DNA from: Candidatus Methanogranum gryphiswaldense | GTDB taxonomy: Archaea > Thermoplasmatota > Thermoplasmata > Methanomassiliicoccales > Methanomethylophilaceae | Direction: 5' to 3' | NCBI GenBank assembly: GCA_019262145.1 | Contig: CP076745.1 | Span: 803,093 to 867,092, forward strand | Length of the DNA: 64,000 bases | Shown: piece after piece, positions 1 to 64,000 of the stretch | Layout of the letters: every line of letters begins with the position of its first letter | How positions within the stretch are numbered: position 1 is the first letter of the stretch | The notes under the pieces: model-generated | What the model was told of the DNA's origin: nothing | Database searches by the model: none | The model's input: only the letters and a program-made list of their open reading frames with translations | Translations under genes and position numbers: made by a program

Positions 1-487
1 TTTTTATTGCAGAACTTTTTTTTGAAAGGGCATAGAAGTCATTGACGATCAATATCACCGGTTGTTTGGTGGTCTTGATAAGCTCGTTAATCGCCGGAAG
101 AGCACCCTTATCCACGGAACCGAATAGGTTGTCCGCCTCATCGAGAACAATGAGTTTTCTGCCACCATTTTTGACATCCAGATAGTTTCCACTGTTATCA
201 AATGTATTCGAATTTGCGCCCCTTACAGCAATGTCCCTGATGATGTCCCCTGTCCGTTGATCGGACGCATTCATCTCAACTATCCCCCAACCCATATCAA
301 TGGCAAGTGCTTCAGCGGAGGTGGTCTTTCCAACACCAGGTGTCCCGATCAGTATGAGGGCTTTCTTTTCCGGTATTCCCATATCCCATGATTTTGCCCA
401 AGATAGCATCTCGTTGGTAGCAGATGGATTACCGACGACGTCTTTTAGGGTCTTCGGCCTATACTTCTCGGTCCAATCCTCAGACAT
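1..487 (-). CDS. rfcL: Replication factor C large subunit, N-terminal part (runs off left edge)
   Basis: This is the clamp-loader large subunit, an AAA+ ATPase that loads the PCNA sliding clamp on primed DNA together with RfcS. Only the first 162 residues are present because the gene continues beyond base 1. The start MSEDWTEKYRPKTLKDVVGN is typical of archaeal RFC. Walker A (GTPGVGKTT) is at about residues 48-56 and Walker B (LIVLDEADN) at about 112-120. The ATG lies one base after the stop of the zinc-ribbon gene, so it is probably the last visible gene of an ABC ATPase-zinc ribbon-rfcL transcript. Family identity is clear; the C-terminal collar region cannot be checked. Confidence 0.93.
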   Translation of the reverse strand, partial: MSEDWTEKYRPKTLKDVVGNPSATNEMLSWAKSWDMGIPEKKALILIGTPGVGKTTSAEALAIDMGWGIVEMNASDQRTGDIIRDIAVRGANSNTFDNSGNYLDVKNGGRKLIVLDEADNLFGSVDKGALPAINELIKTTKQPVILIVNDFYALSKKSSAIK

Positions 488-488
488 G

Positions 489-1001
489 TCACTCCTTTTT
501 GATCTTCTTTTGTTGACGTGGCATGAAAGCCAGGGTCAGGGCCTCCATTGCCTGTATGAAGTAGATGAATATACTTGCTAAGAAAAGTATGGTACTATAA
601 TAGGACGTGAGATTTCCATAATAGGTTAGATAGAACAGAGGAACGGATATTACCAAGTATATTGCCGCTCTTTTGTAACTTCTAAACCAAAGATGCCCCA
701 ATCCAAATATGTTGAAGAATCCGGGGCCTAATGCCAGAATTATGCCTACTATTCCGCTCTTGTTGAGTTTAGGTCTGAACGTCGAGGTCATTTGATCCTT
801 TGTTATCGTTGCACCGCAATGTTGACAGAACAAATCACCGGGATTTATATCACATCCGCACGTTTTACAGATGTTGTTTCCTTGAACGACATTCCCTTTA
901 TCATCTAGTTTTATCGCGCTTTTGCTGGAACGCCCACAGTGATGACAGAATTCTGAATTTTCTGGAATCTCGTTTCCACATTCAGGACAGATCGTTTTCA
1001 T
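489..1001 (-). CDS. Double zinc-ribbon membrane protein
   Basis: A 170-residue protein of unknown function. Two CxxC...CxxC zinc ribbons are visible (C5, C8, C19, C22 and C45, C48, C59, C62), followed by a hydrophobic C-terminal half with about three membrane segments from residue 80 onward. Zinc-ribbon plus membrane proteins are common in archaea and have no assigned reaction. An AAGGAAGG ribosome-binding site precedes the ATG. It sits 13 bases after the ABC ATPase gene and 1 base before rfcL, which suggests co-transcription rather than a shared function. Confidence 0.8.
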   Translation of the reverse strand: MKTICPECGNEIPENSEFCHHCGRSSKSAIKLDDKGNVVQGNNICKTCGCDINPGDLFCQHCGATITKDQMTSTFRPKLNKSGIVGIILALGPGFFNIFGLGHLWFRSYKRAAIYLVISVPLFYLTYYGNLTSYYSTILFLASIFIYFIQAMEALTLAFMPRQQKKIKKE

Positions 1002-1014
1002 TTTTTTTCCTTCC

Positions 1015-1806
1015 TTATGTTAAATGCATGCGATATATGCCATTAGTGCATTCGACTTTAATAGGTTCGCCGTATACTTCACTAACGGTATCGGAATTCA
1101 ATACTTTTGATTTCTTGCCGTCGGCGAATATTTTTCCATTTTTCAACATTATCACTCTGTCTACACAGAGAGGTATGTCTGTAAGGTCATGTGTGATCAT
1201 CATTATACTTATGCCACGTTCAATTAGAATATCGAACATCTGTCTGAATCTGGAATTCATTACAATGTCTAGTCCAGTCATCGGTTCATCAAGGACGAGC
1301 AGTATAGGATCTGTCACAAGTGCTCTGGCTATCAACGTACGCCTCATCTCTCCCAATGACAGGCACTCAATCTTTCTTTCCAATAGATCTTCTATACCCA
1401 TCATGGTTGCCATTTCGTATGCTTTTTTGATCATGGTATCGGTCACGTTCACATTTCTGAAGATATCTAGGCTTCCGAAATATCCAGACATTATTACTTC
1501 GAACACTTTAGTATCGGATCTGAACTGATTCTGCAGGTCCATCGATACGACACCCATCTTGTTTCTGAGTTCGAATATATTCCAATTGGATTCCCCGAAT
1601 ATCTTGATTACAGATGGGTCCTCCTGATCATAAAAAGGAAGAACATCCCCCCTGAGAAGTTTTAGGAGGGTTGTTTTTCCCGAACCATTAAGTCCGATTA
1701 TTGCGACATTCTCCCCCAGACCTATGTCCAGGGTTATTGAGTCGAGGATCTTTCTGCCATCACGCACAACAGAAACGTTCCTCAGTTCAAGCGCACCATC
1801 AGCCAT
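1015..1806 (-). CDS. ABC-type ATP-binding protein without partner permease
   Basis: A 263-residue ABC ATPase. Visible motifs are Walker A (GLNGSGKTT, about 38-46), the signature LSLGEMRR (about 149-156), Walker B LLVLDEP (about 169-175) and a switch histidine in MITHDLTD. No permease or binding protein lies next to it, so it resembles the stand-alone ModF/YlmA-type ATPases. Transport cannot be assumed. A TATA-like TTTAAATG about 25 bases upstream of the ATG suggests a leaderless mRNA starting at 1806. Confidence 0.85.
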   Translation of the reverse strand: MADGALELRNVSVVRDGRKILDSITLDIGLGENVAIIGLNGSGKTTLLKLLRGDVLPFYDQEDPSVIKIFGESNWNIFELRNKMGVVSMDLQNQFRSDTKVFEVIMSGYFGSLDIFRNVNVTDTMIKKAYEMATMMGIEDLLERKIECLSLGEMRRTLIARALVTDPILLVLDEPMTGLDIVMNSRFRQMFDILIERGISIMMITHDLTDIPLCVDRVIMLKNGKIFADGKKSKVLNSDTVSEVYGEPIKVECTNGIYRMHLT

Positions 1807-1839
1807 ACAACCGCATATGTATTGTCATTTAAATGTTCT

Positions 1840-3504
1840 TCATTCTGCTGTTTTATTGGCATCGGCCGTTGTGATCTCCGCTTCAGGTTCGTCATTCTGC
1901 GGGACATTCTTTTTGAAAAGAAGTACCGCCACCATTGCCAGGATCGATATTGGGAGTGCGATGATCACAGGGTCAACGTACATCAAGCTTGAATTCATGA
2001 ACAGTACTTGGTTACCGGTGATCAATTTACAGATAGGCAGGAATATGGATGTGCTTTTACATATGAAAAGTGCCCATATCAGGTATGATACCGTTCCTGC
2101 TACAATGCTTGCGATCGCTGCATCTTTTCTAGGTCTCTTTGAGTACAATCCATGAGTATAGGTCGGGAGCAATGCTACTGCCGTCATACCCATGAACAAG
2201 GATGTTGCCTTGGCGATGATGTCCGATGGCATGAGATAACAATATACGACGACAAGGACCATCATGATCGCTGTGAACATACGGTTGATCCTTATGGATT
2301 TGGAATCGACAATGATGTTCTTGTCTTTCTTTTTCATGATGTTGTATATATCATGACCTCCCGCTGCACCTATGGTATGCATGAGTGCGCTGATGGTAGA
2401 AATTGAGGCGCATAGAAGTGAGAGTAAGAATAGAGAAACGAACACATTTCCGAATGTGACATCTGCGAATATTTCTAAGACGAATGTTGGTATTATGTAA
2501 TCTATACCAAGTGTCACATGTTGATATGCGATCTGACCGTATTCATTGAAGAAATACACATTGCTGAGCGCACCACATGTGTATGCGGCTCCTACGATCA
2601 TGAATATGAATATGGCACCTATTACCATCGATTTGTTTAATGTTTTATCATCCTTTGCAGACATGTATCTTACAGCTAGTTGTGGCTGTGTTATGACACC
2701 GATACCGACTCCGAGCAGGAAAGTTGTCACAACCATTAGCCATTCATTGGATCCGAAGTCGGAGAATGAGGTCCATCCGTTGAATCCGCTAAGTGTACCA
2801 GTATAATCCCATACATTCTGACTCCATAGATCAGATAACGCTGAATTGGCGGCCGTTACGCCTCCGAGGGTAACATATGTGACAATTAGTATTACCGCCA
2901 TACCGGCAAACATGATCACTGCCTGTAGTGCATCATTGTACATCACTGCGATTATACCACCGTAAATGACATAGACACCAACAACGACGGCCAGGCCTAT
3001 CAGGATAAGATCATAGTAATCTGTAAGGCCTGTTATCACAGCAAGAGAGTTGACTCCTCCCTTGAGAACAGCCGCACAATATATGGGCATCATGACGATG
3101 ATAATGATCGCGGTGAAGGCCCTGATACCTTTTGACTTGTATAGTTTTCCTAAAAGGTCTGCAAATGTCGAGGCTTTGAGTTTTCTGCCAAGTCTTCTTG
3201 TGCGTTTTCCGAATAGTGCGAAGGCGACAAAAACTCCAACGAACATGTTGAGGAAACAAAGCCACAACATAGACATTCCGTGAACGGCAGCCTGTCCTCC
3301 GAAACCGATTATTGCCGATGCACTCAAGAATGTTGCACCATAGGACAGAGCAATGATGAATGCATTGCTTTTGTTTCTTCCTAGAAGGTAGTCTTGATTG
3401 CTCTTTGTGTGTTTATATCCATAATACCCAAGGAATATGGTAACAGCAACGAATATTACCATCATTACCAGGAAAATCGGTATTGATACTGATGTTTCAC
3501 TCAT
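1840..3504 (-). CDS. Sodium:solute symporter (SSS family)
   Basis: A 554-residue polytopic membrane protein with about 13 hydrophobic segments, consistent with the SSS family of sodium-coupled carriers for amino acids, organic acids or similar solutes. The substrate cannot be read from the sequence. The first residues (MSETSVSIPIFLVMMVIF) lead into the first helix. I chose the ATG at 3504 over an upstream in-frame Met because it overlaps the 3' end of a 41-residue upstream gene by eight bases. That implies translational coupling with the small accessory protein. Confidence 0.88.
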   Translation of the reverse strand: MSETSVSIPIFLVMMVIFVAVTIFLGYYGYKHTKSNQDYLLGRNKSNAFIIALSYGATFLSASAIIGFGGQAAVHGMSMLWLCFLNMFVGVFVAFALFGKRTRRLGRKLKASTFADLLGKLYKSKGIRAFTAIIIIVMMPIYCAAVLKGGVNSLAVITGLTDYYDLILIGLAVVVGVYVIYGGIIAVMYNDALQAVIMFAGMAVILIVTYVTLGGVTAANSALSDLWSQNVWDYTGTLSGFNGWTSFSDFGSNEWLMVVTTFLLGVGIGVITQPQLAVRYMSAKDDKTLNKSMVIGAIFIFMIVGAAYTCGALSNVYFFNEYGQIAYQHVTLGIDYIIPTFVLEIFADVTFGNVFVSLFLLSLLCASISTISALMHTIGAAGGHDIYNIMKKKDKNIIVDSKSIRINRMFTAIMMVLVVVYCYLMPSDIIAKATSLFMGMTAVALLPTYTHGLYSKRPRKDAAIASIVAGTVSYLIWALFICKSTSIFLPICKLITGNQVLFMNSSLMYVDPVIIALPISILAMVAVLLFKKNVPQNDEPEAEITTADANKTAE

Positions 3505-3622
3505 CGCTCTCTTCCTCTTTATTCTTGTAGTATAGGTAGTATGCAATACACAATATGGTGCACGCGAAACATGCAACGTACGCACCCCAGATCCACGGGT
3601 CGGTTATTCCAAAGAAGCTCAT
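3497..3622 (-). CDS. Small membrane protein upstream of SSS symporter
   Basis: A 41-residue protein beginning MSFFGITDPWIWGAYVACFA, with one membrane helix and a charged tail (KNKEEESDE). A purine-rich site (GAGAGGGGA) precedes its ATG, and its stop overlaps the symporter start (ATGAGTGA arrangement). It matches the small accessory proteins encoded directly upstream of many archaeal and bacterial SSS carriers. The overlap and family precedent support a real gene. Its role in the carrier (assembly or stability) is inferred. Confidence 0.8.
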   Translation of the reverse strand: MSFFGITDPWIWGAYVACFACTILCIAYYLYYKNKEEESDE

Positions 3623-3640
3623 TCCCCTCTCTCCCTGTCA

Positions 3641-3659
3641 CGTGCTAACAATTAGCACG
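3641..3659. promoter_or_regulatory. Palindromic operator candidate for the symporter operon
   Basis: A perfect inverted repeat with arms CGTGCTAA and TTAGCACG and a 3-base spacer. It lies between the symporter operon's AT-rich TATA candidate (about 3678-3686, minus strand) and the small gene's ATG at 3622, close to the expected transcription start. A dimeric repressor site is the simplest reading; a hairpin in the mRNA leader is the alternative. Confidence 0.5.
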
Positions 3660-3730
3660 GTCTTATGTTTGATTTTGTATATAATGATTTATGAATGAAT
3701 TTTTGTCTAAGATAATGAATAACCAGAAGA

Positions 3731-3742
3731 TGTTATATATCG
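3731..3742 (+). promoter_or_regulatory. TATA box of SRP RNA gene
   Basis: TGTTATATATCG lies about 25 bases upstream of the first paired bases of the SRP RNA, the normal archaeal TATA spacing. Confidence 0.6.
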
Positions 3743-3755
3743 ACAAACAATAGAC

Positions 3756-4068
3756 CCCTTGTTAGGCTTGACCGGGGAGCTTGGCGTGCCCTACACCCGC
3801 AATCGTCAATAGCGGGGGTGACAGCAGGGGGCGGCAACGCTGAACGTTCAAGCTCACAAAGTGACTATGAGATCTTGTCCTGTAGAGTTGGCGTACGTAT
3901 GTGTGACGGCCGGAGGGTCGTTTTCCTTACGCTAATCGGGGGAACCGGGTCAGGCCCTGACGGGAGCAGCCTTACCTTGAACTACTGACGTTTGCGGGTA
4001 AACAGGGTTGAGGATCAATGTGATAAACTTGAGCTGGGATGTGGTGTCCACCTCTGTGGCCTAACGCT
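3756..4068 (+). ncRNA. 7S signal recognition particle RNA
   Basis: About 310 bases that fold with complementary ends: GTTAGGC at 3761-3767 pairs with GCCTAAC at 4059-4065. The conserved domain IV core is present around 3945-3975 (GGGTCAGGCCC, then GGGAGCAGCC). The RNA is the scaffold of the signal recognition particle and binds SRP54, encoded at 25244-26596, and SRP19. The length and closed ends fit archaeal 7S RNA. Exact ends are estimated. The 3' end abuts the stop of the convergent gene at 4070. Confidence 0.92.
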
Positions 4069-4069
4069 T

Positions 4070-5089
4070 TTATCTTTTAGGTACACACCCAGTTATGATG
4101 TCGGTTTTGAAATCGAATAATACTTTGGTCCGGTCTTCATATGTAAGTTTTAATTCTTTAGTATCGTCTATCTTACCTACAACAGCACCAGTGCAAGCCA
4201 CCGCTTCAAAAAGTTCTATGACCTTACCAGAATTTTCTGGAGGACAGGCAAACACGAATCCACATCCCTGATATGAAAGGATCCATTGGATCAGATCCAC
4301 GCCTTCAGGTATTGGGATCATGTCTATATCCACCGTACCGCCTTTTTGTGAACTTTCAAGCATCATACCGAGAGTACCGATACAACCGGGATTGCTCATG
4401 TCCTTGCCAGAATGTACGAGGTGCATGGCAGCGATCCTGGTCATGACCTCCATCTGGTCCTGAACAAGTTTATCTTCTTTGTTGATGGTGGTGTCCCATG
4501 CGTATTTCAATCCATCAGGGTAGTGTCCATCCAGATCCATTACGAATATGATGTCGTCACCTTTTTTTGCTTCAGAACTGAGTATAATGTCACCTTTTGG
4601 AACCTTACCTATTATCGCGATGTCGATCGCATTATACTTACAATCCGGGTGTGTATGACCTCCGACAATGGGAACATTGAATTTTTTGACAGCCGTACAC
4701 ATTCCGTTGATTATTTGATTGCAAACTCTGCTTTTTGAAAGTGACATCACATCGACCATTGCCATCGCCTTACCGCCCATGGCGGCAATATCGTTGACAT
4801 TTACCAGAACAGCATAATAACCTGCAAAGAATGGATCCGTGTTGACAAGTGATTCCATTATGCCATCTGCAGCAAATAAAATGTAATCGTCTCCATAATC
4901 GATGGCGGCAGCATCTTCTCCTTCAGAAGCAGCTACCTGTGGAAAGGCAGAGACAGGAAATTTATCCACAATTGTGTGAATAGGCCTTTTTCTTGTGACC
5001 CCTGGGAAGTTTTTAATAGCTTCAATAATGGCATCTAAGGTCATAGACCCGCAATGATTGTATAGGATAAAAAGGGTGTTGTCCTTCAC
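4070..5089 (-). CDS. Methanogenesis marker protein 2 (AIR synthase-like)
   Basis: A 339-residue protein of the AIR synthase/SelD/HypE superfamily. It resembles the methanogenesis marker 2 group, found almost only in methanogens and of unknown reaction. Superfamily hallmarks are DYGDDYILFAADGIMES (about 85-101), an acidic nucleotide-binding segment, and NVNDIAAMGGKAMAM (about 117-131). The start overlaps the upstream stop in an ATGA, which favours MKDNTL; the Met at residue 16 (MTLDAII) is the alternative. It is the strongest single methanogen marker in the window. Confidence 0.85.
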   Translation of the reverse strand: MKDNTLFILYNHCGSMTLDAIIEAIKNFPGVTRKRPIHTIVDKFPVSAFPQVAASEGEDAAAIDYGDDYILFAADGIMESLVNTDPFFAGYYAVLVNVNDIAAMGGKAMAMVDVMSLSKSRVCNQIINGMCTAVKKFNVPIVGGHTHPDCKYNAIDIAIIGKVPKGDIILSSEAKKGDDIIFVMDLDGHYPDGLKYAWDTTINKEDKLVQDQMEVMTRIAAMHLVHSGKDMSNPGCIGTLGMMLESSQKGGTVDIDMIPIPEGVDLIQWILSYQGCGFVFACPPENSGKVIELFEAVACTGAVVGKIDDTKELKLTYEDRTKVLFDFKTDIITGCVPKR

Positions 5090-5649
5090 ATCAATTTGGT
5101 TTGTTTTGTTTCCATGACCAAGTGTCTAGAATCTTTGTATTCCAGTATGATATCCGTTAGAACGTCAGAATATATATCTGGATATTCGAATGTGGGTTCA
5201 TATGCGATCTCTGTCGGAATTATATTTCCATTGCGTTTAAGGATTTTTTTGCATTCTGCAACAGTTTGGCCATCTACGGGCCTCGCATTCACCCTGGAAA
5301 CACCTGCAAGTTTTAATTCTGATTCAAATATCGGACGTTTGAAGAGGCGTGAGAGAACATATAATATTGTCTCATTAGGTTGGTCAGATATTTTTTTAAC
5401 TGATCTTTCTACAGATTGATATATCGTATCATTTGTTCCTTTGATCGGTATATATATTTTGGAAGGGGGGATCTCTTTTTCTCTTAGGATATTCATATCC
5501 GTCAATGCCCGTAGGTATCCTGTCAGTATGAGACGATGATGTTTTATGCCCTGTGCTTCGAGTTCTTTCGCAAGTGCACTGATGGATTTTCCATCCTTTC
5601 CCAATGCTTCGATGACTTTACGATTGAAATCTTTTTCTGGGTTAAACAT
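5086..5649 (-). CDS. Unknown archaeal protein with probable winged-helix N-terminus
   Basis: A 187-residue protein that I do not recognise. The first 65 residues read as a helix-turn-helix-like unit (KSISALAKELEAQGIKHHR, then LTGYLRALTDMNILREKEI). A middle part carries conserved-looking residues SRVNARPVDGQTVAECKK. It has no membrane segment. Its stop overlaps the methanogenesis marker 2 start by four bases, so the two are probably co-translated, and a regulatory or assembly role in the same process is possible. DNA binding is an inference from the fold-like pattern only. Confidence 0.65.
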   Translation of the reverse strand: MFNPEKDFNRKVIEALGKDGKSISALAKELEAQGIKHHRLILTGYLRALTDMNILREKEIPPSKIYIPIKGTNDTIYQSVERSVKKISDQPNETILYVLSRLFKRPIFESELKLAGVSRVNARPVDGQTVAECKKILKRNGNIIPTEIAYEPTFEYPDIYSDVLTDIILEYKDSRHLVMETKQTKLM

Positions 5650-5816
5650 AGTTATGAGAGATTGTATTCTTAGTTAATAAAACTTAATGTGAATTTGTAT
5701 ATTTTAAATAATTTTGACATTAAATAATGTCTGGATGTCTGTATTGATAACAAATGTGATAACAAAATTGGTAATGTATGAAGGTTAGTATTTTACCAGA
5801 TCGAGTTCAAAAATTA

Positions 5817-5826
5817 CTATATATGT
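5817..5826 (+). promoter_or_regulatory. TATA box of orphan structured RNA
   Basis: ACTATATATG, preceded by an A-rich BRE-like stretch, lies about 25 bases before the start of a strongly structured segment and has no open reading frame downstream on this strand. It supports an independent plus-strand RNA gene. Confidence 0.5.
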
Positions 5827-5841
5827 ATGTAGTGTAAACGG

Positions 5842-5985
5842 TTTGTAAGCCAGCCAACCCTAAGGGTGTCACGGATGGGAATCAAACACCGGAGACCGCG
5901 CTTGCACAGCATAAGATCAGTTGTCCCGAGGAATACCGCGATTTTTCTTGGGCAATATCCCCCAGCTGATTGAAGGTCTCCTTAA
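5842..5985 (+). ncRNA. Candidate structured non-coding RNA of unknown family
   Basis: A GC-richer island in an AT-rich 342-base gene gap. A closing stem GGAGACC (5891-5897)/GGTCTCC (5975-5981) encloses an 8-bp stem ATCAGTTG (5916-5923)/CAGCTGAT (5963-5970). That stem encloses CCCGAG (5925-5930)/CTTGGG (5947-5952). A separate hairpin GGTGT (5865-5869)/ACACC (5886-5890) abuts the closing stem. Two G-U pairs fit the plus strand better than the minus. It has no tRNA, RNase P or SRP hallmarks. The rest of the gap (5650-5841) holds only promoter-like AT-rich sequence. Ends are estimated. Confidence 0.55.
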
Positions 5986-5991
5986 CTCTTC

Positions 5992-7533
5992 TCAGATCAC
6001 TATTGAGATTATCACAAGTATGAACATCATCCATACTGCCATCGACACGTAACTTGTGATCCTATCTGCAATTGCTTCACGTCTTTGACGGTCCTTTAGA
6101 CCAAACTTTTCGAGGAGCCAATCGATACCTCCAAGGAATATGAATCCACCGTCGAACGGTACTGCAGGTATGGCATTGGAAACACCCAATATTATGTTCA
6201 GCCAGAATATCCAATAGAATAGGCTGCATATCCACCAGAATACATCTGCATCTCCGGGAACATCATACCACCATTGGCACGATGACGGCATAGGTGAGAA
6301 TCCGCTGAAGGGACCGGAGATGTAACTTATGGCAGATGTAGCATAGTCTGTTACGGTCTCGTCGCTGTAGAAGGGATTCCTTGCGATATCTAATACTTCA
6401 TTGGGCGTTTTGAAGCTCATTCCAGATGTTGTTGTGCTTATACCAAGGTATCCTACAGATCCATTAGAACTCAACGTTGTAGTAACGGTTTCAACTTCTC
6501 CTTCCGAGGTCATGTATTCTATCACGACATCTTCACCTGAATGCGTGGACTTCATATAGTTACTGAATTGATTAGCGGTATACAGTGCGGTTTTTCCTTC
6601 ACTCGAGGTGAGTGACAGTATGTAATACCCTGCTTCCAATCCAGCAGTATCTGCCGGAGAGCCTTCAACAACTTTTTCAATATAGACTCCCCAAGTAATG
6701 ACTGCAATACCTGTGGAATTTTCAGTTATGTAATTAACTGTAACTGTATCTCCTGGATACCATGTATATGTAGTGGTGTAGTCGTAAAGTATTATCTCTT
6801 GTCCGTCCACAGTATCTATTATTGCTCCTGCCGGGATTCCGTTCTCATAAGCTTCTGAGTTCGATGTCACACCATACACCGCTGCTTGATCGCCGTATGG
6901 TGAGGATATCCCGCCTAACATTACAACCGCGAACAACATGAACGCTATCGATCCAACGATAAAGTTGGTTGCGATTCCTGCAGCATACAGATGAAGTTTG
7001 ACTTTTCTTGTTGCTTTTCCAACATCTTCTTCATTTGGCTCTACGAATGCACCCATAGGAACGACAAGGTGCAAAAGCCCTGTTGAATCCACACGCATAC
7101 CGTTGGAAGCTGTTTGCATGCCGTGCGCCAATTCATGAAGGCATACAGCAACGATCAGACCTATTATTCCGAATCCGATCGGTAGCAATGGATTGATACC
7201 GGGTATTGCAAGAGCATATTGTATTCCTAACCCTTCAGATTTTAATGTTGAAGGTAGATTCAATAAACCTACTATCAGGATATACATTATCACAATCATT
7301 AATATGAAAGAGAGAACGAGGGATAATGCTCCAAAAAATCTCCAAAATCTATTATATTTGGAATATTTGTTAATGAGTCTCATTCCCAATTTGGTCCTTA
7401 ACATTATAGCAGGACCGTATTTTTTGAGACCGTATTTCTCTGCTTTTGGAGAATATCGTACCCAGAAATAGAACGGTACATAGATTATTGCCAATATGAG
7501 CAAAACAAGGTACGCCAGTTCCATTTCTCCCAT
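5992..7533 (-). CDS. Site-2 protease family intramembrane metalloprotease with PDZ domain
   Basis: A 513-residue M50 peptidase. The zinc motif HELAH is at residues 133-137 inside a membrane segment. The second metal-site motif (NAIPAVPFDGG) lies near residue 457, and a large central extracytoplasmic region carries PDZ-like sequence (VVEGSPADTAGLEAGYYILS). About six membrane segments are visible. Family members cut transmembrane substrates, often membrane-tethered regulators; the substrate here is unknown. It lies 39 bases downstream of the MptE gene on the same strand. The start is ATG at 7533, with a second Met three codons later. Confidence 0.87.
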   Translation of the reverse strand: MGEMELAYLVLLILAIIYVPFYFWVRYSPKAEKYGLKKYGPAIMLRTKLGMRLINKYSKYNRFWRFFGALSLVLSFILMIVIMYILIVGLLNLPSTLKSEGLGIQYALAIPGINPLLPIGFGIIGLIVAVCLHELAHGMQTASNGMRVDSTGLLHLVVPMGAFVEPNEEDVGKATRKVKLHLYAAGIATNFIVGSIAFMLFAVVMLGGISSPYGDQAAVYGVTSNSEAYENGIPAGAIIDTVDGQEIILYDYTTTYTWYPGDTVTVNYITENSTGIAVITWGVYIEKVVEGSPADTAGLEAGYYILSLTSSEGKTALYTANQFSNYMKSTHSGEDVVIEYMTSEGEVETVTTTLSSNGSVGYLGISTTTSGMSFKTPNEVLDIARNPFYSDETVTDYATSAISYISGPFSGFSPMPSSCQWWYDVPGDADVFWWICSLFYWIFWLNIILGVSNAIPAVPFDGGFIFLGGIDWLLEKFGLKDRQRREAIADRITSYVSMAVWMMFILVIISIVI

Positions 7534-7572
7534 TCCCCAATCAGAGTAATGCTTATCCCTATAAAAAATAAT

Positions 7573-8244
7573 TCAGGGTTTTATTATCTCTATATCGGTC
7601 TTGTTATAGTCGTATATGATCTTTTTTGCCCATTTTAATTTTTTGAGCTTCTTTTCAGGATCACAGTTACTTTTTTGACCAGGATTATCAAAATCAAAAC
7701 CTTCCAGTAGTATTTTTTTGGCCCCATAATGTTTGGCAAGGCATACTGCACGGTCACCGTCCGTGAAACCTCCAAAATTCAATACTATCGTATCAGGCTT
7801 TGATTGTGTTGTAAGTATGACTGGTCCTTTGAATCTAGATGCGTACATAAGGATGGCCGTATGGTTGTCGCCATGTGCGTGTAACAACGAAATTGTACCA
7901 TCTTCACTGGCCTGTATTTGAGGAATTATGTCGCCATCCAGGTCTGTCACAATTATATCAGGTATTATCTTCATACGGAGTAGTTTTGAGACTGCCGATC
8001 CTGACGCAATGAACGTCCCTATCGGTTTGAGATTTTCAATGTCCTTTTCAAGATTGTCTGAATTTCCAAATACAGTGACCTCGGTACCGATGATCTTGGT
8101 AAGTTCCTCTTCATCCATCAGGTCACAATTGACGGTGACCATCTTTAGGATCCTGACCGAGGTCTCATCCATTCCTTTATCGTATCCCATATCCTCAAGG
8201 ATCTGGTTGTATATTGGTTCCCAATCACTGTACTGCATCTTCAT
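7573..8244 (-). CDS. mptE: 6-hydroxymethyl-7,8-dihydropterin pyrophosphokinase, MptE-like
   Basis: A 223-residue protein of the archaeal MptE family, which transfers pyrophosphate from ATP to 6-hydroxymethyl-dihydropterin on the way to tetrahydromethanopterin, the C1 carrier of methanogens. The family is recognised from the central block GTFIASGSAVSKLL and the acidic motif IIVTDLDGDI (about residues 115-124), followed by LLHAHGDN. Length is normal. It overlaps the DUF373 gene by 20 bases, so the two are probably an operon with the protease downstream. Start could be Met1 or Met3. Confidence 0.85.
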   Translation of the reverse strand: MKMQYSDWEPIYNQILEDMGYDKGMDETSVRILKMVTVNCDLMDEEELTKIIGTEVTVFGNSDNLEKDIENLKPIGTFIASGSAVSKLLRMKIIPDIIVTDLDGDIIPQIQASEDGTISLLHAHGDNHTAILMYASRFKGPVILTTQSKPDTIVLNFGGFTDGDRAVCLAKHYGAKKILLEGFDFDNPGQKSNCDPEKKLKKLKWAKKIIYDYNKTDIEIIKP

Positions 8245-9358
8245 CCAGCCTATTGTCTCTTATATAGAATTGCTTTATATAACGAAGGATCGCAGCCCCG
8301 ATAAACGCAATAAGGATCCCTGTAGCGATCTCAAACGTATATGTGGTAGGATTGACAACACCGATCTTCAAATAATTTAGCAGTATGTCCAGAGCCCCCA
8401 TGCATATAAGTCCCAGTGCTGCAAGATTTATGCATGATGTGAAATGACTGATCTTTATCGTATTATTTCTGAGATATGAATCCAACATATCTCCCGCGAT
8501 ATAGATCATCATGCCGAATATTATGAACCACATAACTGAGTATATGTACCATATGATGATTTGTGAAATACGATAGATATATATGGTTTCGAGTGCAAAG
8601 TATCCGTAAACAACGCCTGCGGCCATTATTATTATGGATACCATTGTGAAGGTAACAGAAACGCTCCCGGATTTGAATCTACTCATCCATTTTTTTTGCC
8701 ATTTGGAGATCCAATCAGGTATGTTGTATGCATAAAGCATAAAGAAAAATCCAATCAGGAAAACCACCAATGGGGTCGTAATTGAGAACAGTTCGGAATT
8801 ACCTGCATACACAGAGAATAAGCCTGGAATAAGATATACGAGGGATATCAGAACGATGACCCATCCTATAGGGGCTAAAAATCTTTTTTTCTTGGCAGGA
8901 TCGCTCAAAATCTTTGAAAAAATGTAAACTGTCCCCTCTATTCCGGGTGCTTGCTTTACATAGACCTTTCTGACCGAATCGATATGAATACGGGATGATA
9001 TTATTGGATAAACGTATTCATCCTCTGCCCCGTCACCAACAAGTATTATGCAGTCTGGTTTGACCTTATCGAGGACCTCTTCGAGTTCTTCGACGATAGC
9101 TGCATCTGATCTGTAACCAACTTTTTGATTTCCACAGATCAGTGCCACCTCTACATTGCTATTCCTATCATTGTGTAGATCCTTGTAGATGTTTATTGCC
9201 GCATAAAGGGCATTGATATCAGAATCTTCAGGGTCAGCTATTCCCAGGGCAGTTGCCGCTATTGAACAGTCTTGGACACCTATCACAGGTGACTCAATAC
9301 CTCCTTTGACTCCAAAATCATCATCCCTGTCCACAACAAGGATCAGCGTTTTTTTCAT
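8225..9358 (-). CDS. DUF373 family membrane protein
   Basis: A 377-residue protein with the DUF373 layout: a soluble N-terminal part starting KKTLILVVDRDDDFG, with conserved GVQDCSIAATALGIADPEDS near residues 26-45, followed by about seven membrane segments from residue 155. DUF373 is archaeal and has no known reaction. The TATA-like CTTAAATA at 9380-9389 is about 25 bases before the ATG, so the mRNA may be nearly leaderless. The 3' end overlaps mptE by 20 bases. Confidence 0.82.
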   Translation of the reverse strand: MKKTLILVVDRDDDFGVKGGIESPVIGVQDCSIAATALGIADPEDSDINALYAAINIYKDLHNDRNSNVEVALICGNQKVGYRSDAAIVEELEEVLDKVKPDCIILVGDGAEDEYVYPIISSRIHIDSVRKVYVKQAPGIEGTVYIFSKILSDPAKKKRFLAPIGWVIVLISLVYLIPGLFSVYAGNSELFSITTPLVVFLIGFFFMLYAYNIPDWISKWQKKWMSRFKSGSVSVTFTMVSIIIMAAGVVYGYFALETIYIYRISQIIIWYIYSVMWFIIFGMMIYIAGDMLDSYLRNNTIKISHFTSCINLAALGLICMGALDILLNYLKIGVVNPTTYTFEIATGILIAFIGAAILRYIKQFYIRDNRLDEDAVQ

Positions 9359-9655
9359 TGTTTTTACATCACTTCATTGGTATTTAAGTTTCATTCTGTT
9401 ATAACATTTGGAGTTGGACCTTATTGGCAGACTCCTTGGTTGGCATATCGATTTATTGTTTGGATATTTTGATTATTTGATTATTTCAGAGTAGAATTAT
9501 ATGATCGCCCCGACACATTTATTTCTAATCATCGTCGCCTATTATGGATTCGCCTCGTGAAACTATATGTTTGCTGTAGTTAAAATCAACTTTTTTTGTA
9601 TAGACATCATTCATGGTTAAACAAGATTTATTAACGTTATCTTGCATGAGATACC
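9359..9655. other. Intergenic region with divergent promoters
   Basis: This 297-base AT-rich gap holds the minus-strand TATA of the DUF373 gene and, for the plus strand, ATTTATTA at 9626-9633, correctly spaced for a leaderless start at 9656. I see no convincing gene or RNA between 9400 and 9620. Confidence 0.45.
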
Positions 9656-10297
9656 ATGGATGTAATTTGGCATGGGCATTCGTGTTTTGAACTACAAGGT
9701 AATGAAATTACTATTGTTCTGGATCCCCATGATGGAAAATCCATTGGAATAAAACCTCCCATGTGTTCAGCAGATATCGTGTTGATGTCGCATGCACATT
9801 CGGATCACAGTGCTTTTAAAATTGTAAAGGGAAACCATACTGACATTCTTGGTCAAGTGGGTGAATTTGAGGTCAAAGGCATTAAAATAAAAGGGTATCC
9901 TTCATTTCACGACGAGGAATCCGGTGCCAAACGCGGATTGAACACGATATACAAATTCAGAATGGATCATATGACATTCTGTCACTGTGGGGACATAGGC
10001 GACATACCTTCTCAGAATGTTATCGATGATCTTCAGGACGTCGATATATTATTTGTCCCAGTAGGAGAGGTTTTTACGATTAGCCTCGGTAAATTGGATA
10101 AATTCATAAAGATGATAAATCCAAAGATAATTGTTCCCATGCATTATAGGGTGGGGGGGCTTACTCAACCGATAGATACAATCGATGACTTTCTCGAATA
10201 TATAGACAAAGATTCTATAATATTCGTAGGTAACGAAGTCGATCTAACATCGGATGATGTAAGTGAGTTTATGGGATGCTGGGTGTTCGACCGTTAG
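9656..10297 (+). CDS. Metallo-beta-lactamase fold hydrolase (UPF0173-like)
   Basis: A 213-residue MBL-fold protein. Visible are WHGHSCFEL (residues 4-12) and the metal motif HAHSDH (about 48-53), plus later metal-ligand candidates CHCGDIGD and PMHYRVGG. The family hydrolyses diverse substrates and the true substrate is unknown. It is the only gene in this window that ends in TAG. If that codon were read as pyrrolysine, translation would continue 21 codons to a TAA at 10361. The gene ends one base before the convergent aIF6 stop. Confidence 0.87.
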   Translation: MDVIWHGHSCFELQGNEITIVLDPHDGKSIGIKPPMCSADIVLMSHAHSDHSAFKIVKGNHTDILGQVGEFEVKGIKIKGYPSFHDEESGAKRGLNTIYKFRMDHMTFCHCGDIGDIPSQNVIDDLQDVDILFVPVGEVFTISLGKLDKFIKMINPKIIVPMHYRVGGLTQPIDTIDDFLEYIDKDSIIFVGNEVDLTSDDVSEFMGCWVFDR

Positions 10298-10298
10298 G

Positions 10299-10967
10299 TC
10301 AGAACAGATTCAGTCCATCCTCGATTTTACCCATTTCTATTGGTGTGGTCAAATCTCCGATAAGTGCACCTTTGCTATTGGCAAGTATTCCGGCGCCCAG
10401 GTATCTTATACCGTGATTGACGGATGCTCTCCTCGCCTCTACTTTCAGTACATCTTGGATCAGAGCCATTTCCTCATCTGTTACATCTGGGTTACAAACA
10501 CATCCTTTGTTTGTTACACAACATACAGACCCTACTGTGTTGCAACCTGCTATAGAGGCCTTCACAACTTCTACACCAAGGGTTTCTCTGATTGTCCGTT
10601 CTGCATTGGTTCCGATATCGGGACTGATGATCGCACCGTGATCATTAGCAAGGATATTGTTTCCGGCTGCATTCATCTTATCTTCAATCGTATCCACTGG
10701 AATGTGTTCTCTGATAAAGGAAAGTTCTTTTTCCTCTGTCAGATTGGAGACGATCGCTCCATAAGAGTTCATGGCGACCAATGAACCGACCACATATGAG
10801 CCGGCCACGGTCGTCATGAATGGTTTGACCTCCAATATCTCCTCAAGATCCTTCATGAATTCAAGAGAAGCATCGCAAGCGACGAAGCCGAGGCTCTCGT
10901 TCACTACTGCGTACACCCCAATGTTGGGATTGCCGGCATATCTCGAGAGTCTCATCATTCGAATCAC
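10299..10967 (-). CDS. eif6: Translation initiation factor 6
   Basis: A 222-residue aIF6, the anti-association factor that binds the large ribosomal subunit near L14e and L24e. It shows the pentein-like repeated pattern of the family (GNPNIGVYAVVNESLG near the start, later GAIISPDIGTNAER and GCVCNPDVTDEEM). Length matches the family. It is the last gene of the S19e-PDCD5-L39e-L31e-aIF6 cluster and its ATG overlaps the L31e stop by four bases, a gene order well known in archaea. Confidence 0.96.
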   Translation of the reverse strand: MIRMMRLSRYAGNPNIGVYAVVNESLGFVACDASLEFMKDLEEILEVKPFMTTVAGSYVVGSLVAMNSYGAIVSNLTEEKELSFIREHIPVDTIEDKMNAAGNNILANDHGAIISPDIGTNAERTIRETLGVEVVKASIAGCNTVGSVCCVTNKGCVCNPDVTDEEMALIQDVLKVEARRASVNHGIRYLGAGILANSKGALIGDLTTPIEMGKIEDGLNLF

Positions 10968-11227
10968 TCTACTAGGGAAACTTCTACAAGTCCGTCGTCG
11001 AATTTGACGGCCTTGATAGTTACCTTGGAGGGAGGGTTACGAATTCCGTTCTCCCAGATTTTCTCATTCAAAGAAGCATCGATCCAGACATTGTCCTCGT
11101 CGACCTTCATGTGCCTCATGACGAATTCCCTAACCTCTTTCACCGCACGAGCCGATCTCTTTGTGCGGGGAGCCTGTTTTGTCTTCCTCAGGGGGACGAC
11201 CATGATTCTCTCTATCTCATCAGCCAT
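10964..11227 (-). CDS. rpl31e: 50S ribosomal protein L31e
   Basis: An 87-residue basic protein (RIMVVPLRKTKQAPRTKRSA, then RHMKVDEDNVWIDASLNEKI) that matches archaeal L31e, which lies by the exit tunnel of the large subunit. A GGAGGGAA ribosome-binding site 4-5 bases before the ATG overlaps the end of the L39e gene region. It overlaps eif6 by four bases. Confidence 0.96.
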   Translation of the reverse strand: MADEIERIMVVPLRKTKQAPRTKRSARAVKEVREFVMRHMKVDEDNVWIDASLNEKIWENGIRNPPSKVTIKAVKFDDGLVEVSLVE

Positions 11228-11239
11228 ATATTTCCCTCC

Positions 11240-11395
11240 TCACTCTTTCAGTTTACCCATGCGCCACGACCTTCTTTTTGGGTGGCGAAGGAATTGTCTG
11301 TTTGTTCTAAGCATGACCCACGCGGGAACACGGCGGTTCTGCTTTATTTTCTTGTTCAGCCTGCCTTTCATGGCTGCCGGTTTAGTGCTTGACAT
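11240..11395 (-). CDS. rpl39e: 50S ribosomal protein L39e
   Basis: A 51-residue, very basic protein starting [20 protein letters not shown] and ending with [15 protein letters not shown], the hallmark of L39e, which lines the exit tunnel. It is short and easily missed. It sits between PDCD5 (5-base gap) and L31e (12-base gap) in the conserved archaeal order. Confidence 0.96.
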
Positions 11396-11399
11396 GTGT

Positions 11400-11729
11400 T
11401 TATCTCCTCTCAATAGTGATCTCTCTCTTACGAGGTATGATCTTCTGAAGAATTTCTCTTAACATGGCGTCTGTAATGACTCCCTGAAGCCTGCCGCTCT
11501 GTGCAATCTGTATGAGCTGCATCTCCACAGCGTTGGCTTGTTCGGGATTCGCAAGTTTGATGTTTGCGAGTCTGTCCCGTGCCTCTGGAGTTAGGATCTG
11601 CCTGAGAATGGCCTGCTTCTGCATCTCAAACTGTTTGGCTTTTTCTTCTTGTGCAGACTGATTATTTTGCTGCTGTTGGACTTCAGCCATTCTTTTTTGT
11701 CTAAGTGCTTCTAATTCAGGGTCTTCCAT
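11400..11729 (-). CDS. PDCD5/TFAR19 family DNA-binding protein
   Basis: A 109-residue helical protein homologous to eukaryotic PDCD5. It has a Gln-rich N-terminal helix ([20 protein letters not shown]), then [20 protein letters not shown] and a C-terminal basic tail. Archaeal members bind nucleic acid in vitro and are usually encoded between S19e and L39e, as here; the cellular role remains unclear. Confidence 0.92.
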
Positions 11730-11741
11730 GTAAGTTCACCT

Positions 11742-12173
11742 TCAGTTCTTTTTCATCTCGTCAAAGACCTCTTTCGCAGTGTTGTCAAGGAGTGACTGTC
11801 CTGCTGGGCTGATTGCACGGCCCTGCTTGTCTTTGGATACAAGGTATCCAGCGGATTCAAGCTGCATCATGCACTTTCTGGCGATATTGCGGCTTCCTTT
11901 GACTGCCCTGTTAGGCATAGATCCTTTGTCTGCAAATCCTCCGTATTCAGCGGCTAATTTACTGGATCCCATTGGACCTTTTACATAAAGCTTCCTAAGA
12001 ATGGAGGCAGACCTTGTGTACCACCAATCATCCTGTGTAGGCGCTCTTTCCGTGTGCCTGCCTGTTTTTGCATACTCTGCCCAGTCAGGAGGCGCGATCT
12101 TATCGTTCTCCTTTAGTTTCTGAGCTGTCTTGAGTATAAGTTGCTCAGCAGGAACATCATAGACTGTTACCAT
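11742..12173 (-). CDS. rps19e: 30S ribosomal protein S19e
   Basis: A 143-residue S19e, identified from MVTVYDVPAEQLILKTAQKL, the APPDWAEYAKTGRHTE-like block near residues 35-50, and RSASILRKLYVKGPMGSSKL. I chose the ATG at 12173 rather than a Met seven codons upstream because AGAGGAATT, a good ribosome-binding site, lies just before it. The first gene of the ribosomal operon; the likely TATA (TTTTATATG, minus strand near 12255-12264) implies a leader of about 55 bases. Confidence 0.95.
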   Translation of the reverse strand: MVTVYDVPAEQLILKTAQKLKENDKIAPPDWAEYAKTGRHTERAPTQDDWWYTRSASILRKLYVKGPMGSSKLAAEYGGFADKGSMPNRAVKGSRNIARKCMMQLESAGYLVSKDKQGRAISPAGQSLLDNTAKEVFDEMKKN

Positions 12174-12474
12174 TGTAATTCCTCTTTGAATCACCCGAAT
12201 TCGACTGTATTATGGTCTTTTCGAGCAATAACGAACAAAGGTATGCCTGGTCACATATAAAAGCATTGCTGAATACAAATATCAAAAACTTCAAATTCCG
12301 CACATTCGGCTCACGCCCCTGTACGGCCTGCGGAAGAAAATCCCGCCACGGCAATGAATGGATAAACATCCGTTCACTGACATCCGTGAATGCAACAACT
12401 AGTTGATAGTATTTGAATTCATCGAAAAGGAAAACACGATATGTGTAAAATAGTAGAGAATATATTATCATTTT
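12174..12474. other. Divergent promoter region between S19e operon and zinc-ribbon gene
   Basis: About 300 bases. It contains the minus-strand TATA of the ribosomal operon near 12255-12264 and AT-rich plus-strand TATA candidates (ATATGTGTAAAATAG near 12438 and GAATATATTATC near 12458) for the gene at 12475. No gene or RNA is recognised here. Confidence 0.4.
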
Positions 12475-12999
12475 ATGGAAGGAAGTAAATTTTGTACCCA
12501 GTGCGGTGCAAGTATAAAGGAAGATGATACCTTTTGTCCAGAATGTGGTCATCAGGCCGGAGAGACCTCCGAATTTGCAGCAGAATATGAGGCAAAGAAG
12601 AAATCTGACATTGCGAACAATGCAAAAAATTACACACTTGCAATAGTGATACTCTGTGCAGCATGGGGAATCTTCGCATTGTATGATGGTTTGAGTATGG
12701 CCTTAAATGTCGATACTCTGATACAACAATTGAAAGACTCTGATGTCTGGGAAACTGTATTGCAGTACATGACAGAACAGCAATTCAGAGATCTTATCGC
12801 GACTTTGGGGTATGTGTTGGCTGCCAGTGGAGTATGTGCACTTATCGCTGGCTTATTGGTAGGTCTTAAGAAATTCTACATGGGAGCGGTCATTGCATGC
12901 TCAGTAGCATCGGTTCTGGGACTTGTCGTGATAGTTGGTGTATTTGGATTTGTTGTGGTATATCTGATAACAAAGACCAAAGGTGTGTTCACTAATTGA
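12475..12999 (+). CDS. Zinc-ribbon membrane protein
   Basis: A 174-residue protein with an N-terminal zinc ribbon (C7, C10, C21, C24 in KFCTQCGASIK and TFCPECGH), a charged linker and about three membrane segments from residue 50. No function is known. Similar small zinc-ribbon membrane proteins occur twice more in this window (489-1001 and 24404-24610). It is monocistronic and is followed by a hairpin terminator candidate. Confidence 0.78.
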   Translation: MEGSKFCTQCGASIKEDDTFCPECGHQAGETSEFAAEYEAKKKSDIANNAKNYTLAIVILCAAWGIFALYDGLSMALNVDTLIQQLKDSDVWETVLQYMTEQQFRDLIATLGYVLAASGVCALIAGLLVGLKKFYMGAVIACSVASVLGLVVIVGVFGFVVVYLITKTKGVFTN

Positions 13000-13036
13000 A
13001 AGATTGGACACTATTTTAAATTTAAAATAAATTTAT

Positions 13037-13052
13037 GGCCCCTTCGGGGGCC
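13037..13052. terminator. GC hairpin between convergent genes
   Basis: GGCCCC-TTCG-GGGGCC is a perfect 6-bp stem with a UUCG tetraloop in AT-rich flanks, between the convergent genes ending at 12999 and 13060. It can work in either direction. Confidence 0.6.
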
Positions 13053-13059
13053 AAATTAT

Positions 13060-13692
13060 TTACCAATTTTTAGCACGTATCTCGAAGAATGGTTGGGGAT
13101 GCTTACAAACAGGGCATATGGCTGGAGCCTCTGTGCCTACGTGAAGATATCCGCAATTCTTACATTTCCATACACACACATGGTCTTTCTTGAAAACTTT
13201 TCCATCTTGGACATTTTTTATGAGATCCAAATATCTTTCTTCATGTGTTTTTTCGACATTTGCGACTGCTTGGAATAGATTGGATAATTCTATGAATCCT
13301 TCTTCCTTCGCGGTTTCGGCGAAATGCTTATACATATCAGTATATTCATAATTCTCGCCAGCAGCAGCATCCTTCAGGTTTTGGACAGTCTCTGGTATAC
13401 AGCCGTTGTGTAATGCTTTGAACCATAGTTTTGCATGTTCTTTTTCGTTCTCAGCAGTTTCTAGAAAGATGTCTGCTATCTGTTCATATCCTTCTTTCCT
13501 CGCCTGCGACGAATAATACGTATATTTCGTTCTAGCTTGACACTCACCCGCAAATGCGGTCAATAAATTTGCTTCTGTTTTAGAGCCTTTTAGTTCCGTA
13601 TCAATCACCTTCAGGCCAGGTATGGTGTTTGATTTAATTAAGGTAGCGCTTAAGTCATTTTCGAGAAAACAATCCTTTTTTGACATTCCCAT
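13060..13692 (-). CDS. Rubrerythrin
   Basis: A peroxide-reducing diiron protein. The ferritin-like domain ([20 protein letters not shown], then [13 protein letters not shown] and a second EK-rich helix with [10 protein letters not shown]) is followed by a C-terminal rubredoxin domain with CxxC pairs (WKCKNCGY and CPVCKHPQP). From the ATG it is 210 residues and overlaps the upstream TPR gene by 38 bases. Rubrerythrins usually start near the ELKGSK segment, so a GTG at 13608 (181 residues) is a plausible true start. It probably detoxifies peroxide together with the nearby peroxiredoxin. Confidence 0.9.
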
Positions 13693-14275
13693 TCTTATCG
13701 AATTTTTTCTTCAACAAAAGATCATAATTTTTTCTAGCCGATATGTTACCAGGATCGATTCTGAGAACTTCTTCTAATTCGATTTTTGCTTTTTCAAAGT
13801 CCTTGAGGTCCATGAGAAGAAGTACTGCATAATTCTGATGATATTCGCATTTATTGGGGGATAAAGATATCGCTTTTTCGTAGAATTCTGCCGACATTTT
13901 AAAGTCTAAAAATTGATTCCTCAAGAATCTGGCATATGCGTTGTATATTTCCGAGCTCGGTTCTAATTCAATGACCTTCTCATATCTTTTTTTTGCTGCA
14001 TCGCGATATTTCTTATCTTTTGACAGTATGGAAAGAGATGCCTTGAGAGCCTCGAGATTATCTGGCTCCAGATCTAGAATTATATCCATTTCCATATCGC
14101 CGTATCCTTCATCGTTCAAATTAAAATATGCAATATTGGCCAACAGAAGTCTTGGTTTTGTGTTATGAGGGTCCGTCTTAAGGTAGGATTCGAGTGTCTC
14201 AGCGGCACCCTTAGGGTTACCACTTTCAACCTGTTTCTTCGCTTTTGACATTGCATCATATGCCGGGTCGCTCAT
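13655..14275 (-). CDS. TPR repeat protein
   Basis: A 206-residue soluble helical protein built of tetratricopeptide-like 34-residue units (for example [20 protein letters not shown] near 23-42, [20 protein letters not shown] near 112-131, and [20 protein letters not shown] near 160-179). It is likely a protein-interaction scaffold with no enzymatic motif. It lies upstream of rubrerythrin on the same strand with overlapping ends, so the two may share a transcript. Confidence 0.8.
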
Positions 14276-14360
14276 GTGGACCGTGAATATTGTGCAAGTT
14301 AATATTATTGACTAAAAATAGTGGAAAGAAGTTTGAAAAAAAATTGTTATGTTTAAAATA

Positions 14361-15035
14361 TCACTTTTTCTTCTTGTTGAAGCAAAGGAACCAATCGAGA
14401 CAATATTTATTGGAGTCTTTGTTCTCGACGCGTTCTTTTGCGGTACCGCAGGACCCAGCAGTTGGGATTATTGTGTCGTCTCCCGGCATCCATCCGCACG
14501 GAGTAGCACAGCTTTCTTTATCCGCGGTCTGAAGTGCAGCAAGCACTCTCTTCATTTCGTCGAAGTTCCTTCCACAAGAAAGTGGGTAGTACATGATCAG
14601 TCTTATGGTTCCTTTGGGGTCAATAAAGAAAACAGCTCTTACAGCCTGTGTATTGGATTGTCCCGGTTGGATCATACCATATTTCTTAGCCACATCCATG
14701 CGAATATCTTCGATCAGAGGGAATTTCACTTCGATATTTTTCATTCCATTCCATTCGAGTTCCTGTATCTTTCTAAGCCAAGCAATGTGTGCGTACAGTG
14801 AGTCAACGGAAAGACCTACAAGTTCGCAATTCATTTCTCTTAGTTCTTCAGCTCTGTGTGCGAACGTCATGAACTCCGTAGTACATACCGGAGTGAAATC
14901 TGCAGGGTGGGAAAAAAGAATGACCCATTTTCCTTTGTAGTCGTGTGGGAAGTTGATCTCGCCTTGCGTGGTCACAGCCTTGAATTCAGGTGCTTTGTCC
15001 CCTATTAGGGGCATAATGTTACAATCTTCACTCAT
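14361..15035 (-). CDS. Peroxiredoxin (AhpC/TSA, archaeal Prx6-like)
   Basis: A 224-residue thiol peroxidase that reduces peroxides. The peroxidatic cysteine is in HPADFTPVCTTEF (about residues 43-55). The C-terminal region holds further cysteines (SCATPCGWMPGDD), as in archaeal Prx enzymes of the Aeropyrum type. A strong AAGGAGGTAA ribosome-binding site precedes the ATG. It is encoded just downstream of an ArsR-type regulator, and a long inverted repeat overlies its TATA region, which suggests regulated expression. Confidence 0.92.
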   Translation of the reverse strand: MSEDCNIMPLIGDKAPEFKAVTTQGEINFPHDYKGKWVILFSHPADFTPVCTTEFMTFAHRAEELREMNCELVGLSVDSLYAHIAWLRKIQELEWNGMKNIEVKFPLIEDIRMDVAKKYGMIQPGQSNTQAVRAVFFIDPKGTIRLIMYYPLSCGRNFDEMKRVLAALQTADKESCATPCGWMPGDDTIIPTAGSCGTAKERVENKDSNKYCLDWFLCFNKKKK

Positions 15036-15076
15036 ATGTTTACCTCCTTATTCCGTCAAAGGATATGTTGATATGG

Positions 15077-15111
15077 TTTTGCTGAATATTTAAGTATTGG
15101 CTTAAGCAAAA
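15077..15111. promoter_or_regulatory. Inverted-repeat operator candidate over peroxiredoxin promoter
   Basis: Arms TTTTGCTGAA (15077-15086) and TTAAGCAAAA (15102-15111) are complementary with one mismatch, 15 bases apart. An inner TTAAG/CTTAA pair is also present. The TATA-like ACTTAAATAT of the minus-strand peroxiredoxin promoter lies between the arms, so a bound dimer would block it. The ArsR-type protein encoded next door is the obvious candidate. Confidence 0.5.
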
Positions 15112-15121
15112 TTGATCGATT

Positions 15122-15526
15122 TTAGTTGCGTGTAGATTCGGTTTTGTGACATCTTTTGCAGTCATTACAACAGTCGCAGCCTTTACAACGTTTTTCAGAA
15201 TGGCATATACAACGTTTTTTCAATGAGCAGTTTTCCATTGTGGGGTCACATGGTATCCTCACAATTTCTGTCAAATTATTCAAATATGAGGAGATCTCGT
15301 GTAATTTGTCACAGTTTACTTCATATTGAATGAAATATCCACACTTTTTGCCCGTAACCAGTCCACAGTCGCGCAAAACTTTCAAATGCTGAGATATTGC
15401 AGCCTCGGAAATATCCAATCTTTTTGCTATTGCCCAAGCACAAAAACTATACCTAAGCAATAATTCGACGATCGACCTGCGTGTCTCATCAGACAATGCT
15501 TTCAAACAGAGATCAAGATCGTTCAA
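15122..15526 (-). CDS. ArsR-family regulator with cysteine-rich C-terminal tail
   Basis: A 134-residue winged helix-turn-helix protein. Residues 5-75 carry the ArsR pattern (LKALSDETRRSIVELLLRYS, then RLDISEAAISQHLKVLRDCG). The last 40 residues are unusual: about 12 cysteines, mostly in CxxC or CC pairs with lysines and histidines (CDPTMENCSLKKRC, KGCDCCNDCKRC). This suggests metal or redox sensing by the tail; the ligand is unknown. It lies upstream of the peroxiredoxin gene on the same strand. Confidence 0.85.
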   Translation of the reverse strand: MNDLDLCLKALSDETRRSIVELLLRYSFCAWAIAKRLDISEAAISQHLKVLRDCGLVTGKKCGYFIQYEVNCDKLHEISSYLNNLTEIVRIPCDPTMENCSLKKRCICHSEKRCKGCDCCNDCKRCHKTESTRN

Positions 15527-15575
15527 GTTATCACGATGAATTTGCTAATATACTGTTCGGATAAAAAATAATGCT

Positions 15576-16649
15576 TCAATTTTTGTTGCGATACTTACGC
15601 TCATAATAACTAGTGACAATACCATTTTTGAATCCGGTGTAGAAATGATTCACATAAATATATGATGTGAAAGCTGAGATAAGTCCCATGAACAGTACAT
15701 ATCCTATGTATGTCACGAGTATCCGTGAAAAATCCATTCCCAAATAAGCTGAGAGCATAAGGATCATCATGATGAATGTGATCGCAAAAAATCCCTGATA
15801 TAATCTGCTTTTCATTCCTTTCCACAAGTAGTAAGGTCTCGCTTGGGATTTTACATACGCGCCAACTGATTTCATTATGCTCCATGGTATGACCAATGTA
15901 GAAAGGAACAATGAAAGCATCACCGCGATGACCAGCATCTCATCGAGAGGCATCTCTGTCAGGAAGAATGGATTGAGGAAGATATATGAGCATATTACAA
16001 TTCCTAGTAGGAATAGGCTCATGAACACATTAAAGAATAGTTCTTTATTGAATTTGTCATCATCCATCTGTGGATCAAGATCCACTTCTTCTACATCAAT
16101 GATGTCAGGTATGCGAAACATCCCATATGTGAATCTTTTCTTTTTCGAATCGTCTTTCTTTGATGTCTCGATATATCTGAATATACGATACAGGTAACTT
16201 CTAAAATATCCGACCATCACAGATATCACGCCAATGCTGACAAGATATATCGCGATAAAGATTGAATATACCGCAACTGTAATACTTATGAACGAAACAT
16301 TACCTCCGAATATATCGAAGAATTTGATCAGAAATACGCTGGGATAGAAACCCTCTCCAGCAATGAAAAGTACAAGTCCGATCAACATTGGTCCGATTAT
16401 GAATATCAGGATATTGACCTTATAATTCGTCACTCCCCTATCCATCATGAAACAACAGCAAAAGCCTAACATGCAGAATCCAAAGACAAATCCTAAACAA
16501 ATAGCATAAACCAATTGTGTGATCGTAGAGGAATTTGTTAAAATTATCACTAGTATGACTAAGAATACGCTTATTATCAGGAAAAGAGGGAAACGTCTGA
16601 TTATAAAATAATCTAGTTTATCCTGTTTGGACATCTTTTCACGAGGCAT
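15576..16649 (-). CDS. Polytopic membrane protein of unknown function
   Basis: A 357-residue protein with about nine hydrophobic segments and a charged cytoplasmic loop near residues 150-185 (SKKDDSKKKRFTYGMFRIPD). No family motif is recognised. The ATG at 16649 (MPREKMSKQDKLDYFIIRRF) is preferred. A longer reading to 16841 would run through the hmgA promoter and start on the opposite strand and adds residues without membrane character. It is divergent from hmgA. Confidence 0.7.
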   Translation of the reverse strand: MPREKMSKQDKLDYFIIRRFPLFLIISVFLVILVIILTNSSTITQLVYAICLGFVFGFCMLGFCCCFMMDRGVTNYKVNILIFIIGPMLIGLVLFIAGEGFYPSVFLIKFFDIFGGNVSFISITVAVYSIFIAIYLVSIGVISVMVGYFRSYLYRIFRYIETSKKDDSKKKRFTYGMFRIPDIIDVEEVDLDPQMDDDKFNKELFFNVFMSLFLLGIVICSYIFLNPFFLTEMPLDEMLVIAVMLSLFLSTLVIPWSIMKSVGAYVKSQARPYYLWKGMKSRLYQGFFAITFIMMILMLSAYLGMDFSRILVTYIGYVLFMGLISAFTSYIYVNHFYTGFKNGIVTSYYERKYRNKN

Positions 16650-16767
16650 ATTTGTTTTGGACCTTATGTTGAACGGAATGTTCGATGCGTAACGGAGTTT
16701 TATGCGGTTCTTATCCACGGGGTGCCATAGGATTACCTTTTTATTAGTTTGTCCCCAAAAGGCTCGA

Positions 16768-16778
16768 TAATTATAATA
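16768..16778 (+). promoter_or_regulatory. TATA box of hmgA
   Basis: TAATTATAATA lies about 25-30 bases before the ATG at 16800. This spacing implies a leaderless hmgA mRNA and helps to fix the start codon. Confidence 0.55.
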
Positions 16779-16799
16779 TCGTTGAATCAATGTCCATGT

Positions 16800-17954
16800 A
16801 TGGTCGAGCAGAAGGGTCTGAAGAATAGAGGTTATCTGCATTCCGATGTCGATGATAGACGTAATGCGGTAGAAAAATTCACAGGGACCACTCTTGAGAG
16901 CATCTCCAAATATTGTTTCAGTTCGGAGAAGGCCTCAAAGAATGTTGAGAATATGATTGGAGCGGTCCAGATACCGCTTGGATATGCTGGACCCGTTAAA
17001 GTAAATGGCGAATTCGCAAAGGGGGAGTTCCTCATACCGCTTGCGACCACAGAGGGAGCACTCATAGCTTCCATATCAAGGGGAATGTCGGTCATCAATG
17101 ATGGTGGAGGGGTCAACACCTTGGTCCTCCAGGATATGATGACAAGAGCTCCTGTTTTTCGTGTCAGAGATATAAAACACGCTAAGGAAACTGTTGATTG
17201 GATAGAGAACAATATTGACCTACTCGATCAGGCAGTATCGGGGACGACAAGTCACGGCAAGCTCCACGATGTTGAATCTTTCATCGACGGACGGGGACTT
17301 TATCTCAGATTCTCTTTCAATACTGGAGATGCAATGGGAATGAATATGGCCACCATCGCAACGGAAGCAGCATGTGAGGTCATACAAAACAATACAGGTG
17401 CCGAAATGGTCTCCGTTTCTGGAAATCTCTGCAGCGATAAAAAGGCCGCAGCGATCAATCTTATCAAAGGACGCGGAAAAAGTGTTGTTGCAGAGGCCAA
17501 GATACCAAAAGATGTGGTTGAGAACAGGCTTCATACAACAACGGACCTCATCGTCGAGATAAACTATAGGAAGAATCTCGTTGGCAGCATACTTGCTGGT
17601 ACTTTGGGAGCTAACGCACATGCGGCAAATATGGTAGCCGCCATGTATCTAGCAACAGGACAAGATCCGGCCCAAGTGGTTGGCGGTAGCATGTCCATTA
17701 CAACATGCGAGAATGTGGATGGCGACCTTTACATATGTGTGAGGATGCCCACCGTTGAAGTCGGTACGGTCGGAGGCGGTACAACACTCCCCTGTCAGTC
17801 GGAAGCATTGAGCATGATGGACTGTTTAGGTGAAGGTAAATCCAAAAAATTATCAGAGCTAGTAGCAGCAACCGTATTAGCAGGAGAATTATCCACGCTT
17901 GCCGCTCAGGCTTCTGGACAGTTGGGAAAGGCGCATAAGGAACTTGGACGCTGA
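16800..17954 (+). CDS. hmgA: 3-hydroxy-3-methylglutaryl-CoA reductase
   Basis: A 384-residue class I HMG-CoA reductase, which makes mevalonate for archaeal isoprenoid lipids using NADPH. Visible are the substrate-binding ENMIGAVQIPLGYAGPV (about 50-66), the catalytic Glu in TTEGALIAS (about 83-91), the cofactor motif DAMGMNM (about 177-183) and GTVGGGTTLP near the C-terminus. The start at 16800 (MVEQKGLKNRGYL) fits the TATA spacing; the frame stays open 17 codons further upstream but without support. It is followed four bases later by pheT. Confidence 0.95.
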   Translation: MVEQKGLKNRGYLHSDVDDRRNAVEKFTGTTLESISKYCFSSEKASKNVENMIGAVQIPLGYAGPVKVNGEFAKGEFLIPLATTEGALIASISRGMSVINDGGGVNTLVLQDMMTRAPVFRVRDIKHAKETVDWIENNIDLLDQAVSGTTSHGKLHDVESFIDGRGLYLRFSFNTGDAMGMNMATIATEAACEVIQNNTGAEMVSVSGNLCSDKKAAAINLIKGRGKSVVAEAKIPKDVVENRLHTTTDLIVEINYRKNLVGSILAGTLGANAHAANMVAAMYLATGQDPAQVVGGSMSITTCENVDGDLYICVRMPTVEVGTVGGGTTLPCQSEALSMMDCLGEGKSKKLSELVAATVLAGELSTLAAQASGQLGKAHKELGR

Positions 17955-17958
17955 TAAA

Positions 17959-19623
17959 ATGCCAGTTATTAATTTCAAATATGATGACCTCTGCGGTCTG
18001 ATGGGAAAAAAGGTCCCTCAGGAGACCCTAATTGATAAAATACCAATGATCGGTGCTGACATGCACGATACTGAAGGTAATGAGAATGAGATGTCTGTCG
18101 AATTCTTTCCAGATCGTCCAGATCTATTCAGTGTGGAAGGTCTGGCAAGAGGCATGAGGGCCTTTTTGGATATAGAACCAGGACTCAAGACATATCCTGT
18201 AATTAAGACGAATATATCTGTCACTACAGATTCCAAGGTCACAAAAATAAGACCGTATTTCTTATGTGCAGCAGTATTCGATGTTGAAATATCGGACGAA
18301 TTTCTTAGATCGATGATGGAGCTTCAAGAAAAACTTCATATCACCATAGGAAGGAAAAGAAGCAAATTCGCAATAGGTATACACGATTTGGATAAGGTCG
18401 AGTCGCCTTTCACATATACGGCTTTAGAGCCTCACGATATAAGATTCGTTCCTCTTGCCAAGACTGAGGAGATGGATCTTGCAGAGATATTGGTGAAGCA
18501 CGAGAAGGGAATGGCATATGCGCATCTTCTTGATGGGTTAGAAGAATATCCTGTGATACTCGACAAGAATGGGAATGTCCTTTCATTTCCACCAATAATC
18601 AACGGTTCTCTGACCACCGTCACCACCAAGACACACAATCTGTTCATAGATGTGACTGGAATGGATAGAAAAGCTGTGAAGGGTGCATTGGATATCGTTG
18701 TCACCGCACTCGCGGAGCGTGGCGGCATTATCGGAACTGTCGATATGAAAGGTAACGAGAACTGTACCTCTCCTAATCTTGATCCTCTGACAAGGACCAT
18801 ATCATCAGCCGCATGTCAAAGATTTATCGGCGTAAAGCTGGGGAACGACGGCATCATCAGATCGCTCAAGAGAATGGGAATGGATGCCAGTGTTGATCCA
18901 AGGGATCAGGATGCGATAATCGTCAAATATGCTACCACAAGACTTGACATAATGCATGATGTCGACTTATTCGAGGATGTTGCCACAGGATACGGATTTG
19001 AGAAATTTGGAAGTCAGTATCAGGTCAATCAGACCATAGGGCATCTCAGTGCCGATACAACATTCTCTGAAAGTATCAAGGATATAATGGTAGGTCTGGG
19101 TTTTACTGAAGTAATGACCCTCACATTGAGTAACGAAAAAGATGAATTCGAGATCTCAGGTCTTCCGAAAATAGAATCTGTGAAGGTGACCAATCCTATA
19201 ACCGAGGAACACACGTGCCTAAGATCGTATCTTATGCCCAGTCTTATGAGAATATTGAGGCACAACAAACACCGCGATCTTCCTCAAAGGATATTTGAGG
19301 TAGGTTATGTCATAAAGGATAACAAGACCGTTCTGCATCTGTGTGTTCTTGCCACTGCATCGAAGGCATCATTCACAGAGATTAAGTCCATTGCCGAGGC
19401 CGTATTGAGAGAGACCTCCACAGAGCACACACTCTCGGTGTGTCCTTATACAACGTTCATCAACGGAAGAGGAGCATTCGTCAACATAGATGGCAGTCCG
19501 GCAGGAGTCTTTGGAGAGATATCTCCTAAAGTGATAACAGATTTTGATATGAACCATCCTGTCATGATGTTTGAGATAGACCTCACGCCAATAATATCAA
19601 AAAAAGCAGGGAAAATGTTCTGA
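17959..19623 (+). CDS. pheT: Phenylalanyl-tRNA synthetase beta subunit
   Basis: A 554-residue archaeal-type PheT, the non-catalytic partner of PheS in charging tRNA-Phe. Landmarks are VEFFPDRPDLFSVEGLARG (about 50-68) of the B1 region and DVDLFEDVATGYGFEKFGS in the B5 region. The family length of about 550 residues matches. The ATG (MPVINFKYDDL) lies four bases after the hmgA stop, so translation is probably coupled. The pheS gene is not in the window. Confidence 0.95.
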   Translation: MPVINFKYDDLCGLMGKKVPQETLIDKIPMIGADMHDTEGNENEMSVEFFPDRPDLFSVEGLARGMRAFLDIEPGLKTYPVIKTNISVTTDSKVTKIRPYFLCAAVFDVEISDEFLRSMMELQEKLHITIGRKRSKFAIGIHDLDKVESPFTYTALEPHDIRFVPLAKTEEMDLAEILVKHEKGMAYAHLLDGLEEYPVILDKNGNVLSFPPIINGSLTTVTTKTHNLFIDVTGMDRKAVKGALDIVVTALAERGGIIGTVDMKGNENCTSPNLDPLTRTISSAACQRFIGVKLGNDGIIRSLKRMGMDASVDPRDQDAIIVKYATTRLDIMHDVDLFEDVATGYGFEKFGSQYQVNQTIGHLSADTTFSESIKDIMVGLGFTEVMTLTLSNEKDEFEISGLPKIESVKVTNPITEEHTCLRSYLMPSLMRILRHNKHRDLPQRIFEVGYVIKDNKTVLHLCVLATASKASFTEIKSIAEAVLRETSTEHTLSVCPYTTFINGRGAFVNIDGSPAGVFGEISPKVITDFDMNHPVMMFEIDLTPIISKKAGKMF

Positions 19624-19627
19624 TAAC

Positions 19628-20098
19628 ATGAACGTAGGGGATTCGTTTCCGCAATTTGTTCTCAAGGATGAGGACGGAATGGAAGTAGACAGTAATATGC
19701 TGAAAGGTATACGTTACGTCATATACTTCTATTCCAAAGATGGCACAGCGGGATGCACAAAAGAGGCTTTAGACTTCACAGGAAATTATGTAAAATTCAT
19801 GTTCAGGAACATACCTGTATTCGGTGTAAGTAAAGATTCTCCTGAAACACACAAGAAGTTCAAAGAAAAGAACGATCTGAAGATAAAATTGCTAAGTGAT
19901 CAGGATCACAACCTTATGAGTAGAGTGGAGGCTTGGGGCCCTAGGACAATGTATGGCAAGGTCACCGAGGGTGCCATTAGATCCACATTCATAATTGGCA
20001 AGGATGGGAATATAGAAGCTGTTTGGAAAAAAGTAAAAGTAGATGGCCACGCAGACATCGTTCTTGCAAAAGCTCTGTCATTGTATAAGGATTTATGA
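19628..20098 (+). CDS. Peroxiredoxin, BCP/PrxQ type
   Basis: A 156-residue thioredoxin-fold peroxidase. The peroxidatic Cys is in GTAGCTKEA (about residues 40-48), where most relatives have TPGCT, so the usual proline is an alanine. SKDSPETHKKFKEK is also typical. It starts four bases after pheT and its 3' end overlaps the convergent etfA stop by six bases. Confidence 0.9.
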   Translation: MNVGDSFPQFVLKDEDGMEVDSNMLKGIRYVIYFYSKDGTAGCTKEALDFTGNYVKFMFRNIPVFGVSKDSPETHKKFKEKNDLKIKLLSDQDHNLMSRVEAWGPRTMYGKVTEGAIRSTFIIGKDGNIEAVWKKVKVDGHADIVLAKALSLYKDL

Positions 20099-21163
20099 AT
20101 TGAGCATTTTGTCCATTTCTGCAAGTATCTGATCTGCATTGCCTAATATGAATTCATCGCAAAGATCCTTAATTGGGGCATCTGGGTCTGTATTCACAGC
20201 AATTATCTTTTTTGCCGAACCTATTCCTGCCTTATGCTGTATGGAACCAGATATTCCGAATGCGATATACACGTCCGGAGCTACATTACGTCCGGACTGT
20301 CCTACCTGTCTATTCTGAGGCATCCAGCCCTTATCCACCAATGCGCGCGAACAGGATACCGAAGCTCCGATCTTGGCAGCTATCCTCTCAGCTACGGCAA
20401 TGGATTCTTTTTTTATGCCCTTTCCAAGCGATATCAGGATCTTAGCTTTTGAGATATCTGATTCGATCACTTTTTTTCTTTCAGATGAGATGATATCCTT
20501 TAGATCATTGTTGGTTGCTTGACGATACATCACTGTTCCTTTTCTTCCTATCTGCGGTTGAGGCATTGGAAAAGTTCCGGGGCGTACAGTTGCCATTTGT
20601 GGAAAATTGCTGCAGGAGATGGTGGCAATTATATTACCTCCAAAAGCAGGTCTGGTCATTAAAAGGGCCCTTCCATTCATGCTAAGTTCGGTGCAATCGG
20701 CAGTCAGTCCTGTAGCCAGTATGGCAGCAACTCTTGGAGCAACCTCCCTTCCTCTCGATGTCCCACCGATCAATATAACAGCAGGATTTATGCGGTTCGC
20801 CACATCTGCTATTGCATCAGCATATGCTTCTGGATGATATGTGGCAAGGGTCTTGTCCTTTACATGATAAAGCGTGTCTATACCATAGGCGAATATGTCG
20901 TCATAAAGCATTTTTACATCATTATCTCCAATGATAATTCCGATCGTACGGGAATCGCTAATGTTCTTGAGTTTACCTATAAGCTCTATTGATACATCGA
21001 CGACCTTTAGTTTATCGTCTATTATTGATGTTTCAATCCACACGAGATTGTCTTCTGCTGTGGATTGATTTAGGTTATATTGTTGGAGCATTCCCGGTGG
21101 CAGACCGTTCTCATTATTGGTCCCACAAGATCCTCCGCTGGAACATGTGCTGCAATCGCTCAT
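20093..21163 (-). CDS. etfA: Electron transfer flavoprotein alpha subunit with Cys-rich N-terminus
   Basis: A 356-residue EtfA. The C-terminal FAD-binding region is clear (RQVGQSGRNVAPDVYIAFGI, GSIQHKAGIGSAKKIIAVN). The N-terminus has an extension MSDCSTCSSGGSCG with three cysteines that is not part of the usual ETF alpha fold and could bind metal. It forms a heterodimer with EtfB, encoded immediately upstream with an ATGA overlap, and carries electrons to or from the adjacent FAD dehydrogenase. Confidence 0.93.
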   Translation of the reverse strand: MSDCSTCSSGGSCGTNNENGLPPGMLQQYNLNQSTAEDNLVWIETSIIDDKLKVVDVSIELIGKLKNISDSRTIGIIIGDNDVKMLYDDIFAYGIDTLYHVKDKTLATYHPEAYADAIADVANRINPAVILIGGTSRGREVAPRVAAILATGLTADCTELSMNGRALLMTRPAFGGNIIATISCSNFPQMATVRPGTFPMPQPQIGRKGTVMYRQATNNDLKDIISSERKKVIESDISKAKILISLGKGIKKESIAVAERIAAKIGASVSCSRALVDKGWMPQNRQVGQSGRNVAPDVYIAFGISGSIQHKAGIGSAKKIIAVNTDPDAPIKDLCDEFILGNADQILAEMDKMLNS

Positions 21164-21927
21164 TTGATCCCCTCCAATATGTGTTTGGCCGCCGTTGATG
21201 GATCGGTGCCATCAATTATTGTGCACTTATGTTCGGATTTTGGAGAATATGAGTATACTATCTTTGTTTTCGATCCTTTGAGGCCTACAGAAAATATACC
21301 TAATCCCAAAGATACGCGGTCTAAGGTCTGTATCTCTTTTTTTGCCGCTTCCAAATGCATTGATATTGAAGGCAGACGACGATTGAGGTCTCCTTGAGAA
21401 ACAGAGATCAGAGACATATGCGGAAGTTTGCATGTGCGTATCTCATCACCGTAATTTTGTATCACGGTCATACCAGTAAGATCTCTTGAGATCCCTTCTA
21501 CATAGTAGAACTGTGGTATGCATAGCATCCTTGAAAGTTCTGCTGGCACTTGTGCAGTATCTCCATCTGCTGCTTGTTTACCGCAAAATATGTGGTCATA
21601 ATCAGGTGCGATCTTATTGACGAACGCCGTCAGTGTCCTGGATGTTGCGTATGTATCCGCACCTGCAAATGCCTTATCCGACAGCAGATATGCTTCATCC
21701 GCACCTAGTTCCAGACATCTTAGCAATGCTTCTTTGGCCTGCAAAGGACCCATTGTTACTGCGACTATACGATCCTCATTATTTTTTATTCTATTGATCA
21801 TATCCAGTGCATATTCGCAATATGGATCCAATATCGATGGTACGCCAGTTCTTATGAGGTTGCCGTTCTCATCGACGTTGATCATTGTAGTATCTGGAAC
21901 TTGTTTGATCATAAGTAAAAATTTCAT
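21160..21927 (-). CDS. etfB: Electron transfer flavoprotein beta subunit
   Basis: A 255-residue EtfB starting MKFLLMIKQVPDTTMINVDE. The VAVTMGPLQAKEALLRCLEL block and GADEAYLLSDKAFAGADTYA are family signatures of the AMP/FAD-binding subunit. The ATG at 21927 overlaps the stop of the upstream FAD dehydrogenase gene (ATGA), which decides this start over an upstream in-frame Met. Gene order glcD-etfB-etfA resembles ETF-linked lactate or glycolate dehydrogenase complexes. Confidence 0.94.
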   Translation of the reverse strand: MKFLLMIKQVPDTTMINVDENGNLIRTGVPSILDPYCEYALDMINRIKNNEDRIVAVTMGPLQAKEALLRCLELGADEAYLLSDKAFAGADTYATSRTLTAFVNKIAPDYDHIFCGKQAADGDTAQVPAELSRMLCIPQFYYVEGISRDLTGMTVIQNYGDEIRTCKLPHMSLISVSQGDLNRRLPSISMHLEAAKKEIQTLDRVSLGLGIFSVGLKGSKTKIVYSYSPKSEHKCTIIDGTDPSTAAKHILEGIK

Positions 21928-23462
21928 CTTACCACCATGTTTCCGGGGTTCAGTATCCATTTTGGGTCCAGGACATTCTTGATCTCTTTTATTTCATTGA
22001 GTCCTTTTTCTCCATACATCATCGATATGTATTCTATTTTCAATTTACCGATGCCGTGTTCAGCACTAGGGGAGCCATTCAGCGCAATTGCTTTAACAGC
22101 TAGTTTCCGGTAAGCCTCTTTGGCACGGTTTATATCATCCATATTCTTCAATATGATCTCTACATGAAGATGCCCGTTTCCGATGTGTCCGAATATCACA
22201 TATTCCAGATCGTACGTGGCAAGGACCTCCCTGTAATAATCCATCATTGTATCCAGATTTACAAGAGGAACGGACATGTCGGTGCCCATCTTATGCATGC
22301 CTGGATTCCCTCCTTTCAACGATGCGACATAATCGAATATGGATTGAGGTACTGAATGTCTGAACGCAAAGAACCTCTGTCTATCTTTTAATTCATGCCC
22401 GCACCAGCTGTTTTCCAGAGACCCGTTGTGTCTGGATGCTATTTGATCTATCTGTAAATAGCGATCTTCAATTTTTTCATCATATGGAAGATCGAAGAAA
22501 ACTGCAGAACCAGCATTATCTGGAAGATCAGGCATATCAGTGAACTTGGGATCCTTCCTTCTGGATGCTCTGATAAGATCCAATGATCCTGTATCAAAAA
22601 ATTCTATAAATTCAGGGTGAATCTCGGACTCAACGAATTCTTTTACGAAATCGTAAGCATTTTGGTCATCTGGAAAGAAAATAATGCTGGACATAAGGGG
22701 ATGCCAAGGTGCAAGATATATGTCTGCTTCAGTAATAACTCCAAAAATTCCTTCACTTCCAATAAAGACATCCACAGCATCCACATCTTTCGATGTCATG
22801 ATACCTGTAGCATTTTTTATTCCAAGTCTAAAATCATATGTGGGTACCTTGATCATTACACCATTTGAAAATATGATCATGCCGTCCTTTGCTTTCAATT
22901 TATCACGTTCGAGATCGAGTACATCTCCGTTTGAAAGCACGATCCTAATGCGTTTGACCCAGTTTCTTGTTGGACCATATTTGAATGTCCTTGGTCCTGA
23001 TGCATTTGTTGAGATGTTTCCTCCGATGGAACCATTGAGTTCGGTTGGGTCAATTGGGTAAAATAGTTCTGAATTCTTTGCAATATCAATAGCTCCTTCA
23101 GATAATTCTTTGAGACCATCATATGATCTCTTTCTGATGAGGTCATTCAATCCATTTATTGTAACAGCTGGTTGAAGTCTTACATAAACGCCTTTTTCAT
23201 TGCTTCCAATCCCGATGACCCTGTTCATTTTTTCAAGGGTCATGACATCTCCCCCGTTGGGAACTGCTCCGCCACATACTCCAGTGCGCATTGCGGATAT
23301 TGTTATCGTCCTTCCTGAAGCTGAGGTCTTTTTGAGAACTTCAATAACCTCGGATTCGTTTGTAGGCATATACAGGACATCTGCTGTACCTGTCATTTTG
23401 GATTCATCCGTCAAATAAGGGGAGGTTTTTTCCAAATTTTTGGATATCAACATATCATTCAT
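21924..23462 (-). CDS. FAD-linked 2-hydroxyacid dehydrogenase (GlcD/LctD-like)
   Basis: A 512-residue flavoprotein of the vanillyl-alcohol-oxidase fold. The FAD-binding part includes TISAMRTGVCGGAVPNGGD (about 54-72) and ELNGSIGGNISTNASGPRTF (about 140-159). The C-terminus has VIFGHIGNGHLHVEI and SAEHGIGKLK. It would oxidise a 2-hydroxyacid such as lactate or glycolate and pass electrons to the EtfAB pair encoded downstream. The substrate is not determinable. It overlaps the CoaD/DUF84 fusion gene by eight bases. Confidence 0.9.
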   Translation of the reverse strand: MNDMLISKNLEKTSPYLTDESKMTGTADVLYMPTNESEVIEVLKKTSASGRTITISAMRTGVCGGAVPNGGDVMTLEKMNRVIGIGSNEKGVYVRLQPAVTINGLNDLIRKRSYDGLKELSEGAIDIAKNSELFYPIDPTELNGSIGGNISTNASGPRTFKYGPTRNWVKRIRIVLSNGDVLDLERDKLKAKDGMIIFSNGVMIKVPTYDFRLGIKNATGIMTSKDVDAVDVFIGSEGIFGVITEADIYLAPWHPLMSSIIFFPDDQNAYDFVKEFVESEIHPEFIEFFDTGSLDLIRASRRKDPKFTDMPDLPDNAGSAVFFDLPYDEKIEDRYLQIDQIASRHNGSLENSWCGHELKDRQRFFAFRHSVPQSIFDYVASLKGGNPGMHKMGTDMSVPLVNLDTMMDYYREVLATYDLEYVIFGHIGNGHLHVEIILKNMDDINRAKEAYRKLAVKAIALNGSPSAEHGIGKLKIEYISMMYGEKGLNEIKEIKNVLDPKWILNPGNMVVR

Positions 23463-24399
23463 CCCATATACGAGGAATCATAGCTGCCATCACAGACTGT
23501 TCTGTTAATGTCTTTCTGTCAATAAGACCTTTACTAAGAAGGCCTATTGCTCCTTGTTTTTGCCCAATATCCATGTTCCCATATATCTGGTGTACAGCTT
23601 CTCCAACAGTATACCCGTCACGGACCAATTTTGCGATCGCATCAGGATATTTGAAGCCCATTCCCGTACCAATCGTCAATTTTCCTTCACGATCAAGTAT
23701 TGCACAGTATTGAAAATCATATAGTCCATCCGGCATTTCAAAGACTCCTGCCTCTATACCTACTGCGATATCATGAGAACCTAAAGAATTCTTAGCCCTG
23801 TTTATCGCACCCTGACGTGTCTCCATTTCAAAAGGTTGAGGTGAAACGCCACTGTCTGCAGCTATGGCAGTTATTTTTACATTTTCAAATATGCGTTCCA
23901 TAACTGAACGCACAGCCTCTACTTTTACATGATTTGCAGAACCGACAACAATGTCCGGAACGTCTATTTTGCCATTTTTTGCATATTTGCCTTTTAAAAT
24001 ATCACTTGCATTGATTTTTTTTCCATCAGATGCTTTGATGATGGGGACGGTGACTATATTCAAAGGTTTGATCCCTCTATTTATTCTATCATTCCTTATC
24101 TTTTCGGCATTGTGAAATGTTTCGGCAGACACTACAAGTACGTCAACTGTGTCCATTTCTACAGGACCATATAGATTGTCGATCACACTCAAAGTGTATG
24201 GTTTCCCCAAAGTGTCCAGATATTTTTTTAGATTGACTTCTCTGATATACAGCGGTACTGTGTCGTCTCTGTTCTGGGATGCCATTATGTCAGAGGTTAT
24301 TCCCACTAGGACAGAATCACCTAATTCAAATGCTTTATCGATGAGTATTTTATGACCATCATGTAGAACATCGAATGTACCGGCCACAGCCGCTTTCAT
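23455..24399 (-). CDS. Fusion: phosphopantetheine adenylyltransferase + DUF84 (XTP/ITP phosphatase)
   Basis: A 314-residue two-domain protein. Residues 1-145 are an archaeal phosphopantetheine adenylyltransferase, the CoA-synthesis step making dephospho-CoA, with the nucleotidyltransferase motif GTFDVLHDGHK at 7-17. Residues 150-312 match DUF84 inosine/xanthosine triphosphatases (DIVVGSANHVKVEAVRSVME, METRQGAINRAKNSL, VGIEAGVF), which remove non-canonical purine nucleotides. Both parts keep their core motifs, so both are probably active. It lies four bases after the DUF2116 gene in the srp54 operon. Confidence 0.88.
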   Translation of the reverse strand: MKAAVAGTFDVLHDGHKILIDKAFELGDSVLVGITSDIMASQNRDDTVPLYIREVNLKKYLDTLGKPYTLSVIDNLYGPVEMDTVDVLVVSAETFHNAEKIRNDRINRGIKPLNIVTVPIIKASDGKKINASDILKGKYAKNGKIDVPDIVVGSANHVKVEAVRSVMERIFENVKITAIAADSGVSPQPFEMETRQGAINRAKNSLGSHDIAVGIEAGVFEMPDGLYDFQYCAILDREGKLTIGTGMGFKYPDAIAKLVRDGYTVGEAVHQIYGNMDIGQKQGAIGLLSKGLIDRKTLTEQSVMAAMIPRIWDE

Positions 24400-24403
24400 G
24401 ATA

Positions 24404-24610
24404 TCACAGTCCGATCATGGCGATCACGACAACAGTGATCGTAACGATCACTATCCAAATTATCATGAGTTTTCTTATTTTCTTTTTAGCATCTGCTCCG
24501 GCCGATTCTTTACAACTATCGCTGCAGAAATGACCCTCGCCTATGAACGCCTTGCCACAGACCTCGCAATGTCTGTGTTGTGGAATCTTGTCCGAAAAAA
24601 TGCCTGTCAT
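24404..24610 (-). CDS. DUF2116 family zinc-ribbon membrane protein
   Basis: A 68-residue protein with a short zinc ribbon (HCEVCGKAF and HFCSDSCKES; four Cys) followed by a single C-terminal membrane helix (MIIWIVIVTITVVVIAMIGL). This is the DUF2116 layout, archaeal and of unknown role. Its position between trmY and the CoaD fusion in a tight operon supports its reality. Confidence 0.82.
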   Translation of the reverse strand: MTGIFSDKIPQHRHCEVCGKAFIGEGHFCSDSCKESAGADAKKKIRKLMIIWIVIVTITVVVIAMIGL

Positions 24611-24644
24611 AATCAGTTATCTCTGTTCAGATTAAAAATATTGG

Positions 24645-25238
24645 TCAGGATAGATACCTGTCCATTTCGTTATGAACAATTATCATGCAATGATCAGCGT
24701 GCAGGCTGTAAGGTCCTAAGCATATTTTATCTGGATTCCTTGCAAGCAGAGCATTTTCTTCATCCTCTGTAAGATCTCTGTTATCTCCCAAAACAAATAT
24801 TGGATCCTTTGGAAAATCATATTTGCTACAATCGGTGCCATCTTCCTTGAGGTATACGAATGATCCCTTTGATGAGAGATGTTCAAGGACGTCATCAAAT
24901 GACATTTTGGAAACATAAACACCGGGTGAGGATTTTATCTCCTCTCCTTCTGGTATTTTTTTCAAAAGTGCATTCCTTATCAAAGAAGAAGTACTCCTCT
25001 CATCTGGATTTAGATATCTCATGTCTTCTCCACAGAACCTAATGGTCTTTGGTGCGGCAATTCCTCCTTCCAGAATAAGAAATACATCAACATCTTTACG
25101 TAGATCGTGACTTAAGAAAAATGCTGAATTGACACATCTGCATAATATGTCTAGTCTTCCAGCGCCACCAGCGATATCGTCTAGTTTGAAATCGCCGGTA
25201 GTAATGGCCTTATGACCAGTAATCACGAAATACCTCAT
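24645..25238 (-). CDS. trmY: tRNA (pseudouridine54-N1)-methyltransferase
   Basis: A 197-residue SPOUT-fold methyltransferase that converts pseudouridine 54 of archaeal tRNA to N1-methylpseudouridine using S-adenosylmethionine. Landmarks are YFVITGHKAITTGDFKLDDI near the N-terminus, RKDVDVFLILEGG in the middle, and the cofactor knot FVLGDNRDLTEDEE near residues 160-173. I prefer the ATG at 25238 to a GTG three codons upstream. It starts five bases after the srp54 stop. Confidence 0.92.
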   Translation of the reverse strand: MRYFVITGHKAITTGDFKLDDIAGGAGRLDILCRCVNSAFFLSHDLRKDVDVFLILEGGIAAPKTIRFCGEDMRYLNPDERSTSSLIRNALLKKIPEGEEIKSSPGVYVSKMSFDDVLEHLSSKGSFVYLKEDGTDCSKYDFPKDPIFVLGDNRDLTEDEENALLARNPDKICLGPYSLHADHCMIIVHNEMDRYLS

Positions 25239-25243
25239 TTGTC

Positions 25244-26596
25244 TCACTCCGTATCTTGGAGTTCGTCAAGGTCCATTCCGCCGAACTGTTTCATCATCTT
25301 CTTACGCATTTTACGGTCCTTACCGAAAGAACCCATCATCTTTTTGCTTTGATTATATTGCTTCAAAAGTTCACGAACATCATGTCCAGAAACACCTGAC
25401 CCAACAGCGATCCTATCGATCCGCTTTCCTTTTATGAGATTGGGTTCATCCTTTTCCTGTTTTGTCATTGAATCCATTATGACCTTGTATCTAGCTAATT
25501 TGGCCTGAGATGCCTCATAATCGATCTTATCATCCATGTTACTCATTCCAGGGATCATGGACATAACTTTTTGCAGAGGTCCCATCTTTGTAACGGCCTG
25601 CATTTGTTGATACATATCGGTCAATGAGAATCTTCCGGAAAGCATATTCTTAGCCACTTGTTCAAGTGCCTCATCCTCTCCAATCTCTTCTTTTGCAATC
25701 CTCACCAATGATGCCAGGTCGCCCATTCCGAGGAGTCTTGATATGAATCTGTCAGCATCGAATGGTTCTAGGTCGCGTATGTGCTCTCCCACTCCGATGA
25801 ACACTATTCTTGCTTTTGTCTTGGCAACTGCAGAGAGCGCACCTCCTCCTTTAGCAGTACCATCCATTTTAGTAAGTATGACACCCGTTACTCCCACCGC
25901 ATTATGGAATGCATCAGCTTGAGGACCCGCCTGCTGCCCTACTTGAGAATCCAAGACCAGTATCCTCTCACTAGGTTTGGCGATGTAGGCGATGTCTTTT
26001 ATCTCCTGGATTAGGTCTTCCTCCAGTGCGTGACGTCCGGATGTGTCAATTATCACTATTTTCTTATCCGAGAATTTTTTCATTCCACGTTCGACTATCT
26101 TCGCAGCATTCTTTTCTTCAGGTTCCCCATATACTTCTGCGTTTACCTTTTCCCCAAGTTGCTTGAGTTGGTCAAGAGCTGCAGGCCTGTATATATCGGC
26201 CCCGATAAGTCCAACGCTGAATCCTTTCTTGATAAAATAATTTGCTAATTTTCCAGTTGTGGTGGTCTTACCCTGTCCGTAAAGTCCTACCATCATGATG
26301 GTCTGAGGTTTAAGCGCCAATCCATCTCCGTTATCTAAAAGAGCGACAAGTTCTTCGTAGATTATCTTGGTAATATGGTCTTTGGGACTTCTTCCCGCTG
26401 GAGGTTCCTCATTCAGTGCACGGTTTTGTATTTTATTAGTTAATTCTAATACAAGCTGGACATTAACATCTGCTTGCAAAAGGGCACGCTGAAGTTCTCT
26501 GGTGATGTCTCTGACGAGATCGTCATCTACAACCGATGAACTGTTTACGCGTCCGATAACATCTCTGAGCGATTTTCCCAATCCTTCCAGTACCAT
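25244..26596 (-). CDS. srp54: Signal recognition particle 54 kDa protein
   Basis: A 450-residue SRP GTPase that binds signal sequences and the 7S RNA found at 3756-4068. The N domain is followed by the G domain with GLYGQGKTTTTGKLA (about 104-118), DTSGRHALEED and TKMDGTAKGGG. A Met-rich M domain forms the last 150 residues (MQAVTKMGPLQKVMSMIPGM). The TATA-like AATAAATAATATC (minus strand, 26620-26632) implies a leaderless start at 26596. First gene of a seven-gene operon ending with etfA. Confidence 0.97.
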   Translation of the reverse strand: MVLEGLGKSLRDVIGRVNSSSVVDDDLVRDITRELQRALLQADVNVQLVLELTNKIQNRALNEEPPAGRSPKDHITKIIYEELVALLDNGDGLALKPQTIMMVGLYGQGKTTTTGKLANYFIKKGFSVGLIGADIYRPAALDQLKQLGEKVNAEVYGEPEEKNAAKIVERGMKKFSDKKIVIIDTSGRHALEEDLIQEIKDIAYIAKPSERILVLDSQVGQQAGPQADAFHNAVGVTGVILTKMDGTAKGGGALSAVAKTKARIVFIGVGEHIRDLEPFDADRFISRLLGMGDLASLVRIAKEEIGEDEALEQVAKNMLSGRFSLTDMYQQMQAVTKMGPLQKVMSMIPGMSNMDDKIDYEASQAKLARYKVIMDSMTKQEKDEPNLIKGKRIDRIAVGSGVSGHDVRELLKQYNQSKKMMGSFGKDRKMRKKMMKQFGGMDLDELQDTE

Positions 26597-26643
26597 ACAA
26601 TCTACCTGTTATATGCTTGATATTATTTATTGGAATTGATTGG

Positions 26644-26735
26644 AAACCAGATGGTTTGAAAAGTACGGGAATCGGCCAGCCAGTCAGAAGGGATGGGATG
26701 CACTCTACAAAACTGACCTTTTCCCTGCATGACTG
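26644..26735 (-). ncRNA. Possible structured small RNA upstream of srp54
   Basis: The 181-base gap between copA and srp54 holds a GC-richer core. CAGTCA (26681-26686) pairs with TGACTG (26730-26735), AGGGA (26689-26693) with TCCCT (26722-26726), and AAACC (26644-26648) with GGTTT (26653-26657). A minus-strand TATA (TTTATATATACTG, 26745-26757) would start transcription at the outer stem. srp54 has its own closer TATA, so this looks like a separate short RNA rather than a leader. No known family is recognised. Confidence 0.35.
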
Positions 26736-26777
26736 ATTAGTTAGCAGTATATATAAATGTTTGTTAAAAAACAGGTA

Positions 26778-28991
26778 TCAATCTGTATAACAATCAGGTT
26801 TAAATCCTTTTAGTCTAAGGGAATTTAACACAACAGATATTGAAGAACAAGACATAGCAAGTGCGGCGATCATCGGCATTTCGGTAAAGGAAGACAATCC
26901 CAATAAGAACGGTAGGCCTGCAGCAATTGGTATACATACCACATTATAGCAGAAAGCAAAAAATAGATTCTGCCGTATGTTTCTTATTGTAGCTTTACCA
27001 ATAGCAAATGTGGCTGGTATGTTCCTCATATCATCATTCATTAGGATCACATCTGCTGAATCTATGGCGATATCTGTACCTGAGCCGATAGCGATCCCGA
27101 TGTCAGCCTGTATGAGTGCGGGAGAATCATTTATACCATCCCCGACCATGGCCACATCTGCACCTTTAGCTTGTATTTTTTTAACAATATTTATCTTATC
27201 TTCAGGTAATGCCTTGGATATTATATTCTCAATTCCGGTCTCTTTCGCAATCTTTTTTGCGGTAGAATCGGAATCACCCGTCACCATTGTTACATTTATG
27301 TTCATTTTTTTAAGATGAGATACTGCGCTGCGAGACGTTTTTCTTACAGGGTCCCCCATAGAAATGGACCCAACATATATTCCGTCTATTGCAACATATA
27401 TCTGGGTCATTCCTTCATCATTACTGATGTTATCGGAAAATTCTATTTTATTTTCCATTAGGAGTCTGTCATTACCAACGATCACATTTTTTCCCTTTAC
27501 AGTACAGATTATGCCCTTTCCTGTTACGGATGTAAATTCTTCAGGACGGTATATCTCCACAGATAGATCTTTTGCATAGGATATGACCGCCTTGCCCAAT
27601 GGATGCTCTGATACCGATTCAGCGGATGCAACATAGGCGATGAATTCTTTTTCATCAATATCTGTGATTATTCTTTCAACCTTAGGACTTCCTTCTGTGA
27701 GTGTTCCTGTCTTATCCAATATTATTTCAGAAATATTACCGGAACGTTCTAGTGTTGCAGCATCTTTAAAAAGAATTCCATATTCTGCGGCCCTTCCAGT
27801 ACCCACTGTTATCGCTAAAGGCGTAGCTAGACCTAATGCACAAGGGCACGAGATGACAAGTACAGATATCAGAATGACCAGTGAGAATTCCAGTCCTTTG
27901 CCTGCAAGCATCCATAATACGGCGGCTGCAACAGCAATTAGTATTACAACCGGAACAAAAATGGAAGCGACTTTGTCAGCGATCCTCGCAACAGGCGCTT
28001 TTGTACTTTGTGCATCTTTGATCATACGGACGATCTTGCTGAGCGCAGTATCTCCGCCTATGCGGGTAACTTCTGCTCTGAGAACGCCTGTTGAATTCGT
28101 GGTTCCGCTATAGACCTCATCTCCTATCGTCTTCTTGACGGGCATACTTTCACCAGTAAGCATTGATTCGTCGACGTGCGATAGTCCCTCGATGACTTTT
28201 CCATCTATAGGGATTCTATTTCCAGGCCTTATGACCGTTATGTCCCCGATATTCACTTCTTCTATTGGAATTGTGACTGTGTCCTTACCCCGTTCTATCT
28301 CAGCGGTCGGAGGTGCAAGATCCATCAGCCCTTTGACGGCATCATTAGTTCTGACCTTCGATCTGGATTCGAGATATTTACCTACTGATACCAGAGTTAT
28401 TATCATGGCTGCAGAATCAAAGAAAAGGGAATGCATTGCGGAGTCATTTCCCTGAAATATTGTAATGATGCTGTAAAGACTGTATATTATCGCTGCCAGA
28501 GTACCTAAGGCTATCAGAGTGTCCATTGTGGGATTTCCACGCAAAAGAGATGGAATGCCTCTGATGTAAAATCTTCTTCCAGAAAAAATCACTGGGATAC
28601 ACAATATCAATTGTATTATCGAATATAATTCCGCATTATCATGAAATGGAATATTCAGACCCAGCATAGGCCCCATGGCCATGATCATAAGGATTGCAGT
28701 AAAAACCACAGATATGGTCAGATCCCTTTTCAATGCAATGGATTCTTTCCTTTCCTTTTCCATTATGGTATCGTTATCGCCTTCCAGGACATCATATCCT
28801 GATTTACGTATAGCATCAGAGATGTATTCCGAAGATATTTTCTCGGGGTCGAATTCAACGAACACTGTATTCTCTGAGAAATTTGCATTTACGGATAGGA
28901 CGCCGTTCAATTTTCCTACCGTTCTTTCTATTTTTGCAGAACAGGAGGCACAGGACATGCCGCCGGTTCTTAAAATGATCTTTTCACTCAT
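26778..28991 (-). CDS. copA: Copper-translocating P-type ATPase
   Basis: A 737-residue P1B-ATPase exporting Cu(I). One N-terminal heavy-metal domain carries CASC (C14, C17). The membrane metal site is CPC in SCPCALGLATP (about 378-388), the phosphorylated Asp is in DKTGTLT (about 424-430), and GDGINDSPAL is near the hinge. About eight membrane segments are present. The start overlaps the stop of the upstream copper chaperone gene (ATGA). The CPC motif indicates the Cu/Ag class. Confidence 0.95.
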   Translation of the reverse strand: MSEKIILRTGGMSCASCSAKIERTVGKLNGVLSVNANFSENTVFVEFDPEKISSEYISDAIRKSGYDVLEGDNDTIMEKERKESIALKRDLTISVVFTAILMIMAMGPMLGLNIPFHDNAELYSIIQLILCIPVIFSGRRFYIRGIPSLLRGNPTMDTLIALGTLAAIIYSLYSIITIFQGNDSAMHSLFFDSAAMIITLVSVGKYLESRSKVRTNDAVKGLMDLAPPTAEIERGKDTVTIPIEEVNIGDITVIRPGNRIPIDGKVIEGLSHVDESMLTGESMPVKKTIGDEVYSGTTNSTGVLRAEVTRIGGDTALSKIVRMIKDAQSTKAPVARIADKVASIFVPVVILIAVAAAVLWMLAGKGLEFSLVILISVLVISCPCALGLATPLAITVGTGRAAEYGILFKDAATLERSGNISEIILDKTGTLTEGSPKVERIITDIDEKEFIAYVASAESVSEHPLGKAVISYAKDLSVEIYRPEEFTSVTGKGIICTVKGKNVIVGNDRLLMENKIEFSDNISNDEGMTQIYVAIDGIYVGSISMGDPVRKTSRSAVSHLKKMNINVTMVTGDSDSTAKKIAKETGIENIISKALPEDKINIVKKIQAKGADVAMVGDGINDSPALIQADIGIAIGSGTDIAIDSADVILMNDDMRNIPATFAIGKATIRNIRQNLFFAFCYNVVCIPIAAGLPFLLGLSSFTEMPMIAALAMSCSSISVVLNSLRLKGFKPDCYTD

Positions 28992-29209
28992 TTAAAAAGT
29001 CCGTGTTTGACCTTTGCCTTAAATCCAGCATTAAGAACGGCCATCATCAGATCTTCTTCTGAGGCCCCTTCATGCTCTACGGTCGCGGTACCTTTATTCA
29101 TGTTGACATCAACATTTTTAACACCTTTTACGGCGGACAAACCATCTTTGACCTTTTCAACACATGAATTGCACATCATTCCTTCGATCTTGAGAACGAT
29201 CTTACTCAT
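28988..29209 (-). CDS. Heavy-metal-associated domain protein (CopZ-like chaperone)
   Basis: A 73-residue ferredoxin-like HMA protein with the metal-binding loop GMMCNSCVEKV (C13, C16). It is the expected size for CopZ-type copper chaperones that hand Cu(I) to CopA, encoded directly downstream with a four-base overlap. Transcription probably starts from TATA at 29233-29243. Confidence 0.93.
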   Translation of the reverse strand: MSKIVLKIEGMMCNSCVEKVKDGLSAVKGVKNVDVNMNKGTATVEHEGASEEDLMMAVLNAGFKAKVKHGLFK

Positions 29210-29232
29210 GGTTAGGTAATCCTAAAACAGCT

Positions 29233-29243
29233 ATATAATCTTG
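29233..29243 (-). promoter_or_regulatory. TATA box of copper chaperone-ATPase operon
   Basis: GATTATATAGC on the minus strand lies about 25-30 bases before the chaperone ATG at 29209, giving a very short leader. Confidence 0.5.
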
Positions 29244-29284
29244 ACAATCACAAAAGTGGATATAAAAAAGAAAATCGTTTAAGT

Positions 29285-29300
29285 TCCCGCTTTCGCGGGA
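29285..29300. terminator. GC hairpin downstream of coiled-coil gene
   Basis: TCCCGC-TTTC-GCGGGA is a perfect 6-bp stem just past the stop of the minus-strand gene ending at 29313. Confidence 0.55.
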
Positions 29301-29312
29301 TAAATTGAAAGA

Positions 29313-30314
29313 TCACAAGTATCCAGATTTCTGGAGCATCATGAGGTCTTCGGTAGACAACTTGTCTCCGGATTTGAAGCGGTCAAAGATCTCCTTTGCC
29401 TCTTTCTTGGACTCGTTGTCGTATCTCTTCTTCTTAACGGCATTTTTCTTGTTTCTAATGCCTGCGACATCTTTGTCCATTTCATGAACAGATTTGATCT
29501 GTTCGATGTGTTTCCTGTGCTCCTCGTCTGCAGCCTGTTTGCATTCTATGAATTTCGCCTGAGCGGCATCTGCTTCTTTTCTAAGTGCATCTGCTTCTTC
29601 GTAGAGTTTCAACATCTTGTCGTGGGCTGTCTGTGCAGCCTCTGCGAACTCAGATACCTGGTGGTGACAAGCTTCCGCCTGTACTTTGGCATCCCTAAGT
29701 TGCTGAATGATCTCTTTGACTTCTCCGCTCTGCTCGAGGGTCTTTTCTTTTTCCTCGATCTGACGTGCAATAACAGAGATCTGTTTAACGATCTCGTTCT
29801 CTTTGTCCTTTCCAAGTGATTTTGTCTGCTGGGTATATTCCAGGTCTTGGAGTTGTTTTTTGAGCTGTTTTACAGATACTTCGCCCTTGTCCTCTGCGGA
29901 CTTCTCGGGTCTAAGTGCAGAGATCTGTTCCTTGAGTGCAGATACTTTCTGATTCCACTCATCCCTTACAACTTTCGTTTCTCTTACTTTCTGATTGAAA
30001 GAGTCACGTTCTTCTCTGCATTTTCCTGCCTCATCAACCAATTCACGGACTTTTCCGTTGAGGGTGTCCCTCTTGGCTTTCCATTCTTTGGTCTGAGTGT
30101 TGAGCTCGTCCCTAAGGCGCCTGTGTTTCTCAGCGTCGTTGTTCACGATGCTGCGTTTTTGCTCAATTTCCTCCAGGTTCTCTGGGGAAACTTCTGTCTC
30201 CACAGTTTCCTCGACCTGTGCGTCCTGTTCTGTAAGAACCTCAGCTGCCTTATCGGCAACCTGTTGTTGCTCTTCCGAATCAATCTGCTGTACTTCCTCC
30301 ACAAACTTTTCCAT
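29313..30314 (-). CDS. Long coiled-coil protein (COG1340-like)
   Basis: A 333-residue, highly charged protein that is almost entirely coiled coil from residue 40 to 290, built on Glu/Lys heptads (RELVDEAGKCREERDSFNQK, AHDKMLKLYEEADALRKEAD). The C-terminal segment DRFKSGDKLSTEDLMMLQKSGY is typical of a widespread archaeal coiled-coil family (COG1340) that lacks a firm function. The ATG at 30314 follows GAGTGAT and is preferred to an in-frame GTG three codons upstream. The TATA is at about 30391-30398. Confidence 0.83.
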   Translation of the reverse strand: MEKFVEEVQQIDSEEQQQVADKAAEVLTEQDAQVEETVETEVSPENLEEIEQKRSIVNNDAEKHRRLRDELNTQTKEWKAKRDTLNGKVRELVDEAGKCREERDSFNQKVRETKVVRDEWNQKVSALKEQISALRPEKSAEDKGEVSVKQLKKQLQDLEYTQQTKSLGKDKENEIVKQISVIARQIEEKEKTLEQSGEVKEIIQQLRDAKVQAEACHHQVSEFAEAAQTAHDKMLKLYEEADALRKEADAAQAKFIECKQAADEEHRKHIEQIKSVHEMDKDVAGIRNKKNAVKKKRYDNESKKEAKEIFDRFKSGDKLSTEDLMMLQKSGYL

Positions 30315-30569
30315 AAAAATCACTCAATTGTTCGAACTGGCCATAATCGAAAGCATGGCCCACTTTTCGATTCCCTCTATATGGAGACCATTTATAAGGA
30401 TTTCTACTTAAAACATTTTTTACATTGATATTCTTGAACCAAGGATAATTTGAAACCCTAAAGTTGTGTCATTGGTCGAAGTTATTTTGTTGATTCTAGC
30501 TCAATATCTTTATTTCGGCTAAAAGCATATTGGTTGTAATCGTACGATTTAGGTCAAACCTTCATCAAC

Positions 30570-30579
30570 TTATAAATAC
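30570..30579 (+). promoter_or_regulatory. TATA box of purB
   Basis: TTATAAATAC lies about 30-37 bases before the purB ATG, giving a leader of only a few bases. Confidence 0.55.
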
Positions 30580-30606
30580 CGTAATTCAATCCAACAGTCG
30601 ATCCAA

Positions 30607-31974
30607 ATGAATGACAATATCTGTCCCCTCGATTACAGGTACGGCCGTAAGGAGATGAAGTCCATCTTCACAGAGAAGGCACGCATCCAGTACCAAATGA
30701 ATGTAGAGGCCGCATTGGCCAGAGCCCATGCTTCCATTGGAACGATCTCCAAAGAAGATGCTGATGAGATAGGACGTGTCTCAAGTCTGGATGTTGTCAA
30801 TGTTGAAAGGATCAAAGAGATCGAGAAGGAGACCAATCACGACCTCATGGCCATGGTCAAGGCAATGACCGAGCAGTGCAGAGGAGATGCAGGTAAATAT
30901 GTGCATCTCGGAGCAACATCTAACGATATTGTTGATACTGCCACTGCACAGCAGATAAAAGCTGCGTTGAAGATAATAATGGATGACGTTGATGAGCTGC
31001 TGTACACTTTCGCTAAGGTCGCTAAAAGGGAAAGGGATACCCTTGAGATTGGAAGAACACACGCACAATACGCAATTCCCATAACGTTTGGATTCAAGGT
31101 TTCAGGTTACATTGCAGAAATGCTTAGGCACAGAGAAAGATTGATCGAAATCATGCCGAGAGCCTGTGCTGGTAAAATGGCAGGTGCTGTCGGTACAGGG
31201 GCAGCATTGGGTAAGAATTTCCAAAAAATACAGATCTCCGTCATGAGAGACCTCGAATTGACATATGAGCCTGCTGCCACACAAGTAGTTGGACGTGACA
31301 GGTACACAGAATTGATATGCCTGATGGCAAATATTGCCACGTCCCTCGAAAGATATGGAACAGAGGTAAGGAACCTTCAAAGATCCGAAATCAAAGAGGT
31401 CGAAGAAGCATTTGATGCTGCCAAACAAGTCGGAAGTTCAACGATGGCCCAAAAAAGGAACCCCATCAACTCAGAGAATATATGTGGTCTTGCAAGGGTC
31501 TTAAGGGGATTCCTAATACCCACATTCGAGAATCAGGTCCTCTGGCACGAGAGAGATCTGTCCAATTCATCTGCTGAAAGATTCACGATACCTCATTCAT
31601 TCATATTGTTGGATCAAATCCTATACAAGACGAACTGGGTTTGGAACGGACTCGAGATCCACAGAGACAGAATGCTGAAGAACATCGAGGCTTCGCAAGG
31701 ACTTGTAATGGCTGAACCAATAATGATGAAACTTACGGAGAAAGGCATCGGAAGACAAGATGCACACGAAATGGTCCGCGAGGCATCCATGGTGGCCGTA
31801 GATAAGGACCTCCATCTGAGAGAGGCTCTCATGCAGAGAGAAGATATCAGAAAATATCTAACGGAGAAGGAGATTATCGATCTTATGAACGCTGCGAACT
31901 ATGTTGGCGCATCAAAGGAGATCACAGACAAGATGGTATCCGCAGTTGAGGATGCACTCGGGAAGAAGGTGTGA
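30607..31974 (+). CDS. purB: Adenylosuccinate lyase
   Basis: A 455-residue fumarase-superfamily lyase that acts twice in purine synthesis, releasing fumarate from SAICAR and from adenylosuccinate. The superfamily signature GSSTMAQKRNPINSE (about 277-291) carries the catalytic serine loop, and HLGATSNDIVDT (about 99-110) and GRTHAQYAIPI (about 148-158) hold active-site histidines. A small membrane-protein gene follows two bases after the stop. Confidence 0.95.
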   Translation: MNDNICPLDYRYGRKEMKSIFTEKARIQYQMNVEAALARAHASIGTISKEDADEIGRVSSLDVVNVERIKEIEKETNHDLMAMVKAMTEQCRGDAGKYVHLGATSNDIVDTATAQQIKAALKIIMDDVDELLYTFAKVAKRERDTLEIGRTHAQYAIPITFGFKVSGYIAEMLRHRERLIEIMPRACAGKMAGAVGTGAALGKNFQKIQISVMRDLELTYEPAATQVVGRDRYTELICLMANIATSLERYGTEVRNLQRSEIKEVEEAFDAAKQVGSSTMAQKRNPINSENICGLARVLRGFLIPTFENQVLWHERDLSNSSAERFTIPHSFILLDQILYKTNWVWNGLEIHRDRMLKNIEASQGLVMAEPIMMKLTEKGIGRQDAHEMVREASMVAVDKDLHLREALMQREDIRKYLTEKEIIDLMNAANYVGASKEITDKMVSAVEDALGKKV

Positions 31975-31976
31975 AT

Positions 31977-32171
31977 ATGGAAATGTCACCTCAAAAAAGA
32001 GTACGTGTTAGACAAGGAGCCATACTTGGACTTGTAGTGGGAGTTTTTATCTTCATTTTCTTTTTCTTGGTTGCTGGCAAAGTGTTCTATCTTATTTTCA
32101 TACCGCTCGCATGTGCAATGGGTGCCGCCGTCCAGTATGTCAAAGACGATACAACCGACGATGACGATTAA
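31977..32171 (+). CDS. Small two-helix membrane protein
   Basis: A 64-residue protein starting MEMSPQKRVRVRQ, with two membrane segments separated by a short turn (LVVGVFIFIFFFLVAGKVFY, LIFIPLACAMGAAVQYV) and an acidic tail DDTTDDDD. AAGGTG just before the ATG acts as ribosome-binding site. It is probably co-transcribed with purB, but no functional link is evident. Function unknown. Confidence 0.65.
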   Translation: MEMSPQKRVRVRQGAILGLVVGVFIFIFFFLVAGKVFYLIFIPLACAMGAAVQYVKDDTTDDDD

Positions 32172-32196
32172 GTACTGTTTTAAAATAATGAAATGG

Positions 32197-32216
32197 TGCG
32201 GGGGCGATTCCCCGCA
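32197..32216. terminator. GC hairpin after purB operon
   Basis: A 7-bp stem TGCGGGG/CCCCGCA with a 6-base loop lies between the convergent genes ending at 32171 and 32227. Confidence 0.55.
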
Positions 32217-32226
32217 TCAATTGGCT

Positions 32227-32625
32227 TCAGATCTTTTTTCCTGCATTGGGCCCAGGCGTCACATAGAAAATATCTGTGACCTTCAGCTTTAAAAGATTCT
32301 TTGCGGGATATGTCTCCTTTTTTGCATGTGCGAATGCAACGGCTTCCTCATAGTCCTTTCCAGAATTCTCAACAGCCACTTTACATTTGATCTGATAGCC
32401 ATTAGGGAATTCAGGATTCCATACATAAAATGAGGCGAAAGGGTTCTCTTTAACATTCGCAAGGGTCTTGTTCATGTAGTTATCTACGATCCAAATTGTT
32501 TCGTCATCTTTTACGATAAGCATCCCTACCGGGGCGACGTTTGGTATTCCTGATTTAGATGCAGTTGCAAGGGCGAAGGGCTTGGTCTTCGACAATACTT
32601 CTTTGACTTCTGTTGTCATCTTCAT
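32227..32625 (-). CDS. Pyridoxamine 5'-phosphate oxidase-like flavin protein
   Basis: A 132-residue split-barrel flavin-binding protein (PPOX superfamily) with KPFALATASKSGIPNVAPVG (about 15-34) and IVDNYMNKTLANVKENP. Small archaeal members bind FMN, and their reactions are mostly unknown. An open frame continues upstream to 32706, but residues before MKMTTEVKEVL do not look like the family. A TATA-like TTTATATTC about 30 bases upstream supports the shorter start. Confidence 0.78.
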   Translation of the reverse strand: MKMTTEVKEVLSKTKPFALATASKSGIPNVAPVGMLIVKDDETIWIVDNYMNKTLANVKENPFASFYVWNPEFPNGYQIKCKVAVENSGKDYEEAVAFAHAKKETYPAKNLLKLKVTDIFYVTPGPNAGKKI

Positions 32626-32769
32626 GATTATCATGTCGGAATTGGATTGTTGAATATAAACCATATTCGTATCATGCGTTTGTTTAATGTTTGAATTCAA
32701 AAACAAATATTTTCTCTTTCAACAAGTTTATATCCTTTCTTTTATTCAGCACATCAGCCGGAAAAAAAT

Positions 32770-32844
32770 GGGCAAGTAGATTAGCCCGGTTAGATCGCAT
32801 CGTTCGCAACGATGAGGCCGCGTGTTCGAATCACGCCTTGTCCA
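32770..32844 (+). tRNA. tRNA-Ala (CGC)
   Basis: The cloverleaf is complete: acceptor GGGCAAG/CTTGTCC with discriminator A, anticodon stem CATCG/CGATG with loop TTCGCAA, and T-arm GCGTG-TTCGAAT-CACGC. The anticodon is CGC, reading GCG. The third acceptor pair is G3-U70, the identity element for alanyl-tRNA synthetase, which confirms alanine. The 3' CCA is not encoded. A TATA-like TTTATATCC lies near 32725. Confidence 0.95.
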
Positions 32845-33025
32845 CTAAATCTTTCTTACTACCTCCCTTTAATTTGTTTTTTAAGACTAATTATGGAAAA
32901 TATGTGATTTTATTCGATTTATTTCATTATGTCACATCTTTAATCGCATAGGAGAATGTTATACCCAATTCATTTTCATTTGAAGTAACATCCATATAGT
33001 CCTTTATATTCCGTGAAACAAACCC

Positions 33026-33586
33026 ATGGACCTACTGACCATATTCCTGATAGCCATCGGCGTTTCAATGGATGCCTTCGCAGTAGCTTTGTGCAAGGGA
33101 CTTGCTGTAAAGAAAGTAACCCTTAGAGACGCATTGATCGTAGGTATCTGGTTTGGTGGGTTTCAAGCATTGATGCCGCTTATTGGATATCTTCTTGGAA
33201 CACAATTCCAAGAAAGCATCAGTTCTATCGACCATTGGATCGCGTTCATTCTTTTGAGTTTGATCGGTGCGAATATGATCAGAGAGGCTTTGGCCGATGA
33301 TGAGGATGGCATCAATAGTTCTCTTGGTTTCAAAATAATGTTGCCCTTAGCTTTGGCTACAAGTATTGATGCACTCGCCATAGGCATATCGTTCGCATTT
33401 TTGAACATAGATATTGTACCAGCAATAATCATCATAGGAATAACTACAGCCTTTATAGCTGCGATCGGCATGTTCATTGGCGGTTCGTTCGGAGCCAAAT
33501 ATAGATCGAAAGCAGAACTCATCGGCGGAGCAATACTCATAATATTGGGATTCGAAATATTACTGGAACACCTAGGTATCATTTGA
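33026..33586 (+). CDS. mntP: Manganese efflux pump MntP
   Basis: A 186-residue protein of six membrane segments with the two-fold repeated MntP pattern: [19 protein letters not shown] (about 12-30) and [19 protein letters not shown] in the second half (about 111-129). Each carries a conserved Asp. The family exports Mn(II). No metal-sensing riboswitch is seen upstream. An AT-rich promoter (CATATAG, about 30 bases before the ATG) suggests a nearly leaderless mRNA. Confidence 0.93.
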
Positions 33587-33698
33587 ATTATAATTGATCG
33601 ATCCAATTGTAATTATTATTGTAATATTGAGTTTTTTATTATTAGTTCAAGACAAAGGATATTTATCTAATCTGGATGATATATCCAATAGATATTAC

Positions 33699-34538
33699 AT
33701 GATAGTGAAAGACAAGGCCATACTCGTTGTCAGTTTCGGAACCAGTTATAATGAAAATCGTAAAAAAACAATTGGATCGATCGAATCATCAATTACTAAA
33801 AAATATCCAGATTGGGAAATTAGACGTGCGTTCACAAGCAAGATGATCATCGAGAAGCTTGCAAAACGTGACAATGAGAAAATCGATTACATAACCAATG
33901 CCATGGAAAGACTTATTTCAGATAAAGTCAAAACTGTGATCATTCAGCCTACACACATAATGAACGGTATGGAATATGACGACATAGTTAGGGCAGTATC
34001 TGGATATGTGAGGGCTTTTGATACGGTTTTGATAGGTAAACCACTGCTTACTACAGAAAGAGATTATGATAATACTGTCAAAGCAATAGAATCCACACAC
34101 ATAAAAGAAGCAAAGAATATTGCTGGTGACAGAGCAGCGATAATCTTGATGGGGCATGGTACAGAACATTATGCAAACGCCACTTACAGTCAGTTACATC
34201 TCAAACTTCAGATAGCAGGTCATACGAACATATATGTGACCACTGTTGAGGGATTTCCAACATTTGATGATACGATATTGCTGATAGAAGGAAAAGGTTA
34301 CAGGAATGTTGTTCTCTTTCCGTTCATGTTGGTTGCTGGTGATCACGCCAATAATGACATGGCTGGTGATGATGAAAATTCACTTAAATCCCTACTTGAG
34401 AAAAAAGGATATGATGTCCACTGCGTAGTAAAAGGTCTGGGGGAATATAAGGAATTCATAGATCTGTTCATGGTTCATATTGATGACATGGTAGAAAAAT
34501 CCACCAAAGCTTCAACAATGTGTAAATTAAACATTTAA
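33699..34538 (+). CDS. cbiK: Anaerobic cobaltochelatase (CbiK type)
   Basis: A 279-residue class II chelatase that inserts Co(II) into sirohydrochlorin early in anaerobic cobamide synthesis. Recognised by ILVVSFGTSYNENRKKTI at the start, the metal-site segments MGHGTEHYANATYSQL (about 150-165) and FMLVAGDHANNDMAGDDENS (about 211-230). The ATG at 33699 is chosen because residues upstream of it form an unrelated hydrophobic stretch. Stand-alone here; it may supply corrinoid for the methyltransferases of methylotrophic methanogenesis. Confidence 0.9.
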   Translation: MIVKDKAILVVSFGTSYNENRKKTIGSIESSITKKYPDWEIRRAFTSKMIIEKLAKRDNEKIDYITNAMERLISDKVKTVIIQPTHIMNGMEYDDIVRAVSGYVRAFDTVLIGKPLLTTERDYDNTVKAIESTHIKEAKNIAGDRAAIILMGHGTEHYANATYSQLHLKLQIAGHTNIYVTTVEGFPTFDDTILLIEGKGYRNVVLFPFMLVAGDHANNDMAGDDENSLKSLLEKKGYDVHCVVKGLGEYKEFIDLFMVHIDDMVEKSTKASTMCKLNI

Positions 34539-34614
34539 GATGAGCGATAACCAGACTCAATTAAATGATTTCATCAAGAACAATTAATTATAATGTAGAC
34601 GTAAATACTATATT

Positions 34615-35064
34615 ATGGAACACAAGGTCAATGAACATGTATTAACGGAAGTACAATCAAGATCGGTGCTAAAAAAGGAAGAGATAGGGATATTTGCCAC
34701 GACAAATGAAGATGGCACACCATACGCTATTCCTATGCATTACATTTTTTTCAATGACAGAGTGTATATGTGGACTCGTCCGCACGGCCAAAAGGTCACG
34801 AATATAACTCGTGATCCTAGATGTAGCTTTGCTGTGCTAAATCTAGCGAGCTACGATTCAGTAAACAAGGTCGAATTTGAGAGTGTGGTAGTGAAAGGAA
34901 AAGCAAGAATGATACTTGATGACAATGATAAGGTCAAGATATTAGCAGACATATCTGAAAAATATGGAAAGAATAAGGATATAACCTTGGAAAAAGTAAA
35001 AATGACCGGAGTAATAGAGATAATTCCTGACACAATAACAGGAAAGTATCGCAGCGGCCTCTGA
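34615..35064 (+). CDS. PPOX/NimA-like flavin-binding protein
   Basis: A 149-residue split-barrel flavoprotein: EIGIFATTNEDGTPYAIPMH (about 23-42), then RVYMWTRPHGQKVTNITRDP and the ending ITGKYRSGL. It resembles the NimA/pyridoxamine-oxidase-like group. A close paralogue lies at 36427-36897 with the same TxxDGTPYA and TGKY landmarks, so the two probably arose by duplication. Substrate unknown. Confidence 0.82.
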   Translation: MEHKVNEHVLTEVQSRSVLKKEEIGIFATTNEDGTPYAIPMHYIFFNDRVYMWTRPHGQKVTNITRDPRCSFAVLNLASYDSVNKVEFESVVVKGKARMILDDNDKVKILADISEKYGKNKDITLEKVKMTGVIEIIPDTITGKYRSGL

Positions 35065-35109
35065 CTATCTTCAGAACAAGATTCAAGTATGCATTGTTGA
35101 GACAACAGA

Positions 35110-35589
35110 TCATTCGGATCCAGTCAGGTTAACGAATGTGGTTATTTTCTCTTGCCATCCGTCTTCCAGAGGACCCTTTGTAGTCAATACAAAGATGCTC
35201 ATGTCCGTTACTTTCAAAAGACCTTTATCTTGAAGCATTTTGTTCATAATTGGTAAAATCTTCTGCCATTTATCAACAGATTCCTGTTTGGGTCTTTTAT
35301 CGGCCTTCTTGCTAGGTTTGATCTCCATTTCGGTGGATATTACAGCATATTTGCTTCCAGAAGGTATATCTTTCTTTTCTATGAAGTTACGAATGCTCCG
35401 TATAGGTTTTCCAAAACGTGCGGGTGTGATGAAAACATACAAATCTGCTTTTGGAATTTCTCTCCCTTGGAAATCATTCACATTACGGATGATGACCTCA
35501 TTGCCTTTTTCTGTCATCTGTCTCTGATATTCTACCGCCAAATTAAGACCGTTACCATATTTTGATGCGTGAAAAAGCTCTATTTTCAT
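35110..35589 (-). CDS. Flavodoxin-domain protein
   Basis: A 159-residue protein with a flavodoxin-like start MKIELFHASKYGNGLNLAVE, in which the FMN phosphate loop is less canonical than in true flavodoxins, and PKADLYVFITPARFGKPIRS around 50-69. Basic middle part (KPSKKADKRPKQES). It probably binds flavin and shuttles electrons, but binding residues are only partly conserved. The ATG at 35589 is preferred over a codon four residues upstream. Confidence 0.72.
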   Translation of the reverse strand: MKIELFHASKYGNGLNLAVEYQRQMTEKGNEVIIRNVNDFQGREIPKADLYVFITPARFGKPIRSIRNFIEKKDIPSGSKYAVISTEMEIKPSKKADKRPKQESVDKWQKILPIMNKMLQDKGLLKVTDMSIFVLTTKGPLEDGWQEKITTFVNLTGSE

Positions 35590-35648
35590 ATTGAACACCA
35601 ATAATGAGACGGTATGATAGAAATAAAAACATTTGTTATTTCTTAGGT

Positions 35649-36065
35649 TTATTGTGAAGATTCTCTATTACACGGCGGTATCTTCTCATCTCTGCCCCGT
35701 AATAATATGATGTGCGCTGTTACACAAATTCCGACGATCATAAGGATTACGAGGATCAACATATTGTTGCGCATAAAATACATAGATATTGGTAAAAGTA
35801 ACCAGAGGAATATGATACTTGTCACCTTTGTTTTTTTGGATACCCCCGTACCGTTCTGATAATTCGTTATGAATTCTCCAAAATAACTGGATTGTGACAA
35901 CCATTTGTACATGCGTTCACTACTTCCACTGAAACAAAGTGCTGCGGCGATTATGAACGGCGTAGTTGGCAATATGGGTATGAATATGCCGATAGCACCT
36001 ATAGCTGTGGCAAAGATTCCTAGAATAATGAGTATTGCCTGTCGAATCTTCATACCAATCGCCAT
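35649..36065 (-). CDS. DUF454 family membrane protein (YbaN-like)
   Basis: A 138-residue inner-membrane type protein with about three to four hydrophobic segments. The DUF454 signature GAIGIFIPILPTTPFIIAAA (about 23-42) is followed by CFSGSSERMYKWL and YFGEFITNY. Function of the family is unknown. It is transcribed away from the PPOX gene at 36427. Confidence 0.85.
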   Translation of the reverse strand: MAIGMKIRQAILIILGIFATAIGAIGIFIPILPTTPFIIAAALCFSGSSERMYKWLSQSSYFGEFITNYQNGTGVSKKTKVTSIIFLWLLLPISMYFMRNNMLILVILMIVGICVTAHIILLRGRDEKIPPCNRESSQ

Positions 36066-36426
36066 TTTTGAATTGCTGTATATCGTAGTTAATTTTAACC
36101 ATTATTTTTTTGTACTTTGGAAAACTTTTGATCTTTTTTACATTCAAAATATTTTCTGTTAATTATTGCTTCAGACATGGACGTCGGGGGCTTTACATGT
36201 AATAATCATCAAATTATGGTTAATTTTATTCTTATATGGTATTTAAGGATATCATTCACATCCAATGTAAGATTGTAAGAATATCGGCCATAAGTATTGC
36301 ACCATAACATAAGGCAATTCACTATGATTTACATAAATGGAGTTTGTACAATCTTTTTTTCTAAAAATACCATTAGATGAATCACAATCCATAAGGATTT
36401 AATAACCAGACAGTAGATAATCAAAT
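36066..36426. other. AT-rich intergenic region, promoters only
   Basis: A 361-base gap between divergent genes. GATTTAATAACC near 36395 fits a TATA for a leaderless start at 36427. On the minus strand several AT-rich boxes precede the DUF454 gene. No open frame, tRNA or strong hairpin was found. Confidence 0.4.
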
Positions 36427-36897
36427 ATGGAACCCAGGATGAAAAAATATCCATTGACCGTTGAACAATGCGAATCTGTTCTGATCAAGTCAGAAACAGG
36501 TGTCATGGCAACATTGAACGATAACGGTGCTCCATACGCAGTTCCCGTTAACTATGTTTACCTGAATGGAAAGATATATGTTCACGGCCGCGCAAAAGGA
36601 CAGAAAATATCGAATTTGATCCTTGATCCTAGATGTAGTTTCACCGTGTTTGATGCTCAAGGTTATAACTATGAGGGAGAGACCGCATGTGATACAGAGA
36701 CTGATTTTGAAAGTGTTGTGATCCAAGGTAGAGCTTTTATGGTAAATGATGAAAAAAGAAAATTTGAGATCTTAAGGGCCATATCTGATAAATATGGAAG
36801 AAAAGGTATTGAGATTCCTTTAGAAAGAATATCATTCACCGGCGTAATAGAGATAATACCTGAAGCAATCACTGGAAAATATCATAAAGGACCCTGA
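36427..36897 (+). CDS. PPOX/NimA-like flavin-binding protein (paralogue)
   Basis: A 156-residue relative of the protein at 34615-35064. Common landmarks are ETGVMATLNDNGAPYAVPVN (about 23-42), KIYVHGRAKGQKISNLILDP and the C-terminal IEIIPEAITGKYHKGP. It carries a small insertion (YEGETACDTETDFES) with one extra Cys. Likely binds FMN; reaction unknown. Confidence 0.82.
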   Translation: MEPRMKKYPLTVEQCESVLIKSETGVMATLNDNGAPYAVPVNYVYLNGKIYVHGRAKGQKISNLILDPRCSFTVFDAQGYNYEGETACDTETDFESVVIQGRAFMVNDEKRKFEILRAISDKYGRKGIEIPLERISFTGVIEIIPEAITGKYHKGP

Positions 36898-37004
36898 TCT
36901 AAACTTTGTAGATAGATCGCATTATTTTCAAGATCAACCATATTTTCTTGTTTTTGACTATAATGTAATATAGTGACAATACGTAATTGGCGATGGTCTA
37001 TTAA

Positions 37005-38099
37005 ATGGAACAAAACCTGCTATTGGTAATAGCGATACTGGCCATATTTGTTGTATTGGTCTCCGCATTCAGCGGTGTGAAGATAGTACAGCCTTATGAA
37101 CAGGCAATATACATGAGACTCGGTAAGTACGTCCGTGTCCTCAATCAAGGTCTGAACATCGTATGTCCGCTTATAAACAAGGTTGTAAAATTGGATCTTC
37201 GTACAGAGGTCATGGATGTGCCGAAGCAGGAGGTCATTACAAAAGATAATTCTCCTGTTTATGTCGATGCCATAATCTACATCAAGGTAACAGATCCGAA
37301 GAACGCGTTCTTCGAGGTTACGGACTATCGTCTTGCCACGGTGAATCTTGCACAGACAACATTACGTTCGGTGATCGGAGAGATGGAACTCGACGAGATA
37401 CTTTCCAACAGGGAGAAGATCAACATTCAGCTGAGGGACATACTGGATGAAAGCACCGACAAATGGGGTGTAAGGATAGAGACCGTTGAGATCAAAGAGG
37501 TGGATCCTGCAGCAAAGGTCAAATCATCCATGGAGGACCAGACTTCAGCGGAAAGGAAGAGACGTGCCGCAATCCTCGAGGCAGACGGTCTCAAGAGGGC
37601 AGCAATCCTCGAGGCAGAAGGTAAGAAGAAATCAAGGATACTCGAGGCAGAAGGTCTTAGACAGTCCATGATACTCGAGGCAGAAGGTAAAAGGCTCGCC
37701 ACGATATTGGAAGGACAGGGTGAGGCACAAAAGTTGCGTATACTGTCTGTCGGAGCAGCAGCCATGGATTCTAAAGCATTGTCAGTATTGTCATTGGATA
37801 CCCTTCAAAAGATAGGTCAGGGAGAATCGTCAAAGATATTCTTCCCAATGGAGCTCACCAGATTGGTGGATGGAATATCTGATTACTTGGGCTCTGCACA
37901 GAGGATACCCGATAGAGCGGTATCCGATACAGAGAGTATCAGACGCGATGTCGGAGACCCCGATGATATATTGGGGCCGATCCCCAAACAAGAGGACATA
38001 AGACGCGAAACTGAAGAGATAAAGAAGAACGTCGAGAACGAGATATCGGAATCCAACAGTATTGCCGAATCAGTCAAGACATCAAGGTCAAGATCTTGA
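37005..38099 (+). CDS. SPFH/Band 7 (slipin-type) membrane protein
   Basis: A 364-residue stomatin/prohibitin-family protein with one N-terminal membrane helix (residues 4-25). The SPFH domain follows (VKIVQPYEQAIYMRLGKYVR at about 25-44, then LNIVCPLINKVVKLDLRTEV). A basic helical region with five 11-residue repeats comes next, then an acidic tail. Such proteins form membrane microdomain scaffolds and are usually paired with NfeD, which is encoded next (38180) but beyond a terminator-like hairpin. Confidence 0.92.
   Translation: MEQNLLLVIAILAIFVVLVSAFSGVKIVQPYEQAIYMRLGKYVRVLNQGLNIVCPLINKVVKLDLRTEVMDVPKQEVITKDNSPVYVDAIIYIKVTDPKNAFFEVTDYRLATVNLAQTTLRSVIGEMELDEILSNREKINIQLRDILDESTDKWGVRIETVEIKEVDPAAKVKSSMEDQTSAERKRRAAILEADGLKRAAILEAEGKKKSRILEAEGLRQSMILEAEGKRLATILEGQGEAQKLRILSVGAAAMDSKALSVLSLDTLQKIGQGESSKIFFPMELTRLVDGISDYLGSAQRIPDRAVSDTESIRRDVGDPDDILGPIPKQEDIRRETEEIKKNVENEISESNSIAESVKTSRSRS
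37563..37727 (+). repeat. Five tandem 33-bp coding repeats in SPFH gene
   Basis: Five consecutive 11-residue units of the form R-A-A-I-L-E-A-E-G-x-K, each spelled by 33 bases with the shared core ATxCTCGAGGCAGAAGGT. AEG-type repeats are known in slipin/SPFH proteins; here the array is unusually regular at the DNA level, hinting at recent expansion. Confidence 0.8.
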
Positions 38100-38113
38100 T
38101 TTAAAATCTTTTA

Positions 38114-38137
38114 ATTGCACCCCTTTTGGGGTGCAAT
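38114..38137 (+). terminator. Strong hairpin terminator candidate after SPFH gene
   Basis: Perfect 10-bp stem (ATTGCACCCC/GGGGTGCAAT) with a TTTT loop, followed by ATTTTCC. It starts 15 bases after the SPFH stop and separates it from nfeD. Confidence 0.65.
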
Positions 38138-38179
38138 ATTTTCCTTATGATTTAAGTATCGGATCGACAATTACATGTC

Positions 38180-38623
38180 ATGGACCCGGTAACGCTGGCT
38201 TTGATATTGATCATCATCGGAATGATATTGATCATAGTGGAAGCCTTCAGTCCGGGCGTGTACATGATAATTCCCGGCACCGTTCTTTTGATACTGGGGA
38301 TACTAGGTTGGGCTTTTCCAGATTTCCTTTTCACTTGGAAATCGCCAGTAGTGGCGCTCGTAATTGCTGTACCCGTGACTGTCCTCACAGTATGGGGTTA
38401 CAGATACTTGGGAAGACCAGAACCCCCTTCCACGACCGTCATGGATTCTTTGTTGGGAAGGAATGGAAAGGTGACCGTTGCAATAGTTCCTGGTAGCATG
38501 AAGGGCAAGGTCAAGATAGGCTCCGATACATGGAGCGCTGAAGCAGATGAGGAAATTGACATCGGACAAGAAGTAACAGTCGATTCCAGTTCTGGTGTCC
38601 ATGTGCATGTGAAGAAAAAATAA
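38180..38623 (+). CDS. NfeD-like membrane protein
   Basis: A 147-residue short NfeD: three to four membrane helices in the first 80 residues (ALILIIIGMILIIVEAFSPG), then a C-terminal OB-fold domain (LLGRNGKVTVAIVPGSMKGK, DEEIDIGQEVTVDSSSG). NfeD proteins partner SPFH proteins in membrane organisation. It is adjacent to the SPFH gene as expected but likely has its own promoter because a strong hairpin lies between them. Confidence 0.88.
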   Translation: MDPVTLALILIIIGMILIIVEAFSPGVYMIIPGTVLLILGILGWAFPDFLFTWKSPVVALVIAVPVTVLTVWGYRYLGRPEPPSTTVMDSLLGRNGKVTVAIVPGSMKGKVKIGSDTWSAEADEEIDIGQEVTVDSSSGVHVHVKKK

Positions 38624-38849
38624 TTCTATTTCTGAATCTTAAAAGTAATGGGAATCTATAATTAACCAACGGTTAGCTTTATCTGTACTGAAGTTCCTAC
38701 ATTGAGTTGATCATGGACTGGTGGTTAGGACCTGTATACCTGTTAAAACTGTATAAAGTTGAAGAAATTTACTAACTCAGACATTGCTCTGCAAGATCAT
38801 ACTAAACTTGATCTTCATCGGTCAGATCGAAAGCGCATTATGAATGTGT

Positions 38850-38855
38850 GGAGGT
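38850..38855 (+). promoter_or_regulatory. Ribosome-binding site of rubredoxin-flavoprotein gene
   Basis: GGAGGT lies three bases before ATG 38859 and six before ATG 38862. The second spacing is better and gives the natural rubredoxin start MKWKCTVCGY. Confidence 0.6.
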
Positions 38856-38861
38856 CTTATG

Positions 38862-40648
38862 ATGAAGTGGAAATGTACAGTTTGCGGTTATATTCACGAA
38901 GGCGACGAGCCTCCAGAAGAATGTCCTGTCTGCGGTTCACCTAAAGAGGTTTTCGTATTGATGGACGAAAAAGAAGGATCTACGGAACAAACCTCTTTAA
39001 AATCCTACAGTACGGTTCATGATGCTGATATATTGGTGGTGGGAAGTGGCGCTGCAGCACTTTCTGCAGCGATAACAGCCAAGGCCAATGGCGCCAGCGT
39101 TATAGTATTGGAAAAAGCATTATCTGTGGGAGGAACCACCATCCGCTCAGGTGGAGGTTTCTGGATACCTAATAACAGATTTCAAAAAAAGGCTGGAATA
39201 CGCGATACGAAAGATGACGCTCTAAAATATATGGCACGTTACTCATTTTCACATCTTTATGATCCCACCAATATGAGCTTGGGTCTTCCAGAGCACGACT
39301 ACAGTTTATTGAGTGCATATTATGATAATGCTTCCGAAATGGTTGATTTTCACGAAAGCGTAGGATCCCTTCAGATCATCAACGAAATAAATTGGTTGGG
39401 CAAAATGCAAGTTGACTATCAGGACCATATGCCTGAGAACAAAGGAATACGTGGACGTGTTCTTTATTCTTGCAATCCCGATGGAAAAAAAAGCTATGGT
39501 TATGAGCTTATGCGGCAATATCAGGAATGGTGCCGTAAGAATGATGTCCCGATACTAACAGGCCATCGTGTCATTCGCATTCTACAAAATAAGAAAAAAG
39601 AAGTGACCGGACTAGAGGTCAATGTTGGTAATGATAATCAGACATTCAGAGCATATAAGGCCGTAATATTTGCAAGCGGAGGTTATTCTCATAATCCTGA
39701 AATGGTGTTGCGTTTTCAAAGAGGTCCTCACTTCGGAGGATGTGCAGCATCAACGAATACAGGTGATTTTATTACAATGGCAACCGAGATTGGTGCGCAA
39801 TTAGGAAACACGGCTGGTGCTTTTCGTACTCAAAGTATATTTGAAAATGCAATTTCCGATCCGAATGGAATGAACAGTGTTTTCTATGTTCCAGGAGACA
39901 GTGTTCTCGAGGTCAACAAATATGGCCATCGTTTCGTTGACGAAAAAAGGAATTACAATGATCGGACCATGTCTCATTTCATCTGGGATCCGCAACGTGC
40001 CGAATGGACGCATATGCTTGTATTCATGATATTCGATCAGAGAACGGCTACACTTTGGCAGGGATTTCCACCATATACAATTCAAGGTAAGGAAGCACCG
40101 TACATCATCAAATCGGATACATTCGATATATTAACCGATGAAATATCCATTCGTCTTGACTCATTGAAACATCATACGGGAGGATTCAAATTATCACCTG
40201 ATTTTAATGACAATCTAAAAAGAACGGTCGTTCATTTTAACGATTTTGCAAGAAAAGGTCATGATGATGATTTTCAAAGGGGGGATTTCTTCTATGATAG
40301 GGAATGGACCACATTCCCTCCAACTATACCCGGTCAGGAATGGCCTCCTAAAAAAAGCAAGAATCACACAATGTACCCATTGAGCGATAAAGGGCCTTAT
40401 TATGCGATCATATTAAGCGCTGGAACACTGGATACAAATGGCGGACCAGTAATTAACGCTAAAGCTCAAGTACTGAATGCAAGAGGCGCTCCCATTTCAG
40501 GTCTCTATGGTGCCGGAAATTGTATAGCATCCCCAACAGCTAACTCGTATATTGGGGTGCAGGCAGTACGATAGGCCCAGCAATGACATTTGGATATATC
40601 GCAGCAAAAAATGCGATCAATGAACCATCAAATAAAGGATTGCACTAA
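38862..40648 (+). pseudogene. Rubredoxin-FAD flavoprotein (fumarate reductase/ketosteroid dehydrogenase-like), frameshifted near C-terminus
   Basis: An N-terminal rubredoxin domain (KCTVCGYIHEG and ECPVCGSPKEV) is joined to a flavoprotein of the fumarate reductase/3-ketosteroid dehydrogenase family, with the FAD motif VVGSGAAALSAAITAKANGA and GGTTIRSGGGFWIPNN. The frame is open to a TAG at 40572 but becomes nonsense after [11 protein letters not shown]. In another frame the expected FAD-binding end ([17 protein letters not shown]) continues to a TAA at 40646. Two extra bases in TATAT at 40548-40552 explain it. It may be a true mutation, phase variation or a sequence error. Confidence 0.82.
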
Positions 40649-40797
40649 AAATGCCCATTTTTACTTGATGGATTTAATTATCAAACAGAAAATAAACCTC
40701 TTTGACCTTTTCATTTCTATGAATTCGAAATCTTTGCATGATGACGATATTTATTACTCTTAACCTCAATATCTATTTCGTGAATTCAACTTTTAAA

Positions 40798-41289
40798 ATG
40801 GTATCTACAGACGAACTGAGATTCAATCCATTTACCAAATTAGGCAGAGATTGGATACTCATTACTGCTGAGGTCGATGAAAAGATCAATTGCATGACAG
40901 CGTCTTGGGGAGGAGTAGGTGTAATGTGGAACAAGCCCGTAGCCATTATTTTCCTACGTCACAGTCGTTATACAAAAGAACTTGTGGACAAGGCCGATTC
41001 ATTTTCCATTACAACATTTGATGTTCCAAAATATAAGGAAATGTTGTCGTATATGGGATCGGTATCGGGACGTAACGAAGATAAGATCAAGAAAATGGGT
41101 TTGACCATCGATCATTGTGATGGCGTCCCTTTCTTCGAGGAAGCCTCCTCCGCAGTTATATGCAAAAAATTATGTTGTCAAGAGATACAAAAAGAGAACA
41201 TCCCGAAAGATATACTGAATACAATGTACCCCAAAGAAGATTATCACAGTATGTACATAGGTGAGGTCTGCAAGGTCCTAAAAAAATAA
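40798..41289 (+). CDS. Flavin reductase family protein
   Basis: A 163-residue FMN-binding split-barrel protein of the flavin reductase/flavoredoxin family: LITAEVDEKINCMTASWGGV (about 20-39), then NKPVAIIFLRHSRYTKELVD and FSITTFDVPKYKEMLSYMGS. Members reduce flavin with NAD(P)H or act as electron carriers. The ATG at 40798 is chosen because ATATCTATTTC about 28 bases upstream is a TATA candidate; residues upstream do not match the family. Confidence 0.87.
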   Translation: MVSTDELRFNPFTKLGRDWILITAEVDEKINCMTASWGGVGVMWNKPVAIIFLRHSRYTKELVDKADSFSITTFDVPKYKEMLSYMGSVSGRNEDKIKKMGLTIDHCDGVPFFEEASSAVICKKLCCQEIQKENIPKDILNTMYPKEDYHSMYIGEVCKVLKK

Positions 41290-41294
41290 TTTGT

Positions 41295-42848
41295 TCAAAA
41301 TTTCATTTCAGATACGAAGAAAACATTGTAATCGGTTTCAGTAAGCTCCTTCAATCCTGATTTTATCAATCCTTCATAAAATGAGGATATGTGTCTGAAT
41401 TCCATATCGCCTATACTGTTTCTTTTAATGTTGATTCTCAAAGGTATGTGTGATAATATTCTTGTGTTAAGGTCATATCCAATATTGATTCCACAAGCCT
41501 TATCTAAAAAGACCTCGGGCTCAATGTTCGGATCATGTGATACCATTGCTTTCGCAAATTCTGAACCTGTCCTATACATAAGCCCGGTACCATCAATTCC
41601 TGTAAGTCTGAGTGCACAGGTAACATACTTGAAAGCATATCTGTAATAGTCTGAAGGGTGGTCTGCCAATGAACGAAACATTTCCTCAACTAAACTCGTG
41701 CAACCTTTCTCCATCTTTGCAGGAATTAACATTGGTATGGCCTGAAGTTCATAATAAACATACTTTGAACGAGTATCATTATCAGATGAAATGGCACCTA
41801 TTTTCATTAATTTCGCTATGTTCATGTGCACTGTTACAGGCGGTATGTCCAATTGTTCTGATAATTGCTTAAGTGATCTTTTTCCTTCCTTCAGCAATTC
41901 TAATATCCTCATCTGTGTCTCATTACCGAAAAGTATCGATTTATTTCCTACGAGGTATACTGCATACGGCTTATCATCTCTTTTCTCTTCTGAAGCAAGT
42001 ATACTATTCTTTCCTTTACAACAACAATTATATGGTTTGATTATCAGATATGTCGTATCGTCCTTTTCCTCAACAGAATCTAGATGATATGGGTCACCTG
42101 TCCTTTCCATCATGAATTGACACAGCGACCCAATCACAAGACGAGTGGATATCAAAGACTCTCTTGAAGTCTGACCGCGATGTGTTTGCTCCACGACCAT
42201 ATCTTTTCCGTTGATGATTATCTTTATTGACGGAAACGAAGCTCTGTTGTAAATCTCAGTTATCGCTCTTATGAACTGCTCATCATCCACATTACCAAAT
42301 TTTTTCCACATATAATGAGCAGAAAGTCTTCCACATCTTTCCAATAAGGGATCGATACTTATTCCTACGCTGAGCGGTATTATACTTGTAAGCATGAGTA
42401 TCGCACTGTCATGTCCTTTTTGATTCAGGACAATACGCTCCACGATCGTTTTCTCAGCCTGCAAGATCTCCGGTCTCACTTCTACAGATTCCAAGCATTT
42501 GAAAGATGATGGATAATAAACGACCTTTCTTTTATCATTAGCATCTTGATAGGAATTTACAAGCTGCCATCTCAATAATTTCATCATATTGGACTGTATG
42601 GACGACTTCGACAAATTCAATTCCAAAGCGATCTCAGAAGATGTCATTTCTGAATGCTGAAGTATATCCATTATACTGATGCTAACGGGATTGGTAAGAT
42701 ATCTTACTCCTCCGTCGGTCACGAATATTGCGTAATGATCGCTGTACTCTATGTCTGCCATGATATCTGTATCCAAAACTGATGCCTTAGTATCGGATTG
42801 ATGAATATAATAGTTTTTCAGATCATTAATATCGTACTGTGATCTCAA
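41295..42848 (-). CDS. Internally duplicated winged-HTH regulator
   Basis: A 517-residue protein with two similar halves. Each starts with a short strand (DHYAIFVTDGGVRYL near 37; KPYAVYLVGNKSILF near 297), then an ArsR-like winged HTH (MTSSEIALELNLSKSSIQSN; RSLKQLSEQLDIPPVTVHMN), then a roughly 150-residue alpha/beta sensor-like region (DPLLERCGRLSAHYMWKKFG; GTGLMYRTGSEFAKAMVSHD). A CCC cluster (YNCCCKGKN) links the halves. The ligand is unknown. The start is TTG at 42848; ATG at 42761 is an alternative. It is divergent from the EFR1 gene. Confidence 0.78.
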   Translation of the reverse strand: MRSQYDINDLKNYYIHQSDTKASVLDTDIMADIEYSDHYAIFVTDGGVRYLTNPVSISIMDILQHSEMTSSEIALELNLSKSSIQSNMMKLLRWQLVNSYQDANDKRKVVYYPSSFKCLESVEVRPEILQAEKTIVERIVLNQKGHDSAILMLTSIIPLSVGISIDPLLERCGRLSAHYMWKKFGNVDDEQFIRAITEIYNRASFPSIKIIINGKDMVVEQTHRGQTSRESLISTRLVIGSLCQFMMERTGDPYHLDSVEEKDDTTYLIIKPYNCCCKGKNSILASEEKRDDKPYAVYLVGNKSILFGNETQMRILELLKEGKRSLKQLSEQLDIPPVTVHMNIAKLMKIGAISSDNDTRSKYVYYELQAIPMLIPAKMEKGCTSLVEEMFRSLADHPSDYYRYAFKYVTCALRLTGIDGTGLMYRTGSEFAKAMVSHDPNIEPEVFLDKACGINIGYDLNTRILSHIPLRINIKRNSIGDMEFRHISSFYEGLIKSGLKELTETDYNVFFVSEMKF

Positions 42849-42920
42849 AACCGTTTATCTGCAGATTGGTGAAATACTGACATGAATCAGATTATAATGA
42901 TATGATGTACATTACCGATC

Positions 42921-43676
42921 ATGATCATCTGTTTCAGCGGTACCGGAAATAGCATGCATGTCGCAAAGTATGCATCTGCTGTTATCGGTGATGAAGTTGT
43001 TTCCATAAACGATCTTTTAAGATTAAGAGAAAAAGAACCACTCAGATCTGAGAGGCCATGGGTGTTAGTGTGCCCGATATATGCATGGAGAATACCTCGT
43101 GTAGTAGAAAAATTCATTCTTGAGAATGCATTCATGGGCAACAAACAGTTCTATTCCATCCTTACATGCGATTCAGAAGTCGGAAGTGCTGACAGATATT
43201 TGAAAAAGCTGTGTACAGAAAAGGGTTTTGTATACATGGGTATGGCATCTGTCAATATGCCAGAAAATCTAATTACGATGTATCATGCCCCGAGTGATAA
43301 GGACTGTGAAGTGATAGTTCGTCGTGCTGATAGAAGGGTCAAAGGTCTTGCTGAACTTATCAACTCAGAAGTGAAACTTACTGACAATAAATCCAAAAGT
43401 ATTTTCAAAAGTGCAGTGGTAAATCCAATATTCTATAAATTCTATGTAAAACCAGAAGGATTCCGTACAACAGATTTGTGCACATCGTGTGGACTTTGCA
43501 CTTCAAATTGTCCGATGAATAACATTAAAATGATCAAAGGAAGACCACAATGGGAAAATAATTGCACTTTCTGTATGTCATGCATATGCAGATGCCCTAC
43601 GGAAGCAATAGAATATAAGAATAAGACGAAAGGAAAAAGAAGGTACGTCTGCGTCGAAACAGATGAACGGTCTTAA
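42921..43676 (+). CDS. EFR1-type flavodoxin-ferredoxin fusion
   Basis: A 251-residue electron carrier with an N-terminal flavodoxin-like domain (ICFSGTGNSMHVAKYASAVI, the FMN phosphate loop) and a C-terminal pair of 4Fe-4S motifs: CTSCGLCTSNCP (about 191-202) and CTFCMSCICRCP (about 217-228). The family (EFR1) is common in anaerobes; partners are unknown. It shares a divergent promoter region with the duplicated HTH regulator, so it may be its target. The 3' end overlaps the convergent methyltransferase stop by four bases. Confidence 0.88.
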   Translation: MIICFSGTGNSMHVAKYASAVIGDEVVSINDLLRLREKEPLRSERPWVLVCPIYAWRIPRVVEKFILENAFMGNKQFYSILTCDSEVGSADRYLKKLCTEKGFVYMGMASVNMPENLITMYHAPSDKDCEVIVRRADRRVKGLAELINSEVKLTDNKSKSIFKSAVVNPIFYKFYVKPEGFRTTDLCTSCGLCTSNCPMNNIKMIKGRPQWENNCTFCMSCICRCPTEAIEYKNKTKGKRRYVCVETDERS

Positions 43677-44710
43677 TCGTACATGCCCTTAACAGCATTG
43701 ACGATAGAACAAAGATTCTCATCTGTTGTATGCGGAGATACCCCGCATCCAGGTGCAATTATGTCAAATCCAGCATCAATTATCTTTGCCGTGACATTCC
43801 TGCATTCTGATTGAGTTCCCATGAGTAAAGGAGATACTGCTCCTATATTGCCCACCAAGATTGTTTTTCCGCCTATTCTCTCTACTGCAGTATAAGGGTC
43901 CACCTTTTCTTCTATGGAAAGACAATCGACACCCGTATTGACCATTTTTTCCAATATGGGCTCGGCATCTCCACAGATGTGAAGTGAGGAATTCGCACCT
44001 TTGACGTTGGACAAACATGTTCTTATGAATTGACCAGAGAATTTTTCGAACATGTCGGGCATTATGATATCTGGAGATCCGGCTCCCTCTGACATTTGGA
44101 TTATGTCCGCGCCCGCATCTGAGAGAGCTTGTACATACCCGCGACACAAAGGCTCTACCAATTTTACCCATTTTAACGATTCATCTGGTGCAATTATGGT
44201 ACCCATTATTAGATCCTCTATCGATACCAGATGACCTACAAGTGTAAGCGGTCCTGTTGTACCTGCTATCACTGGGTATTCTTCACCGTATTTTTTTGAC
44301 ATTATATCGATCGCATCGATCACAGTTCTTGGTCTGCCTTCTGAGATGAATTCTTCACTTCCGATGAAAAATGGGAATTGATTATTTTCTTCCAGGAGTC
44401 CTAATTTGTATGGATGGTCTTTCACCATGGGCGTTCTGTCCTTTTTACCCTTATCGATATTGCAGCCCAATCTTTCTGCCTCCACTGAAAGACAGAATGG
44501 AGCACGCACGGCTTCAAAACCAAACATTTCTGCAGCACTCGCTCCAAGAACAGACATCATCTCTGGATCATAATTGGCTTCAGGCCAAAATATGCCTTTT
44601 CTATCCATCTGCGACACTGTCACACTCTGTGTGAAAATAGCAACGGGAGGTCTATCATAAGATTCTCCGTTTATCGTGGAAAGAACACGTTCCCTTGGCG
44701 ATACGGTCAT
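43673..44710 (-). CDS. UroD/MtaA-family methylcobamide:coenzyme M methyltransferase-like protein
   Basis: A 345-residue TIM-barrel protein of the uroporphyrinogen decarboxylase superfamily, closest in pattern to MtaA/MtbA, which move a methyl group from a corrinoid protein to coenzyme M. Visible are TVSPRERVLSTINGESYDRP at the start and the zinc ligands HxC in LHICGDAEPILEK plus a distal Cys in APGCGVSPHTTDENL. A TATA about 28 bases upstream supports the ATG at 44710 (leaderless) over a TTG three codons earlier. No cognate corrinoid protein gene is adjacent, so the methyl donor is unknown. Confidence 0.85.
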   Translation of the reverse strand: MTVSPRERVLSTINGESYDRPPVAIFTQSVTVSQMDRKGIFWPEANYDPEMMSVLGASAAEMFGFEAVRAPFCLSVEAERLGCNIDKGKKDRTPMVKDHPYKLGLLEENNQFPFFIGSEEFISEGRPRTVIDAIDIMSKKYGEEYPVIAGTTGPLTLVGHLVSIEDLIMGTIIAPDESLKWVKLVEPLCRGYVQALSDAGADIIQMSEGAGSPDIIMPDMFEKFSGQFIRTCLSNVKGANSSLHICGDAEPILEKMVNTGVDCLSIEEKVDPYTAVERIGGKTILVGNIGAVSPLLMGTQSECRNVTAKIIDAGFDIIAPGCGVSPHTTDENLCSIVNAVKGMYD

Positions 44711-44775
44711 ATCAAACAAATGGACGTGTCAATATTTATCATATATCAGTGCATGCACACAAACCAATCGGTAAA

Positions 44776-44780
44776 GGAGG
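44776..44780 (+). promoter_or_regulatory. Ribosome-binding site fixing a TTG start
   Basis: AAAGGAGG with core GGAGG ends seven bases before TTG 44788. No in-frame ATG lies nearby, so this site decides the start of the first SMR gene. Confidence 0.6.
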
Positions 44781-44787
44781 AAATTCG

Positions 44788-45120
44788 TTGTATGATCTCA
44801 ATTTCATTATTTGGCTTATAATCGGAGGTCTTCTTGAACCGGTTTGGCTTCTTGCACTTAAAAAATCCAATAATTTCAAAAATAGAAAATACGCTATACT
44901 GGCACTTATTGTTATGTTTGCAAGTCCTCTTTGTTTATCGTTTGCAATGAAAGGGATCCCTGTCGGTATTGCGTATGCTGTGTGGACAGGGATCGGTGCG
45001 GTTTGTGCTGTCGGTCTTGGATCGTTGCTGTTCAAAGAAAAGATAACAAAACATATTGCATTTTACACCTTCCTTATAATATCTGGAACAGTAGGATTGA
45101 CATTGGTAGGTGGTCTTTGA
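44788..45120 (+). CDS. Small multidrug resistance (SMR) transporter subunit 1
   Basis: A 110-residue four-helix membrane protein of the SMR/DMT family. The conserved membrane Glu that binds protons and substrate is E17 (IIGGLLEPVWLLALK), and GIAYAVWTGIGAVCAVG (about 70-86) is the family helix-3 signature. It starts with TTG behind a strong GGAGG site; a longer frame to 44695 overlaps the divergent methyltransferase gene and is rejected. Its stop overlaps the ATG of a second SMR gene, so the two likely form a heterodimer. Confidence 0.88.
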   Translation: MYDLNFIIWLIIGGLLEPVWLLALKKSNNFKNRKYAILALIVMFASPLCLSFAMKGIPVGIAYAVWTGIGAVCAVGLGSLLFKEKITKHIAFYTFLIISGTVGLTLVGGL

Positions 45121-45479
45121 TGAACCCGTGGATGTATGTGATATTGGGTGGATTCTTTGAGACAGCTTGGGCAATAACTCTGAAGCTTTCAGATGGATTC
45201 ACCGAATGGTTATGGGTGGCACCTACGATAGCTCTTATTATTATCAGTACCTTTTTACTTAATAGGGGGTTGACAGCAAATCTTCCTGCTGGGTCTGCTT
45301 ATTCTGTATGGGTCGGGATCGGTGCAGTTGGAAGCCTAATCGCAGGGATTATGCTTTTTGACGAGTCGGTAACATTACTAAAAATATTATTTGTGATATC
45401 GATAATTGCAGGTGTCATTGGCATCGAGCATGAACATGGTAAAGAGTTTTCAAAGATCGTGGAAGAGATCAATAAATGA
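45120..45479 (+). CDS. SMR transporter subunit 2
   Basis: A 119-residue SMR protein with conserved Glu14 (YVILGGFFETAWAITLK) and SAYSVWVGIGAVGSLIAG in helix 3. It has a short charged C-terminal tail (EHEHGKEFSKIVEEINK) absent from subunit 1. ATGA overlap with subunit 1 implies coupled translation. Paired SMR genes typically encode antiparallel heterodimers exporting cationic compounds or guanidinium-like metabolites; the substrate here is unknown. Confidence 0.9.
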   Translation: MNPWMYVILGGFFETAWAITLKLSDGFTEWLWVAPTIALIIISTFLLNRGLTANLPAGSAYSVWVGIGAVGSLIAGIMLFDESVTLLKILFVISIIAGVIGIEHEHGKEFSKIVEEINK

Positions 45480-45490
45480 CCAGTAAACAA

Positions 45491-46927
45491 TTAATGTGAC
45501 CTATTGATCATATCTTGTTTGATATCCCATAATCTTTTTGACATATCCACATAATAGACATGCGGATTAGAGAAACGTTTGACCTCCTCCCAAAGAGTGT
45601 CAATCTGCTGAGCACAATACTCGCGTATCTCATCGAGGGAGGGCATATCATATACAAGTTCACCGTTTTTAAATATAGGAACCAAAAGTTCTTTCGCGCT
45701 GTAATCAACTAGAACCTTCTTTTTCCATGTAGCTTCAGGATCAAATATCTCGAGAGGCTTAGAATCGTCTATCGTTTCATCATAAACGCATATCTGATCT
45801 GCGATGGCCTTTCCGTCATTGTCAAATAACCTGTACAATTTTTTGAAATGAGGAGTCGTTATCTTATCAGTGTTGTCAGATATTTTGATCTTTGGAATAA
45901 CATTCCCGTGTTGATCTTCGATGGCCACAAGTTTGTAAACTCCATTGAACACGGGTTCACTGTGAGCTGTTATCAGATTATCTCCGACACCGAATACATC
46001 GATACATGCTCCCTGCTCGATGAGATCGCGTATCAACCATTCATCGAGAGCATTTGAAACAACTATTTTACAATCCTTGAGACCAGCCTCATCAAGCATT
46101 TGTCTTGCCCTGCATGTCAAAAAAGAAAAATCTCCAGAATCCAAACGGATCGCACATTTGGTTATACCTCTTGGAACCAATACTTCTTTGAAAGCCCTTA
46201 TTGCATTTGGAACGCCACTTTTGAGCGTGTTATATGTGTCTACAAGAAGTGTTGCATTTTCAGGATATATTTCACAGAACGCTTTGAAAGCATCCAATTC
46301 CGTATCGAACATCTGGACCCATGAATGGGCCATAGTTCCGCTTGCTGGCACTCCGTACCACTTATCTGTGACCGTGCAGGCGGTTGCACTGCAACCTGCA
46401 ATATAGGCGGCCCTTGCACCCAATATTGCCGCATCGGTGCCCTGAGCCCTTCTGGAACCAAATTCCAATACAGATCTTCCTTCGGCCGCTCTGACAATAC
46501 GATTTGCTTTTGTGGCGATAAGGGTCTGATGATTGATTGTCAGTAAAGAGAACGTCTCTAATATCTGCGCTTGAATGGCTGTGGCCCTGATAACCGCCAT
46601 TGGTTCTCCTGGAAAAACAGGCGTTCCTTCAGGAACTGCATACATATCTCCGGTAAAATGAAAATCATTTAGATAATTCAGGAATTTTTCTCCAAAGACA
46701 CCTTTAGAACGCAAAAATTGAACATCACTCTCGGAAAAACGTAGATTCTTGATGTAATCTATCAACTGTTCCAATCCGGCAGTAATAGCAAAACCACCTT
46801 TGTCAGGCACACGTCTGTAGAATATATCGAAATATACTATGCGATCCTGAAGACCTTTCTCCATGTAACCGTTTCCCATTGTATATTCGTAATAATCGCA
46901 AAGAAGCGATACGTTTCTGTCATTCAT
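45491..46927 (-). CDS. pncB: Nicotinate phosphoribosyltransferase
   Basis: A 478-residue type II phosphoribosyltransferase that makes nicotinate mononucleotide from nicotinate and PRPP in NAD salvage. Landmarks are CDYYEYTMGNGYMEKGL at the N-terminus, LEFGSRRAQGTDAAILGARA (about 155-174), HSWVQMFD and IRLDSGDFSFL. Length is within the family range. It stands alone and is convergent with the SMR genes. Confidence 0.92.
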   Translation of the reverse strand: MNDRNVSLLCDYYEYTMGNGYMEKGLQDRIVYFDIFYRRVPDKGGFAITAGLEQLIDYIKNLRFSESDVQFLRSKGVFGEKFLNYLNDFHFTGDMYAVPEGTPVFPGEPMAVIRATAIQAQILETFSLLTINHQTLIATKANRIVRAAEGRSVLEFGSRRAQGTDAAILGARAAYIAGCSATACTVTDKWYGVPASGTMAHSWVQMFDTELDAFKAFCEIYPENATLLVDTYNTLKSGVPNAIRAFKEVLVPRGITKCAIRLDSGDFSFLTCRARQMLDEAGLKDCKIVVSNALDEWLIRDLIEQGACIDVFGVGDNLITAHSEPVFNGVYKLVAIEDQHGNVIPKIKISDNTDKITTPHFKKLYRLFDNDGKAIADQICVYDETIDDSKPLEIFDPEATWKKKVLVDYSAKELLVPIFKNGELVYDMPSLDEIREYCAQQIDTLWEEVKRFSNPHVYYVDMSKRLWDIKQDMINRSH

Positions 46928-47095
46928 CTGACTGTGTATCTACTAATTGCTATAAGTATAACTCTCAGGCGTTCAATATTCCTCATTGAATTGGTAAAAA
47001 AAAATTTCATTATGGAACCAAATGCAATTTTAAGTAGTTTCACAACAAACTTACAGCACCGCAAGGGTTAATAAAAGAAAGATGTATCTTAGAGT

Positions 47096-48280
47096 ATGGA
47101 AGACAAGGCCGCGAAATCTTTTGTTATCGCGATATTGCTAATATCGCTTTTATTTCTCGGAACCTTGTATGCTTTGGAAAACAATGACGGGTCTGGTACT
47201 GTCAAATGGACACTCCAAAGCGGTGTTTATATCGATGAGGACAACGAATCAGGAAACATAATTTACGAATCAGACTATGACCTAGTTGTAAATACACAAA
47301 ATAATGGTCTTTTTCAAGGAACTTATGGTAAAATATCTGTTTCTGGTCAAATAAATGACGAGGAAATATGGTTTCAATTTCAATTTCCAACTATGACTAT
47401 TGAATTTCTAGGAGTTATATACAACGGTAATACGATGGTCGGGCAAGTTATCACTTGTACTGATTCGGATGTAATCACTGCTTACAACCTCATATACACG
47501 AACGATGGGTCAAATGTTTCTGTAGAATTCGAAGATATTGACGGATTATCTGCTCTTTGTGATAAAGCTGTAATGGCATATGGAAAAAATGAATTTGAAA
47601 ATGTATTAAACGATGATTCGAGGATCACTATAACAAATCAGATAGGTGGAGTATTTTACGGATCGATGGATCAGAACATTAACGGTGAGAAAACAGAAGT
47701 CGTATTTGTTGGCACATTGATACCTACGGAAGAAAATGGCGATTTTACGGCTGAATGTTGTGATATCAACGGAGAATACTGGTGTATGAATGTATACGGT
47801 GACGGAGAATGCATCACGATGACGGGATGTTTTGAGTCCAATTCTATTGAAACAAATGGCGCCCTTGTTACCGTTGAGCAAGTCTACTTTTTGGGCACTC
47901 CCGATTATTCCCTTATTCCAACACCGATTGAAATCGGGAATTCCGAATGGGTGGCAAGTGAGATCACCATTATGCATTCAAATGGAGATTATACAGAAGA
48001 GGATATCGATTGTTCGATAACGTTTTTCAATCAAGAAGACGAATTGATCTATGCTTACTTATGTCTTGGATCTACAGAGGAGACATCAATGGCAGCTTGC
48101 ATGACATATGATTTTTGTGATGCTGATTATTTCCTTGGTATGATGGACATGGGCAAATTACCCATATACATATATGGCGGTTTTATTGGTGATGATACAT
48201 TGGTACTTTACTTCAATACATCCGATGGAGATGACTACTACACGACTCAGATCGTTTTTGAAAATAAATCTACAATGTAA
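47096..48280 (+). CDS. Secreted or membrane-anchored protein of unknown function
   Basis: A 394-residue protein with an N-terminal hydrophobic anchor (SFVIAILLISLLFLGTLYAL, about 8-27) and an acidic, beta-rich extracytoplasmic part. Segments such as GLFQGTYGKISVSGQ and GVFYGSMDQNINGEK hint at repeated beta sheets. A CC and several Cys occur in the middle. No family is recognised. GTTAATAAAA about 27 bases upstream may be its TATA. It precedes the importer cluster but need not belong to it. Confidence 0.7.
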   Translation: MEDKAAKSFVIAILLISLLFLGTLYALENNDGSGTVKWTLQSGVYIDEDNESGNIIYESDYDLVVNTQNNGLFQGTYGKISVSGQINDEEIWFQFQFPTMTIEFLGVIYNGNTMVGQVITCTDSDVITAYNLIYTNDGSNVSVEFEDIDGLSALCDKAVMAYGKNEFENVLNDDSRITITNQIGGVFYGSMDQNINGEKTEVVFVGTLIPTEENGDFTAECCDINGEYWCMNVYGDGECITMTGCFESNSIETNGALVTVEQVYFLGTPDYSLIPTPIEIGNSEWVASEITIMHSNGDYTEEDIDCSITFFNQEDELIYAYLCLGSTEETSMAACMTYDFCDADYFLGMMDMGKLPIYIYGGFIGDDTLVLYFNTSDGDDYYTTQIVFENKSTM

Positions 48281-48288
48281 ATTGATAA

Positions 48289-49119
48289 TTACGATCTGGA
48301 TCGTGTTAATTTGCGTCCTACTCCCATTTTTTCTCTTATCTCCGACGTAAACATTCCCGCAATCACAAATCCATATACGATGAACATGCAGATCTCATCA
48401 ATTATCTCGAATACGTCTATCTCCATGGCTGAATCGATCATGTCTGAAATCGTAAGTAAGAATGATACCGTGAAGAAAACCACGATTATATACCACATCA
48501 AAACATCTAAACTTGATCCTACATTTCTTTTCATAGAACGAACCATGAATAATGAGAGAACTGTGGCGATAAGGGATAAGGCCATCGATAAAAGATCGTC
48601 GCCTATCTCTTCTCCATCAATTGTCAAGGAAAGAGCATCGGAGAAAACATCAATTAAAATTATTATCGTTGTTATGGTGATATATTCACATATTATCTCT
48701 ATTTTTGCTTCACGAGACCTATATATCAACACTCCGTCCCAGATCTCAATGAATCCCATTAACGTAGAAAAGATACAAATTATCAGTGTTCCTTTTAATT
48801 GTGGCCATATGGGTGGATCAGAGATTATGACGATCAAGAAAAGCAACGGAATGAACAATGACATTGCCCCAACAATAATTAACGCTAGGCCTGCATTTTT
48901 ATTGCTTTCGAAGATCTTCATGCAAACCGATATTATAATTAAAGTAAAAAAAATGTTACATGCATTCGGTATTTGCATAACTAGAAATTTGATTGAATAT
49001 TGTGATAATACATTAAATAATTCAAAAAATGTAAAATTAAAAATGGTCCAGGAACAAAAATCATATAAAATTAAAAATTTACTTTTCGTATCATTTTTGA
49101 TATTTTTTTTAGAATTCAT
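48289..49119 (-). CDS. Polytopic membrane protein of unknown function
   Basis: A 276-residue protein with about eight hydrophobic segments (for example AGLALIIVGAMSLFIPLLFL; VLMWYIIVVFFTVSFLLTI) and a basic C-terminus (KMGVGRKLTRSRS). An equally long open frame on the other strand lacks protein-like character. The ATG at 49119 follows GTGATT and is preferred to a GTG four codons upstream. It is convergent with the secreted-protein gene at 47096. No family is recognised. Confidence 0.65.
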   Translation of the reverse strand: MNSKKNIKNDTKSKFLILYDFCSWTIFNFTFFELFNVLSQYSIKFLVMQIPNACNIFFTLIIISVCMKIFESNKNAGLALIIVGAMSLFIPLLFLIVIISDPPIWPQLKGTLIICIFSTLMGFIEIWDGVLIYRSREAKIEIICEYITITTIIILIDVFSDALSLTIDGEEIGDDLLSMALSLIATVLSLFMVRSMKRNVGSSLDVLMWYIIVVFFTVSFLLTISDMIDSAMEIDVFEIIDEICMFIVYGFVIAGMFTSEIREKMGVGRKLTRSRS

Positions 49120-49220
49120 CTTCAAAATCACTAGTCAAATCAATTTGAATTAACGAAACAGATTTATAATGGCCAAATCCTTTTTGTAGTATTGGATGAA
49201 TACTCCAATAAGTGAGAATT

Positions 49221-49775
49221 ATGGAAGAAAAGAATAAGATTATCACATATGCTGTGGTCACCCTTGTTGTAGGTGTATTAATCGGTACAGCGGTAGGTTA
49301 CGCGGTATTCCACGAAGACAAGAATACCGATGATACGTACTATTACTATCTCTATTTTGGTGACAATAGTAGCGATAATGATTGGTACAGCGGAACAGGA
49401 TCCAATGCAGGTGATGCGTTCAGTAATGCAATGGATAAAGCTGGATTTGACTGGGACATAAGTGCATACGGATACATAGGCTCGATAAACGATATCGGTG
49501 AAACATCTGGATGGGCACTATACCAGTACCTTTACTCTGAATGCACATCGGCGGCAGCAGACAACAGTATATTGTATCCTGTCAACGACAGTTACGGATA
49601 TTATGCATCTTCCAACGGATGGAAGGTAATAAATGGATATGATGACGCTTCGATTGACTTCAAACTCTCAGAGATCTCATCATTTGTTTATTTCTTCTCT
49701 GTTTATCCTTCTGATTGGGATCCAGTGACACCATTGGATGATGATGGGTGGATGTCTACAGGGCCATTCAGCTGA
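49221..49775 (+). CDS. Secreted protein with DUF4430-like (transcobalamin C-terminal-like) domain
   Basis: A 184-residue protein with an N-terminal membrane anchor (IITYAVVTLVVGVLIGTAVG, about 6-25) and one extracellular domain. The pattern (YYYLYFGDNSSDNDWYSG, GDAFSNAMDKAGFDWDIS, GWALYQYLYSE, later GWKVINGYDDASIDFKLSE) resembles DUF4430 domains related to the C-terminus of transcobalamin. Relatives of it appear at the N-termini of the next two proteins. AGTGAG six bases upstream supports ATG 49221. A ligand-capture role is inferred. Confidence 0.65.
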   Translation: MEEKNKIITYAVVTLVVGVLIGTAVGYAVFHEDKNTDDTYYYYLYFGDNSSDNDWYSGTGSNAGDAFSNAMDKAGFDWDISAYGYIGSINDIGETSGWALYQYLYSECTSAAADNSILYPVNDSYGYYASSNGWKVINGYDDASIDFKLSEISSFVYFFSVYPSDWDPVTPLDDDGWMSTGPFS

Positions 49776-49783
49776 ATAAATAT

Positions 49784-49810
49784 TGCCTGGATGTTCATTA
49801 CACCCAGGCA
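49784..49810 (+). terminator. Hairpin after first DUF4430-like gene
   Basis: TGCCTGG (49784-49790) pairs with CCAGGCA (49804-49810), and the stem extends inward past one mismatch. It lies nine bases after the stop at 49775 and before the importer operon promoter (CAATTTATGATA, near 49817). Confidence 0.5.
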
Positions 49811-49859
49811 TTAAACAATTTATGATAGATCACAAACTATTACGACGAGGTGCAAAAAT

Positions 49860-51329
49860 TTGATAGGATTCTTGTCATTGGCCATATTCACAAACTCTCA
49901 TAAATCTGAGATAGATAATGGAAATTCCGTTCCAAAAGAAAATGGTATTAAAATAAAAAAAATGACCAGAATTGCTCGTATAAAAGTATTCCTTACCGTC
50001 ATAATAGTCCTATCTGGAATCTTTGTCACATTTGCGATGAACGGTGTAGGGTCCAATGCATATCAATCTCAAACCGAAGGAATCGTATTGGATTTTGGCA
50101 ATTATGATACTGTTTGGACCGATGCAGATTACAATGAGGTTTCTTCTGCGGTCGATCTTTTAGAATATGCGTGTGACGAAAACGGATATTCCTATACATT
50201 CAACGAAGAGGGTATTCTAACAGAGGTCAACGGAATCTCCAATTCAGACACTGTGATGTGGACACTATGGTATGTTACAAAAGGAAGCACAGAATTTACA
50301 GAATCAGAAAATTATTCCATTGACGCATCGAATTATTCAGGTACTGTTTGGGCATATTGCGAGGACGGCGAAGAACCTGCCGTGATCGTTGATGGTTCTG
50401 GAACATGCATATATGGCTATTCACAAGCCAATAGAATCGTTTCGTTATCGCCTTCAGCTACTGAAATTCTGGGTTCAATGGATGCCATCGATGCAGTTGT
50501 CGGTACCGATTATTATAGTGATTATCCTTCATCCGTTGTAGAAGGGAAAAGTGACGGCAGTATTTCTGTGGTGGGAACGTATACAGACCCTAGTTATGAA
50601 TCGATAATGAAAACATCACCGGACATGGTGATATGTGACAGTTCTCAATATAATCAGATACAAATGACCACTAAGATGCGTACATCTGACATAAATGCAG
50701 TACTTTTGTACGAGGGTGAAGACATCGAGACCATAATCAATAATATATTCATTGTCGGGATTGCAATAGGGTATGGAATCCGTGCCCAGAATGTAGTAAG
50801 CGATCTGGATTATGCTGTTGAAGAGATCGAGGAACTCTTAGAAAATGGAGAATATTCAGACATTGAAACGATGATCTCTCTTTCATCTGATGCTTCGCCT
50901 TATGTGGCTGGCAATTATACCTATGCTGATAACATATTGATCAACGTATGTGGGTTCAACATCTTTCATTCCATGAACGGATGGGTGCATATAAATTCAG
51001 AATACATTTCTGAATACAACCCTTCAGTCATAATAATATATTCATCAGAATATTCTGCAACACAGGCCGATTACGATCTTATGCTGTCCAATCTATCTGC
51101 AGAATGGAAAAGCACAGATGCGTACAAGTCCGGGGAGATCTATTTGTTCGCAGACGAACTTGGCGAAATGGCCCAGCGTGCCGGTCCGAGATTTGCACAA
51201 CTAATGGAAATAACAGCAAGGATATTGCATCCTGATGCCTTCGATGACGGTATAATCATACCGAAATATATTGGCGACAATTATGAGGACTATCTGACGA
51301 TCACAAAGAATCTGGGGTTCGATAGCTGA
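49860..51329 (+). CDS. ABC importer binding protein (BtuF/FecB-like) with N-terminal DUF4430-like domain
   Basis: A 489-residue membrane-anchored protein. After a hydrophobic segment (about 43-62), residues 75-175 form a DUF4430-like domain (IVLDFGNYDTVWTDADYNEV, MWTLWYVTKGSTEF). Residues 185-480 are a class III binding protein (NRIVSLSPSATEILGSMDAI, VVGTDYYSDYP, SPDMVICDSSQYNQ), as in cobamide and siderophore import. A TTG at 49860 has a TATA and a GAGGTG site upstream. ATG 49962 is the alternative and gives a more usual signal anchor. ATGA overlap with the next gene. Confidence 0.82.
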   Translation: MIGFLSLAIFTNSHKSEIDNGNSVPKENGIKIKKMTRIARIKVFLTVIIVLSGIFVTFAMNGVGSNAYQSQTEGIVLDFGNYDTVWTDADYNEVSSAVDLLEYACDENGYSYTFNEEGILTEVNGISNSDTVMWTLWYVTKGSTEFTESENYSIDASNYSGTVWAYCEDGEEPAVIVDGSGTCIYGYSQANRIVSLSPSATEILGSMDAIDAVVGTDYYSDYPSSVVEGKSDGSISVVGTYTDPSYESIMKTSPDMVICDSSQYNQIQMTTKMRTSDINAVLLYEGEDIETIINNIFIVGIAIGYGIRAQNVVSDLDYAVEEIEELLENGEYSDIETMISLSSDASPYVAGNYTYADNILINVCGFNIFHSMNGWVHINSEYISEYNPSVIIIYSSEYSATQADYDLMLSNLSAEWKSTDAYKSGEIYLFADELGEMAQRAGPRFAQLMEITARILHPDAFDDGIIIPKYIGDNYEDYLTITKNLGFDS

Positions 51330-54286
51330 TGCAGTTCAAGGGTACATCGGTAGGATGTGTCATTCCTATTATTGTCGTAGGCATGTTCATCTTATCTTCT
51401 TTTGCAGTTTTAGCGTCCGGAGACGCAGCTCAATCAGATAATACTGAATTATTATTGGATGAGGGAAACGGAGATACCAATTGGATGGATCTCGTCTCAT
51501 CAAGCACATATGCTTCTACTATCGAAAACACACTTAACGATGCAGGATATATATGCACGATATCAAATTCGGTTATATCTGTTGAAGGAAAAACTTCAGA
51601 GATAATCGGTTCTAGCACCAGTTCGGGTGGAACATTCATTGTATCGGGAACTACCGGAATTACAGTTACATCATATTGGTTTGCATATATTTGGAATGAA
51701 GATACATTAGAATGGGAAACAATAACCGATCTATCTGAAAATTACAATTCCGAATATCTGGCAGTCGGATTTTATCCCGTTGGATATACTCCTGCAGAAA
51801 CTCCTGAAAATCCATCTTCTTGGACGTGCATTGCAGGGGATGCTGAGAATTCAGGTACACAAACCGCCAATCTATCTTCAGAAACAGGTACTATTGCCTG
51901 GTCCTACAAGAGCGTAGATGGTGTTACCGGAGTATATTCATCCACATTGGTTGCAGGAGGATTTGCCTTTGTTAAGTATGGTTATGCTTCTTCTTCGAAT
52001 GTTGTGGTCGTATGTTATGATCTTAATTCCGGAGAAGATGTTTGGGAATTCTGGTATAAATGCACATATTACGAGACTACAACAGATCTTGTGGTAGGCG
52101 ATTATCTATTTGTGCAATCTTCCAATGGACAGATCTATAAATTTAATTGGAAGGAAGGCCCAGGAGAAGACAACTCGAATGTCAAGACATTCAATGGAGA
52201 ATCTTGGGGCAGCAGTACAGCGATACCTGATGACACGGGAGCTGAATTGATAGGAGCATTTTACGGTGATGGCGCAGGTTCCATGGTATGCGATTCGGGA
52301 GCAATATATGTTGCATGTTCGAACGGAATGATCTACTGTTTCGATCTGGATCTGAATCTATTATGGTCTTACCAGACATCGGGGCATGGATATTACACTT
52401 CACCGACGGTATATGATGATTACGTCTCTATTGGTATGTATGATGGACATCTCTACATACTGAGTAAAACAACTGGCAGTCTAATTGTCGATGAGGTGGT
52501 TTACACCACTACCTACAAGGGCAGTGTTTATGGACAGGTCTCAGCACCATGTTTCTTGAAAGAAGGTGACAGTTACATCATCTTTGCATCATATAGTGAT
52601 GGAAGGGGAATGAGTTCTCAAACATTTGGGATCGTTGTATACGAATTCGATGGAAATGAACTTACTGAGATCTCTGATTACGTGGATGTTTTTGGCGGAG
52701 GGATATCAACATATCTAAGTCCTTATACCGATTCTAATTTTAATGGAATTTATTTTATGGCCGCTAACGGCCTCTATAAAATGGACACATCTGGGAACTA
52801 TGAGCTGCTTAACAGTACGTTCTCTGAATTGAAAAGGACCAAATCATCACTTGTCATTGTCAATGATGAATACATTTACATTGCGTGTTACAACGCCAAC
52901 TATGGAATGTATAAACTCGATATGAATGGAAAGATACTCGGCTCATTCCAATCCTCCTTTACTTCTTACTGTATGTGTCCTGTTACCGTGGTCGATGGAA
53001 TGTTCATATCCGGTAACGATGGCGGGGTTTTTGCTGTAAGTGGAGCATTTAACGAATATATACCACCGACAAATGATGACAAGATGGAATTATGGGAAAA
53101 GATTGCCATTGCCATTGCCATATTCTTGTTACTTATAGCTTTGATCTGGGCAGTTTTAAGATATGTAGTAAAATGGGAAAAACCATTTGCACATGTTAAA
53201 GGATCAATTTTACATTTCTTCTTCGGAGAAGATTATACACATAATACCCGGAACAAACATCGTCTTTGGGCGGTCATGCTAATAGGAATATCGCTGACAC
53301 TAGTTGCTGCCATAGCTTCATTATGCATAGGATCCAACACAACAATGTCGATCGGTGAAATGTTCAGTGCGTTGATATCTTCGATACAAAAAGGTGGACA
53401 CAACCTGACATATAATGAGATGTTGATATACAATTCAAGATTGCCCCGTATCCTGGCAGCAATTGGAGTCGGAATTGGTTTATCCGTTGCAGGTGCCATG
53501 TATCAGGCAATAATAAGGAATCCATTGGTGGACCCTTACATAATGGGTGTATCTGCTGGGGCAGGAACAGCGGCTATAGCGGTAATAGCATTCGATTTCA
53601 CATTCTTAGGATTTTTCAGTTCTCAAGATATATATCTGACCGCATTTGCCGCCATAATAGGCGGTCTTGTAGCATTTGCATTTACTATGATACTTGCAGA
53701 AAAAGCTGGCGGGACATCGATAAATTATGTATTGGCAGGAATAATCATAGGATTGGTCTTTTCTGCGATACAAACGCTTTTGATGATATTCGCTGGAGCT
53801 CATATATCTGGAGCTTTGACCTGGTTATACGGCTCTTTTGCATTGATAACATGGGACAAGGTCTGGTTGATATTGGTGCCTGCGATCACAATATCCTTGA
53901 TCCCATTGATCTGGGCCAAAGAATTCAATCTTGTGCTCTTGGGTGAAGAACAGGCCAAACAGATGGGATTGAATGTCAAAAGATTCAACAGAGTGATGCT
54001 TATAGCGGCGTCCGTGCTAACCTCTTTCTGTGTGGCCTTCGTCGGTATAATAGGTTTCGTAGGATTGGTTATACCGCATCTATGCCGTATGATACTGGGC
54101 GGGGATCACAGATTGGTACTTCCCGCATCTATGGCATTCGGCGGTGCTTTGATGATATTTGCAGATCTGCTGTCAAGAGTACTATTGGTAGGATATGAAC
54201 TTCCCGTAGGAGCGATAACCACCATAATCGGTGTGCCAGTATTCGCATATCTACTAGTAAAAAGAGGTAAGATGTATGATGGATGA
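51329..54286 (+). CDS. FecCD/BtuC permease fused to secreted DUF4430-like and beta-propeller domains
   Basis: A 985-residue chimera. After a signal anchor (about 9-30) comes a DUF4430-like domain (about 38-165: LLLDEGNGDTNWMD, TSYWFAYIWNEDTLEWET). A PQQ-type beta-propeller follows, about 170-580, with blades such as WTCIAGDAENSGTQTA, AIYVACSNGMIYCFDLDLNL and YVSIGMYDGHLYILS. A membrane helix (about 590-612) then leads into a complete FecCD permease (about 645-985: RLPRILAAIGVGIGLSVAGA). Ordinary permeases of this family have about 330 residues and no ectodomain. The permease part is duplicated downstream. Confidence 0.88.
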   Translation: MQFKGTSVGCVIPIIVVGMFILSSFAVLASGDAAQSDNTELLLDEGNGDTNWMDLVSSSTYASTIENTLNDAGYICTISNSVISVEGKTSEIIGSSTSSGGTFIVSGTTGITVTSYWFAYIWNEDTLEWETITDLSENYNSEYLAVGFYPVGYTPAETPENPSSWTCIAGDAENSGTQTANLSSETGTIAWSYKSVDGVTGVYSSTLVAGGFAFVKYGYASSSNVVVVCYDLNSGEDVWEFWYKCTYYETTTDLVVGDYLFVQSSNGQIYKFNWKEGPGEDNSNVKTFNGESWGSSTAIPDDTGAELIGAFYGDGAGSMVCDSGAIYVACSNGMIYCFDLDLNLLWSYQTSGHGYYTSPTVYDDYVSIGMYDGHLYILSKTTGSLIVDEVVYTTTYKGSVYGQVSAPCFLKEGDSYIIFASYSDGRGMSSQTFGIVVYEFDGNELTEISDYVDVFGGGISTYLSPYTDSNFNGIYFMAANGLYKMDTSGNYELLNSTFSELKRTKSSLVIVNDEYIYIACYNANYGMYKLDMNGKILGSFQSSFTSYCMCPVTVVDGMFISGNDGGVFAVSGAFNEYIPPTNDDKMELWEKIAIAIAIFLLLIALIWAVLRYVVKWEKPFAHVKGSILHFFFGEDYTHNTRNKHRLWAVMLIGISLTLVAAIASLCIGSNTTMSIGEMFSALISSIQKGGHNLTYNEMLIYNSRLPRILAAIGVGIGLSVAGAMYQAIIRNPLVDPYIMGVSAGAGTAAIAVIAFDFTFLGFFSSQDIYLTAFAAIIGGLVAFAFTMILAEKAGGTSINYVLAGIIIGLVFSAIQTLLMIFAGAHISGALTWLYGSFALITWDKVWLILVPAITISLIPLIWAKEFNLVLLGEEQAKQMGLNVKRFNRVMLIAASVLTSFCVAFVGIIGFVGLVIPHLCRMILGGDHRLVLPASMAFGGALMIFADLLSRVLLVGYELPVGAITTIIGVPVFAYLLVKRGKMYDG

Positions 54287-54475
54287 CGTCCAATCGTTAA
54301 AGATCAAAGGCCTTAACAAGGCATACGAATACAGATATCATACAGTAATGGAAGTTTCCTATTTCTTACAACTTGAGGAGATAGCGGAAGTTATTGAACC
54401 CAATGATTTTAGAAATGCCACAATTCCAAAATTTATAAGCAAGATATACGAACCTATGGGGGGAAGGGCCCTATG
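53111..54475 (+). repeat. Tandem duplication, copy 1 (permease + ATPase start)
   Basis: Copy 1 of a 1365-base unit covering the last membrane-plus-permease part of the fusion gene and the first 66 codons of an ATPase gene. All landmarks recur in copy 2 at exactly +1365: a 68-base identical block (53483-53550 = 54848-54915), GAACAGGCC (53948 versus 55313) and the ATPase start (54276 versus 55641). Confidence 0.85.
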
Positions 54476-54476
54476 A
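54276..54476 (+). pseudogene. Truncated, degenerate ABC ATPase fragment
   Basis: A 66-residue frame that aligns with the first 66 residues of the intact ATPase at 55641: KIKGLNKAYEYRYHTVMEVS versus EIKGLNKVYEDGYHAVKDVS. The Walker A region is destroyed (GPNGCGKTT has become EPNDFRNAT) and nothing beyond it remains. The frame is still open, starts with the same 11-base overlap with its permease, and its stop overlaps the next permease start (ATGA). It therefore cannot hydrolyse ATP and may persist only as a translational bridge. Confidence 0.82.
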
Positions 54477-55651
54477 TCTGGACATGGTTGATATTAGCAG
54501 TTATCTTTATCGTTATACTCTATGTCATATCATACATATTCAGGAAGAATTATTGGAACATTAAGGAAAGGTCATCAAAATGGTTCAATGGGGATTCAGA
54601 TTATCATTCTGATTCAAAGAGACGCCGTATAAAGATAATGATCTCTGTGGGGATTGTCGTTTTATTGGTTGCATTCATTGCGGCCCTATGTATTGGACCT
54701 ACAAAGATACTGTCTGTTCCAGATATGTTCTCCGCTCTGATATCAGCGATATCAAAAGGTGGACAAAATCTTACATCTGATGAGATGCTAGTATATGATT
54801 CCAGACTTCCACGCACCCTTGCTGCCATTGGCGTTGGGATCGGGCTGTCCGTTGCAGGTGCCATGTATCAGGCAATAATAAGGAATCCATTGGTGGACCC
54901 TTACATAATGGGTGTGTCTGCAGGAGCAGGAACAGCGGCCATAGCGGTAATAGCATTCGATTTCACATTCTTCGGATTATTTGCTCAACATTCGATATAC
55001 CTTACAGCATTCACAGCAATAGTAGGCGGTCTTGTAGCATTTGCATGCACCATGATACTTGCAGAAAAGGCTGGCGGAACCACAAACAGTTATGTCCTTT
55101 CTGGAGTCGTCATAGGAATGATATTCTCGGCCATACAAACAATAATGATGGTTTTTGCGGGAACACAGGTGACAAGTGCATTGCTATGGTTATTCGGATC
55201 GTTCTCCAACATAACCTGGAGTCAAGTATGGTTGATGATCATACCTATTTTGGTAATGTCAATAATTTGCTTCCGTTGGGCTAAAGAGTTCAATCTTGTT
55301 CTTCTGGGTGATGAACAGGCCAAACAGATGGGATTGAACGCCAAGAGATTCAACAGGGTCATGCTAATAGTGGCATCTGTACTGACCTCTTTCTGTGTGG
55401 CCTTCGTTGGTATAATAGGTTTCGTAGGATTGGTTATACCACATCTATGCCGTATGATACTGGGCGGAGACCACAGGCTGGTACTTCCCGCATCTATGGC
55501 ATTCGGTGGCGCATTAGTGGTATTCACGGATATTGTCTCCAGAACAATTCTTCCAGGTCAAGAATTACCAGTGGGCGCCATAACTACTCTTATAGGTATT
55601 CCAGTATTCGCTTATCTATTGATTAAAAGGGGGAAAATGTATGAAGGATGA
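54473..55651 (+). CDS. FecCD/BtuC-family ABC permease
   Basis: A 392-residue permease with one extra N-terminal helix (residues 2-22), a charged linker and a full FecCD domain from about 60 (RLPRTLAAIGVGIGLSVAGA, NPLVDPYIMGVSAGAGTA, GLVIPHLCRMILGGDHRLVL). The extra helix is homologous to the linker helix of the upstream fusion protein, showing that this gene arose from its 3' part. With the ATPase at 55641 it forms a BtuCD/FecCD-type importer; it may pair with the fusion permease as a heterodimer. It overlaps the ATPase gene by 11 bases. Confidence 0.92.
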   Translation: MIWTWLILAVIFIVILYVISYIFRKNYWNIKERSSKWFNGDSDYHSDSKRRRIKIMISVGIVVLLVAFIAALCIGPTKILSVPDMFSALISAISKGGQNLTSDEMLVYDSRLPRTLAAIGVGIGLSVAGAMYQAIIRNPLVDPYIMGVSAGAGTAAIAVIAFDFTFFGLFAQHSIYLTAFTAIVGGLVAFACTMILAEKAGGTTNSYVLSGVVIGMIFSAIQTIMMVFAGTQVTSALLWLFGSFSNITWSQVWLMIIPILVMSIICFRWAKEFNLVLLGDEQAKQMGLNAKRFNRVMLIVASVLTSFCVAFVGIIGFVGLVIPHLCRMILGGDHRLVLPASMAFGGALVVFTDIVSRTILPGQELPVGAITTLIGIPVFAYLLIKRGKMYEG

Positions 55652-55840
55652 TATCCCATTGTTAGAGATCAAAGGCCTGAACAAAGTATACGAAGACGGA
55701 TATCATGCCGTAAAGGATGTTTCCTATTCTTTACAACCTGGATTGATTGTAGGGCTAATAGGTCCGAATGGTTGTGGTAAAACAACGATGATGAAATGCA
55801 TTAACAGGATGCATAACCCTACATCTGGAGAGATCCTCAT
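54476..55840 (+). repeat. Tandem duplication, copy 2 (permease + ATPase start)
   Basis: Copy 2 of the 1365-base unit, starting at the junction where the ATPase remnant ends and the new permease start codon lies. Copy 2 keeps the intact ATPase. No net insertion or deletion separates the copies over the permease. Confidence 0.82.
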
Positions 55841-56447
55841 TGACGGTGAATCCGTACTGAACAAAACACCATCAGAAGTTGCGAAATTGGTTTCCAACGT
55901 ACCTGCGGAATTGAAGGCATCCTTCGGATTGACGGTCTTTGAAACTGTGATGCTTGGAAGATATCCACATCTTCAGAACATATGGTGGGAGACGCACGAG
56001 GACGAATCGATGGTGATCGATGCTCTCAAGAAATTCGGAGTGTATCATTTACAGAACCGTTCATTGAATATGCTCTCGTCGGGAGAAAGACAGAGAGTGC
56101 TCATCGCCAAGGCCTATGTACAAAATCCCAGACTGATGCTTGTGGACGAACCGACATCCCACCTAGATATGAAATATAAATTGGATGTCATGGAATACCT
56201 GAGAGCAATGGTAAAACAAGATATGACCGTTCTTGTAGCCGAACACGACATCTCCCTTATGGCCAGATACTGTGATCTTTGCATAATCATGAAGAAAGGA
56301 GAATTGGTCACAATTGGGAATCCCAAAGAAGTCATCACAGAAAAGTTAATGCAGGAAGTATACGAGGTAAGTGCTTCTGTCGGATTCGATCAGGATGGGG
56401 AACTTTTCGTATTACCAAAGAGGTATACAGGTAAACACAATCTTTGA
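55641..56447 (+). CDS. ABC importer ATPase (BtuD/FecE-like)
   Basis: A 268-residue ATPase of the cobamide/siderophore importer group. Walker A is GPNGCGKTT (about 42-50), the signature LSSGERQRV (about 148-156), Walker B LMLVDEPTSHLD (about 169-180), with the switch His in VAEHDISLM. It is the only intact ATPase of the cluster, so it must serve both the fused permease and the second permease. Substrate specificity, corrinoid or iron chelate, is not shown by this subunit. Confidence 0.93.
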   Translation: MKDDIPLLEIKGLNKVYEDGYHAVKDVSYSLQPGLIVGLIGPNGCGKTTMMKCINRMHNPTSGEILIDGESVLNKTPSEVAKLVSNVPAELKASFGLTVFETVMLGRYPHLQNIWWETHEDESMVIDALKKFGVYHLQNRSLNMLSSGERQRVLIAKAYVQNPRLMLVDEPTSHLDMKYKLDVMEYLRAMVKQDMTVLVAEHDISLMARYCDLCIIMKKGELVTIGNPKEVITEKLMQEVYEVSASVGFDQDGELFVLPKRYTGKHNL

Positions 56448-56456
56448 ACATTATTT

Positions 56457-57713
56457 TCAGTATATTATGTAAAAATATCCAACGCAGATCAGCAATGTTA
56501 TAAATGATACTGGCAATCCAATTTTTAATGCTTGCCAAAAATTCAATTTTATATCGTATTTCTCCGATTCCTCAGCCACTATGATATTAGCCGCTGCACC
56601 AATGAGCGTTGCATTACCGGCTAATGTTGAGGATGCGGCCAAAACAAGCCAGAACATCTCTTGAGATGGTATCATATTACCTATCAACATCACTGCTGGA
56701 ACATTACTGATAAGATTGGATAACACCGCTGAGAATGCAGCTATTCCGAGTATGCTTGGTGTTTCTCCTTCACCAAAACCAGGGAATAAAGATGCAATTT
56801 CATCTATCAGCCCAGTACTTACCACACCCCCCATCAATATGAAAAGACCTACAAAGAACAATATTATGGACCAATCTACACGTTTTACCATCCAAACCGC
56901 ATTGCCTATTCCCTTCGTAACTCCAGCAATTAGAGCAACGATCCCAGAGGCCAATGCAATAATGTATATGGGCAAACCTAACGGATCTGATAGCGCAAAC
57001 AATACTACTGTTATTGTGAGTAGACCGAGCATAAAGATCAATCTGGGTCTATCAATTTTAACAGTATCATCATTGTTTATTTCTTTGTATTTTACCTCTT
57101 CATTGATGTCCTTTTTAAAGAAGAAGATTATGATCAATATCGCGACTGTTAATGCAATAATGGCCAAAGGTATTGTTTTAATAGAAAATTCCAAAAAACC
57201 TATTCCAGCCTTTGTTGCGATATAAGCATTCTGCGGATTGCCTACTGCCGTTGCAACACTGCCAATATTTGAAGATATGAAAAGACCGACAAGATAAGGT
57301 ATCGGATTAGCTTTTAATGAACGACAACACTTTATTACAACTGGTGTCAATAGTAAAACGACAGCATCATTAAGCATTATAGCTGATAAAAATGCAGATA
57401 AAAGCATTAAAGATACTAGGAATTTTATATGAGAGGGATTACCTGCGATCAATTTATGAACGATTACCTCAAAGAATCCAGCAAGTTCAAGACCTGCAAC
57501 AAGCAACATCATTCCAAACAAAAGAAGAAGAAGTTCATAATTGATGTATAACGGAATATCACTAAAACTGACAAGACCCAGAACCAACATGGCCGCTCCG
57601 CCAATAAGAGCTATTCCTGCACGCCCGATCTTGGTGCCTGGTATCTTATGTATGGCAATCAATGCATATGTCACTAAAAACACTAGTAGGGCAAGCAGGC
57701 ATTCGATGGTCAT
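56457..57713 (-). CDS. SLC13/ArsB-NhaD-type anion or ion transporter
   Basis: A 418-residue membrane protein with about 11 helices. Landmarks of the ArsB/CitM-like ion transporter superfamily are LSAFLSAIMLNDAVVLLLTP (about 110-129), NIGSVATAVGNPQNAYIATK and, in the second half, LSNLISNVPAVMLIGNMIP. Substrates in the family range from arsenite to dicarboxylates and sodium/proton exchange; nothing here decides. GAGGG upstream supports the ATG at 57713 over one six codons earlier. It is divergent from the MarR operon. Confidence 0.85.
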   Translation of the reverse strand: MTIECLLALLVFLVTYALIAIHKIPGTKIGRAGIALIGGAAMLVLGLVSFSDIPLYINYELLLLLFGMMLLVAGLELAGFFEVIVHKLIAGNPSHIKFLVSLMLLSAFLSAIMLNDAVVLLLTPVVIKCCRSLKANPIPYLVGLFISSNIGSVATAVGNPQNAYIATKAGIGFLEFSIKTIPLAIIALTVAILIIIFFFKKDINEEVKYKEINNDDTVKIDRPRLIFMLGLLTITVVLFALSDPLGLPIYIIALASGIVALIAGVTKGIGNAVWMVKRVDWSIILFFVGLFILMGGVVSTGLIDEIASLFPGFGEGETPSILGIAAFSAVLSNLISNVPAVMLIGNMIPSQEMFWLVLAASSTLAGNATLIGAAANIIVAEESEKYDIKLNFWQALKIGLPVSFITLLICVGYFYIIY

Positions 57714-57787
57714 TCTACCCTCATTCAGCATTATCCCTTTATTAGTTTATCCCATGACTAAAAATATGAAAATGTGATTTTGGCAGT

Positions 57788-58234
57788 ATGCAGGTTCCTC
57801 CGAATATCCATGCGATGGTTGCGCCAAGAGCAATAAAGATGTACATCAACAAAAGGATGAATCAAAAAATGATTGGACTGGGACTTACTGCATCGACTGT
57901 ACCTTTTCTATTTGAATTAGAAAAAAATGAAGGCACAAGTCTTAAAGAAATCACGGCGCACCTGAGTGTTGATAAAGCACTCACAACGAGAACAATTAGA
58001 CAGTTAATAGACAAGGGATTTGCTGAAGATATAAGTGAAAATCACCGTTCGTGTAAGATCGTATTGACCTCCAAAGGTCGCGATACAGTCAAAGAAATAA
58101 ACACGTATGTTATTGACGTGCATAACGATGTCTTCACATACATCTCAGAAGAAGAATTCCGGACCATGATGATCGTCATGGAAAAGGTCTATCGTAGAAT
58201 TTGTGAAAAAGAAAAGGACCTCGAATCAAAATGA
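57788..58234 (+). CDS. MarR-family transcriptional regulator
   Basis: A 148-residue winged HTH regulator: GLTASTVPFLFELEKNEG (about 33-50), recognition helix region SVDKALTTRTIRQLIDKGFA (about 60-79) and the wing with CKIVLTSKGRDTV. It is the first gene of an operon with two ABC exporter half-transporters, the usual arrangement for a drug-responsive repressor controlling efflux. ACTAAAAATA about 27 bases upstream is a TATA candidate. The ATGA overlap with the next gene shows coupling. Confidence 0.9.
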   Translation: MQVPPNIHAMVAPRAIKMYINKRMNQKMIGLGLTASTVPFLFELEKNEGTSLKEITAHLSVDKALTTRTIRQLIDKGFAEDISENHRSCKIVLTSKGRDTVKEINTYVIDVHNDVFTYISEEEFRTMMIVMEKVYRRICEKEKDLESK

Positions 58235-59985
58235 TACTAAAATATCTGAAGGCCACTGAATGGTGTCTTGTAGCCATATGTGTATTTTTAATTTTCATAC
58301 AGGTATATTTTGATCTTGAAATACCCGCCTACATGTCATCTATCACCACAATAATATCGACTGGTGGTACTACAGACGAGGTCCTACATGAAGGACTTGG
58401 GATGATAGCATGTGCATTTGGAAGTTTGATTTCTGCCATAATCACAGTTTACATTGCTGCATACATCGCTGCATCCCTTTCCATGAGACTCCGTGAGTTA
58501 CAATTCAAAAATGTGCTTTCATACTCAACCAAAGAGATAAATAAATTTTCAATGGCAAGTCTGATAACTCGTTCAACAAATGATGTCAATCAGATCCAAC
58601 TTGTTGTTGCTCTAGGTCTGCAGGTAATGATCAAAGCACCTATATTGGCGGTATGGGCAATAATCAAGATAGCAAACAAAAGTTGGCAATGGAGTGCTGC
58701 TACAGCGGTTGCAATAATCGTTTTAATGTTGATCATCTCGATATTCATGATATTTGTAATACCTCGTTTCAAGAAAGTCCAATGGTTAACTGATAAACTT
58801 AACCGTGTAACGGGTGAGAACCTATCCGGTGTGAGGGTGGTACGCGCATACAACGCTGAGGATTATCAGGAAAATAAGTTTGATAAAGCAAACGAAGAAC
58901 TTACTTCCAACAATCTATTTACTGGTCATTCCATGGCCTTTTTGATTCCCAGTATGAGCTTGATAATGAGTTTGCTCTCGTTATCCGTATATTGGATCGG
59001 TGCGATCCTGATAAATAATCTTAATGGAGATTATTCGGCACAATTCGTTATATTCACCGATATGATCGTATTTTCATCATATGCTATGCAGATTGTAATG
59101 GCATTCATAATGACGGTCTTTGTCTTTATGTTCCTTCCTCGTGCGATGGTCGCATCTAAACGTATACAAGAGGTTATAAACACAGAATCTTCAATAAAAG
59201 GAGGCAACGTCACAGAAAGTCCTACTGGAATGGAAGGCGAAATAACATTCAAAAACGTGTCATTCAAATATGTGGATTCTGCAGACTATGTTTTAAAAGA
59301 TATAAATCTTCAAATAAAAAAGGGCGAAACTGTCGCATTCATCGGTTCTACAGGCAGTGGAAAAAGTACGATTCTGAATCTTGTACTACGTTTTTACGAT
59401 GTAACAGAAGGACAGATCTTGATCGACGGCGTGGATATCCGTGAGTATACATTAGAAACACTCCATAAAAAAATGGGATATGTTCCACAAAGAGCTGTTT
59501 TATTCACAGGTACAGTCGATTCTAATGTAAGGTATGGCGATAACTCGGACATTCGTACGGAAGAGGAAGTCAAAAGAGCCATAGCCATAGCTCAAGGAAA
59601 AGAATTTGTAGAAAAGATGAACGGACAATATCAAAGCGAGATCTCTCGTGGAGGTACCAACATATCAGGTGGACAGAAACAACGTCTTTCTATTGCACGT
59701 GCCATATGTAAAAAGCCTGAATTCTACTTATTCGATGATTCTTTCTCTGCTCTGGATTATAAAACGGATCGTGTTCTAAGAGATAATTTGAAAAAAGAAA
59801 CCAACGGCGTTACGAGTTTGATCGTGGCTCAAAGGATCGGCACAATAATGGAAGCCGATCAAATTGTGGTTCTTGATAACGGACACATAATCGGAGTAGG
59901 AAAACATAAGGACCTACTGCATAATTGTTCTGTTTATCACGATATTGCATCCTCACAACTTTCAGAGGAGGAATTGGGACTATGA
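58231..59985 (+). CDS. ABC multidrug exporter half-transporter A
   Basis: A 584-residue type IV exporter with six membrane helices (about 1-310) followed by a nucleotide-binding domain: Walker A GSTGSGKST (about 373-381), signature NISGGQKQRLSIARA, Walker B FYLFDDSFSALD. The residue after Walker B is Asp-Ser rather than the usual Glu, so this site may be the degenerate, non-catalytic one of a heterodimer with the next protein. Such pairs export lipids, drugs or peptides. Confidence 0.92.
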   Translation: MILKYLKATEWCLVAICVFLIFIQVYFDLEIPAYMSSITTIISTGGTTDEVLHEGLGMIACAFGSLISAIITVYIAAYIAASLSMRLRELQFKNVLSYSTKEINKFSMASLITRSTNDVNQIQLVVALGLQVMIKAPILAVWAIIKIANKSWQWSAATAVAIIVLMLIISIFMIFVIPRFKKVQWLTDKLNRVTGENLSGVRVVRAYNAEDYQENKFDKANEELTSNNLFTGHSMAFLIPSMSLIMSLLSLSVYWIGAILINNLNGDYSAQFVIFTDMIVFSSYAMQIVMAFIMTVFVFMFLPRAMVASKRIQEVINTESSIKGGNVTESPTGMEGEITFKNVSFKYVDSADYVLKDINLQIKKGETVAFIGSTGSGKSTILNLVLRFYDVTEGQILIDGVDIREYTLETLHKKMGYVPQRAVLFTGTVDSNVRYGDNSDIRTEEEVKRAIAIAQGKEFVEKMNGQYQSEISRGGTNISGGQKQRLSIARAICKKPEFYLFDDSFSALDYKTDRVLRDNLKKETNGVTSLIVAQRIGTIMEADQIVVLDNGHIIGVGKHKDLLHNCSVYHDIASSQLSEEELGL

Positions 59986-61811
59986 GCTCAGATCCAAATG
60001 AAAAGAGAAGAGGCCCAATGATGGGGCCAGGCAATATGGGTATAAAAGAAAAACCCAATAATTTTAGAGATGCCTGGTCCAAATTATTTGCATATCTAGG
60101 TATTTACAAAAGACATGTCATATTTGCAATATTGTTAGCGATATTTGGTACGATTTTAATACTTCTAGGACCAAATATGTTGGGTGAGATAACCGATACG
60201 ATAACCGAGGGCATGACCACCGGTAATATGAACATGGAAAAGATCGTTCATATCGGAATCTTCTTAGTACTAGCATACTCCATTGGAACACTCTTAACAT
60301 TTGCTCAGAACTACATCCTAGCTACAATATCCCAAAGAACAGCAAAAAGACTCCGTACGGACATATCAAAAAAGATCAACAGATTACCATTGAGCTATCT
60401 TGATAGAACCTCAAACGGCGATATACTTAGCCGCGTAACGAATGATGTTGATACCATCGGACAGTCAATGAACATGAGCATAGGCACGCTCGTGACAGCG
60501 GTTACCATGCTCATAGGTTCATTGATCATGATGGCCTATACCAATATGACCATGATGGTCACTGCGGTCCTATCAACCGTATTTGGATTTGGACTTATGA
60601 TATTGATAATCTCTAGATCTCAAAAGTACTTTAACCGTCAACAAAAGAATCTAGGCATGATGAATGGTCATGTCGAAGAAATGTATTCGGCGCATGACAT
60701 CTTGACAGCATACAATGGCGAGAAAAAAGCCACGGATCAATTCGATACAATTAACAAAGACCTTTTCAATAGTGCCTTCAAATCTCAATTCTTCTCTGGT
60801 TTGATGATGCCATTCATGACATTCATCGGTAACTTTGGATATGTGGCTGTTTGTATTGTAGGTGCCGTCCTTGTGATAGATGGTGGCGTATCATTTGGAA
60901 TAATAGTTGCATTCATGATCTATGTACGTTTATTCACACAACCTTTGTCGCAAATTGCCCAAGCATTCACAAGTATGCAATCAGTGGCTGCAGCCTCAGA
61001 ACGCGTATTTGCCTTCCTCAATGAAGAAGAACAAGAAGATGAAAGTGAAAAATCAAAAAAGCTTGAGAACATAAAGGGTGACGTTGAATTTAGAAATGTG
61101 CATTTCGGATATCTTCCGGATAAAGAGGTCATACACGATTTCTCAGTCAAGATATCTGCAGGTCAAAAAATAGCCATTGTTGGACCTACAGGAGCAGGAA
61201 AAACAACCATAGTCAATTTATTGATGCGTTTTTATGAACTCAATAGCGGAAAGATATTGATCGACGGCACATCTATAGAAGAGGTCCCACGCAAAAATGT
61301 ACATGAACAATTTTGCATGGTCTTACAAGACACCTGGCTATTCGATGGGACCATAAAAGAGAACGTTATCTATTGTAAACAAAACATAACTGACAATATG
61401 GTCGAGAATGCTTGCAAAGCTGTAGGCATGCACCATTTTATCATGACATTACCAAACGGGTATGATACTGTTTTAGATGAGAAGATGAGCCTATCAACTG
61501 GACAAAGACAACAACTGACAATAGCCCGCGCTATGATACAGAATTCACCTTTGTTGATACTTGATGAAGCAACAAGTTCGGTCGACACAAGAACAGAAAA
61601 AATAATTCAGGATGCAATGGATGATCTGACAAAAAATAGGACCTCCTTTGTGATCGCCCACCGTTTATCAACTGTAAGAAATTCAGACCTCATATTAGTG
61701 ATGAGGGACGGAAGCATAGTTGAAAAAGGTACACACCAAGAACTTCTTGATAAGAAAGGATTCTACAGTGAACTTTACAACAGCCAATTCGAAGATGTGG
61801 AAATCGCATGA
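59982..61811 (+). CDS. ABC multidrug exporter half-transporter B
   Basis: A 609-residue exporter subunit. A Met- and Gly-rich cytoplasmic start (RRGPMMGPGNMGIKEK) precedes six membrane helices and a nucleotide-binding domain with Walker A GPTGAGKTT (about 400-408), signature LSTGQRQQLTIARA and Walker B LLILDEATSSVD, including the catalytic Glu. It is therefore the active site partner of subunit A. GAGGAGG about ten bases upstream and the ATGA overlap fix the start at 59982. Confidence 0.93.
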   Translation: MSSDPNEKRRGPMMGPGNMGIKEKPNNFRDAWSKLFAYLGIYKRHVIFAILLAIFGTILILLGPNMLGEITDTITEGMTTGNMNMEKIVHIGIFLVLAYSIGTLLTFAQNYILATISQRTAKRLRTDISKKINRLPLSYLDRTSNGDILSRVTNDVDTIGQSMNMSIGTLVTAVTMLIGSLIMMAYTNMTMMVTAVLSTVFGFGLMILIISRSQKYFNRQQKNLGMMNGHVEEMYSAHDILTAYNGEKKATDQFDTINKDLFNSAFKSQFFSGLMMPFMTFIGNFGYVAVCIVGAVLVIDGGVSFGIIVAFMIYVRLFTQPLSQIAQAFTSMQSVAAASERVFAFLNEEEQEDESEKSKKLENIKGDVEFRNVHFGYLPDKEVIHDFSVKISAGQKIAIVGPTGAGKTTIVNLLMRFYELNSGKILIDGTSIEEVPRKNVHEQFCMVLQDTWLFDGTIKENVIYCKQNITDNMVENACKAVGMHHFIMTLPNGYDTVLDEKMSLSTGQRQQLTIARAMIQNSPLLILDEATSSVDTRTEKIIQDAMDDLTKNRTSFVIAHRLSTVRNSDLILVMRDGSIVEKGTHQELLDKKGFYSELYNSQFEDVEIA

Positions 61812-61826
61812 TTTGATATCATACGA

Positions 61827-62609
61827 TTAATGTTTTCCATTTTTAGGTTTGGCACGTAAATACTTCAAAAGTTCCACATCTTTTTCAGTCCATTCCGGAG
61901 TGTATCCTTTCATAACATATTCTTTGTACCATATTTCAGCCTCTGTCATCTTTTGTGATATTTCTGACATTTTATCGACAATTATTAGTGCAGTATTGTC
62001 TGACGAGGGTTTCCATCTTGAAGGCCACCTATAGTCATCCTCCTCAAGAAAACCGACAAGAAACACTACCCTGTCTAGATGAGAAAGTTCAGCATATAGT
62101 GATGCTTGCATCAGGTACGAAGGAGGTACACAATTCATATTCCCGTTTTCATCCATCCATTTATCTTTTGAACCCGACGTCTTGATCTCTAAAATAGAAT
62201 CCCTTTTTCCATTCATTGTGATGTAGCCGTCCACCATGCCGCCAAATAACTTGTTGTCATGGAAATGGTCATATTGACATGATTCTTTTTCCACGGGGGG
62301 TTCTACGGCTATTTTTATGCTTTCATCGACACTTAGTGATTCTTTCAACATCCTTGTTACATTATGGCCGAGGTAATCGCGAAGAACAGGTTCCAGAATA
62401 TTACCTGCATCAATATACTTATTCGGAGGATCACCAGGATAGATACGGGCTAATTCACAGGCCACTTTGAATGGTGTGGAAAAATCACTCATTCCGAATA
62501 TTCCACCTATCTTCGCACCTGTGATCTTCTTTGGTTTCCATGTCTCAAAATACACGGTCTTCTCCTCATCACAGATCTCAGTTATGTTCATCCTTCCATC
62601 AAAGACCAT
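61827..62609 (-). CDS. YqaJ-like PD-(D/E)XK nuclease
   Basis: A 260-residue protein with the restriction-endonuclease-like core of YqaJ/lambda-exonuclease proteins: IDAGNILEPVLRDYLGHNVT (about 86-105), GGMVDGYI with the catalytic Asp (about 143-150) and ILEIKTSGS with the ExK pair (about 158-166). Family members are recombination exonucleases, often of viruses or Cas4-like. No recombinase, integrase or phage gene is adjacent, so a host repair role or a mobile relic are both possible. Five bases separate it from the upstream unknown gene. Confidence 0.75.
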   Translation of the reverse strand: MVFDGRMNITEICDEEKTVYFETWKPKKITGAKIGGIFGMSDFSTPFKVACELARIYPGDPPNKYIDAGNILEPVLRDYLGHNVTRMLKESLSVDESIKIAVEPPVEKESCQYDHFHDNKLFGGMVDGYITMNGKRDSILEIKTSGSKDKWMDENGNMNCVPPSYLMQASLYAELSHLDRVVFLVGFLEEDDYRWPSRWKPSSDNTALIIVDKMSEISQKMTEAEIWYKEYVMKGYTPEWTEKDVELLKYLRAKPKNGKH

Positions 62610-62613
62610 TTTA

Positions 62614-63021
62614 TCATCTCAATGAATATGCAAACAGGATCCGGGTTTCAGTGTATATAACACCCATCGACCACATTTGTTTGCGAACATCCTTATATGC
62701 AACATTATGCCCATCGATCCAAACAGTTTCGCTTCCACCACAACGGTCAGATACGTACACTTCTGTAAGTACATTGCCAGTTATTATCGGATATTCTTCA
62801 GTTCTGTCCTTTCTTAGACGAGTATGATCAAATATACCGCTGGCATATTTCTCATTCCCTTCGAAAGGATTCATTTCTTCAAAGTTCTCACGATAATTGA
62901 AGTTTAATGTGCCTTCTCCATTCTTGGATTCCAACTCATATCTTTCGTTGAATTGACGTATTATACCGTCATCCGATCTTTCCTGAGTCACCTCATATTC
63001 GAACCAAGTACCAATGTCCAT
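62614..63021 (-). CDS. Unknown protein encoded upstream of nuclease
   Basis: A 135-residue polar protein, not recognised. It begins MDIGTWFEYEVTQERSDDG and seems to be beta-rich, with no membrane helix or signal. One Cys is present in VSDRCGGSETVWID. It lies four bases upstream of the YqaJ-like gene on the same strand, so the two are probably co-expressed. Confidence 0.55.
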   Translation of the reverse strand: MDIGTWFEYEVTQERSDDGIIRQFNERYELESKNGEGTLNFNYRENFEEMNPFEGNEKYASGIFDHTRLRKDRTEEYPIITGNVLTEVYVSDRCGGSETVWIDGHNVAYKDVRKQMWSMGVIYTETRILFAYSLR

Positions 63022-63060
63022 GAACGAGAATCAACATGTGGTTTTAAAGACATGATTGAT

Positions 63061-63381
63061 TCATTCTTTTATTAGAGACTTGAAGAAACTGGACATATCT
63101 CTCAATCTGACATTGTTGAGATAATATATATGGTCCTGTCCCTCTTTTTCGGAACATATCAATCCTGCTGTAGAAAGTATTCTTATGCATTCATTGATTC
63201 TTTTTTCATCCAATCCAAAAATTCCATCCGTAAATGGTGTTCTTAGATATTCCTTAGAAAGTCCGCGGACAACTTTAAGAACATCTCCATCTGACAATGC
63301 TTTCAATATATCTAATTCAGGATCGTCTGAAATCATTGATATCTGGCTCTTACAAAGACAAACGTGTTTGCTTTGCTTCAT
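63061..63381 (-). CDS. Small winged-helix regulator (ArsR-like)
   Basis: A 106-residue protein with the pattern of a winged HTH: LDILKALSDGDVLKVVRGLS (about 23-42), KRINECIRILSTAGLICSEK (about 60-79) and the wing DHIYYLNN. Two N-terminal Cys (HVCLCKSQ) could sense metal or redox state. It precedes the unknown/nuclease pair with a 39-base gap. The ATG six codons downstream of the first in-frame Met is preferred because the family start lies there. Regulator assignment is moderate. Confidence 0.6.
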   Translation of the reverse strand: MKQSKHVCLCKSQISMISDDPELDILKALSDGDVLKVVRGLSKEYLRTPFTDGIFGLDEKRINECIRILSTAGLICSEKEGQDHIYYLNNVRLRDMSSFFKSLIKE

Positions 63382-63488
63382 TTGGTTTTCATCTGTCACA
63401 ATGTGTGATCGAAAAATTAAGATTTAATCTTTCCTAAATAATATATTCAATACTTAGGATAAAATACGACAAATTCGTTCGAGTGTTA

Positions 63489-64000
63489 ATGGTCGGCCTT
63501 ACAAATGCGTTCTTCACTTTTTTGGACGTAATATCAATTTTTGTTTGGTTGATAATAATCATCGACGTCGTTGCCATATTCGTCTTACTTTTTTTGGAAA
63601 GGATGGACCCTAGATCATTTGTGGCTTGGTTGACGATATTCATCTTTTTGCCATTTTTAGGTGTAGTGCTATACCTTTTCCTTGGATGTACCCTTTATCG
63701 GAAGCATGCTTTCACACTCAAGGAAATAGAAGATGAAAAACTAGCCAATCTCTATCTAAAGGAACTTGATAGGATAGAATCAGACATTGATGCAGATAAA
63801 ATAGACCCAGATATTCGTAATTTCGCTAAAGCCATCAAAAATGCGGGTGGTTGGGGATACTCCAATAATAACGATATCGAATTGATAACTGAAGGTCAAA
63901 AAAAGATGGATATGTTATTTTTTGATCTAAGACAATCTAAAAAATTCATATTATTCCAATACTATATTTTACGTGATGACGAGGTTGGAAAGGAACTGAT
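63489..64000 (+). CDS. Cardiolipin synthase-like phospholipase D protein, N-terminal part (runs off right edge)
   Basis: The first 170 residues of a probable cardiolipin synthase. Two membrane helices (VISIFVWLIIIIDVVAIFVL and WLTIFIFLPFLGVVLYLFLG) flank MDPRSFVAW, the PLDc_N arrangement. The start of the catalytic domain follows (ITEGQKKMDMLFFDLRQSKK, FILFQYYILRDDEVG). The HKD motifs would lie beyond base 64000. In archaea such enzymes join two glycerol phospholipids. An AT-rich TATA candidate lies near 63437-63447. Confidence 0.82.
   Translation, partial: MVGLTNAFFTFLDVISIFVWLIIIIDVVAIFVLLFLERMDPRSFVAWLTIFIFLPFLGVVLYLFLGCTLYRKHAFTLKEIEDEKLANLYLKELDRIESDIDADKIDPDIRNFAKAIKNAGGWGYSNNNDIELITEGQKKMDMLFFDLRQSKKFILFQYYILRDDEVGKEL

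Follow-up and report, generated by a model that had tools for sequence, protein, structure and literature searches.

The locus raises the question of whether a complete importer permease and a secreted beta-propeller are truly encoded as one chain and, if they are, what this transporter carries and what the propeller adds to it. The window, i.e., the whole 64,000-nucleotide stretch of DNA analysed, belongs to an archaeal genome of 1.52 Mb in a single contig, whose named relatives belong to the Methanomethylophilaceae and Methanomassiliicoccales. The initial annotation had described a 985-residue protein joining a signal anchor, a DUF4430-like domain, a PQQ-type propeller and a full FecCD permease, and had proposed it as a new importer architecture. 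The features needed to evaluate this proposal are listed below.

49212-49775, plus strand: small secreted protein with an anchor, encoded ahead of the binding protein (transmembrane segment at residues 10-28)
49860-51329, plus strand: substrate-binding protein, BtuF-like (Peripla_BP_2 at residues 193-430, E 1e-25)
50040-50420, plus strand: SLBB/DUF4430-related N-terminal domain of the binding protein (hhalign to DUF4430, 93%)
51329-54286, plus strand: fused propeller-permease protein, 985 aa (open reading frame, Pfam, matches across the order)
51350-51412, plus strand: signal/anchor segment of the fused protein, residues 8-28
51446-51778, plus strand: N-domain of the fused protein, residues ~40-150, beta-grasp-like (AlphaFold2 pLDDT 89.6)
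51890-53041, plus strand: beta-propeller of the fused protein, residues ~188-571 (~8 blades by strand pattern)
53090-53167, plus strand: membrane anchor helix of the fused protein, residues 588-613, between propeller and permease
53294-54262, plus strand: FecCD permease domain of the fused protein, residues 656-978 (Pfam E 7.6e-83)
54240-54375, plus strand: end of the fused gene, then the decayed 5' part of an ATPase gene (81% identity to the intact copy over 136 bases by blastn, E 2e-34)
54473-55651, plus strand: second FecCD permease, bare (Pfam E 4.9e-86), with an extra N-terminal helix at residues 5-23
55641-56447, plus strand: ATPase, BtuD-like (Pfam ABC_tran E 1.2e-32)

The fused gene is a single open frame without interruption. 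Its product starts with a signal segment and a small beta-grasp-like domain, continues with a PQQ_2-type beta-propeller and a membrane anchor, and ends in a complete FecCD permease. The open frame and the Pfam matches thus bear out the signal anchor, PQQ-type propeller and full permease in one chain as originally described. The propeller region (approximately residues 182-425) matched Pfam PQQ_2 (E 1.3e-11) and Beta-prop_ACSF4 (E 2e-14), and the strand pattern suggests about eight blades. In Pfam, the PQQ_2 match denotes a generic repeat only, and BtuG-type sequence was not seen; pqqE is reported to be absent from the order (PMC10804542). In the AlphaFold2 model of the fused chain, pLDDT was mostly above 80 for the N-domain and most of the propeller, and low (50-70) for most of the permease part. 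Foldseek searches with this model returned BtuC (2qi9_A, E 1.3e-13) as the top match, followed by BamB propellers, and the fused permease matched BtuC entries of the PDB by sequence as well as by structure.

The operon runs from the binding protein through the fused gene and the second permease to the ATPase. The TGA of the binding-protein gene and the ATG of the fused gene share one base (TGATG) at 51329, and the last 11 bases of the second-permease frame also lie within the ATPase frame, which confirms the overlapping operon with binding protein and ATPase claimed earlier; the second, bare permease had, however, been overlooked. For the binding protein, the ATG at 49962, just ahead of the membrane anchor, is a likelier start than the listed TTG. 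The ATPase motifs, as read in the sequence, are intact (GPNGCGKTT, LSSGERQR, LMLVDEPTSHLD and AEHD), and its best NCBIfam model by E-value was that of a corrinoid ABC transporter ATPase (204 bits, well short of the cut-off of 537). The docking positions known from Escherichia coli, given here by BtuF and BtuC residue numbers, are conserved. A Glu occupies the BtuF E72 position in 34/34 binding-protein relatives, and the E202 position holds E in 26/34 and D in 7/34 (the docking Glu pair in the window being E247/E381); a Trp is present at the place of BtuF W196 in 33/34. In the fused permease, R704, R707 and R950 are conserved at the positions of BtuC R56, R59 and R295.

A BtuB-like partner is absent from the window operon. 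Beyond the ATPase, the window contains a CitMHS/ArsB-type transporter gene on the opposite strand (56457-57731, minus) and, at 57788-61811 (plus), a MarR regulator gene followed by two overlapping ABC-exporter half genes. These were rejected as partners, because they differ in strand or in likely function and because none of them accompanied the operon in the relatives that were inspected. In many relatives the ATPase is followed by a conserved gene for a protein of about 332 aa, which looks like a tRNA methyltransferase by eye and was judged unrelated to the importer.

Matches to the 985-residue query were obtained in 142 of 147 genomes of the order, a permease match alone being enough to be counted, and the complete fused frame is present in some 50 or more genomes belonging to the family, mostly at 40-54% identity. 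Dozens of matches among these 147 genomes are full-length and colinear, each in one open frame, which is far above chance. For close pairs, dN/dS was 0.07-0.24 in the ectodomain versus 0.03-0.06 in the permease; the fused ectodomain is therefore kept as constrained coding sequence and is held under purifying selection, though it evolves faster than the permease. Versions in which the propeller gene stops just before the permease gene do exist, so that an erroneous assembly or sequencing join of two genes, or a neutral read-through, could be imagined; nevertheless, with some 50 or more independent genomes sharing the frame, a supported fused clade (98/93) in the permease tree and selection acting on the ectodomain, such an origin is vanishingly improbable. 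An assembly artefact was rejected on the same comparative genomes and fused clade. The initial annotation had named separate genes in all close relatives as refuting; the close relatives instead carry the fusion, and the split arrangement is confined to a distinct clade of paralogues. The importer architecture is real in this family.

The permease tree, constructed from 88 permeases, is also informative about how the fusion arose. Besides fused proteins, the fused clade includes the second permeases derived from them and a small number of members that are bare or fragmentary, and most propeller-free permeases linked to corrinoid-salvage (cob) genes branch outside it. In a supported sister group (100/100), most propellers are encoded by a gene of their own, located directly before the permease gene, and these proteins end in a membrane anchor. 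The anchor helix of the fused protein matches the C-terminal anchor of these stand-alone propeller proteins, and the fused form looks like the split arrangement minus the intervening stop. On the tree, the fused state has to change eight times, in part on account of fragments and derived second permeases; the fused copies of L078 and L075, located inside or beside the split clade, point to fusion or splitting more than once. One genome harbours both a split and a fused version of the operon, in divergent orientation within 14 kb (L058:1365-14757).

The second permease is 69% identical to the fused one over residues 601-985 and 77% identical over the 329 permease columns of the tree. Since it is sister to the window's fused subclade (100/92) and its extra N-terminal helix is retained in the window and some relatives, it probably arose from a duplicated fused gene, the ectodomain being lost afterwards. 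The 186-base gap between the fused gene and the second permease contains the decayed ATPase-gene 5' end listed above, which we read as the record of a tandem permease-ATPase duplication. The identity between the two permeases (53339-54286 versus 54722-55651) is patchy, with blocks of very high third-position identity, and these patches suggest gene conversion. In genome G028, both permeases are without ectodomain and adjoin cobS and cobY, a natural ectodomain loss.

Several other variants of the fused gene were observed. An in-frame amber TAG is located at residue 74 in one relative (L039:1867-1869, the same record as G041:C20); the order is known for reading TAG as pyrrolysine, and this codon may encode a genuine residue, mark a broken gene or stem from a sequencing error. 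At L044:9797-13915 the usual permease stop is missing, and the frame extends, out of frame, over the second permease (1372 aa). Fused proteins of greater length (~1060-1410 aa by the open reading frame picked) occur at L067-L074 and L077, with clear added length between the ectodomain matches and the permease in L077 and L072.

Gene neighbourhoods in relatives indicate the substrate. A cbiZ gene was found 3.0-7.4 kb downstream, on the same strand, at 15 of 64 fused loci, whereas fewer than one would be expected by chance (a rough estimate from genome size). In the cob-linked operons, genes for the binding protein, fused permease, ATPase, CobD, CbiB, CbiZ, CobS and CobY follow one another in this order; CobD and CobS adjoin the fused genes of L052, L054 and L049, the first of which additionally has CbiB, a CbiZ/CbiS-like protein and a CobY-like protein. 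Propeller-free permeases of other families or genera (L141-L149 and L158, some of these loci being contig fragments) show the order binding protein, permease and ATPase, followed by a full or partial CobD/CbiB/CbiZ/CobS/CobY set. The window operon itself has no adjoining cob genes. In the permease tree, its fused permease falls into an 11-row subclade (100/96) together with the cob-linked fused gene of L156. The CobD-CbiB-CbiZ-CobS-CobY salvage operon of the window genome lies elsewhere (G000:C1 ~1167195-1172207, corresponding to L163:4195-9208) and, unlike in relatives, has no BtuFCD genes alongside. The other FecCD proteins of this genome are 33-35% identical to the fused permease, and the ones included in the tree branch outside the corrinoid clade. 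Because of the cob operon synteny, the clade placement, the importer-free salvage operon and the position of the other FecCD proteins, the best reading is that the window operon very probably imports corrinoids, in agreement with the substrate that the initial annotation had found most attractive.

The FecCD family includes siderophore and heme systems, and an importer for iron chelates, heme or another metal compound has to be weighed against this reading. Many FecCD systems carry such compounds, among PDB entries the binding protein is closest in sequence to an iron-binding protein (4m7o, E 1e-15; the vitamin B12-binding 5m34 is also related, E 1e-4), and the operon adjoins no cob gene in the window. 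Against these points stand the cob-gene synteny of the orthologous operons and the corrinoid-linked clade placement, the importer missing beside the salvage operon of the same genome, and the presence in that genome of several other FecCD systems, 33-35% identical to the fused permease. An iron or heme substrate, to which the genomic context gives no support, was rejected and is improbable.

The DUF4430 label initially given to the N-domain of the fused protein stood only in part. By Pfam, DUF4430 was matched neither in the window protein nor in 26 relatives at E<=0.1, and a direct search of the window genome gave no match even at E 10; in hhalign, the fused N-domain reached only 5% directly against DUF4430. 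It aligned, however, to the N-domain of the binding protein at 95%, and the binding-protein N-domains (34 relatives) aligned to DUF4430 at 93% (E 3.6e-7), so that the label would hold indirectly, by transitivity through the binding-protein N-domain. Foldseek searches with the N-domain model placed the beta domains of transcobalamin and haptocorrin among the best matches, none of them significant (E 0.3 or worse). The fused N-domain also aligned at 96% to the family of the small secreted protein encoded upstream, kin of which occur upstream of the operon in several relatives; two such upstream small proteins (L097 and L099) pass the DUF4430 cut-off. This small protein is a probable accessory, its membership in the operon being putative.

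Related modules were found attached to other partners. In G008, a member of another family of the order, a 1044-aa chain (L131:484-3618) consists of a propeller, PKD domains, an SLBB-like domain and Peripla_BP_2, and its gene is followed in the operon by permease, ATPase, CobD, CbiB and CbiZ genes. In three further families (L121-L128), a stand-alone N-domain-propeller gene lies, at most loci read, near genes for a DUF4430 protein and a two-domain ATPase; L121, the only annotated one of these loci, additionally encodes a T component of CbiQ type and an S component. The module thus appears to have been swapped among permease, binding protein and ECF transporter, which would be best explained by help in substrate capture.

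On balance, judging from the sequences, the operon would encode a corrinoid importer of the BtuFCD type (type II) whose permease bears a tethered capture domain. The two-part ectodomain, i.e., the SLBB-like domain and the propeller, would be located on the outer side of the permease, held by the propeller's own anchor. The binding protein would dock canonically, with the propeller beside it, tethered by the helix and a short linker. The ectodomain is predicted to bind corrinoid, or the corrinoid-loaded binding protein, just above the pore, to raise the local corrinoid concentration and to pass corrinoid to the docked binding protein, ATP hydrolysis then driving import as in BtuCDF. Since the operon includes a second, bare permease, the two permeases, one with and one without a propeller, most likely pair, which would give one propeller per transporter in the window version, and single-permease operons would carry two. 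Given the propeller-free cob-linked relatives (L142 and L147-L149) and the loss in G028, the propeller is evidently dispensable for import.

More tentatively, and with somewhat less than even confidence, the propeller may be a substrate receptor within the permease chain, delivering corrinoid to the docked binding protein over the pore; it would then be a single-membrane counterpart of BtuG-BtuB, of independent origin and repeatedly re-plugged into permease, binding protein and ECF transporter. Propellers commonly serve as protein-binding scaffolds, and a corrinoid importer whose propeller binds no ligand is an alternative that is unlikely but carries real weight. Such a propeller would be a structural lid or scaffold, serving to dock the anchored binding protein, to keep the complex close to the cell surface or to bind polymers of the envelope. 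This alternative would agree with BamB as the closest fold after BtuC, with the higher dN/dS of the ectodomain relative to the permease, with the existence of relatives without a propeller and with the tethering suggested for extra domains of SLBB proteins (Burroughs et al., PMC1796856). On the other hand, a module that turns up in turn with the permease, the binding protein and the ECF transporter is more readily explained by a role on the ligand side than by docking to a single fixed partner, and the module travels with SLBB-related domains. In transcobalamin, SLBB-related domains bind cobalamin. The fused ectodomain is strongly acidic (67 Asp/Glu versus 18 Lys/Arg), a composition common among secreted proteins, and in this respect it may faintly resemble BtuG2, whose binding face is negatively charged (PMC10404256).

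A family-wide fusion of ectodomain and pore, maintained by selection and repeatedly fused or split, suggests a missing capture step in archaeal B12 uptake, in which the propeller probably helps gut methanogens of one archaeal family to capture scarce B12. Corrinoids are the methyl carriers of these methanogens; their uptake may therefore set a limit on methylotrophic methanogenesis and affect the competition for B12 in the rumen and gut.

Type II importers are understood as bare permeases with a separate binding protein. With E. coli BtuCDF, the present system shares the permease fold, docking residues, binding protein and ATPase; BtuC, however, is bare, whereas the permease here comes after an SLBB-like domain, a propeller and an additional membrane helix, and two different permease genes are present. 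In Methanomassiliicoccales, many BtuC copies in five clades have been reported (Xie 2024, PMC10804542), a survey in which term counts showed that neither a propeller nor a fusion is mentioned. In the open literature, searches for a FecCD-propeller fusion gave no pertinent result, nor did the one on BtuG in archaea. The component parts are of known kinds, and the propeller-permease design of a B12 importer, not found described in the open literature, is a new variant.

The Bacteroides BtuG propeller binds corrinoids and caps their transporter (PMC10404256), and the predicted parallel with it is functional: in both cases a surface propeller would serve corrinoid uptake at the transporter. BtuG is a lipoprotein of its own, with seven blades, that sits on a TonB-dependent transporter of the outer membrane, whereas the present propeller is of PQQ_2 type and part of the importer chain. 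No sequence kinship between the two was found; one relative matched DUF5074 at E 0.099, which was treated as chance. The accessory AztD of the AztABC zinc system (PMC6689063), which came up in a beta-propeller search, is an extracytoplasmic protein that passes substrate to the binding protein of an ABC importer, but it is a separate protein and its substrate is zinc. Finally, Burroughs 2007 (PMC1796856) described SLBB (transcobalamin-like) and propeller proteins in CbiO/CbiQ operons and proposed B12 scavenging, leaving the archaeal case open. Those sets share with ours the pairing of a transcobalamin-like domain with a beta-propeller, and ECF-linked relatives occur here too; they are separate secreted proteins of ECF-type systems, whereas here the module is fused to a BtuFCD permease and salvage genes lie in the operons of relatives. 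Related domains within corrinoid-salvage operons bear on the question raised in 2007, namely whether archaeal transcobalamin-like proteins take part in B12 uptake.
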